Positions 1-64,000 of a stretch of 64,000 nt of DNA are shown piece by piece. This DNA is from Chryseobacterium gleum. Lineage in GTDB: Bacteria; Bacteroidota; Bacteroidia; Flavobacteriales_D; Sanyastnellaceae. Position numbers and translations under genes: made by a program. Position 1 is the stretch's first letter, and each line of letters opens with the position of its first letter. The stretch is from NCBI GenBank assembly GCA_945881835.1, contig CAMCVP010000001.1:62001-126000 (forward strand), read 5' to 3'. Under the pieces are notes generated by a model. That model had not been told where the DNA came from. It searched no databases and saw only the letters and a list, made by a program, of their open reading frames with translations.

Positions 1-1
1 T

Positions 2-583
2 GAATTAGCTACTCCAGAAGACGGTGAGCACGGTCACGGGTCTTCAAAGAAGCCTGCTGTTAACAAAGGAGTTTCTCAGCAATTGGATGCACTTTTGAGT
101 GAAGCTAAGATTGACGGAGATTTGATTTCAAGTCTTGGTGATGGAATGAGAACTTTCAGTTCTAACGCTCGTCAAATGGCAGATTCTACCGACGCTGCAA
201 TGGCTAGCTCTAACTATGCTTCTTCATTACAAGACGCTTCTGCAAAGGTTGCTAAATTGGCTTCAACTTATGAGGCTGCTTCTGAGCAATTAACAGGTCT
301 TGCTGCTCATTCTGAGCAAGGAGCTAACGCAGGAGAACATCTTCAAAAAATGTCGCAAAATCTTGCTGCATTGAACGGAATGTACGAATTGCAATTGTCT
401 GAATTGGAGAAAACTCGTGTTATGTTCGGCGATATGGGTGCATTGGTTAAAAACCTTGCAGACTCTGTTGAAGATACCAAGTTGTATAAAGAGAACATTT
501 CTGAGCTTGCGCATAACTTGAAATCTTTGAATACGATTTATGCGAACATGTTGAATGCAATGGGCTCTGGCCGTCAAGCATAA
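2..583 (+). CDS. gldL: GldL, C-terminal part (gliding/T9SS motor inner-membrane protein), cut by window edge
   Basis: The reading frame is open from base 2 and ends at a TAA at 581-583, so the N-terminus lies outside the window. GldL normally has two N-terminal membrane helices and forms, with GldM, the proton-driven motor of the T9SS; only the cytoplasmic C-terminal region is seen here. That region is helical and rich in Ala, Ser, Leu and Glu, as expected for the GldL coiled tail, and ends in LNAMGSGRQA. The call rests on this composition plus the position 43 bases before an unmistakable gldM. gldK is presumably upstream. Confidence 0.88.
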   Translation, partial: ELATPEDGEHGHGSSKKPAVNKGVSQQLDALLSEAKIDGDLISSLGDGMRTFSSNARQMADSTDAAMASSNYASSLQDASAKVAKLASTYEAASEQLTGLAAHSEQGANAGEHLQKMSQNLAALNGMYELQLSELEKTRVMFGDMGALVKNLADSVEDTKLYKENISELAHNLKSLNTIYANMLNAMGSGRQA

Positions 584-613
584 GTTCCAAAAATATTTGT
601 TGTAATAAAAAAC

Positions 614-619
614 AGGAGG
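614..619 (+). promoter_or_regulatory. Strong Shine-Dalgarno sequence of gldM
   Basis: A perfect AGGAGG stands 7 bases before the gldM ATG at 627. Bacteroidota generally do not use Shine-Dalgarno sequences, and no comparable motif stands at this distance before the other genes I checked here, so this site is unusual for its surroundings. Confidence 0.6.
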
Positions 620-626
620 AACTAAA

Positions 627-2339
627 ATGGCAGGTGGAAAAGAAACCCCACGGCAGAAGATGATCGGGATGATGTATCTCGTTCTTACCGCACTTCTAGC
701 CATGAATATATCGAAGGACGTTTTGAACGCCTTCATTCAAATCAATCGCGGATTGGTGAAAAACAGCGCTAACTCTGAGGAGCGTGCTGACGCAACGTTA
801 GGATTACTAGACAACTGGAGTGACAAGGAAAAGGCTCGCCCTTTCCAAGACAAAGCGCATGAAATGGTTGAAAAAGCCGATGCGTTAGTTAAGTATGTCA
901 TTGAAATGCAAGCACACGTTTTGGCATGTTCTGCAAAGGGCAGTCCTGATGGCGCTGGATTTGAAGAATTTATCGTAGATGGACATTTGATTGACATAGG
1001 GGACAAAGAAAAAGTTTCTAAACCCGATGAAAACCAAAATACCACAGGTATGTTAATTGGCGATGAGCCAGCTTCTCCAAAGAACGGTGCTTGGTCAGCT
1101 TTGGAACTACGTGAAAAGTTGACTGCTTTTTCTAATGAGTGTCAAAATTTATCTGTAACTGATTTAAAAGGAAATGTTCACACACTGGCCGACAGAGCTC
1201 CGGAAGCCAAAGCTCTTATTGCTAACACATTTGCTTTCGAGGATGTTAAAAATCACGAAGAAGGTGAGCCAGACGAGAAGTGGGAAACTGCTCTTTTCTA
1301 TCACACACCTCTTGCTGCGGTAATTGCTCACTTAAGTAAAATTGAGTCTGACGTTATCTTGGTGAAGAACACCGTATTAAACTTCTTGGCTTCTTCGATC
1401 AACGCATCCGATTTGAAATTCTCGGATGTAACCGTAGCTGTTGTTCCAAAACAAAGCTATATTTTGAAAGGAGACTCGTTTGTAGCAGAAATTTATTTGG
1501 CTGCATACAACAAGGCTAGCAAAACTAGAGTTTATATGGGTGGTGAAGTAGGAGAAGGAGCAAAGCCTGAGTTATTCGATTACGCCGGTAAGGAGCCGAT
1601 CATGTCTGGTTCAGACGGAAAGTGTAAATTCAAGATTAACGAAAGCGCTTTAGGTTCTCACTCTCACAAAGGGGTAATTGTGTATCAAGATGCCGATGGT
1701 AATGATGTGCCAAAACCATTCATCATTCCTCCATTCACGGTAGGTGAAGCAGCCTTGGTTGTTTCTCCAACTGCTATGATGGTGTTTTATGAGCGTGTAG
1801 AGAACCCAGTTGAAATTTCAGTTCCTGGTGTTGACCCAAGTCAATTGAGCGTGAGCATGAGCGGAGGATCTATTTCACCGAAGGGTGGTGGAAACTACGT
1901 TGTAATGCCAACGAACGGTTCGAAAGATGCAACGATTAACGTATCTGCTACCATCAATGGAAAACAAGTGAGCATGCCTGGTAAGCAATTTAAGATTAAA
2001 AAATTACCAGATCCAACTCCTTCATTCCAAGGAAAGAATCATATGACTACAACCATTTCTCGTGGAGATGCGACAGCAGCTTCAGCGGTATTTGCAAGTA
2101 TGGGTGCTGACTTCGTATTCCAAGGGATTCCAGTGTCAATCAACGGGTTTACAATGACTGTAGCTAGTGCGGGTAAGATTACTCCTGAGATGCGCGCTAC
2201 AGGTGGTTCGTTAACGCCAGAGATGAAATCGGCTTTGTCAAAAGTTAAAACTGGAGATAAAATTTATGTAGAAAGAATTGAAGCTTCAGTTGCTGGTGAA
2301 AGACGTCCTCTTCCATCAATTAGTTTGAAAGTTCAATAA
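627..2339 (+). CDS. gldM: GldM, T9SS/gliding motor periplasmic shaft
   Basis: 570 residues. The N-terminus begins MAGGKETPRQKMIGMMYLVL, the typical GldM start, with one membrane helix at about residues 12-30 and a long periplasmic part that in known GldM forms a dimeric chain of four domains (D1-D4). GldM couples the proton-driven GldL ring to GldK/GldN rings at the outer membrane and so energises both T9SS export and gliding. Length is close to known GldM/PorM (about 510-570). The gene lies between gldL and gldN in the usual order, 43 and 22 bases apart. Translation is probably helped by the AGGAGG at 614-619. Confidence 0.97.
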   Translation: MAGGKETPRQKMIGMMYLVLTALLAMNISKDVLNAFIQINRGLVKNSANSEERADATLGLLDNWSDKEKARPFQDKAHEMVEKADALVKYVIEMQAHVLACSAKGSPDGAGFEEFIVDGHLIDIGDKEKVSKPDENQNTTGMLIGDEPASPKNGAWSALELREKLTAFSNECQNLSVTDLKGNVHTLADRAPEAKALIANTFAFEDVKNHEEGEPDEKWETALFYHTPLAAVIAHLSKIESDVILVKNTVLNFLASSINASDLKFSDVTVAVVPKQSYILKGDSFVAEIYLAAYNKASKTRVYMGGEVGEGAKPELFDYAGKEPIMSGSDGKCKFKINESALGSHSHKGVIVYQDADGNDVPKPFIIPPFTVGEAALVVSPTAMMVFYERVENPVEISVPGVDPSQLSVSMSGGSISPKGGGNYVVMPTNGSKDATINVSATINGKQVSMPGKQFKIKKLPDPTPSFQGKNHMTTTISRGDATAASAVFASMGADFVFQGIPVSINGFTMTVASAGKITPEMRATGGSLTPEMKSALSKVKTGDKIYVERIEASVAGERRPLPSISLKVQ

Positions 2340-2361
2340 TAATTTTTTAAAACGTAGGGCT

Positions 2362-3228
2362 ATGAAAAAGCTAATTCCTGTTTTAATTGTTGCAGCATTC
2401 ATGCTTGTTGCTAACAGCTCTTATGCACAACCGCGCAGAAATGTGTTGGATGGAGCGTATGTGCAAGAAAACAATCCGCAGCGCAGAGTAAAGGAATGGC
2501 CTTATTTGCGTGAGGCAGACGTTCTTTGGAAGAAGCGCGTTTGGGAAGAAATTGATCTTCGTCAGAAGATGAATTACCCATTGTTATACCCTCTTAAGGA
2601 ATTGAAGGGTCGCAAAAGCTTATGGCAAGTAATGATTAAAGGTGTGGAAGACGGTAATTTAACTGCTTACAGCACTGGTCCAGCAGGTGATGACGATGAG
2701 TTCACTTACAAGTTGGAGCCAGAGCAGGTTAAGGCCTTATTGAACATTCCGATTACTGTAAAGAACTACATTAACGCAGATGAGTATGTATTGAAAGATA
2801 CAATGATTACTCGTGAAGCCGAGGATATCGTTGGATACCGTTTGAAGGAAGATTGGATTTTCGACAAGCAACGTTCACAGCGTTATGTAAGAATTATTGG
2901 TATTGCACCAATGGTTCTTCCAAGAAATGCTGAAGGACAATTGCGTGATCCAGACAACCCAGTAGCTGTTCCGTTGTTTTGGTTGTACTACCGCGAGTGT
3001 CGTTATGTATTCGCGAATTGGGACAGCTTCAACACGGTCAACGATGCGTTTCGCGGAAGTTACGATGATCTTTTCGAAATGAGAAGATTCTCTGCTCACG
3101 TAATCAAAGAAGAAAATGTTTATGATCGTGAAATTCAACAGTACGCTCAAGGACTTGATGCGCTTCTGGAGAGTGAGCGTGTGAAGAAGGAAATCTTCGA
3201 ATACGAACACGATTTGTGGAACTATTAA
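2362..3228 (+). CDS. gldN: GldN, T9SS/gliding periplasmic ring protein
   Basis: 288 residues with a Sec signal peptide (MKKLIPVLIVAAFMLVANSS, cleavage after YAQ). The mature part carries the GldN/PorN pattern: DGAYVQENNP near the start, VWEEIDLRQKMNYPL and KEDWIFDKQRSQRYVRIIGI. GldN forms a periplasmic ring with the lipoprotein GldK under the outer membrane and contacts GldM. It is the last gene of the gldLMN operon and is followed directly by a strong terminator. Family and position agree. Confidence 0.95.
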   Translation: MKKLIPVLIVAAFMLVANSSYAQPRRNVLDGAYVQENNPQRRVKEWPYLREADVLWKKRVWEEIDLRQKMNYPLLYPLKELKGRKSLWQVMIKGVEDGNLTAYSTGPAGDDDEFTYKLEPEQVKALLNIPITVKNYINADEYVLKDTMITREAEDIVGYRLKEDWIFDKQRSQRYVRIIGIAPMVLPRNAEGQLRDPDNPVAVPLFWLYYRECRYVFANWDSFNTVNDAFRGSYDDLFEMRRFSAHVIKEENVYDREIQQYAQGLDALLESERVKKEIFEYEHDLWNY

Positions 3229-3249
3229 TTTTAATGTTTTGAATCTGAA

Positions 3250-3281
3250 CCCCTCGGTTTATCCGAGGGGTTTGTTTTTTT
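3250..3281 (+). terminator. Rho-independent terminator after gldN
   Basis: Perfect 8-bp stem CCCCTCGG/CCGAGGGG (3250-3257 with 3263-3270), 5-base loop, then TTTGTTTTTT. It ends the gldLMN transcript 20 bases after the gldN stop and shortly before the ABC-F start at 3290. Confidence 0.92.
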
Positions 3282-3289
3282 AGGAAGTC

Positions 3290-5197
3290 ATGATAACAGT
3301 AGGTAATTTAAGCGTGCATTTTGGCTCGAGAGAGCTCTTTTCGAAGATTGGGTATTTCATTGGTCCTCGCGAAAGAATAGGTCTTGTGGGGAAGAACGGA
3401 GCAGGAAAATCTACCATGCTTAAGATTTTGGCGGGTGTTCAAAAGCCTACTGAAGGAACCATATCATTGGCTCGTGGCACTACCATCGGATACCTTCCGC
3501 AGGAAATGGTGCACTCAGAAGATGCAAGCGTTTATGAAGAGGCACAAGGTGCCTTTCGCGAGCTTCAAGTGATGAAGGCTCGAATGGAGGAGTTGGGAGA
3601 CCTTATAGCCAACCATTCGGATTATACATCGGATGACTATGCAAATCTTATTGACGAGATTGAGGCCGTATCGCATAGACTTTCATTGTTGGATGTCGGC
3701 AGTACGGACGAGAAGATTGAGCGAGTATTAAAAGGACTTGGCTTTACATCTAAAGATTTAAAGCGTCCAATGCGTGAGTTCAGTGGTGGCTGGAAAATGC
3801 GTGTGGAATTGGGTAAACTCTTGTTAGAAAACCCGGATTTATTGTTACTCGATGAGCCTACAAACCACTTGGATATTGAAAGTATTGAATGGTTGGAAGA
3901 ATTTCTAGTTGAATATCCAGGTGCAATTGTTTTGATTTCTCACGATAGAACATTCTTAGACAATGTTACAAAGCGTACGATTGAGATTTCTAAATCGAAG
4001 TTGTACGATTATAAGTTTTCTTATTCCAAGTATATTGTTCAGCGTGAATCAGAGGTAGAGCGTCAAGAAAACGCGGCGAAGAACCAACAGAAGTATATTG
4101 AGGACACCAAGAAGTTAATCGATAAATTCCGCGCGAAAAAAGATAAGGCAGCATTTGCACAGACCTTGATTCGAAAACTTGACAAGCTTGACAAAATTGA
4201 AGTAGATGATATTGACGGAACCAAAGTAAGAATTGCTTTTCCGCCTTCTCCACATGCCGGTAAGGTTATACTGGAAGGATTCGATGTTGGGAAATCGTAT
4301 GGCGATTTACATCTTTTTTCAAAAGTAAATTTCCAAATTGCGCGTGGAGAAAAAGTGGCACTCATTGGAAAGAATGGTGTGGGTAAAAGCTCCATGCTTC
4401 GCATGATCATGAATCAAGAGCCATACGATGGAGAATTGAAGATTGGTTACAGTGTTGAGGTAGGGTATTATGCGCAAAATCAGAGTGATATTTTAGATGG
4501 TGAAAAGACGGTCTTTCAAACGATAGATGACGAGGCCGTTGGAGAAATACGCAAAAGTGTCCGCGGATTGCTAGGAGCATTCTTGTTCAGTGGAGACGAT
4601 ATAGATAAGAAGGTGAAGGTTTTGTCAGGAGGAGAGAAGGCGCGTTTGGCATTTTGTAAATTGCTTCTTCAACCCTACAACTTCTTGGTACTCGATGAGC
4701 CTACCAACCACTTGGATTTGGCTTCAAAGGAAGTTTTAAAGAATGCCATAGCGAAGTATGATGGAACAGTCTTGTTGGTGTCGCACGACAGAGATTTCTT
4801 AGATGGATTAACCCAAAAAGTTTTTGAGATACAGGCAGATCGAATGGTTGTTTTCCCTGGCGATGTGAAAGAATTTTTAAGAGACAAAAAGGCAACGAGT
4901 ATTGCTCTTTATGAGAATGAAAAAGTAGTAAAGCAGCAAGAGAAAATTCAAAAAGAAGAGGTCATAGTTGAGGCTAAACCAGCCGTAAAAATAGACAAGT
5001 CCAAGGAAAAGGAAGTGAAGAAAGTGGAAGCAGATATTGAAAAGAAGGAATTGCAAATGGCAGAACTGGAAGTTGAAATGGCAACCATGGATTATTCCAA
5101 TCTCGAGTTAGTGAATACGCAGAACGCGAGGTATGAGCTACTTAAAAAGGAGCTTGAGGCGTTAATGGAAAAATGGGAAAATCTTGCCGCGGAATAA
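3290..5197 (+). CDS. ABC-F family ATPase (ribosome-associated, Uup-like architecture)
   Basis: 635 residues with two ABC ATPase domains and no membrane segments. Domain 1 has Walker A GKNGAGKS (residues about 34-41), signature FSGGWKMR and Walker B LLLLDEPTNHLD. Domain 2 has GKNGVGKS, LSGGEKARLAF and LVLDEPTNHLD. The linker between them is rich in Lys and Gln and typical of ABC-F, as is the C-terminal charged coiled coil (about residues 560-635). ABC-F proteins act on the ribosomal E site to rescue or tune translation; some give antibiotic resistance. The C-terminal coil resembles Uup/ABCF3-type members. The subgroup cannot be settled by eye. Its stop abuts the stop of secA with no base between. 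Confidence 0.93.
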   Translation: MITVGNLSVHFGSRELFSKIGYFIGPRERIGLVGKNGAGKSTMLKILAGVQKPTEGTISLARGTTIGYLPQEMVHSEDASVYEEAQGAFRELQVMKARMEELGDLIANHSDYTSDDYANLIDEIEAVSHRLSLLDVGSTDEKIERVLKGLGFTSKDLKRPMREFSGGWKMRVELGKLLLENPDLLLLDEPTNHLDIESIEWLEEFLVEYPGAIVLISHDRTFLDNVTKRTIEISKSKLYDYKFSYSKYIVQRESEVERQENAAKNQQKYIEDTKKLIDKFRAKKDKAAFAQTLIRKLDKLDKIEVDDIDGTKVRIAFPPSPHAGKVILEGFDVGKSYGDLHLFSKVNFQIARGEKVALIGKNGVGKSSMLRMIMNQEPYDGELKIGYSVEVGYYAQNQSDILDGEKTVFQTIDDEAVGEIRKSVRGLLGAFLFSGDDIDKKVKVLSGGEKARLAFCKLLLQPYNFLVLDEPTNHLDLASKEVLKNAIAKYDGTVLLVSHDRDFLDGLTQKVFEIQADRMVVFPGDVKEFLRDKKATSIALYENEKVVKQQEKIQKEEVIVEAKPAVKIDKSKEKEVKKVEADIEKKELQMAELEVEMATMDYSNLELVNTQNARYELLKKELEALMEKWENLAAE

Positions 5198-8100
5198 TTA
5201 CTTTCCGTGACAAGATTTATATTTCTTTCCTGAACCGCATGGGCACGGTTCGTTACGATTAATTCTAGGATCAGCAATCACAGGAGCAACTCTTTGTGGA
5301 GATGCCATTGCACCTGCTTCTTGCGATTGACTTGCTTGTTGATTCAAGTTTGAGGAATCGGCTTTCATTGTTTGGGTACGAACAACTTCGCGCTGAGGAG
5401 CTTGATTCACTTGGCTTCCAGAAGGTAATTGACATGTCAGTAGGAAGTTTGCAATCTCAGCATTTGTCTTCGTAATCATGGTTCGGAACAAATCAAAGCT
5501 TTCCTTTTTGTATATCAACAAAGGATCTTTTTGCTCGTGAGCCGCAAACTGAACATTGCTCCTCAAATCGTCCATTGCGCGCAAATGCTCTTTCCAGTTT
5601 TGATCGATAATGGCAAGCGTAATTCCTTTTTCAAGGGCGCTGATCATTTCTTTTCCACCTGAAGAATGAGCCTTTTCAAGGTTAACAGCAACCTGAATTC
5701 CTTTCAATCCATTGTTGAATGGAATAGCAATGTTCTGATAGCCTTGCGTGTTTGTGCGGTATACATTTTCAATAACAGGGAAAGCTTCTTCAGCCAAACT
5801 GTCGATACGAGAAGTGTATGCTGTAAGAACTGCTTCATAAGTAGCGTGAATGACATTCATTTCATTATCAGAAACGAATTGGTCTTGACTCACAGGAGCT
5901 TCAATTCCGAAATAACGAAGCAATTCTATTTTATACGCGTCGTAATTCTTGGCGCTGTGCGCATACGATACAGCAGCTTGCGCTAAATCGAACAACATGT
6001 TGTCGATGTCAAGCTTCAAACGTTCTCCGAACAGCGCGTGTCTTCTGCGTTTGTAGATTACTTCACGCTGTGCATTCATCACGTCATCGAATTCCAACAA
6101 ACGTTTACGAATACCGAAGTTATTCTCTTCTACTTTTTTCTGAGCTCTTTCAATAGAACTCGTAATCATTGAATGCTGAATGACTTCACCTTCCTTCAGA
6201 CCAAGTCTATCCATCATTTTCGCTATGCGATCACTTCCGAATAAGCGCATCAAATCATCTTCCAACGAAACGTAGAAAGATGAAGATCCTGGATCGCCTT
6301 GACGTCCAGAACGTCCGCGTAACTGACGGTCAACACGACGAGAATCATGACGCTCCGTGCCGATAATGGCTAATCCGCCTGAATCTTTAACACCTTCACC
6401 AAGCTTAATGTCGGTACCACGACCTGCCATATTCGTAGCAATGGTAACAGTTCCGGCCTTACCTGCTAAGGATACAATTTCTGCTTCTTTTTGGTGAAGT
6501 TTCGCATTCAATACTTGGTGGTCAATTCCGCGTTGACGAAGCATTCTGCTTAGAACTTCAGAGACCTCTACAGTAGTAGTACCAACCAATACAGGTCTTC
6601 CGGCCTCACGCAATTCAACTATTTCTTCAATAACCGCATTGTATTTCTCTCTCTTCGTTTTATAGATTTTATCGTCTTGGTCTTTTCTAGAAATAGGACG
6701 GTGAGTAGGAATAATCATCACATCTAACTTGTAGATGTCCCACAATTCACCTGCTTCTGTTTCAGCGGTACCGGTCATACCCGCAAGCTTATGGTACATG
6801 CGGAAATAGTTCTGTAAAGTAATGGTGGCGTAGGTTTGCGTTGCCGCTTCAACCTTTACATTCTCTTTCGCTTCAATAGCTTGGTGCAGACCATCTGAGA
6901 AACGACGACCTTCCATCATACGTCCGGTTTGCTCATCAACAATTTTCACCTTGTTGTCCATAACCACGTATTCCTTGTCTCTTTCGAAAAGGGCATAGGC
7001 TCTAAGGAGTTGATTGATGGTATGGATACGTTCACTTTTAACGCTGTAATCACGCTGAAGTTCTTCAAGCGCATTCACGCGAGCCGCATCGCTTGCAGAA
7101 GATTTCTCGATGTTGGCTATTTCTGTTCCGATATCTGGAAGAACGAAGAAACGATCGTCTTCCATATTTTTCGACATCAATTGAATTCCTTTGTCTGTCA
7201 ATTCAATTTGATTGTTTTTCTCATCAATCACGAAGAACAACTCTGCATCTGCTTTGGGCATTTCGCGTTGGTTGTCTTGTAAATACTGACCTTCAGTCTT
7301 TAAGAGAATGGCTTTGATTCCTTCCTCACTTAAAAATTTAATTAATGCTTTGTTTCGAGGTAAACCGCGATAAGCACGAAGGAGTGCCAATCCACCTTCT
7401 TGCAATTCTTCCTTATTCGGTGTGCCTGATTCGGGTTGAAGTTTTTTCTTCGCATCTGTAAGGAAATCTGTAACGACAGATTTTTGCGCGTTCATAAGAA
7501 CCTGAATCTTTGGCTTTAACGCATCGAATTCTTGTTGGTCTCCTTTCGACGTAGGGCCAGAAATAATCAACGGTGTTCTCGCTTCATCAATTAAAACAGA
7601 ATCGACCTCGTCAATAATCGCGAAGTGGTGTTTACGTTGAACCAAATGCGAAGCTTCAACAGCCATATTGTCACGCAGATAGTCAAAACCAAATTCGTTG
7701 TTCGTTCCGAAAGTAATGTGAGCTTGGTAGGCATTTCTGCGGGCGTCGGAATTAGGTTGGTGCTTGTCTACACAATCAACACTTAGACCGTGGAATTCAT
7801 ACAGAGGGCCCATCCACTCTGAGTCACGTCGAGCCAAGTAATCGTTAACCGTAACAACGTGCACGCCTTTGTTTGCAAGGGCGTTCAGGAATACAGGAAG
7901 TGTGGCAACCAATGTTTTTCCTTCTCCAGTAGCCATCTCTGCTACTTTTCCTTGGTGTAGTGCAATACCACCGATTAACTGAACATCGTAGTGAACCATG
8001 TCCCAAGTAAAGCGGTTTCCCGCTGCAGACCAATTGTTTTTCCAAATGGCTTTATCCCCTTCAATACGAACGTAGTCTTTGGCTGTTTGAATGGCGAAAT

Positions 8101-8524
8101 CCTTGTCGTTCGCATTAGCAGTAACTGTGATTTCCTCGTTGTTCTTGAAAATCTCTGCTGTGCGCTTTATAACGGCAAATGCTTCTGGAAGAATCTCCAA
8201 AAGTATTTTTTCAATTTCTTCGTTTATGTTTTTTCTAACCTTGTCAACTTCAACATAAATACCTTCTTTTTCTTCAAGCGCATCAAGGGGCAACGCTTCA
8301 GCTTTTGAATTTAAGGCCGTAACCTCGTCTTCAAGGTGCTGAACATGTTGTTGAATGCGCAATTGCATGTCAAGGGACATACGACGAACGTCATCGGCTG
8401 TTGCACTTGAAATAGATTCGTAAGCAGCTTTGGTTGATTTAAGAAGGGGTTGAATGATTTCGAGATCTTTCTCTTTTTTATCTCCAATTATTTTCTTCAG
8501 AATGGTATTGAGCGCTCCGAGCAT
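5198..8524 (-). CDS. secA: SecA, preprotein translocase ATPase
   Basis: About 1108 residues from the chosen start. SecA drives proteins through SecYEG. Walker A MATGEGKT lies near residue 200, Walker B is [18 protein letters not shown], and the helicase core shows [13 protein letters not shown] and [17 protein letters not shown]. The C-terminus ends in a zinc-binding SEC-C motif ([14 protein letters not shown]) that usually binds SecB and ribosomes. It is longer than E. coli SecA (901), as is usual in Bacteroidota. I prefer the ATG at 8524 ([17 protein letters not shown]) because family members begin at this point; an in-frame ATG at 8572 would add 16 residues. Confidence 0.97.
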
Positions 8525-8756
8525 GTTTTCTTCAATTAATGGTAGCAAATGTAACTCCTTCTTGCTTTTCATAAGTTATAAAAACAAGCGGATAGTTTTT
8601 TTTCTTGCCGAAAAGTAGTGCCATAAAATATAGCTGAAATTCTGTCATTGAAATGAGAAAATAAGAAAAAAAATCACAAAGCCTACGTAGATAAGGGGTG
8701 CAGAGAAATGAGAATTTAATTGTTAAAAACTAGGCCTTCTTGTTAACTGTTTTAAG

Positions 8757-8787
8757 TTGCAATTTCACGCTTGATAACGAATCTTTG
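8757..8787 (+). promoter_or_regulatory. Weak promoter candidate for nrdB
   Basis: In the 294-base gap between secA and nrdB, TTG at 8757-8759 is followed after 20 bases by AATCTTTG (8780-8787), one mismatch from the -7 consensus TAnnTTTG. It would give a leader of about 75 bases. I see no NrdR-type repeat in the gap and nothing else of note. Confidence 0.3.
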
Positions 8788-8866
8788 AAGTCGCGAATTT
8801 GGAAAACAATCGAATGACTATGTTTTCTATTTCTCGAAGCCAAACCACACATAAATAATTATTTCG

Positions 8867-9847
8867 ATGCAGCAAGAAGAGCCACTATTGAAGGAGAATC
8901 CAGACAGATTCGTTCTTTTTCCAATTATCCACCAAGATATTTGGCAGATGTACAAAACTTCTGAAGCGAGTTTTTGGACAGCGGAGGAAATTGATTTGAG
9001 TGTTGACTTGGTTGATTGGAATACGAAGTTGAATAACGACGAGCGTCATTTCATTAAGCATGTTTTGGCTTTTTTCGCGGCTAGCGATGGAATCGTAAAC
9101 GAAAATTTAGCAGAGAACTTTGTTCGTGAGGTTCAGTATACTGAAGCGAAATTTTTCTACGGATTTCAAATTATGATGGAAAACATTCACAGTGAAACCT
9201 ATTCATTGTTGATAGACACCTATATCAAGGATACTGCTGATAAAAATTATTTATTCAAAGCAATCGATACGTTGGATTGCGTGAAGAAGAAAGCCGAGTG
9301 GGCATTGCGTTGGATCAAAGGCGGGTCGTTCACTGAGCGTTTGGTTGCTTTTGCTGCAGTAGAAGGAATTTTCTTCTCGGGCAGTTTTTGCAGTATTTTC
9401 TGGTTGAAGAAACGTGGGCTTATGCCAGGACTAACCTTCAGCAACGAGTTAATTAGTCGCGATGAAGGGATGCATTGCGACTTCGCATGTTTGCTTTACA
9501 ATAATCATATTGAAAACAAATTATCGAAAGAGCGTGTTCGCGAAATTATTGAACAAGCGGTTGCGATTGAACGTGAATTTATCACGGATGCGCTTCCGGT
9601 TCGTTTGATAGGAATGAACAGTGATTTAATGAGTCAGTATATTGAATTCGTTGCAGACCGTTTGTTGAACGAGTTGGGTAATGAAAAGATTTATAACAGC
9701 ACGAATCCGTTTGACTTTATGGATTTAATTAGTGTTGAGGGTAAAACAAACTTCTTTGAAAAGCGCGTTGCTGAATATCAAAAAGCAGGTGTAAAAGATG
9801 GTCCTTCTGAAGATTCGAGAGCAATTTCTTTTTCAGAAGAGTTTTAA
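8867..9847 (+). CDS. nrdB: Ribonucleoside-diphosphate reductase small subunit (class Ia, eukaryote-like R2)
   Basis: 326 residues. NrdB carries the di-iron centre and tyrosyl radical that activate NrdA. The stretch [20 protein letters not shown] matches the eukaryotic-type R2 motif; its Tyr in FYGFQ corresponds to the radical tyrosine (mouse Y177), and Glu/His of MENIHSE are iron ligands. A second ligand pair is in [23 protein letters not shown] and [20 protein letters not shown] are also eukaryote-like. The acidic tail ending SFSEEF is the usual NrdA-docking peptide. nrdA follows after 33 bases; order nrdB-nrdA. Confidence 0.97.
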
Positions 9848-9880
9848 GAAAATTAGGCGTTAACGAAATATAGTAAGTAC

Positions 9881-12292
9881 ATGTTTGTAGTAAAAAGAGA
9901 CGGTAGAAAAGAGACAGTGAAATTCGATAAGATCACTGCCAGAATTTCAAAATTATGTTACGGATTGAACCCAATTGTTGATCCGTTGAAGATTGCCATG
10001 AAAGTAATTGAAGGGGTTTTCGATGGCGTAACGACGAGCCAGTTAGATACGCTTGCGGCTGAAATTGCTGCAACGAATACAACGACACATCCAGACTACG
10101 CTCTTCTTGCGTCACGTATTGCTATTGGAAACTTACACAAGAATACCAAAAAATCGTTCTCTCAGACGATTACAGATTTGTACCAGTACGTTGATCCGAA
10201 AACAGGAAAAGGCGCTGGTCTTATTGCTGAAGATGTGTACAACGTAGTGATGGAAAATGCGCCATTTTTAGACAGTACAATCATCTACGACCGCGATTTT
10301 CAATTCGATTACTTTGGTTTCAAAACGTTAGAGAAATCGTATTTGTTGAAGATGCACGGTATGGTGGTTGAGCGTCCTCAGCACTTATTCATGCGCGTTG
10401 CAGTAGGAATTCACAAAGCAGATTTAGATGAAATTGTGAAGACGTACAACATGATTAGCGAAGGTTGGTTCACACATGCAACTCCAACGCTTTTCAATGC
10501 TGGGACACCGAAGCCTCAAATGAGCTCGTGCTTCCTTATTCAAATGAAGGATGATAGCATCCCAGGTATTTATGATACATTGAAGCAAACAGCATTAATC
10601 TCTCAAAGTGCGGGTGGTATTGGTCTTAGCATTCACAATGTGCGTGCAAAAGGTTCTTATATCCGCGGAACGAACGGAACGAGTAACGGTATTGTGCCAA
10701 TGCTTCGCGTGTTCAACGACACCGCTCGTTATGTGGATCAGGGAGGCGGAAAACGCAAAGGTTCATTTGCAATATATCTTGAGCCATGGCACGCAGATGT
10801 TTATGATTTCTTAGACTTGAGAAAGAATCACGGAAAAGAAGAAGTTCGTGCGCGTGATTTGTTCTATGCATTGTGGATTCCAGATTTATTCATGCAACGT
10901 GTTAAAGACAATGGTACGTGGACATTGATGTGTCCAAATGAATGTCCAGGTCTTTCAGATTGTTGGGGTGAAGAGTTCGAGAAATTGTATACCAAATACG
11001 AGTCTGAAGGAAAAGGAAGAGAAACGATTAAGGCGCAGGACTTATGGTACAAGATTATCGAGTCTCAAATCGAAACAGGTAATCCTTACATGTTGTACAA
11101 AGATGCTGCGAACCGCAAGAGCAATCAGCAGAACTTGGGAACCATTAAGAGTTCTAACTTGTGCACAGAAATTATTGAGTACACTGCTCCGGATGAAATT
11201 GCAGTTTGTAATTTAGGTTCTATTGCATTGCCGAAATTTGTAAAGGACGGTGCATTCGATCACGATAAATTATTCGAGGTTACCTACCAATTAACGGTGA
11301 ACTTGAACAAGATTATCGACGGAAACTATTACCCAGTTCCAGAAACACGGAATTCTAACATGCGTCACCGTCCGATCGGAATTGGTGTTCAAGGATTGGC
11401 AGATGCGTTTATTTTATTACGTTTCCCATTTGAGTCGGAGGACGCGAAGAAATTGAATCGCGAAGTTTTCGAAACCATTTATTATGCGTCTTGCACAGCC
11501 TCGAAAGATTTAGCACGCAGAGACGGTGCATATGAATCTTTCCCTGGATCACCCGCTTCAAAGGGTATTCTTCAATTCGATATGTGGAATGTTACTCCAA
11601 CAGAGCGTTGGGAGTGGAGTGTGTTGAAGGAAGAAATCGCGAAATACGGAATGCGTAACAGCTTGTTATTGGCTCCAATGCCAACGGCATCTACCGCGCA
11701 GATTTTAGGAAACAACGAGTGTTTCGAGCCGTACACAACAAACATTTATTCTAGAAGAACGTTGGCGGGTGAATTCATTGTAGTGAATAAGCACTTGTTG
11801 AAAGATTTGGTGAATCTTGGTTTGTGGAATGACAACTTGAAAAACAAATTAATGTCTACCAGTGGTTCTGTTCAAAACATTGATGAGATTCCAGATAATT
11901 TGAAGGCACTTTACAAAACGGCTTGGGAAATTTCTCAGCGTGTAGTTATTGACATGGCTGCTGATCGCGGAGCTTATATCTGTCAAAGTCAGTCGTTGAA
12001 TATCTTTATGGAAAACGCGAATTTCGGAAAGCTGACATCCATGCATTTCTACGCTTGGGAGAAAGGATTGAAAACCGGAATGTACTATTTGAGAACGAAG
12101 GCGGCTACCGATGCGATTAAGTTCACAGTAGATAAGTCGCAGTTATCTCAACCGAAAGCAGCTGTAAGCACAGAAGCTTCCCCTGTTACTGTTAATGTGA
12201 ATATTACGCCTGACACTCTTTCACAAAAGAATGTAGATGCCATTGCTTGTTCAATAGACAATCCAGATTCTTGTGAGTCTTGTAGCGGATAA
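9881..12292 (+). CDS. nrdA: Ribonucleoside-diphosphate reductase large subunit (class Ia)
   Basis: 803 residues. Reduces ribonucleoside diphosphates to deoxy forms. An N-terminal ATP-cone begins [20 protein letters not shown], very like eukaryotic R1. Active-site elements are visible: MSSCFL and [11 protein letters not shown] hold the redox Cys pair, SSNLCTEI holds the thiyl-radical Cys with its Asn and Glu partners, and [15 protein letters not shown] follows. The last residues, CESCSG, give the C-terminal Cys pair that passes electrons from thioredoxin; a thioredoxin reductase gene is present elsewhere in the window. Allosteric control through the ATP cone is expected. A terminator follows. 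Confidence 0.97.
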
Positions 12293-12311
12293 TTGATTTC
12301 GATAATTAAGT

Positions 12312-12341
12312 AAAAAGGGTCGCCATGCGACCCTTTTTTTT
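12312..12341 (+). terminator. Rho-independent terminator after nrdA
   Basis: A-rich flank and stem GGGTCGC/GCGACCC with a 3-base loop (CAT), extended by A/T pairs, then eight T. It closes the nrdBA operon. Confidence 0.92.
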
Positions 12342-12413
12342 CTTCATTTCGTTTTTAATAAGTTCTTTTTGAACCCTGTTCGATATATCGAAATGGTCGT
12401 AAATTGTATTCAA

Positions 12414-15230
12414 ATGAGAAATCTCCTATTCAGTCTTCTTACGTTGTTGACCTCAACGGTTTCATATGCACAAACCTTGCGTGGAAAGGTGGTTGAACAG
12501 CAGAATCAGGCCTCACTCACGGGAGCGGTGATTATTCAAAAAGGCACGAGCAATGGCGTAGTGACAGACTACGACGGGGAATTTTCAATAAAAGTAGCAG
12601 GGTTGCCAACAACACTGCTTGTGAAATACGTTGGCTTCGCGGATCAGGAAATTGAAGTTAAGAATGCTGAATTTATTTTGGTAGAAATGTTTACAGGGGA
12701 CTTCGGTCCGACGATAATTATCAAAGACTCGCGAATTACAGAAAAACAAAAGCAAAATCCACTGACTGTTGAGCGAATGGACTTAACAGCGATAAAGAAT
12801 TCGGCTTCTGGAAATTTCTACGAAGGATTGGGAGCATTGAAGGGTGTAGACTTAACCACCGCAAGTTTAGGATTTCGTGTTATTAATACCAGAGGTTTCA
12901 ATTCGACCTCCCCTGTGAGAAGTTTGCAATTGATCGACGGGGTAGATAATCAATCTCCCGGATTGAATTTCTCTTTAGGGAATTTCTTAGGCGCCCCTGA
13001 TTTAGATGTTTTTGCGGTAGAAATTGTTCAAGGAGCAAGCAGTGCGTTTTATGGACCAGGTGCCTTTAACGGAGTAATTAAAATGGAAACGAAAGATCCA
13101 TTTGTTTATACCGGATTAACTGCTCAACTTCGTGTTGGAGAGAGACAGTTGGTAGAACCATCGGTGCGATTTGCTCATGCATTTTCCAATAGAGAAGGAT
13201 ATAAATATTTGGCATACAAGTTCAATGTCTTTGCGTTTAAGGCATTGGATTGGGCGGCTGACAATCAATCTCCTATTTACAACGGTGGATTCTCGGCTAG
13301 CAATCCGGGTAGGTTTGATGCGGTTAACACATACGGAGACGAATATTTTCCAGCAAATGACTATTCAGAAGATCCCAACGGAAAACCAGGCTTGGGAACC
13401 TTTTTCAGAACGGGTTATCGCGAGTCTGATTTGGTAAATTATAACACAAAGAACGTGAAGGCCAATGCCTCTATTCATTTACGTTTGAAGCCAGAGTTAG
13501 AAGAAAATTCACCAGAGTTAATTTTTGCGGGTAATGTAGGACAAGGGACAACAGTTTACCAAGGTGACAATCGCTTCAGTCTTCGTGATATACTTTTTTA
13601 TCAGGGAAGGCTTGAATTGAAAAAGAAAGACAAGTATTTCATTCGAATGTATGGAACAGGTGAAGACGCTGGAAAGAGTTTCGACCCTTATTTTACTGCG
13701 TTGAAATTGCAGGATGCTGTTCGTTCCGATGAGAATTGGGCGAATGCTTATGTTAAGTATTGGCAAGATTCCATTCGAAACCGTGTGTTGGATATGAATT
13801 ATCCGCAGTATGTAATTAATCCGAATTACCCCGCAGAACCGAATTTTTTCATTGTTCCAACAGGGGAGCAATATGCGTCCTGGTCGGCTCAGAATGCCGA
13901 TAGTTTGGCCTATTATCATCAGTTAGTAGAAAATTGGACGAACAACGGTACAGCGGGAATTCCTATGGCGAGTCAATACGGGTTTCTACAACCGGGTTCT
14001 GCTTTATTCAATTCCAACTTCGATCGCATAACATCTGCGAACAATAATGAAGCAGATGGAGGAACACGTTTCTACGACCGATCTTCCTTGTTCCACACAC
14101 AGGGAGAATATCAGTGGAAAGGGGCGGGATTTATTGACTATCGAATAGGAGGTAACGCTCGGTTGTATAGACCCAATTCGGCGGGAACAATTTTTACGGA
14201 TGATTCTGTGAAAATCTACAATTATGAGGGTGGATTGTATTTCGGAGCCACTCGGAAGTTTTTAGAGAATCGCTTGATTGTGAGTGGAACGGTTCGACTC
14301 GATAAAAATGTGAATTTCGACGCGCTTATAAGTCCAGCGGCATCTGTTGTTTTTCAACCGAAGAAAAATCATTACCTACGCGCATCGTTTTCTTCGGCAT
14401 TAAGGAATCCGACGTTAACAGATCAGTATTTAAGCTTGAATGTTGGTCCAGCAATTCTAAGTGGAAACTTAAATGGGGTAGATTCATTGATTACGTTGGC
14501 TAGTTTCAACGCATATAGAAATACGTTGGAAACAGACAGCTTGAAGTATTTCAACATTGACCCTATTCGCCCGGAACAGGTTAAAACCGTTGAGTTCGGT
14601 TACCGAGGTTCGTTTTTCGATCAAAAGATTTACGTTGATTTGGGTGCTTATTACAGTGTCTATGAGCATTTCATCGGTTATAATATTGGTCTTTCTGCAA
14701 ACTTTCCTCCTCCATCCTATCTTCCAGATGATTTACAAGTTTATCGCTATTCGGCGAATTCAAAGAACACGGTAACTACCCAAGGTGCTAATTTGGGATT
14801 GAATTATTATTTCCATGAGAAGCATAGTTTTGGTGCGAATTATTCCTTCAACAGTATTGTAAGAAGCGATGCGAATGACCCGATTATTCCTGCTTTCAAT
14901 ACACCCAAGCATAAGTATAATTTAAGCTTAACGGGAAACAAATTGTTTGAATCGAGTGAGGGGAATTGTTGGGGATATAGTGTAAACTACAAATGGATTC
15001 AAGGATATCTTTTTGAAGGATCTCCTCAATTCACCGGATATATCAACACCTATGATATGGTAGATGTTCAAGCTAATTACAGCATAGAGGCTTCCAATAT
15101 CTTTATTAAAGTTGGTGCTTCCAATGTGTTAAATAACCAACAAGTTCAGGTCTATGGCGGACCGGCAATTGGTAGAATGGCTTATATTAGCCTGCAATAT
15201 TCGTTCAATCATCAAAAACAAAATAAATAA
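12414..15230 (+). CDS. TonB-dependent outer-membrane receptor with carboxypeptidase-like N-terminal domain
   Basis: About 938 residues. I start at the ATG at 12414 because it opens a clear signal peptide (MRNLLFSLLTLLTSTVSYAQ); the frame is open further upstream but only from a TTG. A CarboxypepD_reg-like domain (LRGKVVEQ...GVVTDYDGEFSIKV, about residues 20-100) precedes a plug domain (NTRGFNSTSP...LQLIDGVDNQSPG, VEIVQGASSAFYGPGAFNGVI) and a long beta-barrel ending ISLQYSFN. Such receptors import large ligands with TonB energy. There is no SusD partner. The esterase-like T9SS protein follows after 3 bases, so the two are one operon. The ligand is unknown. Confidence 0.9.
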   Translation: MRNLLFSLLTLLTSTVSYAQTLRGKVVEQQNQASLTGAVIIQKGTSNGVVTDYDGEFSIKVAGLPTTLLVKYVGFADQEIEVKNAEFILVEMFTGDFGPTIIIKDSRITEKQKQNPLTVERMDLTAIKNSASGNFYEGLGALKGVDLTTASLGFRVINTRGFNSTSPVRSLQLIDGVDNQSPGLNFSLGNFLGAPDLDVFAVEIVQGASSAFYGPGAFNGVIKMETKDPFVYTGLTAQLRVGERQLVEPSVRFAHAFSNREGYKYLAYKFNVFAFKALDWAADNQSPIYNGGFSASNPGRFDAVNTYGDEYFPANDYSEDPNGKPGLGTFFRTGYRESDLVNYNTKNVKANASIHLRLKPELEENSPELIFAGNVGQGTTVYQGDNRFSLRDILFYQGRLELKKKDKYFIRMYGTGEDAGKSFDPYFTALKLQDAVRSDENWANAYVKYWQDSIRNRVLDMNYPQYVINPNYPAEPNFFIVPTGEQYASWSAQNADSLAYYHQLVENWTNNGTAGIPMASQYGFLQPGSALFNSNFDRITSANNNEADGGTRFYDRSSLFHTQGEYQWKGAGFIDYRIGGNARLYRPNSAGTIFTDDSVKIYNYEGGLYFGATRKFLENRLIVSGTVRLDKNVNFDALISPAASVVFQPKKNHYLRASFSSALRNPTLTDQYLSLNVGPAILSGNLNGVDSLITLASFNAYRNTLETDSLKYFNIDPIRPEQVKTVEFGYRGSFFDQKIYVDLGAYYSVYEHFIGYNIGLSANFPPPSYLPDDLQVYRYSANSKNTVTTQGANLGLNYYFHEKHSFGANYSFNSIVRSDANDPIIPAFNTPKHKYNLSLTGNKLFESSEGNCWGYSVNYKWIQGYLFEGSPQFTGYINTYDMVDVQANYSIEASNIFIKVGASNVLNNQQVQVYGGPAIGRMAYISLQYSFNHQKQNK

Positions 15231-15233
15231 ATT

Positions 15234-16739
15234 ATGAAAAAAATCTACTCATTGCTTGCAATTGCTTTGTTGAGTGTGACTAGTGCATTTGCACAGCGTT
15301 ACATGACCGAGCAATTTTCTTCGGTTGACGTTCAAACGAACGTTACCTATGGCGTGAACGCTACTGTATTGCTTTACCAAGTTGTTGGAGAAGCTGTTCC
15401 AGAACAATTGAAAATGGATGTTTATACTCCATCTGGAGACACTGAAACAAATCGTCCTGTTATTCTATATTTCCACACTGGAAACTTTCTTCCTTTCCCA
15501 CAGAACCAAGGAGCTGGCGGTACACGCACAGATTCAACAATCGTTGAGATTTGTACGCGTTTAGCGAAGTTGGGATATGTTGTTGCTTCTTGTGATTACC
15601 GTTTAGGATGGAATCCAGTAGCTGCTACACAAGAAGAGCGTGTAAACACATTGATTAACGCGGCTTACCGTGGAGTTCAAGACTGTCGTACCGCTGTTCG
15701 TTATTTCCGCAAGACAGCTGCTGAAGATGGCAACCCTTTCGGAATTGATCCAACTCGTGTAGCTGTTTGGGGTCAAGGGACTGGTGGATATATCTCTTTC
15801 GCTGTTACAGGGATTGATGCTTATACAGACTTATTGCTTCCTAAGTTTACAACCAGCGCTGGTATTCCAATGGTATTGGATTTCGTAAACGGTGATATCA
15901 ACGGTACTTCAGTTGGTGTGAATCCATTGAACGGAGATACATTGTGTTACGCTAACCACGTAGGTTATAGCTCTGACATTAATGTTGCATTAAACATGGG
16001 TGGTGCTTGTGGAGATATTTCATGGATTGACGCTAGCGACAATGCATTAATTTCTTTCCAAGTTCCTTCTGATCCTTTTGCTCCTTATTATGCAGGAACA
16101 GTTATCGTTCCTGGATTGAATTTACCAGTTGTAGATGTAAGCGGAAGCTACGATGTGCAAATGGCAATGAGTGCATATGGTAATAACGGTATTTTTGAAT
16201 TGGCTGAAGGTTATGCTCCAGGTCAAGTTTATACTGACGCTGCGAATTCAACCAACAACGGTTTCCACGGTTTGTTCCCATTGGAGCGTCCAACAGGAAT
16301 GGAAGTAGATTCTGCACCATGGGAGTGGTGGGATACTGCAACTAACCCAAACAGTGCAAACGGTTTAGCTACAAATCCAGATATGTCGGCTGCAAAAGGA
16401 ATGGCTTATTGCGATTCAATCTTAGGTTATTCAGTACCACGTATTGCTTGTGCATTGAACTTGAACACTAGTCCATGTTACATTAGTGTTGAAGAAACTG
16501 AAGAGGTTTCTTTCAACGTATTCCCTAATCCAGCTAACGAATCGTTTGCTATTCGCGCTTCTGAGCGTGTGAATGCAGTTCGTGTATTCGATGCAATGGG
16601 TAGAATCGTTTACAATTCAAACACTACCAATCAAGAAGTTGTATTTGTTGATTCTTCGAGCTGGTCTGCAGGAATGTATACCGTAGAGATTCACACTTCT
16701 AACAACGCAATTGCAAGAAAGAAAGTGTTGAAGAACTAA
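15234..16739 (+). CDS. Esterase-fold T9SS cargo protein lacking the nucleophile serine
   Basis: 501 residues: signal peptide (MKKIYSLLAIALLSVTSAFA), an alpha/beta-hydrolase domain of the carboxylesterase type (VILYFHTGNF oxyanion region, SCDYRLGW, AYRGVQDCRTAVRYFR, PFGIDPTRVAVWG) and a T9SS type A sorting domain in the last 80 residues (FNVFPNPANESF ... GMYTVEIHTSNNAIARKKVLKN). In active relatives the strand after RVAVWG carries G-x-S-x-G; here it reads GQGTG at residues 180-184, so the nucleophile is Gly182 (GGG at 15777). It is probably a secreted binding protein, or uses another residue. It is coupled to the TonB receptor upstream and followed by a terminator. Confidence 0.85.
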   Translation: MKKIYSLLAIALLSVTSAFAQRYMTEQFSSVDVQTNVTYGVNATVLLYQVVGEAVPEQLKMDVYTPSGDTETNRPVILYFHTGNFLPFPQNQGAGGTRTDSTIVEICTRLAKLGYVVASCDYRLGWNPVAATQEERVNTLINAAYRGVQDCRTAVRYFRKTAAEDGNPFGIDPTRVAVWGQGTGGYISFAVTGIDAYTDLLLPKFTTSAGIPMVLDFVNGDINGTSVGVNPLNGDTLCYANHVGYSSDINVALNMGGACGDISWIDASDNALISFQVPSDPFAPYYAGTVIVPGLNLPVVDVSGSYDVQMAMSAYGNNGIFELAEGYAPGQVYTDAANSTNNGFHGLFPLERPTGMEVDSAPWEWWDTATNPNSANGLATNPDMSAAKGMAYCDSILGYSVPRIACALNLNTSPCYISVEETEEVSFNVFPNPANESFAIRASERVNAVRVFDAMGRIVYNSNTTNQEVVFVDSSSWSAGMYTVEIHTSNNAIARKKVLKN

Positions 16740-16759
16740 TATCTTCCCCTTAAATGAAG

Positions 16760-16786
16760 AAGGCCCTAGAAATAGGGCCTTTTTTA
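16760..16786 (+). terminator. Rho-independent terminator after the esterase-like gene
   Basis: Stem AAGGCCCTA/TAGGGCCTT with a GAAA tetraloop (16769-16772) and a following T run. It closes the TonB receptor/esterase-like operon. Confidence 0.9.
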
Positions 16787-16804
16787 GTATCAATAAAATT
16801 GAAA

Positions 16805-17194
16805 TTAAGCATTCGAAATCTTTTGAGAAAGCTCGGTGTATTCTTCAGCAGTGAATTTCAATCGTTCTTTTTCGAAATTCATATCGTGTATGTTGTTGAT
16901 TGGAATTAGATGCATGTGCGCGTGTGGCACTTCCAATCCAATTACGCTAATTCCAATTTTCGTACAAGGAATGACCGCTTGAATTTTACGCGCAACCTCC
17001 TTGGCAAATAGATTTAAATGTTGAAGCTCTTCTTTAGGAAGGTCGAATATGTAATCTATTTCTTTTTTAGGAACTACTAAAGTGTGTCCTTTGGCTACGG
17101 GCAGAATATCTAAAAATGCAATGAAAAGCTCGTCCTCTGCTATTTTGTAGCAGGGTATTTCACCCTGAATAATTTTTGTGAATAGGGTAGGCAT
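16805..17194 (-). CDS. HIT family nucleotide-binding protein
   Basis: 129 residues. The histidine-triad motif HAHMHL (H-x-H-x-H) sits near residue 90 in GLEVPHAHMHLIPI, and the N-terminal part (IIQGEIPCYKIAEDELFIAF, VVPKKEID) matches HIT/HINT proteins, which hydrolyse AMP-lysine or adenosine phosphoramidate-type bonds. The start codon overlaps the greA stop by one base (TAATG), so translation is coupled to greA. The exact substrate is not known. Confidence 0.93.
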   Translation of the reverse strand: MPTLFTKIIQGEIPCYKIAEDELFIAFLDILPVAKGHTLVVPKKEIDYIFDLPKEELQHLNLFAKEVARKIQAVIPCTKIGISVIGLEVPHAHMHLIPINNIHDMNFEKERLKFTAEEYTELSQKISNA

Positions 17195-17667
17195 TAGCGG
17201 TTGATGTCTAGGATTTCAAGTTGAAGTGTTCCAGCAGGAACTTGCACTTCGGCGATTTCACCTACTTTCTTACCAAGCAATCCTTTTCCAATAGGAGAAT
17301 CGATACTGATTTTTTTATCAGCGAGGTTAGCCTCGTTTTCTGCAACCAATGTATATTCAACCTCAGTGTTAGTCTTTAGGTTTTTCAATTTAACCCGCGA
17401 CAAAATGAAAACCTTCGAGTTATCGATGTGAGAATCGTCAATTAATCGAGCATTTGCAGCAAGGTCTTCCATTTTAGCGATGCGTGCTTCTAGATGTCCT
17501 TGTGCTTCTTTGGCCGCGTCATATTCAGCATTTTCGCTGAGGTCACCTTTGTCTCTGGCTTCAGCAATTTGTTGACTGATTTTTGGACGTTCAACCATTT
17601 TCAGGTTATGAAGTTCGTCTTTCAATTTTTTAAGGCCGGCAGCAGTGTAGTATGCGATTTGTGACAT
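17194..17667 (-). CDS. greA: Transcription elongation factor GreA
   Basis: 157 residues. GreA enters the RNA polymerase secondary channel and stimulates cleavage of backtracked RNA. The N-terminal coiled coil carries the acidic tip motif (RDKGDLSENAEYDAAKEAQG), and the C-terminal FKBP-like domain shows IDSPIGKGLLGKKVGE. I use the ATG at 17667 (MSQIAYYT); a TTG two codons upstream is less likely. A perfect -7 element lies at 17716-17723. The gene overlaps the HIT gene by one base. Confidence 0.96.
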   Translation of the reverse strand: MSQIAYYTAAGLKKLKDELHNLKMVERPKISQQIAEARDKGDLSENAEYDAAKEAQGHLEARIAKMEDLAANARLIDDSHIDNSKVFILSRVKLKNLKTNTEVEYTLVAENEANLADKKISIDSPIGKGLLGKKVGEIAEVQVPAGTLQLEILDINR

Positions 17668-17679
17668 GATCAATGGGTA

Positions 17680-17711
17680 TTAAAATAAAGAAACCCCGCG
17701 AACGAGGTTTC
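17680..17711 (-). terminator. Terminator of the porV-like operon, overlapping the greA leader
   Basis: On the minus strand GAAACCTCG/CGGGGTTTC (with one U-G pair) forms a 9-bp stem around a TTCG loop, followed by TTTATTTTA. It lies 21 bases after the stop of the PorV-like gene. The greA -7 element immediately precedes the hairpin. Confidence 0.75.
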
Positions 17712-17715
17712 TACA

Positions 17716-17723
17716 CAAATATA
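17716..17723 (-). promoter_or_regulatory. -7 promoter element for greA
   Basis: TATATTTG on the minus strand, a perfect TAnnTTTG. Transcription would begin near 17710, so the greA mRNA would start with the hairpin described at 17690-17711 and have a leader of about 43 bases. No clear -33 TTTG is seen. Confidence 0.55.
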
Positions 17724-17732
17724 GTAAGAAAA

Positions 17733-18770
17733 TTACATTGTAATGTGAATTCCCATGCTGTGAATACCGTTGAAAGGATTCGTTAAGCGATAAGAATAAT
17801 CCAATCCGATAACGCCTCCGTTATCACCTGTTGGAAGTTGAATGGTCATACCTGCTGTTGGTCCAGATAAAGCACTTTGCGCGTTGTAGGTTGTGTTAGA
17901 TCCAATGTCTTGCTGGAAACCGCCTCTTAAGAAAAGACGGTTACGAAGACTGTATTCTAAACCTAGAGCTACTTGGTCTTTGCTGAATGAATTAGAAGTG
18001 TAGGCGGCATTTGCCGTTAACTTCATGCTATTCTTCATCAAGAAATCATAACCAAATCCCACGTTTACCATTGAAGGCATTTCATAAGGTTGTGAACGCT
18101 GCTCAACGGTTAAGGTATTACCACTTGCAGGAATAACTGCAGAAACAGTCATACCGTCGCCTTTGTATCTCATTGGAGGTCCAACATTACGAAGAGTAAT
18201 ACCGAAGCGAACATTGTCTTTTTCTCCGGTTACATAACGAATACCAGCATCGAATGCAACGCCTTGTGAGCGCACATTGTATATAGCTTCGCTGATTAAG
18301 CGAACGGTTAATCCACCGTAGATGCTGTTCGAGAATTCTTTCGCGAAACTAATTCCAATGTTAGAATAATTTACGGTAAAGCTTCCGATTCCACCTTCTG
18401 GAAGAGCTTCAGTGGTACGTGCAATATCACCGAAGTTCATATTCACAACTGAAAGTCCGAAAGCACCTGATTTTCCAACCTTTTGTCCGAATGCGGCAGC
18501 ATTCAATTGAATTCCTGTTCCAACGAAATACTGTGTGTTGGTGAAAAGCAATTCGGTTTTCTTCGTGAAGGCGAGACCCGCAACGTTTAAAAACACGCTT
18601 TCAACTCCAGTAACGGATGAAAGAGATGCGTTACCTAATCCAGAAGAACGAGCCCATGGATTCACAAGTAAGTGGCTAGCACCTGCCGATCCAGATCTGT
18701 CAGGATTTCCTGCAAAAACTGCAGAAGATATTCCTAAAATCAAGGAGAGTGATATGATATATTTTTTCAT
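17733..18770 (-). CDS. PorV/PorQ-family outer-membrane beta-barrel protein
   Basis: 345 residues with signal peptide (MKKYIISLSLILGISSAVFA). The mature start is PorV/PorQ-like: HLLVNPWARSSGLGNASLSS, then VFLNVAGLAFTKKTELLFTNTQYFVGTG. The rest is amphipathic barrel strands ending in GIHITM. PorV is the T9SS shuttle protein that takes cargo from the translocon; several paralogues of unknown role occur per genome. Third gene of a unit with the 1404-residue protein (20 bases upstream) and a TonB receptor. Whether it is PorV itself or a paralogue dedicated to this unit cannot be told; the context favours a dedicated paralogue. Confidence 0.82.
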   Translation of the reverse strand: MKKYIISLSLILGISSAVFAGNPDRSGSAGASHLLVNPWARSSGLGNASLSSVTGVESVFLNVAGLAFTKKTELLFTNTQYFVGTGIQLNAAAFGQKVGKSGAFGLSVVNMNFGDIARTTEALPEGGIGSFTVNYSNIGISFAKEFSNSIYGGLTVRLISEAIYNVRSQGVAFDAGIRYVTGEKDNVRFGITLRNVGPPMRYKGDGMTVSAVIPASGNTLTVEQRSQPYEMPSMVNVGFGYDFLMKNSMKLTANAAYTSNSFSKDQVALGLEYSLRNRLFLRGGFQQDIGSNTTYNAQSALSGPTAGMTIQLPTGDNGGVIGLDYSYRLTNPFNGIHSMGIHITM

Positions 18771-18790
18771 GATCGTAAGTCGTTTTTCAA

Positions 18791-21700
18791 TTAGAAGTTA
18801 TTCAAGTCAACTGGACGCATAACGCCGAACCATTTCAATATTTTCTCACCAATACCTGGTACATCTACATGTATGATATAGGTTCCAGAAGCGATAGGAA
18901 TGTTTCTTTCGTTTTTCAAGTCCCAATCTACGCTTGTGATTTTATCAGCCTTCTTGAATTGTCTGATTCTATTTCCATTTAAATCATAGATGGTAATTGT
19001 ACAAATGTCAGGAAGATTCGTGATTTTAATGCGGTTGTCTAGCTTATTGGTTTCATAAGAACTGAAAGCATAATATGGGTTAGGAACAACATTAATAATA
19101 TCAAGAACGGAGGTTAATGTATTTGCGTCGTTGAGGGTAGTAGCAATGTTCTTCGTAGAGAAGGTGTAGATGTTTCTCCATTCATTCACTGAACTTGCAG
19201 GTGTTGTAATGTCAGGGTTGTTGTATGAGTAACTCGCATAGGGCTTCGCTACACGAATGCTTATACGAACGTCGTTAGGAATCAATCCTTCTTCAACAGA
19301 AAGCAAAGGGTGTTCAGGATTTACAAGTCCGCTACCTACCCAAGTACAACCGCGGAATACTTTCTTCCAGTTTGAAGAGCTGATTGATGGATCAGACAAC
19401 TTGCTGTATAAGAATACGCCTTCATCATATCTTGGCACAAGTGCTTCGCTAGACGCAGGGCTAGTAGCTGAGTAATCTTCATAACGTAGATTTTTGAAGA
19501 CATAAATCCAGTGCTGTCCAGCGAATAAAGGTTGACCGTTGTTGTTGTACAAGCGCGAAGAAGGATTCCATATCATGTCGCGACCATTTTCTCCAACTAA
19601 CCAGCTGTCTTCACCGAATGCCATGTTCAATCTTTCTCCAGTGCTTAAGTCAATCGCATATCCTGGGAACCATCCCATCCCAATAGGAGCTGTTAAATCA
19701 CCTTCCGCAGCATTGTAACCTTGTTGTCCTGCTTTTCTTCCGTTTTTGTCCACAGAAGGAGCGCGACGTACTTTCATTTTCTCAGGATCAATCGTGTTAT
19801 CACCATCGTTGTCTTCTGCTAAAGCAGGTGTGAATTGCATTTCCAATACAGGGCAACGCGTCCATTTTGTTTTGTCTTTAGTGAAGACAACATCTATATT
19901 GTTCAATCCTTTAATGCTTGACTTGCGTTGTTGATCTAATGGGTCTAGATCGCCTTTAAGAGCGTCTATTGTAGGAGCAACGTTGTTTACAATAATGGTT
20001 GCATCATTAGGGTCTAGGTCTGTTCCAGATACCAAACAATACGGCGACCATGTTCCACCTGCTACAGCTTCGTATTTCTCTTGTTCATCTGTAAAAGGAA
20101 AGTCAACTCCGCTTCCTTGCTCGTAGTCATCAAAGAGTGCTTCAGACAGAGCCTGAGGGTCAGTGCCTTCTGTTTTTACACTTCCTGCACGAATCCAGTT
20201 TTGTTCTGAGAAACCTTCTGAATCTTCAATACCAAGTAGCCAAGGTTTTGAAGGGTCATCATAAGATACAGTTGATGAAAGAAGCGGGGTGTAATGTTTC
20301 ACTTGAGCACCGTCAACTTGATAATCGTATTGTCCCCAAGTAACTGAAAGTCCCCAATCAAGAATTACGTCTTCACTCGAAGTGTTGAATTTCTTATAGG
20401 TTCCGTAAATGGTACCATTGTCTAAGTTTTCTAACTCCCAATACATACTGTCAGGAGTATCTTCTCCGAATTCAGTCGTTTTTAGGCGAAGTTCAAAGTC
20501 CGCAGAAGGAACACGCAAAGGATCTACAACTTTAACTTGCACAGGTCCTTTACCAGGTGCATAGGTTAATTCGCTGATGTTGTTGTTCGCAAGGATAATG
20601 GCTTCGGTCTCAGAACCCAACAACAAGTCGTTGCTTCCGTTTCCTTTTCCTTCAAGACGGGTTAGCGGAACACCGTCGCCGTAATTTGAATTTTGAATGG
20701 TACCACCTAATTCTGGTGATGGAATGTGTGGGATGGCAGATACTTTCTGAATAGCACCGATAGCGCTCTTTCTAGATGAAAGGAATGCCTCATCTTGACC
20801 GTTTTCCAAGGAAATATTGTATTGCGAATAGTTATTATATCCGTATGCAATTACCATGAAGTAATAGGTCTTGTGGTTTACAAGAGCATTGTTACCAAGT
20901 GCGAATGCATCTGTGGTTACTCTAAATGAACGTTGAATACCTTCATCTGCTCCGTCTACCTTAAGTTCAGGAATGATGTAACCAGTTATAGGATCACGAG
21001 TGAAATTAATGATACGGCCAATTCCGTTTTGAATATCGCATTGTGCGATCAATCGAGCTTTTTCAATATCACCCAAATCGTTGGCGTCTACATCGTCGTT
21101 TACACGCTGGTAAACCATATATCCTTCAAACGCATAAGAGCGCTGAGCTTCGGTCAATTGTGTTCCGTCGGCTAATTCTTCTGGAATGCTAGGGTCGAAT
21201 CCACCTTGGTTAGGACCGTAGTTTTCTTGGAAGTTAGTTGAGATAGCGTTGTCATTGTTCAACAAAAGAATGATTTCTTTATCCAATTCTTGAACCGCAA
21301 CATCTGGAGCGTCTGGTCCTGAAACCAACTCGAAGCAGTTGTCGAACAAAGATTGTGCTTTGTCATCATACTCGCGCAAAAGACGAACAGATTCAAAAGG
21401 ATCACCGCTGTTAGCTTTTGCCCAAACAACACCTAAAGTAATATTATTGTAATCACCAGGCTTCAAAGTGAACGGACCTGCAGCTTGAATAAAGCGACGG
21501 TCAGCTGCTGGATTTCCTTCAGACTCTTCAGACCAGTCTTCAGTAATCACACCACCGGTTCCCCAATGCAATGGATCTGTATCATCTGGGAACATATAGT
21601 CAGCATTAATATCAGTAACGTTGGCACCAGCCGCACCGTTTCCTCCATAATTCATGCGTTGACCATTTTTCCAAAAGCCTCTCATGTAGTTGTAAAAGTG

Positions 21701-23005
21701 ACTAGGTAAAGCTGGCTCACCATTTACAGGACTTTGGCTGTTGTTGTAGTAAACAAACTTTCGCATTCCGAAACGTTCATTATCAATAACACCATCGCCA
21801 TATCCTATACCTAAACCTTTGTAGGGAATACCTAATTGGTCAACAGCATCAATGATATCGGTTGTTAATGGATTGTCCTTGTTATCGGTGTCTTGGTATG
21901 GTCCTTCGAAGAAGTCAACCCCAACTGCTGGTGGGTTTGCACCGTAACCCAAAGATGAAGCTGTAGGCTCATCGAATGCATCTCCGTTGTAGCAATAGCC
22001 TAATCCGCGTTGAACATCGCAACCAACATAGTCATCATTTGATGATCCTAAATCGGGATCAACCCATGATCCAAAATAGGTTTCAGTTAAGGTTTGAGAA
22101 CCTTGGTTAATCAATACATAGTTATAGAAAGTCATGTTGTTTACCTCATCGTTCGAAGTAAACGCAAATGCTTGTGCACGAATTTCCATACCAATAGGTT
22201 GACCTTGAGATTCCGTGTGTGCATTACCCTTATCGTTGAAAATCCAATAATAAGTTTGGTCACCGTACAGTGGAACGATATCCTCTCTACGACGCTCAGC
22301 GCAATTGATTTCTCTTAAGAAGTCATACCATGGGTAGTCACCATTTTGTGGATTATAGAATCCATCTCCGTCGTAATCATAGAAAGGAGCAAGATATAAA
22401 TCTTGACCAGCTGCAGTGTTTCCAATTGCAGGATATTCGTAGAAGTAACCTGGAATAGCGTAATCCGTTGCGCAATCTGTTCCACCGGCTGCGATACAAT
22501 CGTAGTAGGCACGATGTCTTTGAGCATCTTGACGTTCAGAAACAAAGAAACGGTCGTATTGCTCACAAGTAGACTCTGTTATAGAAGCTGTTCCATCATT
22601 GGTCAAAGGGCCTGGCCAATAATCATTACCTTCAGTTCTAAAGCGAACTGCAGCAAGTTTTAACTGTTGGTCGGGAGAGATTCCACCCATCCACAACGCT
22701 CCAGCGTAAATAGAAGAAACACCACCATCTTTCGGAACTTCATAAGAAGCTCGACCAACTGAACGGTTTTGCCACATTGACCCACCCGTTTCAATTAACG
22801 CTCTAACGTTATTCCATGCTAGGTCTTTTAATCCCGTAGCGGGAGCACACAATGCAGCGCGCGATTCTTTTACCATTTCGCTGTTCTGAACCATTCCAGA
22901 ATTCACTAGAACAGACTTGTAGGCGAACGCTTGATTCGCAAACCCAAGTGTGAGAACAACTAGACTTAAAAATATATTCTTTCTCATGCTTTTTGAATAA
23001 TTCAT
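18791..23005 (-). CDS. Large exported protein of unknown function with FlgD/T9SS-like C-terminal domain
   Basis: 1404 residues. A signal peptide is clear (MRKNIFLSLVVLTLGFANQA, from the internal ATG at 22987); I list the first ATG. The body has no domain I recognise. It is acidic and aromatic, rich in Tyr, Trp and Asn, with a calcium-loop-like stretch YDYDGDGFYNPQNGDYP at about residues 209-225. The last 95 residues (VVPNPYYAFSSYE ... ITIYDLNGNRIRQF ... IASGTYIIHVDVPG) look like the Ig-like FlgD/T9SS C-terminal domain. It lies 11 bases after a TonB receptor and 20 before a PorV/PorQ-like gene, so it is probably the surface-exposed cargo of that unit. Confidence 0.8.
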   Translation of the reverse strand: MNYSKSMRKNIFLSLVVLTLGFANQAFAYKSVLVNSGMVQNSEMVKESRAALCAPATGLKDLAWNNVRALIETGGSMWQNRSVGRASYEVPKDGGVSSIYAGALWMGGISPDQQLKLAAVRFRTEGNDYWPGPLTNDGTASITESTCEQYDRFFVSERQDAQRHRAYYDCIAAGGTDCATDYAIPGYFYEYPAIGNTAAGQDLYLAPFYDYDGDGFYNPQNGDYPWYDFLREINCAERRREDIVPLYGDQTYYWIFNDKGNAHTESQGQPIGMEIRAQAFAFTSNDEVNNMTFYNYVLINQGSQTLTETYFGSWVDPDLGSSNDDYVGCDVQRGLGYCYNGDAFDEPTASSLGYGANPPAVGVDFFEGPYQDTDNKDNPLTTDIIDAVDQLGIPYKGLGIGYGDGVIDNERFGMRKFVYYNNSQSPVNGEPALPSHFYNYMRGFWKNGQRMNYGGNGAAGANVTDINADYMFPDDTDPLHWGTGGVITEDWSEESEGNPAADRRFIQAAGPFTLKPGDYNNITLGVVWAKANSGDPFESVRLLREYDDKAQSLFDNCFELVSGPDAPDVAVQELDKEIILLLNNDNAISTNFQENYGPNQGGFDPSIPEELADGTQLTEAQRSYAFEGYMVYQRVNDDVDANDLGDIEKARLIAQCDIQNGIGRIINFTRDPITGYIIPELKVDGADEGIQRSFRVTTDAFALGNNALVNHKTYYFMVIAYGYNNYSQYNISLENGQDEAFLSSRKSAIGAIQKVSAIPHIPSPELGGTIQNSNYGDGVPLTRLEGKGNGSNDLLLGSETEAIILANNNISELTYAPGKGPVQVKVVDPLRVPSADFELRLKTTEFGEDTPDSMYWELENLDNGTIYGTYKKFNTSSEDVILDWGLSVTWGQYDYQVDGAQVKHYTPLLSSTVSYDDPSKPWLLGIEDSEGFSEQNWIRAGSVKTEGTDPQALSEALFDDYEQGSGVDFPFTDEQEKYEAVAGGTWSPYCLVSGTDLDPNDATIIVNNVAPTIDALKGDLDPLDQQRKSSIKGLNNIDVVFTKDKTKWTRCPVLEMQFTPALAEDNDGDNTIDPEKMKVRRAPSVDKNGRKAGQQGYNAAEGDLTAPIGMGWFPGYAIDLSTGERLNMAFGEDSWLVGENGRDMIWNPSSRLYNNNGQPLFAGQHWIYVFKNLRYEDYSATSPASSEALVPRYDEGVFLYSKLSDPSISSSNWKKVFRGCTWVGSGLVNPEHPLLSVEEGLIPNDVRISIRVAKPYASYSYNNPDITTPASSVNEWRNIYTFSTKNIATTLNDANTLTSVLDIINVVPNPYYAFSSYETNKLDNRIKITNLPDICTITIYDLNGNRIRQFKKADKITSVDWDLKNERNIPIASGTYIIHVDVPGIGEKILKWFGVMRPVDLNNF

Positions 23006-23016
23006 TTTCTCAAAAA

Positions 23017-26000
23017 TTAAAAGTCAAATCTTACACCTAAACGAATCTGACGTGGCGATCCCAAATTGTAAGGATTGTTCACGAACATACTGTAGTAGTT
23101 TCTGAATGATTCAGGTGAGTTTTGCGTGTTGATTACGTTTTGATATTGCGCGGCTGCTAGGTATCCGTCGTCGTCTGGAGTACCGGTGAAACGGTAAACG
23201 CTAGAAACGTTTTGAGTGTTAAGAAGGTTAGTTACCCACAAATACACGTTCAAGTTAGCTGCTTTTTGCTTATCACCTTCACCGCCAAACTTCAATGAGA
23301 AGTTCTTGTCAAAGTTCAAGTCAACAGTGAACTGCCATGGAAGACGAGCGCTGTTAATTCCACCTGCAGTTGTTGGACTCACTTCACCTGTTATAGGAGT
23401 TGGGAATACTTGCGCAGTGTATGGCGTTCCAGAGCCTAGGTTAGCAATTAAGTTAGCTCCAGTATTCGCGAAAATTTGTTTGCCGAACCAAACAGGTCCG
23501 TTGTATTCTTTTCCTTCACCGTAACGATAGTCAACAGTAGTTACAATACGGTGACGTTGGTCGTAGTTGAACGGAGAAACTGTACGTAAGTTTGGAAGTC
23601 CAGCGTTGATCAAAGCCAATTGCGTTTGAGTAGTAGATCCTGTTCCGTCGGCGAACTGAAGTGTGTAAGATGTTTTCATCCAAAGATTACCAGTTCTTCT
23701 TAGGTCATAAGTAAGGGTTAAACCTTTGACAGTACCAAAGTCTAAGTTGCCGAAAGCGCTGTATGTGCTTGGATAAGCTCCGTTGAAACGACGAACTTGA
23801 ATCATATCACGTAATTCACGATAGAATGCCTCAACTTTAATAGAAGATGATTTAGAAAGTACTTGTTGGAATCCAAGCGCGTAGTCAACTGTTTTTTCAG
23901 GACGAAGGTTAGGATTGTTCAACAATACGTTTCTGTTTTCCATGTACAAGTAATCAACTGGATTGAAGCGGTTACTTGAGGTTGGACGCTGCGTTAAGAT
24001 GTCGTAGTGAGCGAAGAACAATGCTTCTTCAGAGATAGGGAAAGAGAATGCTACACGCGGCATGAAGTTTACAGCAGGTGTGTATTCTTTAAATGCTTTG
24101 CTAGTCAACGCTGCGTCTGGGTCAACACTCAAGTAAGGGTTGATTTTCCCTCCTGCAGCAATGCTTGTGAATGGGTCAGTTACGAGAGTACCTTCTGCGT
24201 TATACCAGTTGTCACCATCGCGGTAACCTTGAATAGCAGTAGGGTTACGAATATCGTCTACATAGACAACGAAGTCATCTCCAATGTTCGCTGGACGAGA
24301 AGCACCGAAGTTATCGAAATCAACCTCACCTGCTGTAAACGCTTCACTGATTACATAAGGATCTGTTGGAACATATTGGTTTGCATCGTAACGGTCAATA
24401 CGAAGACCCACGTTGAAAATCAAATCGTCAAAAGCAAACTTGTCCATGATGTATCCTGAGATGTACACCGGCTCGAACGCTCCTACAGCACGGGTGTAGT
24501 ATGAGCCATCACCTAAGGTGTAACGCTCAGAGAAGAAATCATCCAAAGATGGTTTTCTGTTTAAAATGTTTCCTCTGTGGTCATATCCGAAATACGTTAC
24601 TACGTTATTTCCAGAATTTAAAAGATCGCTAGCACCAAACATATCTACCGAAAGGAAGTCAGGGCTTAGGCCATCTGTATTCACGAAATCAGTTCCGTTT
24701 GGATTTAATCCTAGTTCAGTTCTTAAGTTATAGTCAAACTCGAATTGTCCTGTACCCACAAGATTGCTGTAATCGATGTAGGTATAGGTACCATTGTTAG
24801 AGTAATAAGGGTCATTAGTGTTCAACTCTTGGTTGTGGTAGTTGGCATATTGACGTGCCAGCGTCCAAAGACCAATTGGAGCAATAGAATATCCAGCATC
24901 TTTACGCTGCTCGAATTCGAAACCTACTTCAATAGCGTGGTCTCCAATGTCAGCAGATCCCGAACCTGAAATACGGAACTGATTATTTTTCGAAACGCTA
25001 TAGTTGTTAGACTTAGCACCAATGTGCGCCCACAAGCCATAGGTATCTGTAGGCTGTTGTCCGTTTACCAATCCGTTTCCACCTTGAATATTTGTAATGG
25101 AAGCGTATGGAGAATCTCCGATTTGCTCTGTTTCAGAGGTGAAGTCGTTAATTGTAGGATCGAAGAACTGATCGTCAGTGATGATGCCGTCTGTTCCGTT
25201 CAACACTTCAGTAACGTATTGGTTGGTGTTGAATAATGTGAAGAATTGGTTTGTAATTGAAGCCAAATCTGGGTTGTACTCAGAAGGCGTGAAATTTACA
25301 TTCACATCTTGCCATCCGTTTTGCTCATAGAAATTTCCAGAGCTGTTAAGAGTGTAAGAAGGTTTGCGGAATATGTCGAAATTACCAACGTGTCCGTATC
25401 TGAATAGGTTGTCGCCATGGGCAGCATCTTCAGAGCGGTTATATGAGTTTTGGTAATCAGCTTGAATGCGGTAGAACACGTTTTTCAAGTTAGAGCTTCC
25501 TGACTCGTCTTCGGCGTTTTTGAAACGTTGAGCAAATTTCGCGTAAGCTCTCCAATCAAGACCTGTGTTTTGTTGATTGTTCTGCCAGTTCGAGAGCATG
25601 TTACCGTAGTCGAAACCATTTCCACGGCTAATGTTCATTGTTCCTCCGAAAGTTAGCGTAACGTTTTCAGATGCATTAACATCGATTTTTCCAACAAGGT
25701 TAGCCTGTCTTGAACGCACATTCATGCGCGTGTTAATCTTTTCGAAATTATCAGCAGTAAGGAAGTCAGCATTGTATAACGCACCGTTTACGGTACCGTC
25801 TGCTTGAACGTTTTGACGAAGTGGATTGGCTAATAAAGCTTGACGAGCATCTTCTTTCATTCGGTAAACACCACCGAAGGTTGGACCGCCATCAAGAATG
25901 TCTGTGTAGTTTCCTGAAAGGAAGAACCCTAGAATTGGTCTGCCTTTAGTTCCGTCGGCCTTTTTTCTAAAAAGAATCGGACCAGACAAAGAACCTTCCA

Positions 26001-26778
26001 ACAAATTGTATCCGTAGTAATCTAGACCAACAGCCTGATCGCCTACTTTGAATCCAGAAGTAATGGCTTCAATACCACCGTTAAACTCTGAAGATGCAGA
26101 ACGAAGTGAGATGTTAATTACACCACCTGTTGCATCACCGATATTTGCTGGAATACCACCCGTGATTACCGAGACCTCTTCAATGGCCGACTTCGGCAAA
26201 GAAGAAGATCCGCGAACTTTCATCCCATCGATGTAAATCCATGTAGAATTTGTACGTGCTCCGCGAATAGAGATTCCGCCGCCTGTACCCGCAGAACTTA
26301 CTCCTGCAACGGTTTGAGCAAGACCTAACGCATCGCGACTAGGCATTTTCTCTAATTCCTCGCGGGTTACAGTTCCGCCACTCGCTCCTCCATCTTTATC
26401 GATAAGTGGCACACGATATTCTTTAATTTCAACAGTATTCATTTCCACACCGGGACTTAATTCCGCGTTAGCGAATTGAATTTTCCCAGCTGAAATTGGA
26501 ATTCCAGTTTGACTTTGGGTTTGGTAACCAACAAAGTTGAATTGAACCTCATACGTTCCAGGATCAATTGGTTTGATGGTGTATTGTCCGTCTGGATCTG
26601 TTTGTCCACCTGTAATCAGATTTCCATTCAAAAACAGGACAACATTCACGAAAGGAAGAGGCTTCTTCGTCTCTCTGTCTATGACTTTTCCTTTCAAAGT
26701 TCCGCCATTTCCTTGAGCAAGTACGCTCGATACGGAAAGGATCATTAAACTCAAAAGCAGGTAAAATTTTCTCTGCAT
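23017..26778 (-). CDS. TonB-dependent receptor with CarboxypepD_reg domain, first gene of three-gene unit
   Basis: 1253 residues: signal peptide (MQRKFYLLLSLMILSVSSVLAQ), CarboxypepD_reg domain (GTLKGKVIDRETKKPLPFVN ... GQYTIKPIDPGTYEVQF), then plug domain with TVAGVSSAGTGGGISIRGAR, IYIDGMKVRGSSSLP and GGIPANIGDATGGVINISLR, then a very long barrel with FFAHYDILTQRPTSSNRFNP and LRPEKTVDYALGFQQ, ending IRLGVRFDF. There is no SusD-type lipoprotein next to it; instead the 1404-residue exported protein and a PorV/PorQ-like barrel follow. Substrate unknown; the receptor may also act as a channel or anchor for the neighbouring protein. Confidence 0.92.
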   Translation of the reverse strand: MQRKFYLLLSLMILSVSSVLAQGNGGTLKGKVIDRETKKPLPFVNVVLFLNGNLITGGQTDPDGQYTIKPIDPGTYEVQFNFVGYQTQSQTGIPISAGKIQFANAELSPGVEMNTVEIKEYRVPLIDKDGGASGGTVTREELEKMPSRDALGLAQTVAGVSSAGTGGGISIRGARTNSTWIYIDGMKVRGSSSLPKSAIEEVSVITGGIPANIGDATGGVINISLRSASSEFNGGIEAITSGFKVGDQAVGLDYYGYNLLEGSLSGPILFRKKADGTKGRPILGFFLSGNYTDILDGGPTFGGVYRMKEDARQALLANPLRQNVQADGTVNGALYNADFLTADNFEKINTRMNVRSRQANLVGKIDVNASENVTLTFGGTMNISRGNGFDYGNMLSNWQNNQQNTGLDWRAYAKFAQRFKNAEDESGSSNLKNVFYRIQADYQNSYNRSEDAAHGDNLFRYGHVGNFDIFRKPSYTLNSSGNFYEQNGWQDVNVNFTPSEYNPDLASITNQFFTLFNTNQYVTEVLNGTDGIITDDQFFDPTINDFTSETEQIGDSPYASITNIQGGNGLVNGQQPTDTYGLWAHIGAKSNNYSVSKNNQFRISGSGSADIGDHAIEVGFEFEQRKDAGYSIAPIGLWTLARQYANYHNQELNTNDPYYSNNGTYTYIDYSNLVGTGQFEFDYNLRTELGLNPNGTDFVNTDGLSPDFLSVDMFGASDLLNSGNNVVTYFGYDHRGNILNRKPSLDDFFSERYTLGDGSYYTRAVGAFEPVYISGYIMDKFAFDDLIFNVGLRIDRYDANQYVPTDPYVISEAFTAGEVDFDNFGASRPANIGDDFVVYVDDIRNPTAIQGYRDGDNWYNAEGTLVTDPFTSIAAGGKINPYLSVDPDAALTSKAFKEYTPAVNFMPRVAFSFPISEEALFFAHYDILTQRPTSSNRFNPVDYLYMENRNVLLNNPNLRPEKTVDYALGFQQVLSKSSSIKVEAFYRELRDMIQVRRFNGAYPSTYSAFGNLDFGTVKGLTLTYDLRRTGNLWMKTSYTLQFADGTGSTTQTQLALINAGLPNLRTVSPFNYDQRHRIVTTVDYRYGEGKEYNGPVWFGKQIFANTGANLIANLGSGTPYTAQVFPTPITGEVSPTTAGGINSARLPWQFTVDLNFDKNFSLKFGGEGDKQKAANLNVYLWVTNLLNTQNVSSVYRFTGTPDDDGYLAAAQYQNVINTQNSPESFRNYYSMFVNNPYNLGSPRQIRLGVRFDF

Positions 26779-27019
26779 AAAAACCAGGTTAAGGAATTAT
26801 TAAAGTATACAACGGGTGCTAAAATAAGGCAAGCTTAGGTTAATTCCCAAAGTTCATTAAATCTATCTTTGTAATTTTTGTTTTTAGTTCTGATTATCAA
26901 AGTAGTAGGTAGTTAAGACCTAATGCTTTGGTAAAGCTAAATCAAGGTTGCAGGAATTTCGCTTTTTTTGACTTTTTTCGGAGTCGAATTGATTCGTTTT
27001 TTTTCTTTTCTAAGAACGA

Positions 27020-27295
27020 TTATTGTCTTCGAACCCACATGCGCTTGTGCCAAGGCATGTGGCCAACTCTGCGCATACGTTGAGATTTCTTCATATGACG
27101 TTTCATTTGTCTCTTGCCTTTTTTTCCTTGAGCGTTTTGATGTTTCTCAACATTTTTCAGGTATTCGCTTTCAATTTTATCGTGTTGTTCTTTTTGTTTG
27201 GCGCGGGCGTTCTCAGGCGTTATTACATCGTTTCCCGGTTGACCAAAAGATGCTAAAGCGAATAAGGAAAAAAGGAATGTTATGATCTGCTTCAT
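27020..27295 (-). CDS. Small basic exported protein, unknown function
   Basis: 91 residues. A short signal peptide (MKQIITFLFSLFALASFGQ) is followed by a mature part of about 72 residues that is very rich in Lys, Arg, His and Met (KKGKRQMKRHMKKSQRMRR, HMPWHKRMWVRRQ). No known family recognised. The ATG overlaps the stop of the gene upstream (ATGA), so the two are translationally coupled, which supports it being a real gene. Confidence 0.6.
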   Translation of the reverse strand: MKQIITFLFSLFALASFGQPGNDVITPENARAKQKEQHDKIESEYLKNVEKHQNAQGKKGKRQMKRHMKKSQRMRRVGHMPWHKRMWVRRQ

Positions 27296-28191
27296 TTTCT
27301 AAATTCGTATGTGTATTTCGTAATTAGAATGTCTTTAGACCCCATGTCTTGGTCCAATGTAGCTTCGATAAATGATGTTGGGGAGTATAAAATTTCTATT
27401 TCGCGGTGAAGGACCGAGTCATTGAAATAAGAAACTTTCACAAGGTTGCCTATTTTGTCGTATTGAAAGTTCTCGCGTTTAATCTCTTTGTTTGTGGTGC
27501 TCTCAAGGGTTGAAATTTGTCCAATCCAACCTTTATCATTGTAGGTGTATTTTTTGCTGAAACTTTTTCCACTTAAGGTGAGTTCTTTCTCTTCTTGTCT
27601 CACAAATCCAGCTGAGTCCCGATAAACAAGGTCAACGGAGTAAGGTAAACCATAATTATTGAAACTTTCTTTTCTTAAAATTAAGGCAGAGGGTTCGCTG
27701 TATTTGAATGATTCGGAGTTGATGGTTACCGTTAAACCTGGAATAAGCTTTAGCTTTTCGATACTTTTGTTTTCAGACACAGAATTGTCAATTCGCTCTA
27801 TTCGACCTTTTTGATCATAGAAGAACGCCGTAGTATTATAGCCGTTCCGCCCCAGTTCATTTCTGTTTTGCACTAGGCCGAGTTCGTTTCGGTCGAATTC
27901 AATGTGTGTGCTATCAACAATACTTAGAACACTTTTGACAGCATCAATTTTCGCGAGTTGACCCGTTTCGTTGAAATGGTAAACCGTAATATCAGGTCTG
28001 TTTTCAATGGCTTTTCCTGTGCGTTTCATCTGGCAAATGCCTGTGATGGTAGATATTTTATTTTGCCATAAAAATTCCTGGCTGAAAAACATTTCATCTT
28101 GAAACGCCTTTCCTTCTCGGTTGTCTATAATCTGTGCGTTCCCGATTTGCGAGAGTGTGAATAAAAGGAAAGCGAGTGTGTAACGAATCAT
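27292..28191 (-). CDS. Exported protein of unknown function with YD-type strand repeats
   Basis: 299 residues with signal peptide (MIRYTLAFLLFTLSQIGNAQ). The mature part holds short recurring beta-strand patterns of the type YNDKGWIGQI, YDQKGRIERI, FNETGQLAKI and YDKIGNLVKV, reminiscent of RHS/YD-type strands but irregular and few; it is not an RHS toxin shell. It is probably periplasmic or surface-exposed. It is coupled by ATGA overlap to the small basic protein downstream. A perfect -7 element stands 4 bases before the ATG, suggesting a leaderless mRNA. Confidence 0.7.
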   Translation of the reverse strand: MIRYTLAFLLFTLSQIGNAQIIDNREGKAFQDEMFFSQEFLWQNKISTITGICQMKRTGKAIENRPDITVYHFNETGQLAKIDAVKSVLSIVDSTHIEFDRNELGLVQNRNELGRNGYNTTAFFYDQKGRIERIDNSVSENKSIEKLKLIPGLTVTINSESFKYSEPSALILRKESFNNYGLPYSVDLVYRDSAGFVRQEEKELTLSGKSFSKKYTYNDKGWIGQISTLESTTNKEIKRENFQYDKIGNLVKVSYFNDSVLHREIEILYSPTSFIEATLDQDMGSKDILITKYTYEFRK

Positions 28192-28195
28192 GGTG

Positions 28196-28203
28196 CAAAC
28201 ATA
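28196..28203 (-). promoter_or_regulatory. -7 element directly before the 299-residue exported protein gene
   Basis: TATGTTTG on the minus strand, then CACC and the ATG at 28191. The transcription start is expected at or within a few bases of the A of the start codon. It is divergent from the glyA promoter 22 bases away. Confidence 0.55.
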
Positions 28204-28224
28204 AAACCGAAGTGAATATGTGCT

Positions 28225-28232
28225 TACTTTTG
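28225..28232 (+). promoter_or_regulatory. -7 promoter element for glyA
   Basis: TACTTTTG matches TAnnTTTG. The start site would be near 28239, giving a leader of about 11 bases before the ATG at 28250. This excludes the longer reading from 28220. No good -33 TTTG is seen. Confidence 0.55.
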
Positions 28233-28249
28233 GCTCATATTATTTCAAC

Positions 28250-29518
28250 ATGAACGATCAAATTATTTTCGATTTAATTGAACGCGAAAGAGTTCGCCAG
28301 ACCAATGGCGTAGAGCTTATTGCTTCAGAGAATTACGTGAGCAATGAAGTTATGCAAGCAATGGGTTCTGTTCTTACGAATAAATACGCAGAAGGACTTC
28401 CAAAAAAACGATATTACGGCGGATGTGAAGTGGTAGATGAAGTAGAACAAATCGCTATTGACCGTTTGAAGCAATTGTTTGGAGCCTCTTGGGCGAATGT
28501 TCAACCACACAGCGGCGCGAATGCGAACAGTGCAGTGATGTTGGCCATTTTAAATCCAGGAGATGTTATTTTAGGTCTAGACTTGTCTCAAGGCGGACAC
28601 CTCACACACGGTTCTCCGGTAAATTACTCTGGTAAATTGTACCGTCCGTTTTTCTACGGAGTCGAAAAAGAGACTGGTCTTGTGGACATGAATAAGGTTC
28701 GTGAAAAAGCATTGGAGTGCAAACCGAAACTTCTTATTTGCGGAGCAAGTGCCTACAGCCGCGATTGGGATTATGCTGCTTTTCGTTCAATTGCCGACGA
28801 AGTGGGAGCAGTTTTAATGGCAGACATTTCGCACCCTGCAGGATTAATAGCAGCTGGGTTGTTGAATCATCCATTTCCGCATTGTCACATTGTTACTTCT
28901 ACCACGCACAAAACATTGCGCGGACCAAGAGGTGGTGTTATTATGGTTGGAAACGATATTCCGAATCCATTAGGGGTGAAAACCATGAAGGGAGAAATTC
29001 GTTCTCTTTCTTCTGTTCTCGATAGCGGTGTTTTTCCAGGAATGCAAGGTGGTCCTTTGGAACACGTTATTGCTGCGAAGGCAGTTGCTTTTAACGAGGC
29101 CATGACAGAGAATTTCAAAAAATATGGAAAACAGGTGATTGAAAATGCGAATGCGTTGGCCAATCATTTAACCGCAAAGGGTTATGAAATCGTTTCTGGC
29201 GGAACAGACAATCATTGCTTCCTTGTAGACCTTCGAAATAAAAATATATCTGGAAAAGATGCCGAACATGCTCTTGTGAGTGCTGAAATTACAGTAAACA
29301 AGAATATGGTCCCTTTCGATGATAAGTCACCTTTCGTTACAAGTGGAATTCGCATTGGAACGCCGGCCATTACAACGCGTGGTCTACAAGTGAGCGATAT
29401 GGAATTTGTTGCGAATGCCATCGATAGAGTAATTTCAAATGCATCGAACGAGGACGTTATTCGCGCTGTGAAAATGGAAGTACATGAGCAAATGTCAGCG
29501 CGTCCACTCTTCGCTTAA
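28250..29518 (+). CDS. glyA: Serine hydroxymethyltransferase
   Basis: 422 residues. PLP enzyme that converts serine and tetrahydrofolate to glycine and methylene-tetrahydrofolate. Visible family motifs are [21 protein letters not shown]-like [15 protein letters not shown], the N-terminal [14 protein letters not shown], and the PLP-lysine segment [28 protein letters not shown] and [13 protein letters not shown] are also typical. Length is as expected. The frame is open 10 codons further upstream, but the promoter position and family alignment favour ATG 28250. Its 3' end overlaps the convergent OstA-like gene by 24 bases. Confidence 0.97.
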
Positions 29519-31018
29519 GCGAATCAACTCAGCCTTAGAAATTGGCCTTTCCAAGTCCCTCCAGGTAAACCCTTCCAATTTGAATTGAGAGGGTTTTACT
29601 TTTTGAATGCTGTTGTAAAGACTGTTCGGTTCGTTTTCGAGTGTGACTTTCTGAATAGATTTTTCTTTCAATGCAATTCGAATATTCGAGCAATCTGTTC
29701 TGTTCAAACCAGTAAGTTTTGTTCGTTTGTTTTTCTCTTCAGTAGAGAAATAAGCGAGCTGTCCATTCCCATTGATTTTAACTTCATGAAGGTCGTTTTT
29801 AACGAATTGTCCATTCAGCGATTTTCCTTTTATTTGATTGAAATAACCAGGTACTACCTCATTGGCTAAAAAACTGTTTTCAGGAACGAAGAGGAAATCA
29901 AGCGAGTCGTTTTTGAAGTGAAGATTTATTTCAGTTCCGGTCAATTGATTGGCATCGTTCCACAACACGGGGTTGTAAAACATTCGCATGATTGAATCGC
30001 TTTCTGAAAGCGAGAGTGAATCGCATTTTCCTTGAAGATCTTTGCTGTAAAGTAGAACGTGATGATATGCTTTTATATCGCGATTCTCAGCACGTGTTTT
30101 TTTTGCGAATAACGTGTCGGCAACAATGAAAAGCGTGTCTTTATTTTCAAGTGTTTTTTCAAGAATACTTTTTCCGGTTACCCAAGAAATTTCTTTCAAT
30201 TCTTCGTGTCTTCCATAGTTACCGCGAATGGTTAAATCGGAGTTGTTGTCAACGATAATGACATTCTGAAAAGCCTCGCCCCATTTCTCTTTTCCATTGT
30301 AAAAAATACTGTCTCCAAAGAGCGTTTGTTCTTTCGATTTTACCTGAGCATTTTTCTTGAAGCTGCATGTCTCTGTTTTCGAATTGAAGTAGCCATTTTC
30401 ACACTTAATTTCTATGTCTTTTCCAGTGATTGTAGTGGGTCCAAAGAAGTAGGATATTTCAGTAGTTGTGTTGTAGAGCATTGTGTCTGAAACAACCGTG
30501 TAATCCTTGTTTTTAACGGTTACTTTTTTTCTGAACGTGAAGTTGTTTGATGGGCTGTGGTAGCGACCCGTTTGGGAAACTAATTCATTGTTGTTTTTGG
30601 TTGAAACAACTTTTCCTCCGCCTGAATAAGTTGCCACTTCAGACTTCATGTTGTAAGACATGTTTGGCGAAGTAAGTGTCATTGCGCCGTCTGAAAAAAC
30701 ACAGCTTTCGTTGAGTGTGGCGGATTGTGTTGCTTCTGTGAAAAATAGTTTCTTTCCAGAAATAGCATATTCACCCGGTTTGTTGACACGAATGTTTCCG
30801 AAAGCTTGAAAATTTCCGTTACTGAATTTATAGGCCGAATCACAATAGAAATTTGTGCCGTCGAAATTCAAATGCACGTTGCCAATAAGACGTTGGCCAT
30901 TGATTAAATTCTTATTGAATGCAATCTTATCTGCATGCACCAATTGCACGTGTTTGGCTTGTCCATTTATCTCCTGCGATATCAGAAAAACGGAAAGCGC
31001 AACAAGAGCTATTTTAAT
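29495..31018 (-). CDS. OstA/LptA-like exported protein, apparent ATT start
   Basis: About 507 residues from the ATT start. The mature part repeats short beta units ([72 protein letters not shown]) typical of OstA/LptA-like jelly-roll proteins that bind lipopolysaccharide in the periplasm; no LptD barrel follows. The first conventional start is GTG 30949, but the frame is open upstream and from ATT 31018 encodes a clean signal peptide, (M)[20 protein letters not shown]. There is no ATG, GTG or TTG between the in-frame stop and 30949. The gene follows purA by 22 bases and overlaps glyA at its end. Confidence 0.75.
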
Positions 31019-31040
31019 GTAGTGCTGTATTGCTCGAAGT

Positions 31041-32309
31041 TTATCTTAAGATGGTTTGCTCACGGTCAGGACCTACGGATACATAAGTTATCGGTATCTC
31101 CAATTCCTTTTCAATGAATTCAATGTATTCAGAAAGTTCTTTTGGAAACGCTTCGATGGTTCTAATTTGAGTTAAATCTGTATTCCATCCTTTCAGTGTG
31201 GTGTAGACTGGCTCAACTTTTCCGTCCAATAAATCGTATGGCATTTCATCCGTTTGAACGCCGTTGATGTTGTAGTGCGTGCACACATGGATTTCCTCGA
31301 AGATGCTTAAAACATCTGCTTTCATCATGAATAATTCTGTAATTCCGTTCAAACGACAAGCGTATCGAAGCGCGGGAATGTCTAACCAACCGCAGCGACG
31401 CGCACGACCTGTAGTTGAGCCGAATTCATTTCCTTCTTTACGCATTCTTTCTCCCACTTCATTTTCTAATTCGGTTGGAAATGGACCGCTACCTACGCGG
31501 GTGCAATACGCTTTGAAAATACCGAAAGCTGATCCAATTGAATTAGGAGCAACACCCAATCCTGTGCAAGCTCCCGCGGCAACCGTATTACTTGAAGTAA
31601 CAAACGGATAAGATCCGAAGTCAATATCGAGAAGTGAACCTTGAGCACCTTCCGCTAAAATCTTTTTGTCTTCGCGAATGGCTTTGTGTAAGTAGTTTTC
31701 GCTATCAATGAAGGTTAATGTTTTTAACACCTCAATTCCTTGAAACCATGCCGCTTCCATTTCATCCAAAGAATATTCGAATTGAAAGTGCGAAAGCATT
31801 TTTTTGTGCTTTTCAACGAGTGTGTTGTATTTCTCAATGAAGTTTTCAGATAGAATATCTCCAATGCGTAAACCGTTTCTTCCGGTTTTGTCCATGTAAG
31901 TTGGACCAATTCCTTTCAATGTAGAACCGATTTTCGACTTACCTTTTTCAGCTTCAGATGCAGCGTCTAAAAGTTTGTGTGTAGGAAGAATTAAATGCGC
32001 TTTTTTCGAAATAAGTAAACGAGAAGCCACATCTACGTTTTTCGCGCTTAGTTTTTCAATTTCAGTTGCGAAAACGATAGGGTCTATGACAACACCATTA
32101 CCAACTACATTGGTTACATGGTCATGAAAAATACCGCTTGGTATGGTGTGAAGAACGTGTTTCGTTCCGTTAAATTCTAGGGTGTGCCCGGCATTTGGTC
32201 CGCCTTGAAATCGTGCTACGATATCATATTTTGGAGTTAATACATCGACAATTTTTCCTTTTCCTTCGTCGCCCCATTGGAGGCCTAACAATACGTCTAC
32301 TTTGCTCAT
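31041..32309 (-). CDS. purA: Adenylosuccinate synthetase
   Basis: 422 residues. Catalyses IMP + Asp + GTP to adenylosuccinate in AMP synthesis. The N-terminal GLQWGDEGKGKIVD is the family GTP loop; NAGHT, GPTYMDKTGRNGLRIGD, GSTTGRARRCGWLD and TYVSVGPDREQTI follow in order. Length is normal. It has its own -7 element at 32326-32333. The OstA-like gene downstream is 22 bases away and probably cotranscribed. Confidence 0.98.
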   Translation of the reverse strand: MSKVDVLLGLQWGDEGKGKIVDVLTPKYDIVARFQGGPNAGHTLEFNGTKHVLHTIPSGIFHDHVTNVVGNGVVIDPIVFATEIEKLSAKNVDVASRLLISKKAHLILPTHKLLDAASEAEKGKSKIGSTLKGIGPTYMDKTGRNGLRIGDILSENFIEKYNTLVEKHKKMLSHFQFEYSLDEMEAAWFQGIEVLKTLTFIDSENYLHKAIREDKKILAEGAQGSLLDIDFGSYPFVTSSNTVAAGACTGLGVAPNSIGSAFGIFKAYCTRVGSGPFPTELENEVGERMRKEGNEFGSTTGRARRCGWLDIPALRYACRLNGITELFMMKADVLSIFEEIHVCTHYNINGVQTDEMPYDLLDGKVEPVYTTLKGWNTDLTQIRTIEAFPKELSEYIEFIEKELEIPITYVSVGPDREQTILR

Positions 32310-32325
32310 TCTGATTTGTAAAGAG

Positions 32326-32333
32326 CAAAAGTA
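32326..32333 (-). promoter_or_regulatory. -7 promoter element for purA
   Basis: TACTTTTG on the minus strand, perfect TAnnTTTG, 16 bases before the ATG at 32309. The expected leader is about 10 bases. Confidence 0.5.
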
Positions 32334-32338
32334 ATGGG

Positions 32339-33685
32339 TTATTCAAAATAAGCCTTATTTTCTTCTAGGAAATTTTCCAACTTACTTCTCATAATGAGTC
32401 GGCTTATGACTTTCATGTTGCTATCAAGCGCAATGAGAGTGGGAGTTGAGGGGAAAGGGTAGTGTTTGGCTAAGAAAGGACGCTTGTCCATGGGAGGAAG
32501 CACATTGATCCACGGTTGCTGGTGCGTTAAAAGATGGTTTTTCCATGGCGCCTCTTCTTTATCGATGGAAATGGCATACACTTCAAATCCCATTTCGTGA
32601 TACTTCTTGTAAATTTCTTGAAGCTTAGGATGAAACTCCTCGCAGTGTGAGCAGTTGCTTCTCCAAAACATCACGAGTGTGATTTTATTTTTTTTACACG
32701 TCTCTTCCAACGAAATTACTTTTCCTTCTGCGTTTGGGTATTTCAGTTCGGCAGCCTTTTTTCCCGGTGCGCAATTCTTGAGTGATTCAATGAGATTTTT
32801 TGTGTTTACACTGAATGAAGTATTGTCGGAACATCCGTCTGCGTAATTATTCAGATAATATGTTAATCCTTCTTCGTTTTTATAGTCTAACATTTTATTT
32901 AAAATGAAGGAATGAAGGAATTGATTCACGGCTTCATTTTCGCCCATTCTTCCTAAAAGTTCATCGGTGAATTTCTGTGCATATTCTTTCGGGTAGCCTT
33001 TATAGAGTTGATTGAAGTATTGGTTTAGCCCGCGAACAAATGCATAATGAAAGAGAATGATTTCATTTTCATAATCAACGTTTCCGAGGAAATGTTTGAA
33101 GAAAATAGTGCTGTCGAATTGCATGAAATCATGCGGAAGTCGGCGCGAGAAGAGCGGACCTACACTCGAGTATATTTCCGACATTTTACCGTCTTTACTT
33201 TTTTCGATTATTGAATTGTTTAGGACTTTTTGTTTATTCAGAAAGCTAGGGTGAATGAGTGTTTTGTAATTATCATACTCGGACTGAAGGTTCGAGTAAA
33301 GGCTAGCGAGTTCAACATATTCCGATTGTTCAACTGCGCTAAAGAGAGCGGTGGGTTGTCCGTTTAGTTTTGAAAAATCAATATTCAAATCAACGGATGC
33401 AGGAAGTGTTTTAGGGTTGATATAGAAATCGGTCCAGGCCTTTCCCGCACCTGAAAATCGCAGTCGATACTGTCCAATATGGGAGGGCGAAAATGTAAGT
33501 GAAACATTGGAATTAGCGTCTAAATCTGCATTGGCAAGAATTTGCCACTGATCTTTTTCGAAGGCTTCGAGGAATACTTTTTTAGAGTTCTGGGCCGGAA
33601 TATTTTCAGCATGAAGTCTCAGACTCTTTTGCCCGAATCCGACAACACAGCACAGAGCTAGAATGAGGGTTGAGATTGATTTCAT
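32339..33685 (-). CDS. Exported thioredoxin-fold protein (TlpA/AhpC-like)
   Basis: 448 residues with signal peptide (MKSISTLILALCCVVGFGQ). An N-terminal DUF4369-like beta region (residues about 20-130) and a helical middle part precede a C-terminal thioredoxin domain with the redox motif CSHC in VMFWRSNCSHCEEFHPKL, then FEVYAISIDKE and the cis-proline region FPSTPTLIALD. Likely a periplasmic or surface-associated disulfide reductase. A strong terminator lies only 5 bases upstream of its ATG and no promoter is visible between, so expression may depend on read-through from the lipoprotein operon. Confidence 0.85.
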   Translation of the reverse strand: MKSISTLILALCCVVGFGQKSLRLHAENIPAQNSKKVFLEAFEKDQWQILANADLDANSNVSLTFSPSHIGQYRLRFSGAGKAWTDFYINPKTLPASVDLNIDFSKLNGQPTALFSAVEQSEYVELASLYSNLQSEYDNYKTLIHPSFLNKQKVLNNSIIEKSKDGKMSEIYSSVGPLFSRRLPHDFMQFDSTIFFKHFLGNVDYENEIILFHYAFVRGLNQYFNQLYKGYPKEYAQKFTDELLGRMGENEAVNQFLHSFILNKMLDYKNEEGLTYYLNNYADGCSDNTSFSVNTKNLIESLKNCAPGKKAAELKYPNAEGKVISLEETCKKNKITLVMFWRSNCSHCEEFHPKLQEIYKKYHEMGFEVYAISIDKEEAPWKNHLLTHQQPWINVLPPMDKRPFLAKHYPFPSTPTLIALDSNMKVISRLIMRSKLENFLEENKAYFE

Positions 33686-33689
33686 GGTG

Positions 33690-33718
33690 AAAAAAAAAGG
33701 TCACCGAAGTGACCTTTT
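33690..33718 (-). terminator. Terminator after the LPP20-like operon, directly before the thioredoxin-fold gene
   Basis: On the minus strand AAAAGGTCAC-TTCG-GTGACCTTTT is a perfect 10-bp stem with a stable TTCG loop, followed by more T. It lies 15 bases after the stop of the 193-residue lipoprotein gene. Confidence 0.9.
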
Positions 33719-33733
33719 AGAAGAGGTTTAAGA

Positions 33734-34315
33734 TTATTTACCTTGAGAAAGTTTCTCCATTTCTTTGTCGAAAGTTTCTTTGAATTTCTCGTAGTTGTAA
33801 TCGGCTTTCAATTTTTCGTTCTTAGACAAACCGCTTTGGTATGCATCTGCGATTGTGTTTCCGCTTAACTCAAGAGCAACGTAGCTTACGTATGTTCCAT
33901 CAGGACGTTGAGTTAACTTTTCGCAAATTTCGATACATCCACGAAGTTCTTGATCAACAACTGTACGAGCCATTTCGTTGAAAGACTCAGTAACTTCCTC
34001 TTTGTTGTTTACTTCAGTTGAGTTTACGTAGTTGTCACCAACAATTTTCATTGTAGCGCTGATTGTTTTTCCCATTTCAGACATTGCGTTAGAACGAGCT
34101 TTTTTCTTAGCAGTCTCGCGATCCATACTCTCACCTGTAGCAGTTGAGCGGAATGCATCTTTCGTGCTTTTGTATTCAGAGCCAGAGCAGTATTCGTTAA
34201 TGATTACTTCTCCTTTTGGGTCTGGAGTTTTTACTTCGTCTTTGTTCTTTTTACAAGACGGGATAGCAACCATTGTCATTGCAGCAATTGCCAAAAGGGT
34301 AAAACGTGTTTTCAT
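33734..34315 (-). CDS. Small LPP20-like lipoprotein
   Basis: 193 residues. A lipoprotein signal with lipobox Ile-Pro-Ser-Cys (MKTRFTLLAIAAMTMVAIPS then C). The mature part resembles the LPP20 fold: an early loop with CSGSEYKSTKDAFRSTATGE, then a long helix ETAKKKARSNAMSEMGKTIS, strands around ICEKLTQRPDGTYVSYVALE, and a charged helical tail. Two more Cys lie in RGCIEIC. It is the last gene of the DUF4476/CsgG/LPP20 operon, 49 bases after the previous gene. Function unknown; FlgP is the best-known LPP20 relative. Confidence 0.7.
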   Translation of the reverse strand: MKTRFTLLAIAAMTMVAIPSCKKNKDEVKTPDPKGEVIINEYCSGSEYKSTKDAFRSTATGESMDRETAKKKARSNAMSEMGKTISATMKIVGDNYVNSTEVNNKEEVTESFNEMARTVVDQELRGCIEICEKLTQRPDGTYVSYVALELSGNTIADAYQSGLSKNEKLKADYNYEKFKETFDKEMEKLSQGK

Positions 34316-34364
34316 TTTGATGAAGATATTAGTTGAATTGATGTTTTCAGTTATTATGCCAAAC

Positions 34365-35747
34365 TTACAAAATAATTTTAATTATTTCGCTTATGAGCGT
34401 TGACTCTAAGTTTTCTCGTTGTTTTTTATATGCTTCCAAGACTGCATTTTCATGAGAAAGTTGCACGCCCTTCACTCCATTGATGCTGTGTTCGAAAATG
34501 GCAACATTTGTTTTCGTGTTGTTCACAGTTATTTTTCCATCGATGTATGCAACTTTAAATCCTTGAATGTCTTCGCCGGCTCTTGGATTGGTGTTGATGT
34601 AAACAACATAATCTGCGTTGTTTTCATTGGTCGCAATTCTCATGCCTTTGCTGATTAGCGTGTTGCGAGTAATTTCTGCTAGTGTTGTTGTCTTGGTTCC
34701 GTCGAGTTTGAATTCATTCGAAGAAACGAAAAAGCTAGGAGCTAAAACTTCAATGGGTATTTTTCTTTGGTCCGTATTTATGCCGGCAATTAAAGCATTC
34801 GCCAAATCAGAGTCCAAATCTTGAGGAACCAAAGCGTCGATCACCAAACTTAATTCCAGTGAGTTGTTTTTTGCTTTGAGACTTACGTTGTCAATATCGG
34901 CAAGAATAATTCCGTCGTTATCAGACATCACTGTTTTGGGTTTCATGTAATTGTCTCTCTGATAAGCGTATTTCACATTGATGCCGCGCACGCCTTCACC
35001 TTTGTATGTTATCATTACGGGAACTTGCGTTTTGAAGGTGTTTGCCGATGAAAGCACAATGTTTTTTAGAGGAGTTTCGAATCGAAGGTCGGCAAGTACT
35101 GCGCGTATTTCAGAGAATAACTCGTTGTCTATGAAGATGTCATTCCCGTTTTCATCTTTCATCTGGTTTACTTCCGTCCAATATGGTTTCAAAGCGAACA
35201 AACCGTGGTAGAAAAGATCAATTGCCGAAGGAATGTTCCCCAACTTTTTGGCTTCTCTTCCTTTCTTTAAAAAATCTAAAGCCGAACGAAGCGTGTTTTC
35301 CTTTTTCTGCGCTTTTTTACTTTGGTAATCGAATTTGTTCAGCTTGTAATAAACGGCGTACAATTCTTTGTCTTCCCATATTCCGGCTACTTCGTAGTCT
35401 TCTAGCATTTCTGAAGAAGATGTTGTTACATTCGAACTGAAGCTTTCACTAAACGCTTTATTCACTTCCATGGTATTGAAGAATGTTTGTCCTTCAACCT
35501 TTACAGAGATTTCAGTTGCAAGGTCATTCAGCGCTAATTTTTTCGCGATGGCTTGATAATCCGCTGGCTGAGTCGTTTTAGAACACGTCGCAATTCCAAT
35601 GTAGTAGGAAGAATTAACAGGTCTCGTAGATACCCATTCTGGTTTAGGTTGGGGAGGAGGAACAACGGTTTTAACGGTGTCTTTGCCTCCACAAGCTGCG
35701 AGTAGAATTATTCCTAGGAATAGCGTGTATTTTGAAAGTAATTTCAT
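34365..35747 (-). CDS. LPP20-domain lipoprotein (FlgP-like N-terminal domain)
   Basis: 460 residues. Lipobox Leu-Ala-Ala-Cys after MKLLSKYTLFLGIIL. Residues about 35-160 show the LPP20 pattern: PEWVSTRPVNSSYYIGIATC, a helix with DYQAIAKKLALNDLATEISV, then the VEGQTFF, FSSNVTTSSSEMLEDYEVAGIW and YAVYYKLNK strands. A helical/TPR-like stretch (KKGREAKKLGNIPSAIDLFYHGLF) and a beta-rich region follow, with a last domain ending in a long helix. It starts within the TAATG overlap of the CsgG-like gene. Probably anchored at the outer membrane, periplasmic side. Confidence 0.78.
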   Translation of the reverse strand: MKLLSKYTLFLGIILLAACGGKDTVKTVVPPPQPKPEWVSTRPVNSSYYIGIATCSKTTQPADYQAIAKKLALNDLATEISVKVEGQTFFNTMEVNKAFSESFSSNVTTSSSEMLEDYEVAGIWEDKELYAVYYKLNKFDYQSKKAQKKENTLRSALDFLKKGREAKKLGNIPSAIDLFYHGLFALKPYWTEVNQMKDENGNDIFIDNELFSEIRAVLADLRFETPLKNIVLSSANTFKTQVPVMITYKGEGVRGINVKYAYQRDNYMKPKTVMSDNDGIILADIDNVSLKAKNNSLELSLVIDALVPQDLDSDLANALIAGINTDQRKIPIEVLAPSFFVSSNEFKLDGTKTTTLAEITRNTLISKGMRIATNENNADYVVYINTNPRAGEDIQGFKVAYIDGKITVNNTKTNVAIFEHSINGVKGVQLSHENAVLEAYKKQRENLESTLISEIIKIIL

Positions 35748-37117
35748 TAAGGAACGAGCGTTTGCATTTGAGTTTTGACGTTATCTGCAATTTTCTTGGC
35801 TATTTCAATATACAAGTCATTTGCTAGGTCGTTTCCATCGCGAAGGTTTCTGCGCGCACTTAACATATCTTTAAGCGTATTTCTGTCGCGATTGTTCATG
35901 TTTACAACATTGCCGTTAGCGGGATACAGATTGTTTGCATTTCCTCCGTAAATGGCATAAATAACTTCGTCTTTTTTCTTTTCAGTGAAGATGTCATTCT
36001 TAATTAACGACGCCGTTTCGATGGAAGTCATTTTGTATTGAATGGAAACGTTCGATTCAGCGTAGTTGTAATACTCATCGAATTGAATGGGTTTGTACTC
36101 GGTGTCGTAAAACGTTTTCCCCTCAGCGTTCACCTTTTTTACTTGATAAGATTCAAAACCATTGCGAGTGACCTTGCGAATTTGTCCGTTTTGAACGGTG
36201 TGATTCAGCACTGTTCCCGTGATAAGTGCTTTCGCACCAGAAATTTTTCCAATTTCAATAGCATTGGATTCAGAGAATATTCCGCTCATTTGAATGCGCT
36301 GTTCAGCAAGTATGTTGTTCAGGTTTTCTCTGTCAATGACTTGAAGAAAGGGGTCGTTTATTTGAGTTAAAGCATTTAAGATATAGGCAGTAGCTTTCGT
36401 ATCGCTTCCTTGCATGTTTGTGCCATTTGTGAAGGGCAGAAGGGCGATGGTGTATTTCCCTTTATCGAGACATTTCTTTTTGAGTTCCGCAGATTCTTTG
36501 TAGCCCAATTTACGCTCTTCAACTTTGATGAAGCTGTTGTAGGCTGAACGGTAATGTTTGGCTTCTAGTTCGGCAACACCTTTTTGATAGATTGGCTCGA
36601 GATAAGCGATGTCTTTCAACTCTCCTGCATCTTTGAAGTTCGGGTCGAGTCTGCTGATTTCATTGAAGCTAACTTCCGCGTCGGTAAATTTGTTTTCTTC
36701 AAGAAGCTTTGTTCCTTGCTCGTACAAATCATTCATATAAGATTTTTTCACCTTCTCAAAATCGCCTAAATAAAATTCAGGTATTTGAAGTTCAACGCCT
36801 ACTCCTTTGATCTTTGCTTGGTATTCACGAGCAGAAATAAATGAGTAAACGGCTTCCTTCTTGTTTCCAAAGCTGCTTTTCTGACTGAATTCACTGAGCA
36901 TGGCGTTTAGAACGGTTTGCCCTGTTTTCTTCATTCCTATCTGAGCGTCAATGTTCGCGCGCTTTTTCCATAAAGCGGTGTAGTAATTTTCAGATGCTTC
37001 TTTGTTCAGTCCTGCAGCTTCTTGTTTTTGGGCAAGTTTCGTATAGTGCTTGCTGTTCTGACAAGCCTGTGTCCCCAGCAGAAATACAACAGCGAAAAGG
37101 TAAAGCCAGTTTTTCAT
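35747..37117 (-). CDS. CsgG-like lipoprotein with N-terminal TPR-type repeats
   Basis: 456 residues. Lipobox Gly-Thr-Gln-Ala-Cys at about residue 19. The N-terminal half is helical and repeat-like (EAAGLNKEASENYYTALWKK, LLEENKFTDAEVSFNEISRL, LEAKHYRSAYNSFIKVEER). The C-terminal half begins YTIALLPFTNGTN and continues AYILNALTQ, LQVIDRENLNNILAEQRIQM, EIGKISGAKALITGTVLNH, the typical CsgG/FlgT-type order. CsgG forms outer-membrane pores for curli; relatives also sit under the outer membrane in flagellar rings. No curli genes are seen. Its partners here are two LPP20-like lipoproteins and a DUF4476 protein. Confidence 0.83.
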   Translation of the reverse strand: MKNWLYLFAVVFLLGTQACQNSKHYTKLAQKQEAAGLNKEASENYYTALWKKRANIDAQIGMKKTGQTVLNAMLSEFSQKSSFGNKKEAVYSFISAREYQAKIKGVGVELQIPEFYLGDFEKVKKSYMNDLYEQGTKLLEENKFTDAEVSFNEISRLDPNFKDAGELKDIAYLEPIYQKGVAELEAKHYRSAYNSFIKVEERKLGYKESAELKKKCLDKGKYTIALLPFTNGTNMQGSDTKATAYILNALTQINDPFLQVIDRENLNNILAEQRIQMSGIFSESNAIEIGKISGAKALITGTVLNHTVQNGQIRKVTRNGFESYQVKKVNAEGKTFYDTEYKPIQFDEYYNYAESNVSIQYKMTSIETASLIKNDIFTEKKKDEVIYAIYGGNANNLYPANGNVVNMNNRDRNTLKDMLSARRNLRDGNDLANDLYIEIAKKIADNVKTQMQTLVP

Positions 37118-37119
37118 AG

Positions 37120-38223
37120 TTATTTCGTTTCAATAAATTCATTCAATTCTTCCGTCGACGAGTCGAAACTGAATCCTTGACTAACATTGTAATAGTTGTT
37201 CTGATCGAAGCAATAGTCGTGTGCGTATTTCGCGAATTCCAGACGGCTTTCTTCGAAACCGAAAATTTTCATGACTTCAAGAATTTGATCAGTTGTTAGG
37301 CAGTTTGCTTTTGCTACTTGCTTCGCGGTAGAAAGTTTCGTGTCGTCGAATCCTTTGCTTGCAATGGTTTGTTTCGCCTTTCCGAAACTTGCAGCATCCA
37401 TGGAACGGGTGCAATTTCCATTTCCCACGATTGTTGCATTGGAAGGTTGAGTTTGTGTAGGTTCGCTTGGGCGAGTTGTGTGCGCTGGAACAGTTGAATT
37501 CGTTGTGGTTGAAGAAGATTTGGTTGTAGTCGTTGTTGTAGTACCTGATGTTTGGACATTCGTGTTTGGAACATTCATGTTGACTCCCATATTCATTCCA
37601 TCTACATTGATGTTCATGCCAACGTTTCCGCCGGTTGCGTTGCCAGATTCGTCCAGGTTTATATTTATACCCATGTTAACTCCGTCTACATTGACATTCA
37701 TACCAAGGTTCCCGCCGTTATTCGGTGTGGTGTTCGTTCCGTTTACAGTTGTTGTGGTTGTTGTTTTAGAACTACCACTCACTGAGGTGTTATTGTTGGT
37801 TTGAGTTTGAGTTGCATTTGTCGGAGCGTCGTCAACAACTGCGAAATCTTTCACGTCATTGTTAACAGGTGAAGTGTTCGTTGCTGTTGAGGAAACGGGG
37901 TTTTCGGTATAAAAACGAAGAACGTACTCTCCTTTTTTGTTTTTCTTCACTTGGTAAGTCACTTCCATTCCTTGATGAAGAGCGAAGTTGTTGTTTGAGA
38001 AATCTGCAAGTGTAGCGTCTTGAAAGTCAACACGCGCTTGGTAAAATTCTGAAGTGAGGTTCTGTAATTTAATGTTTGACTGGGGGGCGCTATTCATTGC
38101 TTCACCGTTCAAGTATAGGGTGAATTTTTCGCCAGCCTCTGAATAAATCACTGCGTTCATTTGAGCGCTAGAGCTGAAAAATAAAAATAGACAAACAGTA
38201 AATAGGGTAAGGTTTTTCATCAT
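37120..38223 (-). CDS. DUF4476 exported protein with Asn/Thr-rich linker
   Basis: 367 residues, signal peptide MMKNLTLFTVCLFLFFSSSA. An N-terminal beta domain (about 20-115: FTLYLNGEAMNSAPQSNIKL, VDFQDATLADFSNNN) is followed by a low-complexity linker rich in Asn, Thr and Gly with a 28-residue repeat (MNVNVDGVNMGINI and MNINVDGMNMGVNM). The C-terminal DUF4476 domain (about 275-350) shows MDAASFGKAKQTIASKGFDD, KANCLTTDQILEVMKIFGFE and RLEFAKYAHDYC. It is the first gene of the operon and lies 2 bases before the CsgG-like gene. A degenerate -7 TAAATTTA is at 38245-38252. Confidence 0.8.
   Translation of the reverse strand: MMKNLTLFTVCLFLFFSSSAQMNAVIYSEAGEKFTLYLNGEAMNSAPQSNIKLQNLTSEFYQARVDFQDATLADFSNNNFALHQGMEVTYQVKKNKKGEYVLRFYTENPVSSTATNTSPVNNDVKDFAVVDDAPTNATQTQTNNNTSVSGSSKTTTTTTVNGTNTTPNNGGNLGMNVNVDGVNMGININLDESGNATGGNVGMNINVDGMNMGVNMNVPNTNVQTSGTTTTTTTKSSSTTTNSTVPAHTTRPSEPTQTQPSNATIVGNGNCTRSMDAASFGKAKQTIASKGFDDTKLSTAKQVAKANCLTTDQILEVMKIFGFEESRLEFAKYAHDYCFDQNNYYNVSQGFSFDSSTEELNEFIETK
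37586..37717 (-). repeat. Two-copy 84-base direct repeat inside the DUF4476 gene
   Basis: The stretches 37586-37633 and 37670-37717 are similar over 48 bases and offset by exactly 84 bases (28 codons). They encode the two MN(V/I)NVDG(V/M)NMG(I/V)N(I/M) segments of the linker. The third positions have diverged, so the duplication is not recent. Confidence 0.75.
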
Positions 38224-38325
38224 ATCTGTTAACTGATTAGATTGTAAATTTAGTTATGTTTCCACCTGTATAAAAGTTTATGCCAAAAAATAAAAGCTTT
38301 GGAAACGGAAGCTAATTGGAATGTT

Positions 38326-38333
38326 TAACTTTG
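38326..38333 (+). promoter_or_regulatory. -7 element directly before the saccharopine dehydrogenase-like gene
   Basis: TAACTTTG, then six bases, then ATG 38340. The transcription start falls at or next to the start codon. A TTTG at 38298-38301 could be the -33 element with a slightly long 24-base spacer. This decides for ATG 38340 over the upstream TTG at 38316. Confidence 0.6.
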
Positions 38334-38339
38334 TTTTCG

Positions 38340-39650
38340 ATGGATACGAAGAAAATAATACTTTTCGGTGCGGGCAGAAGTGCGCGCCATTTGGTTTCTT
38401 TTTTAGTGGAAGGAGCTTCAGTAGGCAAGTGGAATGTGGTTGTCGCCGATGTGAATGTTGAACATTGGGTGAAAGAGTACAAGGGCGCTGTAGGAGTTAA
38501 TTTTGTATCGGGTGACGCGCAGAATGCGAATTTCCGTCAAGAGCAGATTTCCCATGCGAGTTTGGTTATATCAATGCTTCCAGCGTTCATGCATGCCGAT
38601 GTTGTTCGAGATTGCATAAATTTTCATGTGCATGTTTTTACGCCGAGTTATGTGAGTCCAGAGGTGCATGAATTGCATGAATTGGCTGTTCAAGAAAATG
38701 TTTTGGTGTTGAATGAAATGGGTGTTGATCCTGGAATCGACCATCTTTCCGCCATGGAAATTATACATCGGTTGAAGGCTGAAGGTGCGAGAATCGAATC
38801 GTTTGAATCCTATACAGGAGGACTTGTTGCTCCTGCTAGCGACGATAACCTATGGGGATATAAAATCTCTTGGAATCCGAGAAATATTATCTTGGCGGGA
38901 AATTCGGGGCATGCCATGTATCGCGAAGACAACAAGCTTCGAATGGTTCCTTATTTCAACTTATTTGATGAAGTAGATACAGTGGTTGCTCACGATGGTG
39001 TTCGTTACGATGCCTATGCAAATAGAAATTCTGTGCATTACCTTGAATTGTACGGTCTTGAAGATGCAATTAAATTGGTGCGAGGAACGCTACGAAAGCA
39101 AGGCTATTGCAGCGGATGGTCCTTTTTGGTGAAGAATGGATTTACGAACGATGACACAAAAATTCCTGCAGGTGCTTTTAAAACTTGGGCTGAATTGTCC
39201 CAATCCTTGTTGGGTGTCAATTTCAACATAAAAAAAGAGAATGAAAAAGTTGAGGCGATGCTCAATGAAATAGGAATTTTCAGCGAAGAGCCACTAACCA
39301 ATGCAGAAAATACTTGCGCGCAACATTTGCAGCAATTGTTGGAAAGGAAATGGGTGTTGAAGGAAGGCGATCGCGACATGATTGTTATGGTGCATAAGTT
39401 TGGATATACCTTGAATGAAAAACGATATATGTTAACTTCCTCTTTGGTTTTGGAAGGTGATGATGAATTTAAAACGGCCATGTCGAAAACCGTGGGAATG
39501 CCTATCGCATTTGCGGTGGAACGATTATTTAACGGTGATTTTGTTTCTCGTGGTGTTCTAATCCCCGTGACCCCAGAGTTCTACGTGCCGTTGCTTCAGG
39601 ATCTCAAACCTATTGGAATCTCATTTGTAGAATCGATTGTTGAGATATGA
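38340..39650 (+). CDS. Saccharopine dehydrogenase family protein
   Basis: 436 residues. The N-terminal Rossmann fold begins KKIILFGAGRSARHLVSFL, followed by VVADVNVE, the saccharopine dehydrogenase signature region ISMLPAFMHADVVRDCI, and VLNEMGVDPGIDHLSAMEII. The C-terminal catalytic domain includes SYTGGLVAPASDDNLWGYKI and SWNPRNI. These match the saccharopine reductase/dehydrogenase (LYS9-type, glutamate-forming) group of lysine metabolism; I cannot say whether it works in degradation or synthesis. Its stop overlaps the next ATG (ATGA). Confidence 0.9.
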   Translation: MDTKKIILFGAGRSARHLVSFLVEGASVGKWNVVVADVNVEHWVKEYKGAVGVNFVSGDAQNANFRQEQISHASLVISMLPAFMHADVVRDCINFHVHVFTPSYVSPEVHELHELAVQENVLVLNEMGVDPGIDHLSAMEIIHRLKAEGARIESFESYTGGLVAPASDDNLWGYKISWNPRNIILAGNSGHAMYREDNKLRMVPYFNLFDEVDTVVAHDGVRYDAYANRNSVHYLELYGLEDAIKLVRGTLRKQGYCSGWSFLVKNGFTNDDTKIPAGAFKTWAELSQSLLGVNFNIKKENEKVEAMLNEIGIFSEEPLTNAENTCAQHLQQLLERKWVLKEGDRDMIVMVHKFGYTLNEKRYMLTSSLVLEGDDEFKTAMSKTVGMPIAFAVERLFNGDFVSRGVLIPVTPEFYVPLLQDLKPIGISFVESIVEI

Positions 39651-40195
39651 AGAGGCTAACGTTGTTTTTTCTGCTCATGCCGATTGCCCTTTGGAGTCAG
39701 GAATTTCGAAAATGCCCTTCCTTCAATGCGAAGGCAAATTGGCAGGAAGCTTCTTCGTTTGAAGCGAATGAAAAAACAGTTTTGAATCTTTTGGAATGGC
39801 TCGTTTCTACACCCCCGACTGAGCAACTCATTGAGCGAAGTGCAGCGAGTATTTTTGTTATGGAATGGGTAACAAAGCATCCTATTCTAGTTATCAATGT
39901 TGAAGTTGGGCCATACAACGATTATTTGATTTCGGAAGATTTGATGTTAGGTTATCTGTTCGGTAATATTCTGTATGCCATGAAGCATGAAGGAAAAATA
40001 AAAATCGACGCTCAACGAATGGCTGGGTTGAAATCGCTCTTGTTTTTAGTGGAGCACTCAGAATCATATTCGAAGAACAAAGTTTTCAAATCGTTGCTTC
40101 GCGCAAATAGAAGAGGCGAGCTGAATGAATTTGATAAGGAAATGTGGATGAGCGAAAAAGCACAGGCATATATAACAAAGGAGAAAACAAAGTAG
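39647..40195 (+). CDS. Small exported protein, unknown function
   Basis: 182 residues with signal peptide (MKRLTLFFLLMPIALWSQ). The mature part is mainly helical with no motif I recognise; fragments are ANWQEASSFEANEKTVLNLL, PYNDYLISEDLMLGYLFGNI and KSLLRANRRGELNEFDKEMW. The layout of a short alpha-helical exported protein is common in this phylum. It overlaps the previous gene by ATGA and ends one base before ispH, so it is in the same operon. Confidence 0.65.
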   Translation: MKRLTLFFLLMPIALWSQEFRKCPSFNAKANWQEASSFEANEKTVLNLLEWLVSTPPTEQLIERSAASIFVMEWVTKHPILVINVEVGPYNDYLISEDLMLGYLFGNILYAMKHEGKIKIDAQRMAGLKSLLFLVEHSESYSKNKVFKSLLRANRRGELNEFDKEMWMSEKAQAYITKEKTK

Positions 40196-40196
40196 A

Positions 40197-41405
40197 ATGA
40201 AGAAGTTCGAAGTTCCTGAGCATTATCGGTCGACTATTCTTGGAAGAATTAAGGAGATCCGCAAGGTTAATGATCCACGCAAGAAAGACCATTCTCCATT
40301 TGTTTTTCAAGTTGGAAAAACGGAGTTTGTTATACCTCGTCATTTCGGGTTTTGTTACGGAGTAGAGAACGCCATTGAAATCGCATTTCGAACAGTGTCT
40401 GAAAATCCAGGCAAGAGAATTTTTCTCTTGGGTGAAATGATTCACAATCCGCAGGTCAATGAGGATTTGATTGCCGAAGGGATTCAGTTTTTGGTCGATA
40501 ATCACGGTAGGCGATTGATTGATTTTTCAACGTTGACCGCCGAAGATGTTGTCATAACACCGGCATTCGGAACCACTCTAGAAATGGCTGCGGAATTAGC
40601 AGATTTGGGCGTACACCTAGAGAAGTACAACACAACGTGTCCGTTCGTTGAAAAGGTTTGGAAACGTTCAGCTGAGTTAGGAAATAGAGGCTATACCCTC
40701 GTGGTTCATGGGAAGTATTTGCACGAAGAAACACGCGCAACTTTTTCTCATGCTGCCGATACAGGGCCTGTAATTATTGTTCGAAATAGAACAGAAGCCG
40801 AATTGCTCGCGAAGTATATTCGAAAGGAACTTTCTGAAGAACAATTCAAAATTGATTTCGCTCACAAATATTCAAACGGGTTTTCTGTTGCGAAGGACTT
40901 GCAAAAAATAGGTGTAGTGAATCAAACCACAATGCTTGCAACAGAGACGCAAGAAATTGCTGCTTATTTGAGAGATGTTGTGGTGGGAATGTATGGTGAA
41001 GAAGCAACTACTGACACACGAGATACCCTTTGCTATGCCACGAATGACAATCAAAATGCGACTTTAGGAGTTCTGGAAAGTGGAGCACAATTGGCCATTG
41101 TAGTAGGCGGATTCAATTCATCGAATACGATTCAAATTGCGACTATTCTTGGAGAGAAAATGCCTGTATATTTTGTTCGAAATTCCGATGATATTATTTC
41201 AAAAGATTGTGCGCGAGTTTTCAATTTTAAAAGCTTGAAAGAAGAGGAGATAAATCCTTCCATGCTGTTTGAAGAAAACCTGAAATTGGTTGTCACAAGC
41301 GGTGCCTCTTGTCCGGATAAAATTGTGGATCTCGTTATTCAAAAAATAGTTGCGTTAAGGGGCGAAACAGAGTCTATTGAATCTGCCCTTGAAGGACGCA
41401 TATAA
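40197..41405 (+). CDS. ispH: 4-hydroxy-3-methylbut-2-enyl diphosphate reductase
   Basis: 402 residues. IspH (LytB) is the [4Fe-4S] enzyme making IPP and DMAPP in the last MEP-pathway step. The three cluster cysteines are in RHFGFCYGVENAI, NTTCPFVEKVW and DTLCYATNDNQNA. LLGEMIHNPQV, HGKYLHEETRATFSHA, VNQTTMLATE and VGGFNSSNT are also family motifs. At about 400 residues it is the longer form seen in Bacteroidota and cyanobacteria rather than the 316-residue E. coli form. Its product feeds Idi and the carotenoid genes at 45.9-50.4 kb. Confidence 0.95.
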   Translation: MKKFEVPEHYRSTILGRIKEIRKVNDPRKKDHSPFVFQVGKTEFVIPRHFGFCYGVENAIEIAFRTVSENPGKRIFLLGEMIHNPQVNEDLIAEGIQFLVDNHGRRLIDFSTLTAEDVVITPAFGTTLEMAAELADLGVHLEKYNTTCPFVEKVWKRSAELGNRGYTLVVHGKYLHEETRATFSHAADTGPVIIVRNRTEAELLAKYIRKELSEEQFKIDFAHKYSNGFSVAKDLQKIGVVNQTTMLATETQEIAAYLRDVVVGMYGEEATTDTRDTLCYATNDNQNATLGVLESGAQLAIVVGGFNSSNTIQIATILGEKMPVYFVRNSDDIISKDCARVFNFKSLKEEEINPSMLFEENLKLVVTSGASCPDKIVDLVIQKIVALRGETESIESALEGRI

Positions 41406-41444
41406 AGTGAATAAATGTGCGCACTCTTTCAGGTTGTTCTGTTG

Positions 41445-41452
41445 TAAATTTG
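41445..41452 (+). promoter_or_regulatory. -7 element directly before mutL
   Basis: TAAATTTG, then GAAG, then ATG 41457. A leaderless mutL transcript is expected. No convincing -33 element. Confidence 0.58.
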
Positions 41453-41456
41453 GAAG

Positions 41457-43238
41457 ATGAAGAGTTCAGGAGTCATTCAATTATTGTCTGATCAAGTTTC
41501 CAATCAAATTGCTGCGGGTGAGGTGGTTCAGCGCCCTTCTTCCGTTGTGAAAGAATTGGTGGAAAATGCGGTGGATGCTGAGGCGACACAAATTCGTGTG
41601 GTGATAAAAGATTCAGGAAGGTCGCTTATTCAAGTTGTAGACGATGGCAAGGGCATGAGTGAAGTAGATGCACAGCTTTGTTTTGAGCGACATGCAACTT
41701 CTAAGATTAGAAAAGCAGAAGATCTTTTCAATATAACAACAAAAGGATTTCGTGGTGAAGCGTTAGCGAGTATCGCTTCTGTTGCTCAAGTAGAGTTGAT
41801 TACCAAGCGCGAAGAAGATGAGCAAGGCGTTCGTATTGAAATTGAAGGAGGAAAGTTATTGGCGAATGAATCTGTTGAAGCGTCTAAAGGTTCTGTTTTT
41901 TCCATCCGAAATTTGTTTTTCAATATACCCGCTCGTCGTTATTTTTTGAAAACCGACGCGATTGAATTTCGACATATCATAGATGAATTTGAACGTGTAG
42001 CACTTACACATCCCGATATTCACTTCGTGCTGACCCACAATGGCAATGTCGTTTTCGATTTACCGAAGTCTAATTTGAAACAGCGCTTGGTGCATGTATT
42101 TGGAAACAAATACAACGATCAACTGATTCATTTAGATGAGGACACCGAGATTGTGCGTATATCAGGTTTTGTTGGCAGGCCAGAAATAGCTAAGCGCACA
42201 AGAGGCGACCAGTATTTTTTTGTGAATCAGCGCTTTATTAAAAGTCCATTTTTGAACCATGCGGTTCAGCAGGCCTATGAACAAATTCTTCCTTCGGGAA
42301 GTTTTCCGTTTTACTTAATTGCGTTAGACGTTCCCCCTTCCACTATTGATATAAATATTCATCCGACAAAAACGGAGATAAAGTTTCAAGACGAGCGAAG
42401 CATTCATGCGCTGCTGCATGCTGCAGTAAGAAGAGGATTGGGAAAAAATCAGGTTGCTCCTTCGTTAGATTTCGAACAAGAAAATATTCCTTTGACGCAA
42501 GTAAGTCCGGGTTCTGTGCGTGTTCCGCAGGTAGATGTGAATCATGATTTCAACCCCTTTCAGAAGTCGGATTCTTGGCAACAGAAATCGCGCAATTGGA
42601 TGGAGCAATTTGCTCAGGCGGGATTTGGATTTGAAAAAGAAGGTGAGGTTCAGCAAGAGCAAATAGGATTTGAAACTGAGGAGTGGGAAGGAGGTGCGCC
42701 TTTTCAAATAGGAAGGGTTTTTATTGGTTGTGAGATGAATGGAGAGTTAAAGATGTTTCACCAAACACGTTTGCATTGGCAGATTTTGTTTGAAGAACAC
42801 TCGAATCAGAACAGTCATTCATTTATTGCACAGCAGTTAATTTTCCCCATCTCTTTAAGTGCTCAGCAAAAAGATATTTCATTGTTGCAAGATCACGATG
42901 TCCTTTTGGCGTCATTTGGATTTGAGTTGAATTTGGAAGAGGACCCCGAGATTATTGCAGCACCTTCAAATCTCGACGATCAAGCTGCTTTGAAGTTTAT
43001 TGAATTGGTTTTGGAGAGTTTGCGTTTAGGCATTGACGGTCCAGATTTGCGAATGAATTTGCTGAAAGATTATACCCGAAGAATGTCGGTGAAGAAAGGG
43101 CAAATGCTTACGGCACCGGAAATGCTTGATTTGTTGGTGCGATGGAACGGTTGTGAGAATAAGAATTTTGCACCTGATGGAAAGCCCATCGCCTTGACAT
43201 TTGGAATAGAATATTTAGAAGATCAATTAGGAAAATAA
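41457..43238 (+). CDS. mutL: DNA mismatch repair protein MutL with degenerate C-terminal endonuclease motifs
   Basis: 593 residues. The GHKL ATPase domain is intact: IAAGEVVQRPSSVVKELVENA, VVDDGKGM, RHATSKI, TKGFRGEALASIAS, then FVNQRFIKSPFLNHAV. The dimerisation domain has lost the endonuclease metal ligands. The position of DQHA(x)2E(x)4E reads HQTRLHWQILFE (residues 435-446), the SCKAAIKA-type motif reads MSVKKGQ (543-549), and CPHGRP reads APDGKP (572-577). So it may act only as an ATP-driven matchmaker. It starts an operon with two rhomboid genes and an EEP-family gene. Confidence 0.95.
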   Translation: MKSSGVIQLLSDQVSNQIAAGEVVQRPSSVVKELVENAVDAEATQIRVVIKDSGRSLIQVVDDGKGMSEVDAQLCFERHATSKIRKAEDLFNITTKGFRGEALASIASVAQVELITKREEDEQGVRIEIEGGKLLANESVEASKGSVFSIRNLFFNIPARRYFLKTDAIEFRHIIDEFERVALTHPDIHFVLTHNGNVVFDLPKSNLKQRLVHVFGNKYNDQLIHLDEDTEIVRISGFVGRPEIAKRTRGDQYFFVNQRFIKSPFLNHAVQQAYEQILPSGSFPFYLIALDVPPSTIDINIHPTKTEIKFQDERSIHALLHAAVRRGLGKNQVAPSLDFEQENIPLTQVSPGSVRVPQVDVNHDFNPFQKSDSWQQKSRNWMEQFAQAGFGFEKEGEVQQEQIGFETEEWEGGAPFQIGRVFIGCEMNGELKMFHQTRLHWQILFEEHSNQNSHSFIAQQLIFPISLSAQQKDISLLQDHDVLLASFGFELNLEEDPEIIAAPSNLDDQAALKFIELVLESLRLGIDGPDLRMNLLKDYTRRMSVKKGQMLTAPEMLDLLVRWNGCENKNFAPDGKPIALTFGIEYLEDQLGK

Positions 43239-43244
43239 ACCACT

Positions 43245-43949
43245 ATGAGAATGAATCTTACTCCGGCCGTAAAGAACATAATGATTATTAATGTTCTAAT
43301 TTACTTGGCATGTTTTGTTGTTCCTGGCTTGAGCGAGAACCTCACAGGATATTATTTTGCGAGTTCGAATTTCCGTCCGTGGCAGATAGTTACGCACATG
43401 TTCATGCACTCCATGAGTGATTTCACCCATATCTTTTTCAATATGTATGCATTGTATTTGTTTGGTACAGCACTTGAAAATTATTGGGGCACCAAGAAAT
43501 TTGTAATCTATTACATGACCTGTGGTATTGGAGCTTTCTTCTTACACATGGGAGTTAGTTATTTTGAAATCCAAAAGATGATGCAAGCACTAACCGATAG
43601 AGAAATTTATCAGGTTATGATCACAGGATTAGAAGAAGGAAAGGCATACAAAGTTCAGATGGTTGATCTGTATTCTTCAATAAATACAGGTGTAGTTGGC
43701 GCATCAGGTGCGGTTTTCGGAGTGTTGTTAGGATTCGGAATGTTATTCCCTAATACAGAGTTAATGCTTTTATTTCCACCCATTCCTCTTAAAGCGAAAT
43801 ACTTCGTAATGATATACGGCGCAATTGAATTTTATTTGGCCATGCGTCAAACTGCCGGCGATAACGTCGCCCATTACGCCCATCTCGGGGGAATGATTTT
43901 CGGTTATCTTCTGTTGAAGTATTGGCAGAAAAACACGAAGGCATGGTAG
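43245..43949 (+). CDS. Rhomboid family intramembrane serine protease
   Basis: 234 residues with about six membrane helices. The catalytic serine is in GASGAVFG and the catalytic histidine in YAHLGGMIFG. The loop HMFMHSMSDFTHIFFNMYAL corresponds to the H...H(x)3N region before the active site. Rhomboids cut membrane proteins within or near the bilayer. An insertion of about 40 residues (SYFEIQKMMQALTDREIYQV onward) lies between helices 3 and 4. It begins 6 bases after mutL and overlaps the second rhomboid gene. Confidence 0.93.
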   Translation: MRMNLTPAVKNIMIINVLIYLACFVVPGLSENLTGYYFASSNFRPWQIVTHMFMHSMSDFTHIFFNMYALYLFGTALENYWGTKKFVIYYMTCGIGAFFLHMGVSYFEIQKMMQALTDREIYQVMITGLEEGKAYKVQMVDLYSSINTGVVGASGAVFGVLLGFGMLFPNTELMLLFPPIPLKAKYFVMIYGAIEFYLAMRQTAGDNVAHYAHLGGMIFGYLLLKYWQKNTKAW

Positions 43950-44764
43950 ATTGTTTTCGAAGAACTTCTATTGGATTGAAATTACTAAGCGCCATATTGG
44001 CGTTTGGTTTTATTGTCCGAATGGTAGTCGTTCTCGTTTCTGTCAACTACAATGGCGCTTCCGATATTGAAGCGTTTGATTCTCACGTTGGATTTTCGAC
44101 GATTGGGGAGCCAATGACTTGGATTTGGACGTGGTTGACCTATAGTTTTTTTCATGCTGAAGTCAGCCATTTTGTATGGAATTACCTCCTGTTGATGCTT
44201 TTGATTTATTGGTCCAAGGATAGATACGTTGGTTTTGTTGCTTGGAAGTACTGGATTGTTGGTGCTCTTGGTGGATTGCTTTTTCTTTTTATGAATGACA
44301 ATAGCTTTTCGCTTATCGGCTCTTCTGCGGGTATTACCTCGCTATGGGCTGGTTGGTTAACAGAAGGTATTTCAAATGGAAAGAAAAGAGACCTAACTTT
44401 TTGGTTGGGCTGCGTTGTGTTTTTATTTTTGGAAGGAATAGATGTTGCGAATTACGAGTCAGATAATTTGTCTTTGTTTGCGCATATTGGAGGAGTGTTT
44501 TCAGGCGTTCTGTTGCACTTTTTTGAAAAGAATGAATTTGGAAAAATGAATTGGTGGTCAAAGATAGTTTTATGGTTTTCGCCTTCTCCTAAGTTGAAGG
44601 TTAAGCGAAGCAATGTTAGGTTTCAAACCGACGATGAGTTTAACGCTGAGCGCAAGTTGAAGGAAGATTATTTGAATTCAATATTGGAAAAAATTTCTCG
44701 TTCTGGATTTGAAAGCCTTTCGGCAAAAGAAAAATCATTTCTAGAACAGCAAAAAGAAAATTAA
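43943..44764 (+). CDS. Second rhomboid family protein with cytosolic C-terminal tail
   Basis: 273 residues from ATG 43943, which overlaps the preceding rhomboid stop by 7 bases; a TTG at 43922 is less likely. Serine motif GSSAGITS and histidine motif FAHIGGVFSG are both present, and YSFFHAEVSHFVWNYLLL is the loop-1 region. The C-terminal 70 residues are polar (FNAERKLKEDYLNSILEKIS, SLSAKEKSFLEQQ), as in Bacteroidota rhomboids with a short helical DUF6576-like tail. The TAATG at 44764 couples it to the EEP-family gene. Substrate unknown. Confidence 0.9.
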   Translation: MVDCFRRTSIGLKLLSAILAFGFIVRMVVVLVSVNYNGASDIEAFDSHVGFSTIGEPMTWIWTWLTYSFFHAEVSHFVWNYLLLMLLIYWSKDRYVGFVAWKYWIVGALGGLLFLFMNDNSFSLIGSSAGITSLWAGWLTEGISNGKKRDLTFWLGCVVFLFLEGIDVANYESDNLSLFAHIGGVFSGVLLHFFEKNEFGKMNWWSKIVLWFSPSPKLKVKRSNVRFQTDDEFNAERKLKEDYLNSILEKISRSGFESLSAKEKSFLEQQKEN

Positions 44765-45885
44765 TGGAGTCTCCAGTTAATGAAATAAAGAAGCTCAGTC
44801 ATTGGCGAAAACTGGTTCGGTTCGTTTTTAGATTGCTGAGTCTTTTTGTTATTTCATTTTATTTTCTCTCTTATCTATCTGCGCATTTTTCTCCCAAGTA
44901 TTTCGGGTATTTCAGTGCTTTGGGATTGTTTTTTTGGCCTTTGCTACTGCTGTTTTTACTTTTCTTCGTTATCATGGCTTTGAGAAAAGAGTGGAAGTGG
45001 ATTATTTATTTTGCACTATGTTTCGCTTTTTCGTTGCCCGATTTGTTTAGTTTTTTTAGTTTTAAAGGGTCTGAGAATAATGCCGAGCAAGGAATTGGTT
45101 TAAAGGTAATGACGCACAATACACACCTCATGGGTTTGTATGATGGAGAGAACGCAAAACGAAACAGAGATGCCATTCTGAATGAAATTCAATCGGTAAG
45201 ACCAGATGTTCTGTGCCTGCAAGAATGTTATTGGAATACCAATGGAGGTGATTTTTTATCGGAGGAAGAGAGGAATGGAATTCTTACTGGATACAAAGTG
45301 CATGAGCGATCGACGCATGTGCTTTCGAATGGAGGAAGATTTGGGTTGGTTATTTTTTCAAGGTTTCCTGTGGTGAATGAGGGACAAGTTCCTTTTGAGA
45401 ATGAGGTAAATAACTTTTGTATTTATGTCGACATATTAGTTGGAAGTGATACCGTGCGTATCTATAATGCGCATCTGCAAAGCTTCCGTTTAAAGAAAAA
45501 GTCTTTGGAGTTGTTCGATGAGAAAATAGATATAGATGAAATTCAGAACGAAAGTAAACCACTTTTCACACAGCTGTATCGGGCAACGCTGAAACGCTCT
45601 CAACAGATTAATGTACTGGCTAATCACCTGGAGTCATGCAGGTATAAAATGGTTTTAACGGGAGATTTCAATGACACGCCAATTTCATACACCTACAATC
45701 GTTTGACTAGAATTTTAAGTGATAGTTTTAATGAAGCTGGAAGTGGAATTGGCAGCACTTATAAAGGTCCGCTTTTAGGATTGCGTATAGACTACATTAT
45801 GCACAGCAAAGAACTAAAAGCAAAGTCATACGCGACCAGTGATGCGGGATATTCCGATCACCGACCGGTTATTGTCCAATATTAA
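44764..45885 (+). CDS. Membrane-anchored endonuclease/exonuclease/phosphatase family protein
   Basis: 373 residues. Two or three membrane helices occupy residues about 18-105 (FVFRLLSLFVISFYFLSYLS; LFFWPLLLLFLLFFVIMALR; WIIYFALCFAFSLPDLF). The EEP domain follows: MTHNTHLMG, RPDVLCLQEC, YNAHLQS, LTGDFNDTP, LRIDYIMHS and YSDHRPVIVQY, with the expected Asn, Glu, Asp-Asn and Asp-His catalytic residues. Such proteins can be nucleases or phosphodiesterases or phosphatases; the membrane anchor suggests a periplasmic-side domain, perhaps on lipids or extracellular nucleic acid. The 3' end overlaps the convergent lycopene cyclase by 17 bases. Confidence 0.88.
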   Translation: MESPVNEIKKLSHWRKLVRFVFRLLSLFVISFYFLSYLSAHFSPKYFGYFSALGLFFWPLLLLFLLFFVIMALRKEWKWIIYFALCFAFSLPDLFSFFSFKGSENNAEQGIGLKVMTHNTHLMGLYDGENAKRNRDAILNEIQSVRPDVLCLQECYWNTNGGDFLSEEERNGILTGYKVHERSTHVLSNGGRFGLVIFSRFPVVNEGQVPFENEVNNFCIYVDILVGSDTVRIYNAHLQSFRLKKKSLELFDEKIDIDEIQNESKPLFTQLYRATLKRSQQINVLANHLESCRYKMVLTGDFNDTPISYTYNRLTRILSDSFNEAGSGIGSTYKGPLLGLRIDYIMHSKELKAKSYATSDAGYSDHRPVIVQY

Positions 45886-46618
45886 CAGACTGTTTAACTC
45901 TGATATACTCATAGGGAGTAAGGGTAAGAAGAACCATTGCAAGTCCGTAGAAAAAATCTTCTATGGGAACACTCCAGATTCTAAGGTTCAGATTGAATTC
46001 ATTGTTGTAACGTACAATCGCCTCGGAGATGGTCACTTGACTTGTATTGATCAGAGGATAATCATAAAAATGAAGCCCTGTGAGCACTCCGTTTGAAATG
46101 AAAAACGGAATCAAAAGTATGAACCAAGCGAAAAGAAAGTATCCGAGGAATTTCGATTTACGTTGAATGTGGAAAAGCAGCAGTGCACTACAAAGAAGTG
46201 TTGCGCTGAAGGTGTACCAAAGTTCTTCGAATGCAGCGAATACGCATAGGCTAGAGGATATTGCCAGAATTCCCAAACTGCTTATTTGTGTGAAGCGTTG
46301 ACTGGGCGCAGATTTTTTGAAGTAGCGCACACATTCAAAGGTGAAGACACACGCGAAAGGAACAGCGATAAAAAACAGCCACTCTTCAACAGGAAGAAGA
46401 AACCAACGGCTCTGCATGGTATAAGTAGCGTTAAAATTCCAGATACCCCAATGGGTGAAAAGGATATCCCATGGAAGATAAACCGCAGACATTAAAAGAA
46501 TGCCTGCGGCCAATGGTTTGAAGTTTTTGTAAAACGCGACGCTTTTGTGGAAGCTTAAAAAGAAAGGTCCCGAGAGACAAAATAAATCTACGAGCAAATA
46601 GGCGTAGGTTGAATTCAT
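45869..46618 (-). CDS. Lycopene cyclase, fused CrtYc-CrtYd type
   Basis: 249 residues with about six to seven membrane helices and two copies of the lycopene cyclase domain. Each holds the conserved acidic motif: LLPVEEWLFF near residue 75 and SVPIEDFFYG near residue 223. This heterodimer-type cyclase, fused in archaea and Bacteroidota, turns lycopene ends into beta rings. It is the last gene of the carotenoid operon and overlaps crtZ by ATGA. It matches the family length for a fused protein. Confidence 0.92.
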   Translation of the reverse strand: MNSTYAYLLVDLFCLSGPFFLSFHKSVAFYKNFKPLAAGILLMSAVYLPWDILFTHWGIWNFNATYTMQSRWFLLPVEEWLFFIAVPFACVFTFECVRYFKKSAPSQRFTQISSLGILAISSSLCVFAAFEELWYTFSATLLCSALLLFHIQRKSKFLGYFLFAWFILLIPFFISNGVLTGLHFYDYPLINTSQVTISEAIVRYNNEFNLNLRIWSVPIEDFFYGLAMVLLTLTPYEYIRVKQSVNIGQ

Positions 46619-47088
46619 CGTGCTGATTTAGCGTGTTTGAATTTAGCCTCAGCTTTGAAATATTTCATTGGAACGATAAGCATTCCGAAACATTCCCCTT
46701 CTTCCTTGTATTGATTTTTATGGTGCACTTTGTGCGCTTTTCGAATCGCTCTGAAATACATATTGTCAGTCTTGTCGAACCAATGAAACCTGCGGTGAAT
46801 AAGCACTTCATGAACAAGGAAGTAGCCTATTCCATAGGCAAGAATTCCGAAGCCAATGAAGGTGCGGAAATCGTTTCCATTCATCATTCCAAACATAATT
46901 AACAACCAGCTTGGAATAGCATAGATTAAAAAGAACACGTCGTTCTTTTCAAAAAAACCAGGTGTTGGTTGGTGATGGTCTTCATGGAAATACCACATGA
47001 ATCCGTGCATCACAAACTTGTGTGTGAGCCAGGCCATTCCTTCCATAGCAAGGAATGTGAGGACTATAATGGCAATATTTGTTATCAT
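46615..47088 (-). CDS. crtZ: Beta-carotene 3-hydroxylase
   Basis: 157 residues, membrane di-iron hydroxylase. The four histidine motifs are all present: HKFVMH, HEDHH, HEVLIHRRFH and HKVHHK. It adds 3-hydroxyl groups to beta-carotene to give zeaxanthin. The start overlaps the idi stop (ATGA) and the stop overlaps the lycopene cyclase ATG. The end product of this operon is therefore probably zeaxanthin or a derivative. Confidence 0.95.
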   Translation of the reverse strand: MITNIAIIVLTFLAMEGMAWLTHKFVMHGFMWYFHEDHHQPTPGFFEKNDVFFLIYAIPSWLLIMFGMMNGNDFRTFIGFGILAYGIGYFLVHEVLIHRRFHWFDKTDNMYFRAIRKAHKVHHKNQYKEEGECFGMLIVPMKYFKAEAKFKHAKSAR

Positions 47089-47603
47089 GATTGTGTTGCT
47101 TTAAATTCTTTCACGCGATCAATTGCAATTATAAACCAAGGAGTAAAGCTCTCTGGTTTTTCTTTTATTTCTGTTTGAAGCTCTTCCAATCCAATGTATT
47201 TGAACTCTTCAACTTCATCCAAGTTCAATTTAGGAATTTGATTCGATTCGCCAAAGAAAACATGATCGAATTCGTGTTCGATTAATCCGTTTTCAAATTC
47301 GGCTTTGTATATGAAAGAGAAGAGTGATTTCAATTCGCAAGTCATTCCCATTTCTTCTTGAAGTCTTCGGTTGGCGGCGTCTTGAAGTGATTCATGTTCT
47401 CTCGGATGAGAGCAGCAGGTGTTTGTCCAGAGTCCTCCACAATGATATTTCGAAGATGCTCTTTTCTGTATAAGAAGTTTTTTTTCCGAGTTGAAAATGA
47501 AAATTGAAAATGCACGATGAAGAGCGCCTTCTACGTGTGCTTGTAACTTTTCCATTTTTCCAATGGCATTGTCTTGCTCATCTACGAGAACCACGAATTC
47601 CAT
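47085..47603 (-). CDS. idi: Isopentenyl-diphosphate delta-isomerase, type I
   Basis: 172 residues, Nudix-like fold. Interconverts IPP and DMAPP. The catalytic Cys is in LWTNTCCSHPREHE and the catalytic Glu in the EHEFDHVFFG region; the metal-binding NRRLQEEMG follows the Nudix pattern. The length is usual for the short bacterial form. Its presence in the crt operon balances the C5 pool for carotenoid synthesis. It overlaps the upstream unknown gene by one base (TAATG) and crtZ downstream by ATGA. Confidence 0.96.
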   Translation of the reverse strand: MEFVVLVDEQDNAIGKMEKLQAHVEGALHRAFSIFIFNSEKKLLIQKRASSKYHCGGLWTNTCCSHPREHESLQDAANRRLQEEMGMTCELKSLFSFIYKAEFENGLIEHEFDHVFFGESNQIPKLNLDEVEEFKYIGLEELQTEIKEKPESFTPWFIIAIDRVKEFKATQS

Positions 47604-48121
47604 TACAGTTGACTATATTTAGATTTAAGATCGGCGCTGATATTTTCACTTTGAATCATGAACTGAATTACAATCTTCCAGAAGGCTTTTGCTTTGTTCA
47701 GTTTTCCATTTGAAAGAGATTGGTAGATATAATAAGAATCTTCGCCAAGCTTGTCGTGGTATTGTAGCATCCAAGGCGCTTTGTCTTGAACCGAATAGCG
47801 AAGGAAACGAAGTTCTTCATTCCAATAATCGTTTGCAATTGCTTTTTCAAGGAGGTCTTTACCGCGACTGAAATAACTTAGTTTGTCAGCAGGGTTAGAA
47901 ACAAGCTCTGCATACATCGCAGTGGCCACACCAAAGTATGCTTGTTGCGTATTGTTTCTGTTGGAAAGGTTCGCGCAATAGTTGTAGAACTCCTGTTTTG
48001 CGGGTTCGGTTTGCGCAGATATGAAAAGTCTCTGGCATTGCACTTCTTGGGCAACGGATAAAAGTGAAAACGCTAGTAAAAAAAGAAATGAGAGACCAAT
48101 AGTTCTCGTTGCGAAATTCAT
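47603..48121 (-). CDS. Exported protein of unknown function inside the carotenoid operon
   Basis: 172 residues from ATG 48121, which opens a signal peptide (MNFATRTIGLSFLFLLAFSL, then LSVAQ); the longer frame upstream overlaps crtB and lacks support. The mature part is helical and TPR-like (YFGVATAMYAELVSNPADKL, GKDLLEKAIANDYWNEELRF, YIYQSLSNGKLNKAKAFWKI) with two Cys near its start. No enzyme motif is seen. It is locked between crtB and idi by TAATG overlaps on both sides, so it is made together with the pathway. A role in carotenoid placement or transport is only a guess. Confidence 0.75.
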   Translation of the reverse strand: MNFATRTIGLSFLFLLAFSLLSVAQEVQCQRLFISAQTEPAKQEFYNYCANLSNRNNTQQAYFGVATAMYAELVSNPADKLSYFSRGKDLLEKAIANDYWNEELRFLRYSVQDKAPWMLQYHDKLGEDSYYIYQSLSNGKLNKAKAFWKIVIQFMIQSENISADLKSKYSQL

Positions 48122-48963
48122 TACAATAAATTTAAGTTGTGCTGTAAATAGCTTTTCGCTAAAAGGGCTATTTTTTTCGGATTCGCTACGCGAATACGTT
48201 CGTTCAAAATTCTTTCGCAAGGAAGGGATTGAATTTTCAGGAAGAGCTTATGGTAATATCGAAATGCGATAAGCACGCCAAATCGGGCCTCTTTTGGAAG
48301 TTGTAAAATACCAATGTAGGCCAATCTAAAATCTTCTTTGATTTCTTTTTCAATAATTTTTTTCGTTGGCTCGTCGAACTTCGTCATGTCAACATTCGGA
48401 AAATACACTCGCCCTAATGCATTGTAATCTGCATGCAAATCGCGCAGGAAATTAATTTTCTGAAAAGCTGCTCCAAGTTTCATAGCTGAGGGCTTCAGCT
48501 TTTCATATTCCGATTGATTCCCGTTCACAAAGACATGCAAGCACATGAGTCCTACAACTTCCGCTGAACCAAGGATATATGTTTCATAGGATTCGCGATT
48601 GTGTTCGAATTGGTGCAAATCCATTTCCATGCTTTTCAAAAAAGTATCTACAAGTTCCCATTCAATGTTGTATTTGTGATATGTACTCTGAAAGGCATTC
48701 AATATTGGATTAAGCGAAATACGCTCTTCAATGGCCAGAACTGTATCTTTTCTGAAGCGAGCCATAAGCTCATGCTTCTCATAGTCGTGAAACGTGTCTA
48801 CTATTTCATCTGCAAAGCGAACGAAGCCATAGATCGCGTAAATCGGATTTCGAATTTCCTTTCCTAGGGTGCGTATTCCCAAGCTGAAGCTCGTGCTATA
48901 AGCATGAGTGGTTAACTTACTGCAGTCAAAGGAAACATTATCGAAAAGTGGTTTTCCTGTCAT
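48121..48963 (-). CDS. crtB: Phytoene synthase
   Basis: 280 residues, trans-isoprenyl diphosphate synthase fold. Joins two geranylgeranyl diphosphates into phytoene. First Asp-rich motif DEIVDTFHD, second QKINFLRDLHADY, plus YSTSFSLG and GSAEVVGLMCLHVF. It follows crtI by 4 bases and overlaps the next gene by one base (TAATG). No geranylgeranyl diphosphate synthase gene is seen in the window. Confidence 0.96.
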   Translation of the reverse strand: MTGKPLFDNVSFDCSKLTTHAYSTSFSLGIRTLGKEIRNPIYAIYGFVRFADEIVDTFHDYEKHELMARFRKDTVLAIEERISLNPILNAFQSTYHKYNIEWELVDTFLKSMEMDLHQFEHNRESYETYILGSAEVVGLMCLHVFVNGNQSEYEKLKPSAMKLGAAFQKINFLRDLHADYNALGRVYFPNVDMTKFDEPTKKIIEKEIKEDFRLAYIGILQLPKEARFGVLIAFRYYHKLFLKIQSLPCERILNERIRVANPKKIALLAKSYLQHNLNLL

Positions 48964-48967
48964 GATA

Positions 48968-50443
48968 TTATGATTGAAAAAGAAGTTTGTTCATGGTTTC
49001 TGCAGCGAGTTGTCCGCTGATAATACTCGGGGGCATTCCCGGTCCGGGAACTGTAAGCTGTCCGGCATAGAATAAATTTTTCAATTTTTTACTACGCATG
49101 GAAGGTTTCAGAATAGCCGTTTGCTTCAGTGTATTTGCAAGACCATAAGCATTGCCTTTGTAGCTGTTGTATTCAGATATGAATTCCTCGTGAGCGAAAC
49201 TTCGTTTGTATACAATGTGCTCGCGAATAGATTCACCTGTGCGCTTTTCGAGACGATCCATCATGTTTTGAAGGTACTTATCTCTTAAAGATTCATCGCT
49301 TGTGAGGTCTGGCGCAACAGGGACGAGTAGAAAAATATTCTCACAATTTTCAGGAGCAACGTTCTTATCTGTTTTCGATGGAACACACGCGTAAAACAGC
49401 GGTTGGCTCGGCCATTGTGGATGATCGTATATTTCTTTTGCGTGCTTCTCGAAGGGCTCGTCGAAGAATAAATTGTGATGAAGTAAGTTCTTTACTTTTT
49501 TATTTATTCCGAGATAAAACAGCAACGAAGACGGTGACATTGTTCTTGAGTTCCAGTAATCTTCGGAATATGAACGGTCACTGGGAGCGAGCATTTTCGT
49601 TTCCACATGATGGTAATCGGCCCCAGCAATAACAGCATCAATTTCAAAATCTCCAGAGGATGTGATAAGTCGTTTCGCTTGACCGTTCAATGATTCAATC
49701 TGAGTAATAGCGCTATTGTAGTGAAACGTAACGCCAAGTTTTTTTGCCACTTTTTCCATTGCTTTCGGAATTTCGCCCATTCCGTTTTGTGGATACCACG
49801 TTCCTAATTCAAGATCTGCGTAGTTCATCAGACTGTATAGAGCGGGTGTTTTTTCTGGCTTGGCGCCAAGAAAAAGAACGGGGAATTCAAGCAGTTGAAT
49901 AATCTCTGGATGTTTGAAATATTTCCGAATGTGAGATGAAATAGAGTTGAATAGGTGAATGCGAACGGCCGCTTTCAGAAGCTTTAAGTCTAAAAATTCA
50001 GTAGCAGAAAGGGACGGCTTCCAAACGAATTCCCCCATTCCTGTGTTGTATTTGTATTTCGCTTCGGATAGAAATTTTTTCAAATTTTCCTTGCTTCCGG
50101 GCTCCAGGGCTTCTAGCTTATCTCCGAGTTCATCGGTAGAAGCGGGAACGTCTAAAATTTTATTTGAAAAGTAAACGCGGTAGGAAGGGTCTAGTCTTTC
50201 GAGTGTGTAATAATCACTTCTTTTTTCACCGTATTGTTCGAAAAACTGATCAAAAACTTCAGGCATCCAATACCAACTTGGTCCCATATCGAAGACGAAT
50301 CCATCTTTTTCAAAAACTCGGCAACGGCCTCCTGGCGTGGTGTGTTGTTCGAAAACATGCGTTTCAAAACCAAGTTGGGCCAATCTGCATGCAGCAGATA
50401 ATCCAGCAAATCCAGCTCCTATGACAGCAACATGTTTTTTCAT
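48968..50443 (-). CDS. crtI: Phytoene desaturase
   Basis: 491 residues, FAD enzyme that desaturates phytoene to lycopene. The dinucleotide-binding start is KKHVAVIGAGFAGLSAACRL, then GGRCRVFEKDGFVFDMGPSW. The C-terminal FAD-binding part is NLFYAGQLTVPGPGMPPSII. Length is as expected for bacterial CrtI. It is the first gene of the crtI-crtB-unknown-idi-crtZ-cyclase operon. A perfect 7-bp inverted repeat at 50479-50501 lies 36-58 bases upstream. Confidence 0.96.
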   Translation of the reverse strand: MKKHVAVIGAGFAGLSAACRLAQLGFETHVFEQHTTPGGRCRVFEKDGFVFDMGPSWYWMPEVFDQFFEQYGEKRSDYYTLERLDPSYRVYFSNKILDVPASTDELGDKLEALEPGSKENLKKFLSEAKYKYNTGMGEFVWKPSLSATEFLDLKLLKAAVRIHLFNSISSHIRKYFKHPEIIQLLEFPVLFLGAKPEKTPALYSLMNYADLELGTWYPQNGMGEIPKAMEKVAKKLGVTFHYNSAITQIESLNGQAKRLITSSGDFEIDAVIAGADYHHVETKMLAPSDRSYSEDYWNSRTMSPSSLLFYLGINKKVKNLLHHNLFFDEPFEKHAKEIYDHPQWPSQPLFYACVPSKTDKNVAPENCENIFLLVPVAPDLTSDESLRDKYLQNMMDRLEKRTGESIREHIVYKRSFAHEEFISEYNSYKGNAYGLANTLKQTAILKPSMRSKKLKNLFYAGQLTVPGPGMPPSIISGQLAAETMNKLLFQS

Positions 50444-50478
50444 AATTGATAAAACACCTTTGTAAGTATTTTGTTCTT

Positions 50479-50501
50479 GACTAACAGGAAAGAGGTTAGT
50501 C
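50479..50501. promoter_or_regulatory. Inverted repeat upstream of crtI, possible operator
   Basis: GACTAAC-N9-GTTAGTC, perfect 7-bp arms, in the 81-base gap between the peptidase stop and crtI. No T run follows on either strand, so it is not a normal terminator. It could bind a regulator of the carotenoid operon, but no regulator gene is next to it. Confidence 0.4.
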
Positions 50502-50524
50502 GTTTGTGAAGATAAGCTTAAAAA

Positions 50525-51490
50525 CTAGCGAACCCTAATTTTCTGTCCAATTTTCAGATTGGTTGAAGGCTTGATTTTATTGAGTTTGCAAAGTTTAGAG
50601 ACGCTTGTTTTATTTTTTACAGCAATGGAGGAAAGGGTATCTCCGCGTTTTACCGTGTGGTATTTACTTCCAGAATTTCCTTTCGAGTTATTGTTTGTGG
50701 AAGGAGCAGCGGGCGGATTTGTAGGCGCGCTTAGTTTCTTTTTCGTTAGTTCGAAGACAGCGGATTTAAGAGCTTTTTGATTGGGTGTAATCAAGTACGC
50801 TGGATCAAAAGGGTTTCCTAAATACCTTGTTTCGAAATGCAAATGTGCACCGTAAGATCTTCCTGTGTTACCGCCTAAACCAAGCATATTTCCCGCCTGA
50901 ACATACTGCCCTGGAACGACCATTCTTGCCGACATGTGAGCATATAAGGTTTCTAATCCATTCGGATGGCGAACAACAACGACATTTCCATACGTATCGC
51001 TGAATTGAGAGATGCGCACCAGTCCTTCGAACATACTATAAACAGGATCTCCCGTATCCAAGTCCAAGTCTAGCCCAGCATGCAAACGTCCCCATCTTGG
51101 TCCGAAAGGAGATGTCTGTCTTCCAATGTCTGTGGGGAATGCAAAATCACACGAGTCTACAATCAGTTGAAAAAGAAGCGCAGAATCGTTTTGAAAATTT
51201 ACATTTCGCTTTTTATGCCAGATGTTTTGTGTATCCCAGCTTTGGTAGTTGGCATAACTCGGAATTGTCGACAGCGAATCTGAAACTCCTTTTAGATCAA
51301 GGTTAATGTTCGGCAAATTCGGAGAAGGGTAAAGAGGAGATTTTTTTGTCTTGACATAGTCTGCTGCATTTAACCAAGACGTCGTGTCGGCCATAAGTTC
51401 AAGCGCAGATTCTAGTGCTCCTGATGGCTGAGCATAGGAGAACGCGCTGTAGAGCATGGCCGCAATTGTGATTAAAAGTCTCCTAAACAT
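50525..51490 (-). CDS. Exported M23 peptidase with C-terminal LysM domain
   Basis: 321 residues from ATG 51490, which opens a signal peptide (MFRRLLITIAAMLYSAFSYA); the frame continues far upstream but there overlaps bshB1. The M23 lysostaphin-type domain shows TSPFGPRWGRLHAGLDLDLD and GAHLHFETR, with the zinc ligands His and Asp and the HLH motif. A Ser/Asn-rich linker leads to one LysM domain (YHTVKRGDTLSSIAVKNKTS). It probably cuts or binds peptidoglycan for cell separation or growth. A perfect -7 element is 6 bases upstream of the ATG. Confidence 0.92.
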   Translation of the reverse strand: MFRRLLITIAAMLYSAFSYAQPSGALESALELMADTTSWLNAADYVKTKKSPLYPSPNLPNINLDLKGVSDSLSTIPSYANYQSWDTQNIWHKKRNVNFQNDSALLFQLIVDSCDFAFPTDIGRQTSPFGPRWGRLHAGLDLDLDTGDPVYSMFEGLVRISQFSDTYGNVVVVRHPNGLETLYAHMSARMVVPGQYVQAGNMLGLGGNTGRSYGAHLHFETRYLGNPFDPAYLITPNQKALKSAVFELTKKKLSAPTNPPAAPSTNNNSKGNSGSKYHTVKRGDTLSSIAVKNKTSVSKLCKLNKIKPSTNLKIGQKIRVR

Positions 51491-51496
51491 CTCTTG

Positions 51497-51504
51497 CAAA
51501 AATA
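51497..51504 (-). promoter_or_regulatory. -7 element directly before the M23 peptidase gene
   Basis: TATTTTTG on the minus strand, then CAAGAG and ATG 51490. It predicts a leaderless or near-leaderless mRNA and supports the short start. Confidence 0.55.
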
Positions 51505-51554
51505 AGGATTTATTTCTTAATATATTTTGGCCATTATTTTCGGAGATTTGCAAC

Positions 51555-52259
51555 ATGAAAAAAGTTGATTTACTCGTTATTTCTGCACATCCAGATGATG
51601 CTGAAATTAGCGCTGCCGGAACCATTATTAAGTCAGTAGAAGCAGGAAAAATTGTTGCATTGGTAGACCTCACAAAAGGTGAAAGAGGAACTCGGGGAAG
51701 TGCTGAGCTACGTATGGTTGAAGCAGAGAGTGCCTCTCGAATTATGGGAACACATTTCAGAGAAAACTTGGAATTTGCAGATTGCTTTTTTACAGATACC
51801 GAAGAAAATAAACTAAGCGTGATTGATGCTATTCGGAAGTATAGACCTGAAGTAGTTTTCACCAATTCACTTCGTGACAGGCACCCCGACCATGCACGTG
51901 CAGCCAAGCTTGTCGCAGATTGCTGCTTCTACGCGGGACTTCCGAAAATAGAAACGAATCACGCTGCATGGCGTCCTCGTTCGGTTTATCATTTCAATCA
52001 AGATTATTACAACAAGCCGGATTTCGTTGTAGATATTTCACAGCATATGGAAAAGAAAATTGAAGCGTTGAAGGCGTTTTCAAGTCAGTTTTTCGATCCG
52101 AATTCACAAGAACCGAAAACACCTATTTCCGGAGAAGAATTTTTTGATTTCATCAAAGGAAGAGCAATGGATTTTGGCCGATTCGCAGGATACCAATACG
52201 GTGAAGGTTTTGTTTCTTCTCGTCCGATAGGGATGCGTGATATCTTCAACTTAGACTGA
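51555..52259 (+). CDS. bshB1: Bacillithiol biosynthesis deacetylase BshB1
   Basis: 234 residues from ATG 51555. Removes the acetyl group from GlcNAc-malate in bacillithiol synthesis. The LmbE/PIG-L zinc motif is SAHPDDAEISAAGT, the second metal region is RDRHPDHARAAKLV, and YQYGEGFVSSRPIGMRDIF is the typical BshB1 end. An upstream frame from 51456 is open but would overlap the divergent peptidase gene. A near-consensus GAGATTTG lies 4 bases before the ATG. The last 9 bases overlap the convergent flippase gene. Bacillithiol is the usual low-molecular thiol of many Bacteroidota. Confidence 0.93.
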   Translation: MKKVDLLVISAHPDDAEISAAGTIIKSVEAGKIVALVDLTKGERGTRGSAELRMVEAESASRIMGTHFRENLEFADCFFTDTEENKLSVIDAIRKYRPEVVFTNSLRDRHPDHARAAKLVADCCFYAGLPKIETNHAAWRPRSVYHFNQDYYNKPDFVVDISQHMEKKIEALKAFSSQFFDPNSQEPKTPISGEEFFDFIKGRAMDFGRFAGYQYGEGFVSSRPIGMRDIFNLD

Positions 52260-53447
52260 CAATTCTTTTTTCTTCAACCTTAAAAACAACAAGGTTTGAA
52301 CAACGCTTTGAGTAACGAAAGCTGCTGAAGCAGCAATGCAGGCGCCGTTTAATTGTTCAGAAGCAATGAGCCACATTGAACCTCCAATGGCCACAGCAAA
52401 TCCTGTTGCTGCAGAATAAAAGTTGTATTGGTGGAGCCCTCTTCCTGAAAATAAATGTGCATAGGAAACCGTCATGGTGTTCGCAATTATTCCGGGTATA
52501 AGAAAGAAAAACCCTTCCTTTAAAAACGCGATGTCGTAATCTACAAAGGGCGCTAGCCAGTTGTTTGGAATAAGCAAAAAGCAAATAGTTCCAAAGACGG
52601 TAGTCGACACGCCTAGAATTAAATAACGTTTCGTTAATGCAAGATGCTCAATGAAATTTGACGTTTGCGCTACTCGAGAAGCAAGGATAGATGACAAACT
52701 TTTGACCACAGACCAAAGCGCTTCAGCGATATACATGAGTATGGAAAATACGCCAGTAAAAACCTTTCCCTCAGGACTTGAATTTTCTAAGAAGTATAAA
52801 TAGGAACGTTGATTTCCGAGATGAAAAATATTTCCTAATTGCGCGTAACCGCCCAATTTGGCTGTCAAGTTAAGGTCGCTCTTGGATAATTCAAAGCGCA
52901 TGTTTTTCCAGGTAGAAGCGGTCAAATAAAATCCCGCAGAAGCGGTGAGTGCGAATGAGGCCAACTGACCTGCAATGAACGCTACGATGCCCCAATTGCT
53001 AAAAAAATAAAACAAGGCAACAAAGCTCAGCGAAGAAAATGATTGGGTGAAAAGTAATATCTGATACGATGCAATTTTTTCCTTTCCCAATAAAATCATC
53101 TGTTGTACAATGAAGACCGATTGAAGAACACCGAGAAGTAATGTAAATCCTACAAAAGGTGCATTGAGAGCGAGCAGTAAAAGAAATGTAATACACGCAC
53201 TAATGAGCATCCAGATTATGGAAGGTAATGCAATTTTATGCTCACCAATTCGAGGTATGAGATAGATTAAGGCACCACCTCCGATGAATTGACTAAGTGT
53301 TGCAACTATGAGAATTCCAAAGTTGATTAACGCAATAGTGCCTTGTCCTTCCACACGAACAAAATGCAAATTCAGAATAACCAAGAGTAAAGCAGAAACC
53401 AATCCGAATGCACGATTCAATATGGAAATAAATTCTACTCGTTTCAT
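52251..53447 (-). CDS. Polysaccharide flippase-like membrane protein (MATE/Wzx superfamily)
   Basis: 398 residues with about 12 hydrophobic segments and few charged loops. The start EFISILNRAFGLVSALLLVI and repeated helices such as TIALINFGILIVATLSQFIG resemble Wzx/polysaccharide biosynthesis flippases. There is no ATP-binding site. The glycosyltransferase gene just upstream overlaps it by 4 bases (ATGA), which fits a role in moving a lipid-linked glycan across the inner membrane. Sequence identity to a specific Wzx cannot be judged here. Confidence 0.8.
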   Translation of the reverse strand: MKRVEFISILNRAFGLVSALLLVILNLHFVRVEGQGTIALINFGILIVATLSQFIGGGALIYLIPRIGEHKIALPSIIWMLISACITFLLLLALNAPFVGFTLLLGVLQSVFIVQQMILLGKEKIASYQILLFTQSFSSLSFVALFYFFSNWGIVAFIAGQLASFALTASAGFYLTASTWKNMRFELSKSDLNLTAKLGGYAQLGNIFHLGNQRSYLYFLENSSPEGKVFTGVFSILMYIAEALWSVVKSLSSILASRVAQTSNFIEHLALTKRYLILGVSTTVFGTICFLLIPNNWLAPFVDYDIAFLKEGFFFLIPGIIANTMTVSYAHLFSGRGLHQYNFYSAATGFAVAIGGSMWLIASEQLNGACIAASAAFVTQSVVQTLLFLRLKKKELSV

Positions 53448-54580
53448 TTTTTCAGAGCTTGTTCGTAGGCATTTATGAATTTTTTTCCAACCGAATCGAA
53501 GGAGAAATTATTTTCGGAATACGCAGAAATTTCTTCGCGATTGACTTCATGCAACTCATTGTGTGATTCTGAAAACGCATTCAATAATTGAACTTCGTTC
53601 TTAGCGTCTATGAGTTTGTTCCATCGACAAAAGCCCATGTGCTCTGCAATTCCGCCTACGCGTGTGGTAATGACGTTCATTCCGCTTGCCATGGCTTCAA
53701 TCATGACGAGTGGAAGATTTTCGTAATTGCTAAATAACACAAAGGTGTGTGCGGAATTCATTTTTTGTGCAACTTCCGCTTGATTCAATGTGGCGAAAAA
53801 TGTGATGCTGTTTTCTCGAATACCAAGTTCTACACTTCTTTTTTTCCAATGTTGAATGTCACCGTCGCCACCAATCTCAAGAATAATATCTTCTGTTTGA
53901 TCAGAGAATTTTTTCCAAACAGTAAGAATTCCTTCAATGTTTTTGTGGTTGTTGTCTAAGTGTGAAATGTGAAGGAATGTATGCTTCTCATTCTTCTTTT
54001 CATTCTTGAAATAGGCCGTATTGACTACGTTTGGAACGATGGTCGAAGGCTTATTGAAACCTAAATTGCGCATAGCATTTTCTAACTGCAGCGTCACGGG
54101 AAGAAGCAGGCTAGATTTATTGGCAATAAAACGCATGTAGCATTTTATATGGAAGGGTAAAGGCGAACGTTCATTCGGGTGGTAGCCTGTCCAGTTGTCC
54201 GAAATAACGAAGGGGATTTTCCATTTTTTTTGAATGAAAAGTGCTTGCCATCCTTCCGGCCAAATCATATTCATCTGAACAATATTTGGTTTGTTTATGT
54301 TGAAGTTGATGTGCGCGATTCCGTTCTTTAGCGCTTGAATTCTTTTGAAAAAAAGTATGCCGTTCGACGGATAATAAACGCGAACTATGCGAACATTCTC
54401 TTCTGTAGATTCTTCAATTGCTATAGTATCTATGCTTTTGTTTTTCGCGAGGTAGAGAACAGTAACTCTAGCGAAGAGTGCAACAGCTTCGGCATGACGT
54501 TGCACGAAATTTCCTAGGGTAGGGTGGGTTTTGCTCGGAAACCAACTGCTCAGAAAAAGGACATGAAGCTGTTTTTTCAC
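53444..54580 (-). CDS. Glycosyltransferase, GT4-type
   Basis: About 378 residues from GTG 54580 (MKKQLHVLFLSSWFPS); a TTG at 54601 would add seven residues. GT-B fold: N-terminal FLSSWFPSKTHPTLGNFVQR, and the C-terminal domain with FLHISHLDNNHKNIEGIL, LEIGGDGDIQHW, and NYENLPLVMIEAMASGMNVI, which holds the E(x)7E-type region of GT4 enzymes. No membrane anchor. It probably adds a sugar to the glycan moved by the flippase encoded next to it; donor and acceptor are unknown. Confidence 0.88.
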   Translation of the reverse strand: MKKQLHVLFLSSWFPSKTHPTLGNFVQRHAEAVALFARVTVLYLAKNKSIDTIAIEESTEENVRIVRVYYPSNGILFFKRIQALKNGIAHINFNINKPNIVQMNMIWPEGWQALFIQKKWKIPFVISDNWTGYHPNERSPLPFHIKCYMRFIANKSSLLLPVTLQLENAMRNLGFNKPSTIVPNVVNTAYFKNEKKNEKHTFLHISHLDNNHKNIEGILTVWKKFSDQTEDIILEIGGDGDIQHWKKRSVELGIRENSITFFATLNQAEVAQKMNSAHTFVLFSNYENLPLVMIEAMASGMNVITTRVGGIAEHMGFCRWNKLIDAKNEVQLLNAFSESHNELHEVNREEISAYSENNFSFDSVGKKFINAYEQALKK

Positions 54581-54618
54581 TGCTGCAAGATACAAATTCA
54601 AAAAAATACTCAGGGGTA

Positions 54619-54651
54619 TTTGTTCAAATAGAAGTTATGTGTTTATCTTTG
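54619..54651 (+). promoter_or_regulatory. Promoter of tRNA-His
   Basis: TTTG at 54619-54622, a 21-base spacer and TATCTTTG at 54644-54651, a full match to the Bacteroidota -33/-7 promoter. The start site is expected near 54657, about 8 bases before the mature tRNA. Confidence 0.75.
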
Positions 54652-54664
54652 CGCCCTCTTAGAC

Positions 54665-54742
54665 GGTGGTTTTAGCTCAGTTGGTTAGAGCATCAGTTTG
54701 TGGTTCTGAGGGTCGTGGGTTCGAATCCCATAAGCCACCCCA
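54665..54742 (+). tRNA. tRNA-His (anticodon GTG)
   Basis: Cloverleaf with acceptor GTGGTTT/AAGCCAC, extra G-1 at 54665 facing C73 at 54739 (typical of tRNA-His), D-arm GCTCAGTTGGTTAGAGC, anticodon GTG at 54700-54702, and T-loop GTGGGTTCGAATCCCAT. CCA is encoded (54740-54742). The top anticodon pair 31-39 is U-U. Confidence 0.95.
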
Positions 54743-54750
54743 CTAGAAAA

Positions 54751-54778
54751 AAAAAGGTCGACATTGTCGACCTTTTTT
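54751..54778. terminator. Bidirectional terminator between tRNA-His and trxB
   Basis: A-run, GGTCGAC-ATT-GTCGACC, then T-run; the stem extends through the A/T runs. It works for the plus-strand tRNA and for the minus-strand trxB, whose stop is at 54795. Confidence 0.9.
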
Positions 54779-54794
54779 ATTGCGGTAAAATCTC

Positions 54795-55745
54795 TTAGTG
54801 AATTCCCTTAGAAGCTAAATAACGCTCGGCGTCTAACGCAGCTACGCAACCTGTTCCAGCTGCTGTCACTGCTTGACGGTAAGTTTTATCAGCAGCATCT
54901 CCTGCAACGAAAACCCCTTCAACATTGGTTTTAGAAGAACCAGGAGTGTTTAAGATATAGCCAGTCTCATCGGTGTTGATGAATTCTTTGAAGACGCCTG
55001 TATTCGGATTGTGTCCGATAGCCACGAAGAATCCGGTAATATCTACAGTGCGACTTTCGCCTGTTACAGAGTTTTTGAAAATTGCTCCTTCAACACCGTC
55101 TTTCCCTAAAATGTCCTCTGTGGTAGAGTTCCAAAGAATCTCAATGTTTGGAGTTTCAAGTACGCGATTTTGCATTGCACGAGAAGCGCGCATCTTGTCG
55201 CTTCTTACAATCATATATACTTTTTTGCAAAGTTTAGCTAAATAGGTTGCTTCTTCCGCTGCAGTATCTCCAGCACCAACAATTGCAACATCTTGGTTGC
55301 GGTAGAAAAATCCATCGCATACTGCACAAGCACTTACTCCGCCGCCAAGGTTACGAAGACGAATTTCGTTGTCTAGTCCTAACCACTTCGCCGAAGCACC
55401 TGTTGCAATGATTACAGAGTCTGCAGAGATAACGTGCTTTCCGTTGTCAATTTCAACATAGTGAACACTTCCGGAAAAATCTACTTTGGTTACCCATCCA
55501 GTGCGAATGTCAGTACCGAATCGCTTCGCTTGATTTTCCATATCGGCCATCATCTCTGGACCTTTTACGCCTAAAGGATATCCTGGGAAATTGTCAACTT
55601 CAGTGGTGTCCATTAATTGTCCACCCGGTTGTTGACCTTGGTAGATAACTGGTTTCATGTCGGCACGCGCTGCATAGATAGCTGCAGTATACCCTGCTGG
55701 TCCGCTACCGATGATTAGGCATTTGATGTGTTCGTTCGCTTCCAT
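54795..55745 (-). CDS. trxB: Thioredoxin reductase
   Basis: 316 residues from ATG 55745. FAD site CLIIGSGPAGYTAAIYAARA, the redox CxxC motif in VSACAVCDGFFYRN, NADPH site VAIVGAGDTAAEEATYL, and the C-terminal VFVAGDAADKTYRQAVTAAG. Reduces thioredoxin and so supplies electrons to NrdAB and to thiol proteins. The longer open frame upstream (from 55847) has no family match and overlaps the pseudouridine synthase gene. A perfect -7 element is at 55771-55778. Confidence 0.97.
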   Translation of the reverse strand: MEANEHIKCLIIGSGPAGYTAAIYAARADMKPVIYQGQQPGGQLMDTTEVDNFPGYPLGVKGPEMMADMENQAKRFGTDIRTGWVTKVDFSGSVHYVEIDNGKHVISADSVIIATGASAKWLGLDNEIRLRNLGGGVSACAVCDGFFYRNQDVAIVGAGDTAAEEATYLAKLCKKVYMIVRSDKMRASRAMQNRVLETPNIEILWNSTTEDILGKDGVEGAIFKNSVTGESRTVDITGFFVAIGHNPNTGVFKEFINTDETGYILNTPGSSKTNVEGVFVAGDAADKTYRQAVTAAGTGCVAALDAERYLASKGIH

Positions 55746-55770
55746 ATATAATTCTGTTTTTTTGAGAGGA

Positions 55771-55778
55771 CAAATATA
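55771..55778 (-). promoter_or_regulatory. -7 promoter element for trxB
   Basis: TATATTTG on the minus strand, perfect TAnnTTTG; expected leader about 20 bases to ATG 55745. No clear -33 element. Confidence 0.55.
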
Positions 55779-55818
55779 GTGTTCTTGAAGTTTGACATTG
55801 TGTGATTTTACGCACAGG

Positions 55819-56571
55819 TTATTCAAAAGCTTTAATGAGAAATGCATCCCAAAGCGGATCTTCCGGCGGCGGCGCTGAAATGACTACGGGAGTCTTCTTG
55901 ACAGGATGATTGAACTCTATTTTTCTGGCGTGAAGATGAATGCTTGCGTTGTCGTTGGTGCGTTTGCTCCCGTATTTAATATCACCTTTAATGGGGCAAC
56001 CCAATTGTGAAAGTGTTGCGCGTATTTGGTGGTGTCTTCCTGTTTTCGGATATACTTCAACAAACGTGTAATTGTCTCCTTTTCCGAGGACTTTGTAGGT
56101 CAATTCAGATTCTTTTCTGTCGTTTCCTGGCTCGTTAAAAAAGAAAGATTTGTTTTGCTTTTCATCTTTCCATAAATAATTGATCACATGCCCTTCGAGT
56201 TTGGGTGGTGCATCTTGCACAACTGCCCAATATGTTTTAGAAACGTCTCGGGTTTTGAAATCAACGGTGAGTCTCGAAAGTGCTTTACTTGTTTTTGCGT
56301 ATACTACGACACCGCTTACCGGGCGGTCTATGCGATGCACTGTACCACAAAAGACTTCTCCGGGTTTGTTGTATTTGGCCTTCAAGTATTGCTTAATAAT
56401 ATCGCTCAACACCACATCCCCAGTTTTGTCGCCTTGAACAATGTCGGAGTTCCTTTTATTTACTGCAATAATGTGATTGTCTTCGAAGAGTATGCGAAGG
56501 TTTTCAAGTGTAGTTACTTCAAGCGGTTTTTTAGGCGCTCGGTCCCAAACTTTGGGCGCGTTTTTTTTCAT
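55819..56571 (-). CDS. RluA/RluD-family pseudouridine synthase
   Basis: 250 residues from ATG 56571 ([12 protein letters not shown]). Catalytic Asp is in the motif HRIDRPVSGVVVYAKTSKAL; the other family signatures are IVAVNKR-like IIAVNKRNSDIVQG, SKTYWAVVQ, and VYPKTGRHHQIRATLSQLGC. No S4 domain is present at the N-terminus. The RNA target is not predictable. The start shares a base with the panB stop (TGATG), so it is coupled to panB. Confidence 0.92.
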   Translation of the reverse strand: MKKNAPKVWDRAPKKPLEVTTLENLRILFEDNHIIAVNKRNSDIVQGDKTGDVVLSDIIKQYLKAKYNKPGEVFCGTVHRIDRPVSGVVVYAKTSKALSRLTVDFKTRDVSKTYWAVVQDAPPKLEGHVINYLWKDEKQNKSFFFNEPGNDRKESELTYKVLGKGDNYTFVEVYPKTGRHHQIRATLSQLGCPIKGDIKYGSKRTNDNASIHLHARKIEFNHPVKKTPVVISAPPPEDPLWDAFLIKAFE

Positions 56572-57386
56572 CAATACTGCTCTTTGTCGTTCGGGAAATT
56601 TACACTTCGAACATCGTTAACGTACTGCTCGAGTGCACCTTTCATTTGTTCGCCCATGTTTAAATATTTTCTTAAAAAACGGGGCGTGAATCCTTCCGTA
56701 ATTCCAAGCATGTCGTGCAATACCAATACCTGTCCGTCTACATCGCTTCCCGCGCCAATTCCGATAATTGGAACATGCACTTCTTGGGCTACACGTTTAG
56801 CGAGTGCAGCAGGAATTTTTTCCAAAACAATGGCGAAGCAGCCGTTGTCGGCCAATAGTTTCGCGTCGTGAATTAAACGCTCAGCTTCAGCTTCTTCTTT
56901 CGCACGAACTTGATACGTTCCGAATTTATAAATGCTTTGTGGTGTTAATCCCAAGTGTCCCATGACAGGAATTCCAGCCGTTAGAATTCGTTTTACACTT
57001 TCAACAATCTCTTCTCCGCCTTCCATTTTTACGGCATGTCCTCCCGTTTCTTTCATGATACGAATGGCAGAGTTCAAGGCCTCTTTCGAATTTCCTTGAT
57101 ACGATCCGAAGGGCATATCTACAACAACTAGCGATCGGTTGCTTGCGCGAACAACACTTGCTGCGTGGTAAATCATTTGATCGAGTGTAATTGGAAGTGT
57201 GGTCTCGTGTCCGGCCATAACATTCGAAGCAGAATCTCCAACAAGAATGACATCAATTCCCGATTGGTCTACAATAAGGGCCATTGAATAATCATATGCT
57301 GTGAGCATAGCAATCTTTACTCCCTTATTCTTCATCTCTTGAAGAGTGTGGGTGGTGACTCTTCTGACTTCTTTGTTTACTGACAT
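56571..57386 (-). CDS. panB: 3-methyl-2-oxobutanoate hydroxymethyltransferase
   Basis: 271 residues from ATG 57386 ([18 protein letters not shown]); an upstream TTG is less likely. First step of pantothenate synthesis: transfers a hydroxymethyl group from methylene-tetrahydrofolate to ketoisovalerate. TIM barrel with [51 protein letters not shown] and [20 protein letters not shown]. Its cofactor comes from the GlyA reaction. It is coupled to the pseudouridine synthase gene downstream. Confidence 0.96.
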
Positions 57387-57419
57387 AAGTACTATTTTTT
57401 CGAGGGACAAAAGTGAGGA

Positions 57420-60410
57420 TTATTCTTTTACAAATATTTTTTTCGCAACAATTCCTTTTAGACTGTCTGAAATTTGAATGGCATACATGCCTTTGCTGAA
57501 TGGCGAAACGTCTATTCGTGTTGAACCTTGATTCTGCATGTTTCCTGTATGCACTAATTTTCCTTGAATATCGAAGATGGAATAGGTCAACCCTCTGAAT
57601 TGGGCTTCAGCAATGACTTGAATGTAATCTTGAGCGGGTGAAGGGTAAATTCTGAAGACAGATTCTTCCTCTTCATTCACGCTGATGTTCGATTGGAAAT
57701 GCGCAGTGAATTGTGCGTTGCTGAGTGAAATATTTCCTTCCCAAACAGAATCTAAAATTTCGTTGATTAAAGCATTGTTATCCCAATATGCAAATTCATA
57801 CCCCGGATTTGCAATTGCCTCAATTTTCACGGGAACACCGTCGAAGTATACGCCTGTCCATGGATATTCGGTAGGTCGAATGGTGCTGATATGAATTTTT
57901 CCAGATCCTATTGGCAGTACATCAAGGGTTACCTCTACTTGTTGTGGAAGTGAGAACCTGTTTTCGATATGATTACGCACTTGTTCCGTTCTGCACAATA
58001 GCTCTGATTGGAAGGTGAGGTGATTGTTGTAGAAATAATCCATTTGCCCAACGACATTCCCTGCGTCTCCCCATCGTTGGTATTCATTCGGCATTTCAGG
58101 TACTGTGAGATTGAAGTATCGATTTTCAACTGCAATCAATCGCTCCGGTCGGTAATTCGTGTTCATCAAATCGGCAAAGCGATTGATGAAGTAATGCTTG
58201 AATTGAGTATTCTGAATACTCTTCAACCAAACATTGATAAATGGATTGTCGGTACTTTGATTCGAAATGTAGTCGATGTGATCGAAGTAACAATCGGTCC
58301 AGGCGTTCGGATTTAGCGCAAGTTCCAAGTCAATGGTAGCGAATCTCCATCTGTTGTCGGTTACATTTGATCTATAAATTTTAATGTTATTTCCTGGCCA
58401 ATCTACATTGCCCATCCACGATTCTGAAATAATATAATCGGCGTAATACCTCATGTCGAAGTGTTGGTCGGCATCGTTCCAATAATTCGGACTTCCTGCA
58501 TTTAGGGCATTGAATGCGTTGTATGAATTCCAAAAATTATCAGTAGAACCTTCAACGGCGCGCAAAATTCCTCCATACCAATAGCTTAAAGACATGATTT
58601 CTACCGAGTCTTTGTTGGCGCCTTCGTTTTCTTTGAACATTTCGGCATTGTACTTTTCACGAAGCTCGTAGAGTCCGAAGTACTGTCCGTTTATATAAAC
58701 AGTAGCTGGTCTGAAGGCACTGTAATAAGCGTTGGCTCCACGACACATGAGTTCGGCTTGGCAGGCTTCTTTGTAGGGAAGTGTTAAATATTGATTACTG
58801 CCGTTTCTCAAATAGAATTCAGAATATTTATTTCTGTTCGGTCTTCCGGGGATAATAACTTCATTCACTGAACTTTCACCCAATACGCTGTGTGCCAGCT
58901 CGAGTCTGAATGAATGCTGCGGATTCGATCGGCTTCCTCCAGCACCCCCGTCTATTTGCATTCCTGTATTTTGGGTAAATACAAGCGGATGACCTGGAAT
59001 AGAATCGAAATAATCGATGTGTGCGTTGCGCAACCAATCCTGATCCCAATGGTCGAAGATGCCTTGATCTCCGTATAAATTGGCGTTGTCTGTGGTAATC
59101 GAAAGTATGGGAGTGGTGTGGCTAATGTTGAAGAGAAACGATGCAGATGTTACATTGCTTGGAATGTAATTGGGTTTGAAGGCGCGAGCTCTCAGAATTT
59201 TCGACTGGAAGAAAAATATCGGAGTGCCGTCGTAAACGGGAGAATTAAAATCTGGATCACTTCCGTCTGTTGTATACCGTATGGTTGAAGGTGCTGTGTT
59301 TAAATCTAAGATTGATACAGAGAAAGGCGTTGAATAAACGCCAGGGTTGTGATCGAACAAAGGAGCAATTGCATAGCCTAACGAGGGCACGGCACTATTG
59401 CTTGCCCCAGGAGTTGGTATATTGAAAAGCGAATTCGAATTCGATCCGTTCGGGTAACGTCCAACGCTTATGTCAACAGCCTGACAGTTTACGATTAAAC
59501 TGTTTTCAAGTGTTTGTGAGGGATTGAATAAAAACAAGGTGTCACCATTTCCTGATATTTTGAAATTTGTATGAAATTGGCTGCCCGTATTTGGAATGAA
59601 GTTGTAGGTCATTGCTAAATCAGGAACGTTTTTCATGGCAATTTCAACATAGGTGTAATTCACCGGATCCGTTGCTGCAACTTGAAAACCAAGCGAATTA
59701 ATTGGCCCAGCAGAAAGTCCAGCAGCGGAAAGTTCAGAAGCAGGAATGAGCATTTGGTTTCGTGCACTCCAATACCAATTTCCGTAGGGTGCCGGGTAGT
59801 CCGTATAGCCATTCTGTATGGTACCTGTTCCGATAGTTAAATTATTTAATTTCATGTTTGGTCTTTGAAAAGCCACAGTCCCTTGCGGAGAGGAACACGA
59901 AGCTTCACTACCATCGTTGAAAGTGTATGTTGTTGAGCCGTAAGAGGTGGCACTTTGCATGAATGATGAATTCGAAATATACCCGGTGTTGCTGTATGAA
60001 CAAACGTTTATGGCAATGCTAGATACCCCGTCCCATTGAAAGGGTGTTGTGAAATTGTGGGAATTCCATCCGGCTTGTGGCGTGAATGATCCAGTGTTTA
60101 CGGTGGTCGTAAATGGATTGGAATCAAACCTGTTTTTATCGCTACAGAAAACAAGAATAAATTCTCCCGGATTAACATTGAAGTGAGGGAAAGTCCATTT
60201 GGTCGGCTCCGCCGAATTATCTGTAAGTGAATACCCAAAGAGATCCACGATTGAAGTTCCTGCATTGTACAGCTCAATCCAATCCTCATATTCACCATCC
60301 TCATCCGCAATGGTTTGGTAATTTTTATTGCTTCCTTCATTAATCACAATCTGCGACCATGCACTTTGCGATAAGCTGAATAGGGCGAAAAGAATTACAA
60401 GTTTTTTCAT
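57420..60410 (-). CDS. CotH-kinase/lamin-tail-domain T9SS cargo protein
   Basis: 996 residues. Signal peptide MKKLVILFALFSLSQSAWSQ; lamin-tail domain (IVINEGSNKN ... EYEDWIELYNAGTSIVDLFG ... TFPHFNVNPGEFILVFC); a chitobiase-C-like strand module around STIRYTTDGSDPDFNSPVYD; then a CotH-type kinase domain (about 470-780) with HSFRLELAH, YFGLYELREKYNAEMF, and RWRFATIDLELALN. A short InlB-like repeat (YPWTGVYFDGVPVKIEAIAN) and a T9SS type A domain (FRIYPSPAQDYIQVIA ... GMYAIQISDSLKGIVAKKIF) end it. A surface or secreted protein of unknown target. An SGNH hydrolase gene precedes it by 19 bases. Confidence 0.88.
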   Translation of the reverse strand: MKKLVILFALFSLSQSAWSQIVINEGSNKNYQTIADEDGEYEDWIELYNAGTSIVDLFGYSLTDNSAEPTKWTFPHFNVNPGEFILVFCSDKNRFDSNPFTTTVNTGSFTPQAGWNSHNFTTPFQWDGVSSIAINVCSYSNTGYISNSSFMQSATSYGSTTYTFNDGSEASCSSPQGTVAFQRPNMKLNNLTIGTGTIQNGYTDYPAPYGNWYWSARNQMLIPASELSAAGLSAGPINSLGFQVAATDPVNYTYVEIAMKNVPDLAMTYNFIPNTGSQFHTNFKISGNGDTLFLFNPSQTLENSLIVNCQAVDISVGRYPNGSNSNSLFNIPTPGASNSAVPSLGYAIAPLFDHNPGVYSTPFSVSILDLNTAPSTIRYTTDGSDPDFNSPVYDGTPIFFFQSKILRARAFKPNYIPSNVTSASFLFNISHTTPILSITTDNANLYGDQGIFDHWDQDWLRNAHIDYFDSIPGHPLVFTQNTGMQIDGGAGGSRSNPQHSFRLELAHSVLGESSVNEVIIPGRPNRNKYSEFYLRNGSNQYLTLPYKEACQAELMCRGANAYYSAFRPATVYINGQYFGLYELREKYNAEMFKENEGANKDSVEIMSLSYWYGGILRAVEGSTDNFWNSYNAFNALNAGSPNYWNDADQHFDMRYYADYIISESWMGNVDWPGNNIKIYRSNVTDNRWRFATIDLELALNPNAWTDCYFDHIDYISNQSTDNPFINVWLKSIQNTQFKHYFINRFADLMNTNYRPERLIAVENRYFNLTVPEMPNEYQRWGDAGNVVGQMDYFYNNHLTFQSELLCRTEQVRNHIENRFSLPQQVEVTLDVLPIGSGKIHISTIRPTEYPWTGVYFDGVPVKIEAIANPGYEFAYWDNNALINEILDSVWEGNISLSNAQFTAHFQSNISVNEEEESVFRIYPSPAQDYIQVIAEAQFRGLTYSIFDIQGKLVHTGNMQNQGSTRIDVSPFSKGMYAIQISDSLKGIVAKKIFVKE

Positions 60411-60429
60411 TTTATAAATTTAATAAGGT

Positions 60430-61122
60430 CTATTTCGTTTTTCCTTTTTGAAGTTCTGCCGCAATGGCCTGCTCCACCAGCGGCTCCATGATAAGATACC
60501 CTTCAACATTCGGGTGAACACCGTCTTCACCTAATTCAAAGCGAAGGCCATTGCGCGCATCTTTCATAGTCGTGTGAAAATCAACGAACGTGACATCGTG
60601 CGTTTCGGCATAAAACTTAAGCGCAGCATTCAATTCAATAATTTTTTCAGCGGGTTCCCTTCCAGGACTCCAAGAATAATCGAAAGCAGGAAGCACTGAG
60701 CAAAGTACAACACGGATATCGTTGGTTTTCGCAAGTTCAATCATAGAGAAGATATTGTCTTCAATCATATCGAGGGAAACGTCTCCCGTATTACCAGCAA
60801 TGTCATTGGTTCCGCCAAGAAAAACAACCACTTTGGGGTGAAGATTAATAACATCTGCACGGAATCGAAGGAGCATTTGAGAAGTGGTTTGTCCACCGAT
60901 TCCTCTGTTTACATAAGGTTTGCCAACGAAGAAATCGGGATGAACCGTTTTCCAAAATTCGGTAATGGAGTTCCCCATGAATACAACGCGGTCTTCATGA
61001 TCTGCTGGATTCTCTAACATTGTATTGGCATTTCTGTAAAAGCTTAAATTGGCCCAATCCTGAGCTATTGAATAGTGGTTGAATGCCATAATTAAGCAAA
61101 AGGAAAATAATCTTCTCGTCAT
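60430..61122 (-). CDS. SGNH/GDSL-family hydrolase
   Basis: 230 residues with a signal peptide (MTRRLFSFCLIMAFNHYSIA). Block I is FMGNSITEFW with the nucleophile Ser; block II is NRGIGGQTT; block III is GGTNDI; block V is DGVHPNVEGY with catalytic Asp and His. Such enzymes remove acyl or acetyl groups from sugars or lipids. It is probably exported. It lies in an operon with the CotH protein gene downstream and has a perfect -7 element at 61133-61140. Confidence 0.92.
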   Translation of the reverse strand: MTRRLFSFCLIMAFNHYSIAQDWANLSFYRNANTMLENPADHEDRVVFMGNSITEFWKTVHPDFFVGKPYVNRGIGGQTTSQMLLRFRADVINLHPKVVVFLGGTNDIAGNTGDVSLDMIEDNIFSMIELAKTNDIRVVLCSVLPAFDYSWSPGREPAEKIIELNAALKFYAETHDVTFVDFHTTMKDARNGLRFELGEDGVHPNVEGYLIMEPLVEQAIAAELQKGKTK

Positions 61123-61132
61123 AAGTTCAATT

Positions 61133-61140
61133 CAAATTTA
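61133..61140 (-). promoter_or_regulatory. -7 promoter element for the SGNH hydrolase gene
   Basis: TAAATTTG on the minus strand, 10 bases before ATG 61122; leader about 4 bases. Divergent from the murA promoter. Confidence 0.52.
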
Positions 61141-61149
61141 GACTACATG

Positions 61150-61183
61150 TTGCGTAATCCATTGTCCAACGTTGATAATTTTG
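61150..61183 (+). promoter_or_regulatory. Promoter of murA
   Basis: TTG at 61150-61152, 23-base spacer, then TAATTTTG at 61176-61183. The start site is expected near 61190, with a leader of about 50 bases to ATG 61241. Confidence 0.5.
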
Positions 61184-61240
61184 GAATTACAGGTTCGAAG
61201 CAAGGAAGTTTCGCGTTTTCTTCGAAGAAAATTAAGAGAT

Positions 61241-62548
61241 ATGTCGGCTTTTGAAATTGTTGGTGGCAATGCTTTGAAGGGAACTGTTATTCCGCAAGGA
61301 GCTAAGAATGAGGCTTTGCAAATTATTTCGGCAGTTTTGCTCACAGCAGAACCTGTTATCATTCGTAATATTCCTGAGATTATTGATGTGTTGAAGTTGA
61401 TTGACTTGCTTCAAGACATTGGTGTGAAGGTGGAAAAATTGGGGAAGGGTGAATTCAAGTTCATAGCCGACGATGTGCATCTCGAATATCTCGTGACAGA
61501 AGATTATAAGAAAAAGGCAGCTGCGCTTCGTGGTTCCATTATGTTAGTGGGGCCCATGTTGGGAAGATTCGGACAAGGATATATTCCAAAGCCTGGGGGA
61601 GATAAAATTGGAAGACGTAGGTTGGATACGCATTTCACAGGATTTCAGAATTTAGGTGCCACCTTCAATTACGATGCAGTAAATCACTTTTACAGTGTAA
61701 CGGCTAATCGATTGAAAGGTGCGTTTATGTTGCTAGACGAGGCTTCAGTTACAGGAACTGCAAACATTGTTATGGCTGCAGCTTTGGCGGAAGGAACAAC
61801 GACCATTTATAATGCGGCTTGCGAACCTTATCTGCAGCAGTTGTGTAAGATGATCAATCGCATGGGAGGAAAGATTTCCGGAATCGGGTCCAACATGCTC
61901 ATTATTGAAGGTGTTGAAAAATTAGGAGGAACAGAGCACAGATGTCTTCCAGATATGATTGAAATAGGATCGTTCATCGGTATGGCGGCCATGACACAAG
62001 GTGATATACTTATAAAGAACGTTTCATACAACGACTTGGGAATTATTCCAGAGGTGTTCCGAAGGATGGGAATTCAAGTTGACCTCGTGAATGGCGATGA
62101 TTTGCATATTCCAGCGCAGGATTCGTATGAGATTGATACGTTCATTGACGGGTCTATAATGACCATTAGCGATGCGCCATGGCCGGGCTTCACACCTGAT
62201 TTGATTTCTATTGCTTTGGTAACTGCAACGCAGGCAAGAGGTTCGGTGCTTATTCACCAGAAAATGTTTGAAAGCCGCTTGTTCTTCGTGGACAAGCTAA
62301 TTGATATGGGAGCGCAGATTATTTTGTGCGATCCACACAGAGCAACTGTTATTGGATTAGACCGCAAGTCTACGTTGAAGGGCGTAACGATGTCTTCTCC
62401 AGATATTCGTGCAGGAGTGTCCTTGTTAATTGCGGCTTTGAGTGCGAAAGGAAAGTCAACGATTCAGAACATTGAGCAGATTGATCGCGGTTACCAAGAC
62501 ATTGAAGCGCGCTTGCAAGCATTGGGAGCAGATATTAAGCGCGTCTAA
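61241..62548 (+). CDS. murA: UDP-N-acetylglucosamine 1-carboxyvinyltransferase with Asp at the catalytic Cys site
   Basis: 435 residues from ATG 61241. First committed step of peptidoglycan synthesis: adds enolpyruvate from PEP to UDP-GlcNAc. NALKGTVIPQGAKNEAL (with the Lys and Asn of the active site), AAALRGSIMLVGPMLGRFG, and DEASVTGTANIVMAAALAEG are typical. The loop that reads PGGCAIG in E. coli reads PGGDKIG here, so Cys115 is replaced by Asp121. Asp supports catalysis but removes the fosfomycin target thiol. It has its own promoter in the divergent region. Confidence 0.97.
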   Translation: MSAFEIVGGNALKGTVIPQGAKNEALQIISAVLLTAEPVIIRNIPEIIDVLKLIDLLQDIGVKVEKLGKGEFKFIADDVHLEYLVTEDYKKKAAALRGSIMLVGPMLGRFGQGYIPKPGGDKIGRRRLDTHFTGFQNLGATFNYDAVNHFYSVTANRLKGAFMLLDEASVTGTANIVMAAALAEGTTTIYNAACEPYLQQLCKMINRMGGKISGIGSNMLIIEGVEKLGGTEHRCLPDMIEIGSFIGMAAMTQGDILIKNVSYNDLGIIPEVFRRMGIQVDLVNGDDLHIPAQDSYEIDTFIDGSIMTISDAPWPGFTPDLISIALVTATQARGSVLIHQKMFESRLFFVDKLIDMGAQIILCDPHRATVIGLDRKSTLKGVTMSSPDIRAGVSLLIAALSAKGKSTIQNIEQIDRGYQDIEARLQALGADIKRV

Positions 62549-62564
62549 ACTCTTTGGCAAGAAC

Positions 62565-62598
62565 TTTGGCTTGTGAGCAACATAACGTTCTATATTTG
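62565..62598 (+). promoter_or_regulatory. Promoter of the TlpA-like gene
   Basis: TTTG at 62565-62568, 22-base spacer, TATATTTG at 62591-62598. Transcription would start after the first in-frame ATG at 62601, so the ATG at 62616 is the more likely start codon. Confidence 0.68.
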
Positions 62599-62615
62599 AA
62601 ATGAATTCAACAATT

Positions 62616-63173
62616 ATGAAAAAAAATCTTATCCCTTTCACTTTGCTTCTATTCGTGGCGGTGATGTTCGGTTTTACTTCGGTAAACGATAAAAATGCAG
62701 TGTCTTCAACTGCGAAAATTGGTTTGGAAATCGGCGACGAAGCTCCAAACATTGTAATGCAAGGGGTAGATGGAAAGGATTTGAAACTTTCTTCGCTTCG
62801 TGGTAAAATGGTGCTAATCGATTTTTGGGCTTCTTGGTGCGGACCTTGCCGCAGAGAAAATCCGAATGTTGTAGAAGCGTATAACAAATACAGCAAGGCA
62901 GAATTCAAAACTGCGAAAGGATTTGAAATTTTCTCTGTAAGCTTCGATCAGAATAAGAAAGCTTGGGAAGAGGCTATTGCAAAAGACGGATTGTTGTGGA
63001 AAAATCACGTCTGTGATATGAAAGGATGGGCGAATGCTGCCGGACAGCTTTACGGAATCTCAAGCATTCCTTCGAGTGTATTGATTGATGAAAATGGAAT
63101 TATTGTCGCGAAAAACCTTCGCGGACCAGCGTTGGACTTGGAATTAGACAAGTACGTTTCTTCGTTCAAATGA
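62616..63173 (+). CDS. TlpA-like exported thioredoxin
   Basis: 185 residues from ATG 62616, chosen because of the promoter position and the clean signal or anchor segment MKKNLIPFTLLLFVAVMFGF. The thioredoxin domain has GDEAPNIVMQGVDGKDLKLS, the redox motif WCGPC in LIDFWASWCGPCRRENP, and the cis-Pro region YGISSIPSSVLIDENG. Likely a periplasmic thiol-disulfide reductase, for example in cytochrome c maturation or oxidative repair. It is followed by a strong terminator. Confidence 0.92.
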   Translation: MKKNLIPFTLLLFVAVMFGFTSVNDKNAVSSTAKIGLEIGDEAPNIVMQGVDGKDLKLSSLRGKMVLIDFWASWCGPCRRENPNVVEAYNKYSKAEFKTAKGFEIFSVSFDQNKKAWEEAIAKDGLLWKNHVCDMKGWANAAGQLYGISSIPSSVLIDENGIIVAKNLRGPALDLELDKYVSSFK

Positions 63174-63188
63174 TCTGACTATATAAGT

Positions 63189-63196
63189 TATCTTTG
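63189..63196 (+). promoter_or_regulatory. -7 element upstream of grpE, directly before a terminator hairpin
   Basis: TATCTTTG, perfect TAnnTTTG. The start site would be at about 63202, inside the left arm of the terminator hairpin 63197-63219, giving a grpE leader of about 97 bases. No -33 TTTG is seen. Confidence 0.45.
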
Positions 63197-63228
63197 CGGG
63201 CCGAATGACATTCGGCCCGTTTTGTTTT
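63197..63228 (+). terminator. Rho-independent terminator after the TlpA-like gene
   Basis: Perfect 9-bp stem CGGGCCGAA/TTCGGCCCG with loop TGACA, then TTTTGTTTT. Confidence 0.92.
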
Positions 63229-63230
63229 CT

Positions 63231-63241
63231 GACAGCCTGTC
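63231..63241. promoter_or_regulatory. 11-bp palindrome upstream of grpE
   Basis: GACAG-C-CTGTC, perfect 5-bp arms around one base, 58-68 bases before the grpE ATG. It is not a CIRCE element. It could be a regulatory site of the heat-shock operon. Confidence 0.3.
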
Positions 63242-63298
63242 GCTCTTTTTGGCTTGGCTCAACGATTGTCAAATGGGTCTTACATTAAATTTTGAGAT

Positions 63299-64000
<702 letters not shown>

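Follow-up and report, generated by a model that had tools for sequence, protein, structure and literature searches.

RESULTS

A four-gene operon encodes exported envelope proteins

The window, by which we mean the whole stretch of 64,000 nucleotides that was analyzed, comes from a genome assembly of 2.53 Mb in 38 contigs. On its minus strand, four closely spaced genes encode, in order, a DUF4476 protein (38223-37120, 367 amino acids), a CsgG-like TPR lipoprotein (37117-35747, 456 amino acids), a long LPP20 lipoprotein (35747-34365, 460 amino acids), and a short LPP20-like lipoprotein (34315-33734, 193 amino acids). The open reading frame coordinates leave a 2-base gap, a 1-base overlap, and a 49-base gap between successive genes, reproducing the positions and spacings reported in a first-pass annotation of this DNA. 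That annotation had also proposed that the genes form a single operon closed by a strong terminator, and both proposals were borne out. On the minus strand at 33718-33695 lies an intrinsic-terminator-like hairpin with a 10-pair stem, a 4-base loop, and a T run, which is the longest stem in the region. In the region as a whole, neither terminator-like nor promoter-like sites are more numerous than shuffled sequence would give. Sequence and homolog alignments agree with the earlier assignment of export signals to all four products and lipobox cysteines to three. Of the family names given at that time, DUF4476, CsgG, and LPP20 hold for genes one to three. Gene four resembles LPP20 only below the Pfam cutoff, so that its assignment is weaker than the title of that annotation suggests. 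An OstA-like LPS transport protein is encoded near the operon (window 29498-30949), and its relatives, one of them an LptD_2 match, are found near the three lipoprotein genes (here the trio) in several other genera.

The DUF4476 protein

Alignments indicate that the head protein consists of a signal peptide, which reads as an ordinary one, a conserved N-terminal beta-like domain, a T/N/G-rich linker, and a C-terminal DUF4476 domain at residues 275-364 (PF14771, E = 3.3e-20, 72.6 bits against a cutoff of 22.5). Its linker contains a repeat, NVDGVNMG, at residues about 172-215, and the copy number varies among close relatives (L007:4799-5995). The gene is adjacent to and upstream of the CsgG-like gene, at the operon head, in 24 of 47 genomes. 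One locus (L072) encodes a single protein of 499 amino acids in which an LPP20 domain is fused to a DUF4476 domain, and this suggests that DUF4476 is functionally tied to an LPP20 partner. The DUF4476 profile had no convincing match in the PDB, and in the literature searched DUF4476 was named in a single paper, on animal ciliary bands.

The CsgG-like TPR lipoprotein

The second protein has a lipid-anchor cysteine, C19, that is invariant in all 36 homologs, followed by TPR-type helices (about 25-220) and a CsgG-like domain (about 217-456). The CsgG match lies above the curated Pfam cutoff in the window protein (PF03783, E = 2.7e-9) and is present in all 36 homologs; TPR families were matched in up to 24 of these. 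A weak LpoB match was found in 26 of the 36 family members. In the window protein this match falls below both the Pfam cutoff (E = 7.7e-4, 19.8 bits against 22.3) and the NCBIfam cutoff (15.4 against 110.55), and a direct comparison with Escherichia coli LpoB found almost no similarity. Classification of the protein as LpoB was therefore rejected.

When the CsgG-like domain is aligned with E. coli CsgG, two additional segments fall at the positions of the CsgG membrane hairpins. Both are polar and charged, with 29% and 25% charged residues against 17% and 23% in CsgG, and their alternation is weaker overall, in a crude comparison that sets a family average against a single CsgG sequence. For the window sequence alone, the peak moment of the first insert (0.60) lies between those of the two CsgG hairpins (0.77 and 0.51). 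The second insert reads as a loop plus a helix. Because both membrane-hairpin positions are polar, the pore assembly considered in the first-pass annotation is not supported.

A second TPR-CsgG-like protein, 23% identical to the first, is encoded at G000:C3:157702-159015 (L002, L077) as a solitary gene without LPP20 partners. Its counterparts in related genomes (L078, L080, and L081) lie near a gene for a giant protein of about 2000 amino acids, and the one giant protein scanned, that of L078, contains many HYR-like domains.

The long and short LPP20 lipoproteins

The long protein matches LPP20 above the Pfam cutoff (PF02169, E = 1.3e-7, 32.4 bits against 25.9). The LPP20 match is present in all 36 of its homologs, and its anchor cysteine, C19, is invariant in 36 of 36. 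An LPP20/SHS2-like domain at residues 36-133 is followed by a helical segment and by segments that, in the alignment, look like an Ig-like and a C-terminal alpha/beta segment. Its profile matches PDB 4KZS (E = 4.9e-5), an LPP20-family protein that we take to be HP1454 of Helicobacter pylori.

The short protein is the most highly conserved of the four. It scores below the Pfam cutoff for LPP20 (PF02169, E = 0.0054, 17.6 bits against 25.9), and 13 of its 33 homologs match at E values up to 0.01. Profile-profile comparison aligned it to the LPP20 region of the long protein with a probability of 91.6, and its profile found no match in the PDB. Its anchor cysteine, C21, is invariant in 33 of 33 homologs. 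A short LPP20-like paralog is encoded outside the operon (G000:C6:11020-11550; L101:6024-6567) and has counterparts in most trio-positive genomes. Elsewhere, one protein (L079:7318-9225) combines an LPP20 domain with an ARPP-1 domain (PF20208, 2.2e-61).

Acidic residues after the lipobox cysteine are a known surface-export signal in Bacteroidota. None of the 105 aligned lipoproteins of the three families has a pair of acidic residues directly following the cysteine, so that export of these lipoproteins to the cell surface appears unlikely.

Structure prediction

AlphaFold models of the CsgG-like and long LPP20 proteins, made with alignments of close relatives only, had mean pLDDT values of 51 and 40, respectively. 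The TPR helices are their sole confident part; a low-confidence model places two long strands at the first CsgG-hairpin position. In Foldseek searches with these models, the top matches were only of the TPR type and none had an E value below 0.001. With so shallow an alignment, the prediction was not informative.

The trio recurs across the order

Among 120 genomes sampled from the order to which the window belongs, 47 contain the CsgG-like gene and 48 the long LPP20 gene; the short gene was likewise found in 48, of which 2 have it only at distant places. By the positions in the search tables, the long LPP20 gene adjoins the CsgG-like gene in all 47 genomes, and the short gene lies within 5 kb of the CsgG-like gene in 45 of 47. 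With start codons called mechanically at 34 loci read over their full length, the median spacing is -4 bases between the CsgG-like and long LPP20 genes, like an ATGA overlap, and 53 bases between the long and short LPP20 genes. The trio spans six families, and the neighborhood thus recurs far outside close relatives. Since identity to the two long proteins of the window is only about 18-51% outside the genus, it is selection, rather than recency, that maintains the gene order. At 28 of 35 loci, a saccharopine-dehydrogenase-like gene is found in divergent orientation, an arrangement indicative of vertical descent at a stable place.

The closest relatives are seven database contigs with CsgG-like proteins 88-93% identical to that of the window, four of them titled as Flavobacteriales metagenome-assembled genomes, and all seven keep the neighborhood within the DNA compared. 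Two records titled Chryseobacterium gleum (L005 and L006) encode proteins 92-93% identical to those of the window genome and are probably mislabeled metagenome-assembled genomes. In several genera, a large protein is encoded directly 3' of the trio (L047:11651-14191); the scanned member, that of L047, has a T9SS sorting tail (PF18962), and the family is also found 3' of the trio in L048, L049, L050, L053 (farther away), L056, L075, and L076.

LPP20 genes in other families and their neighbors

In family f19 (L082-L084), which belongs to the same class, long and short LPP20 genes occur together, at about 350 and 260 bits, with no CsgG-like gene beside them, in a search that scored the best five candidates per genome. 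This suggests that the complex is not strictly three-part. In family f34, a minimal CsgG domain is encoded beside a long LPP20 gene (L087). In family f41, ortholog-grade LPP20 genes (305-339 bits) follow an MltC-like lytic transglycosylase gene (L085) or an SH3-M48 protease gene (L086). Transglycosylases also neighbor more distantly related LPP20 pairs in f34 (L094, L099) and f61 (L100), an SLT protein is encoded a few genes from LPP20 relatives in f26 (L115), and an LPP20 relative lies beside an SH3-M48 protease in L117. These neighbors, which come from inspection of selected loci and not from a controlled count, point to peptidoglycan when taken together with the weak LpoB matches. A family of 495-524 amino acids is also encoded alongside LPP20 genes in other Bacteroidota (L104, L105, L117, L118, and L119). 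It weakly resembles the N terminus of MltC-like transglycosylases, and the two members scanned had no Pfam match.

Comparison with known systems

The first-pass annotation had seen no flagellar or curli gene here, and this extends to the whole genome for the markers searched. CsgF (PF10614), the one curli partner searched, is absent from the genome, with a positive E. coli control; FlgH (PF02107), the one flagellar marker searched, is likewise absent, with positive controls. By the features tested, the four-gene set is neither a curli system, which was rejected on the absence of csgF and the polar inserts, nor a flagellar ring, which was rejected on the absence of flgH.

The CsgG-like protein shares with E. 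coli CsgG the CsgG Pfam domain, a lipobox cysteine, and insertions at equivalent positions, but differs in its N-terminal TPR region, the polarity of its inserts, its LPP20 partners, and the absence of csgF. LpoP is a TPR outer-membrane lipoprotein that activates PBP1B, and LpoB is an outer-membrane lipoprotein with a TolB-like domain that activates a PBP (PMC7267771). The window protein combines the TolB/CsgG-like domain of the latter with the TPR of the former, whereas its similarity to LpoB is below the cutoff, its partner synthase is only putative, and the E. coli lpoB operon, unlike that of the window, has no LPP20 partners.

The suspected kinship of the LPP20 proteins with flagellar ring proteins is backed by the literature. 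FlgP, Lpp20, and FlgT have a common SHS2-like fold, both FlgP and FlgT form rings, and those of FlgP are concentric (PMC12222027). The set resembles FlgO/FlgP/FlgT in the LPP20/SHS2-like fold of the family, in consisting of outer-membrane lipoproteins, and in possible oligomerization; it differs in that flgH is absent and FlgT-domain matches are only subthreshold. In H. pylori, HP1454 and HP1456 (Lpp20) are encoded in the same operon and interact with FlgP and the ring protein FapH (PMC11756786). The window operon shares with that pair the LPP20 domain and the presence of more than one LPP20-type protein. It differs in the Ig-like and alpha/beta segments of its long protein, in the coupling of this protein to a TPR-CsgG-like partner, and in the lack of flgH from the genome.

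DISCUSSION

CsgG-like and LPP20 lipoproteins are familiar from curli pores and flagellar rings. Our results demonstrate that the lipoprotein set described here is real and strongly conserved. Its domains are known, and the set itself is apparently undescribed in the literature searched, where no paper that mentions CsgG and LPP20 together was found. A TPR/LpoB/LPP20 gene set may exist in Proteobacteria; a literature search by COG numbers found nothing on it.

It is likely that the conserved lipoproteins form a complex. We tentatively favor, with a probability of about 0.38, a periplasm-facing outer-membrane lipoprotein complex that scaffolds or regulates the peptidoglycan machinery much as Lpo activators do. 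The operon would produce a stoichiometric complex whose three lipoproteins have their lipid anchors in the outer membrane, on its inner leaflet. Their LPP20 domains would oligomerize into a patch or ring, and the TPR and CsgG/LpoB-type domains would extend toward the peptidoglycan, where cell wall enzymes may be scaffolded or regulated. The DUF4476 protein would be an accessory subunit, dispensable or fusible. The complex is suggested by the pairing in 47 of 47 genomes with its median 4-base overlap, by the invariant anchor cysteines and the lack of an acidic surface-export motif in every homolog, by the LPP20-DUF4476 fusion of L072, and by the absence of csgF and flgH from the genome. We infer Lpo-like working of the CsgG-like protein from the weak LpoB match in 26 of 36 members, the LpoP/LpoB precedents (PMC7267771), and the transglycosylases or SH3-M48 proteases adjoining LPP20 relatives in other Bacteroidota families. 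Several results argue against this reading: within the order of the window, no peptidoglycan enzyme is encoded in or adjoining the operon; the LpoB match of the window protein is below the cutoff, and its comparison with E. coli LpoB is almost empty; the AlphaFold models are all of low confidence; many of the transglycosylase-linked LPP20 genes are of paralog grade; and the LPP20 pair of f19 has no CsgG-like gene beside it.

Peptidoglycan-linked scaffolding thus ranks first among the readings considered, a mechanical ring second, and a pore last. The ring would be a nonflagellar ring or lattice beneath the outer membrane, comparable to the FlgP basal disk, in which LPP20/SHS2-like subunits polymerize, the CsgG-like protein caps or nucleates them, and the role is mechanical stabilization of the outer membrane without control of enzymes. 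The SHS2-like fold common to LPP20, FlgP, and FlgT, the rings formed by the latter two, and the match of the long LPP20 profile to HP1454 (4KZS), with its FlgP and FapH interactions, are consistent with this, as is a conserved, coupled set of two LPP20-type subunits and one CsgG-like protein. We nevertheless consider it somewhat doubtful, as FlgP ring formation needs a beta-hairpin insert whose presence here would be hypothetical, AlphaFold yielded no confident model, and flgH is absent, hence no flagellum to ring. An unlikely reading is that the set is some other factor in outer-membrane biogenesis or trafficking, handling, for example, lipoproteins, lipopolysaccharide, or T9SS substrates. 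In several genera, a gene of the OstA or LptD type is found within a few kilobases, and in others the next gene downstream encodes a T9SS-sorted protein, but these neighbors vary by lineage while the core is constant. Very improbable is a CsgG-type secretion pore for fiber-like or other unfolded proteins. The CsgG match in all 36 homologs, the insertions at both hairpin positions, and the two long strands modeled with low confidence at the first would fit such a pore, but the inserts are polar and more highly charged than in CsgG, the second reads as a loop plus helix, csgF is absent, and the operon holds no other gene of a CsgG system.

A bolder reading, which we regard as improbable at present, is a heteromeric, nonflagellar, and noncurli lattice or ring of LPP20 and CsgG/LpoB-type lipoproteins beneath the outer membrane of Bacteroidota, which would include DUF4476 as a subunit and connect the peptidoglycan machinery with the outer membrane. 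If this is true, the flagellar FlgP and FlgT rings would represent specializations within a wider class of envelope scaffold. That CsgG-like and LPP20 lipoproteins are tightly coupled in a genome lacking the tested markers of flagella and curli suggests that an envelope complex of a more general kind is built from these folds. DUF4476 gains a defined set of partners, and the set as a whole is a testable candidate for a link between the outer membrane and the cell wall in some Bacteroidota.
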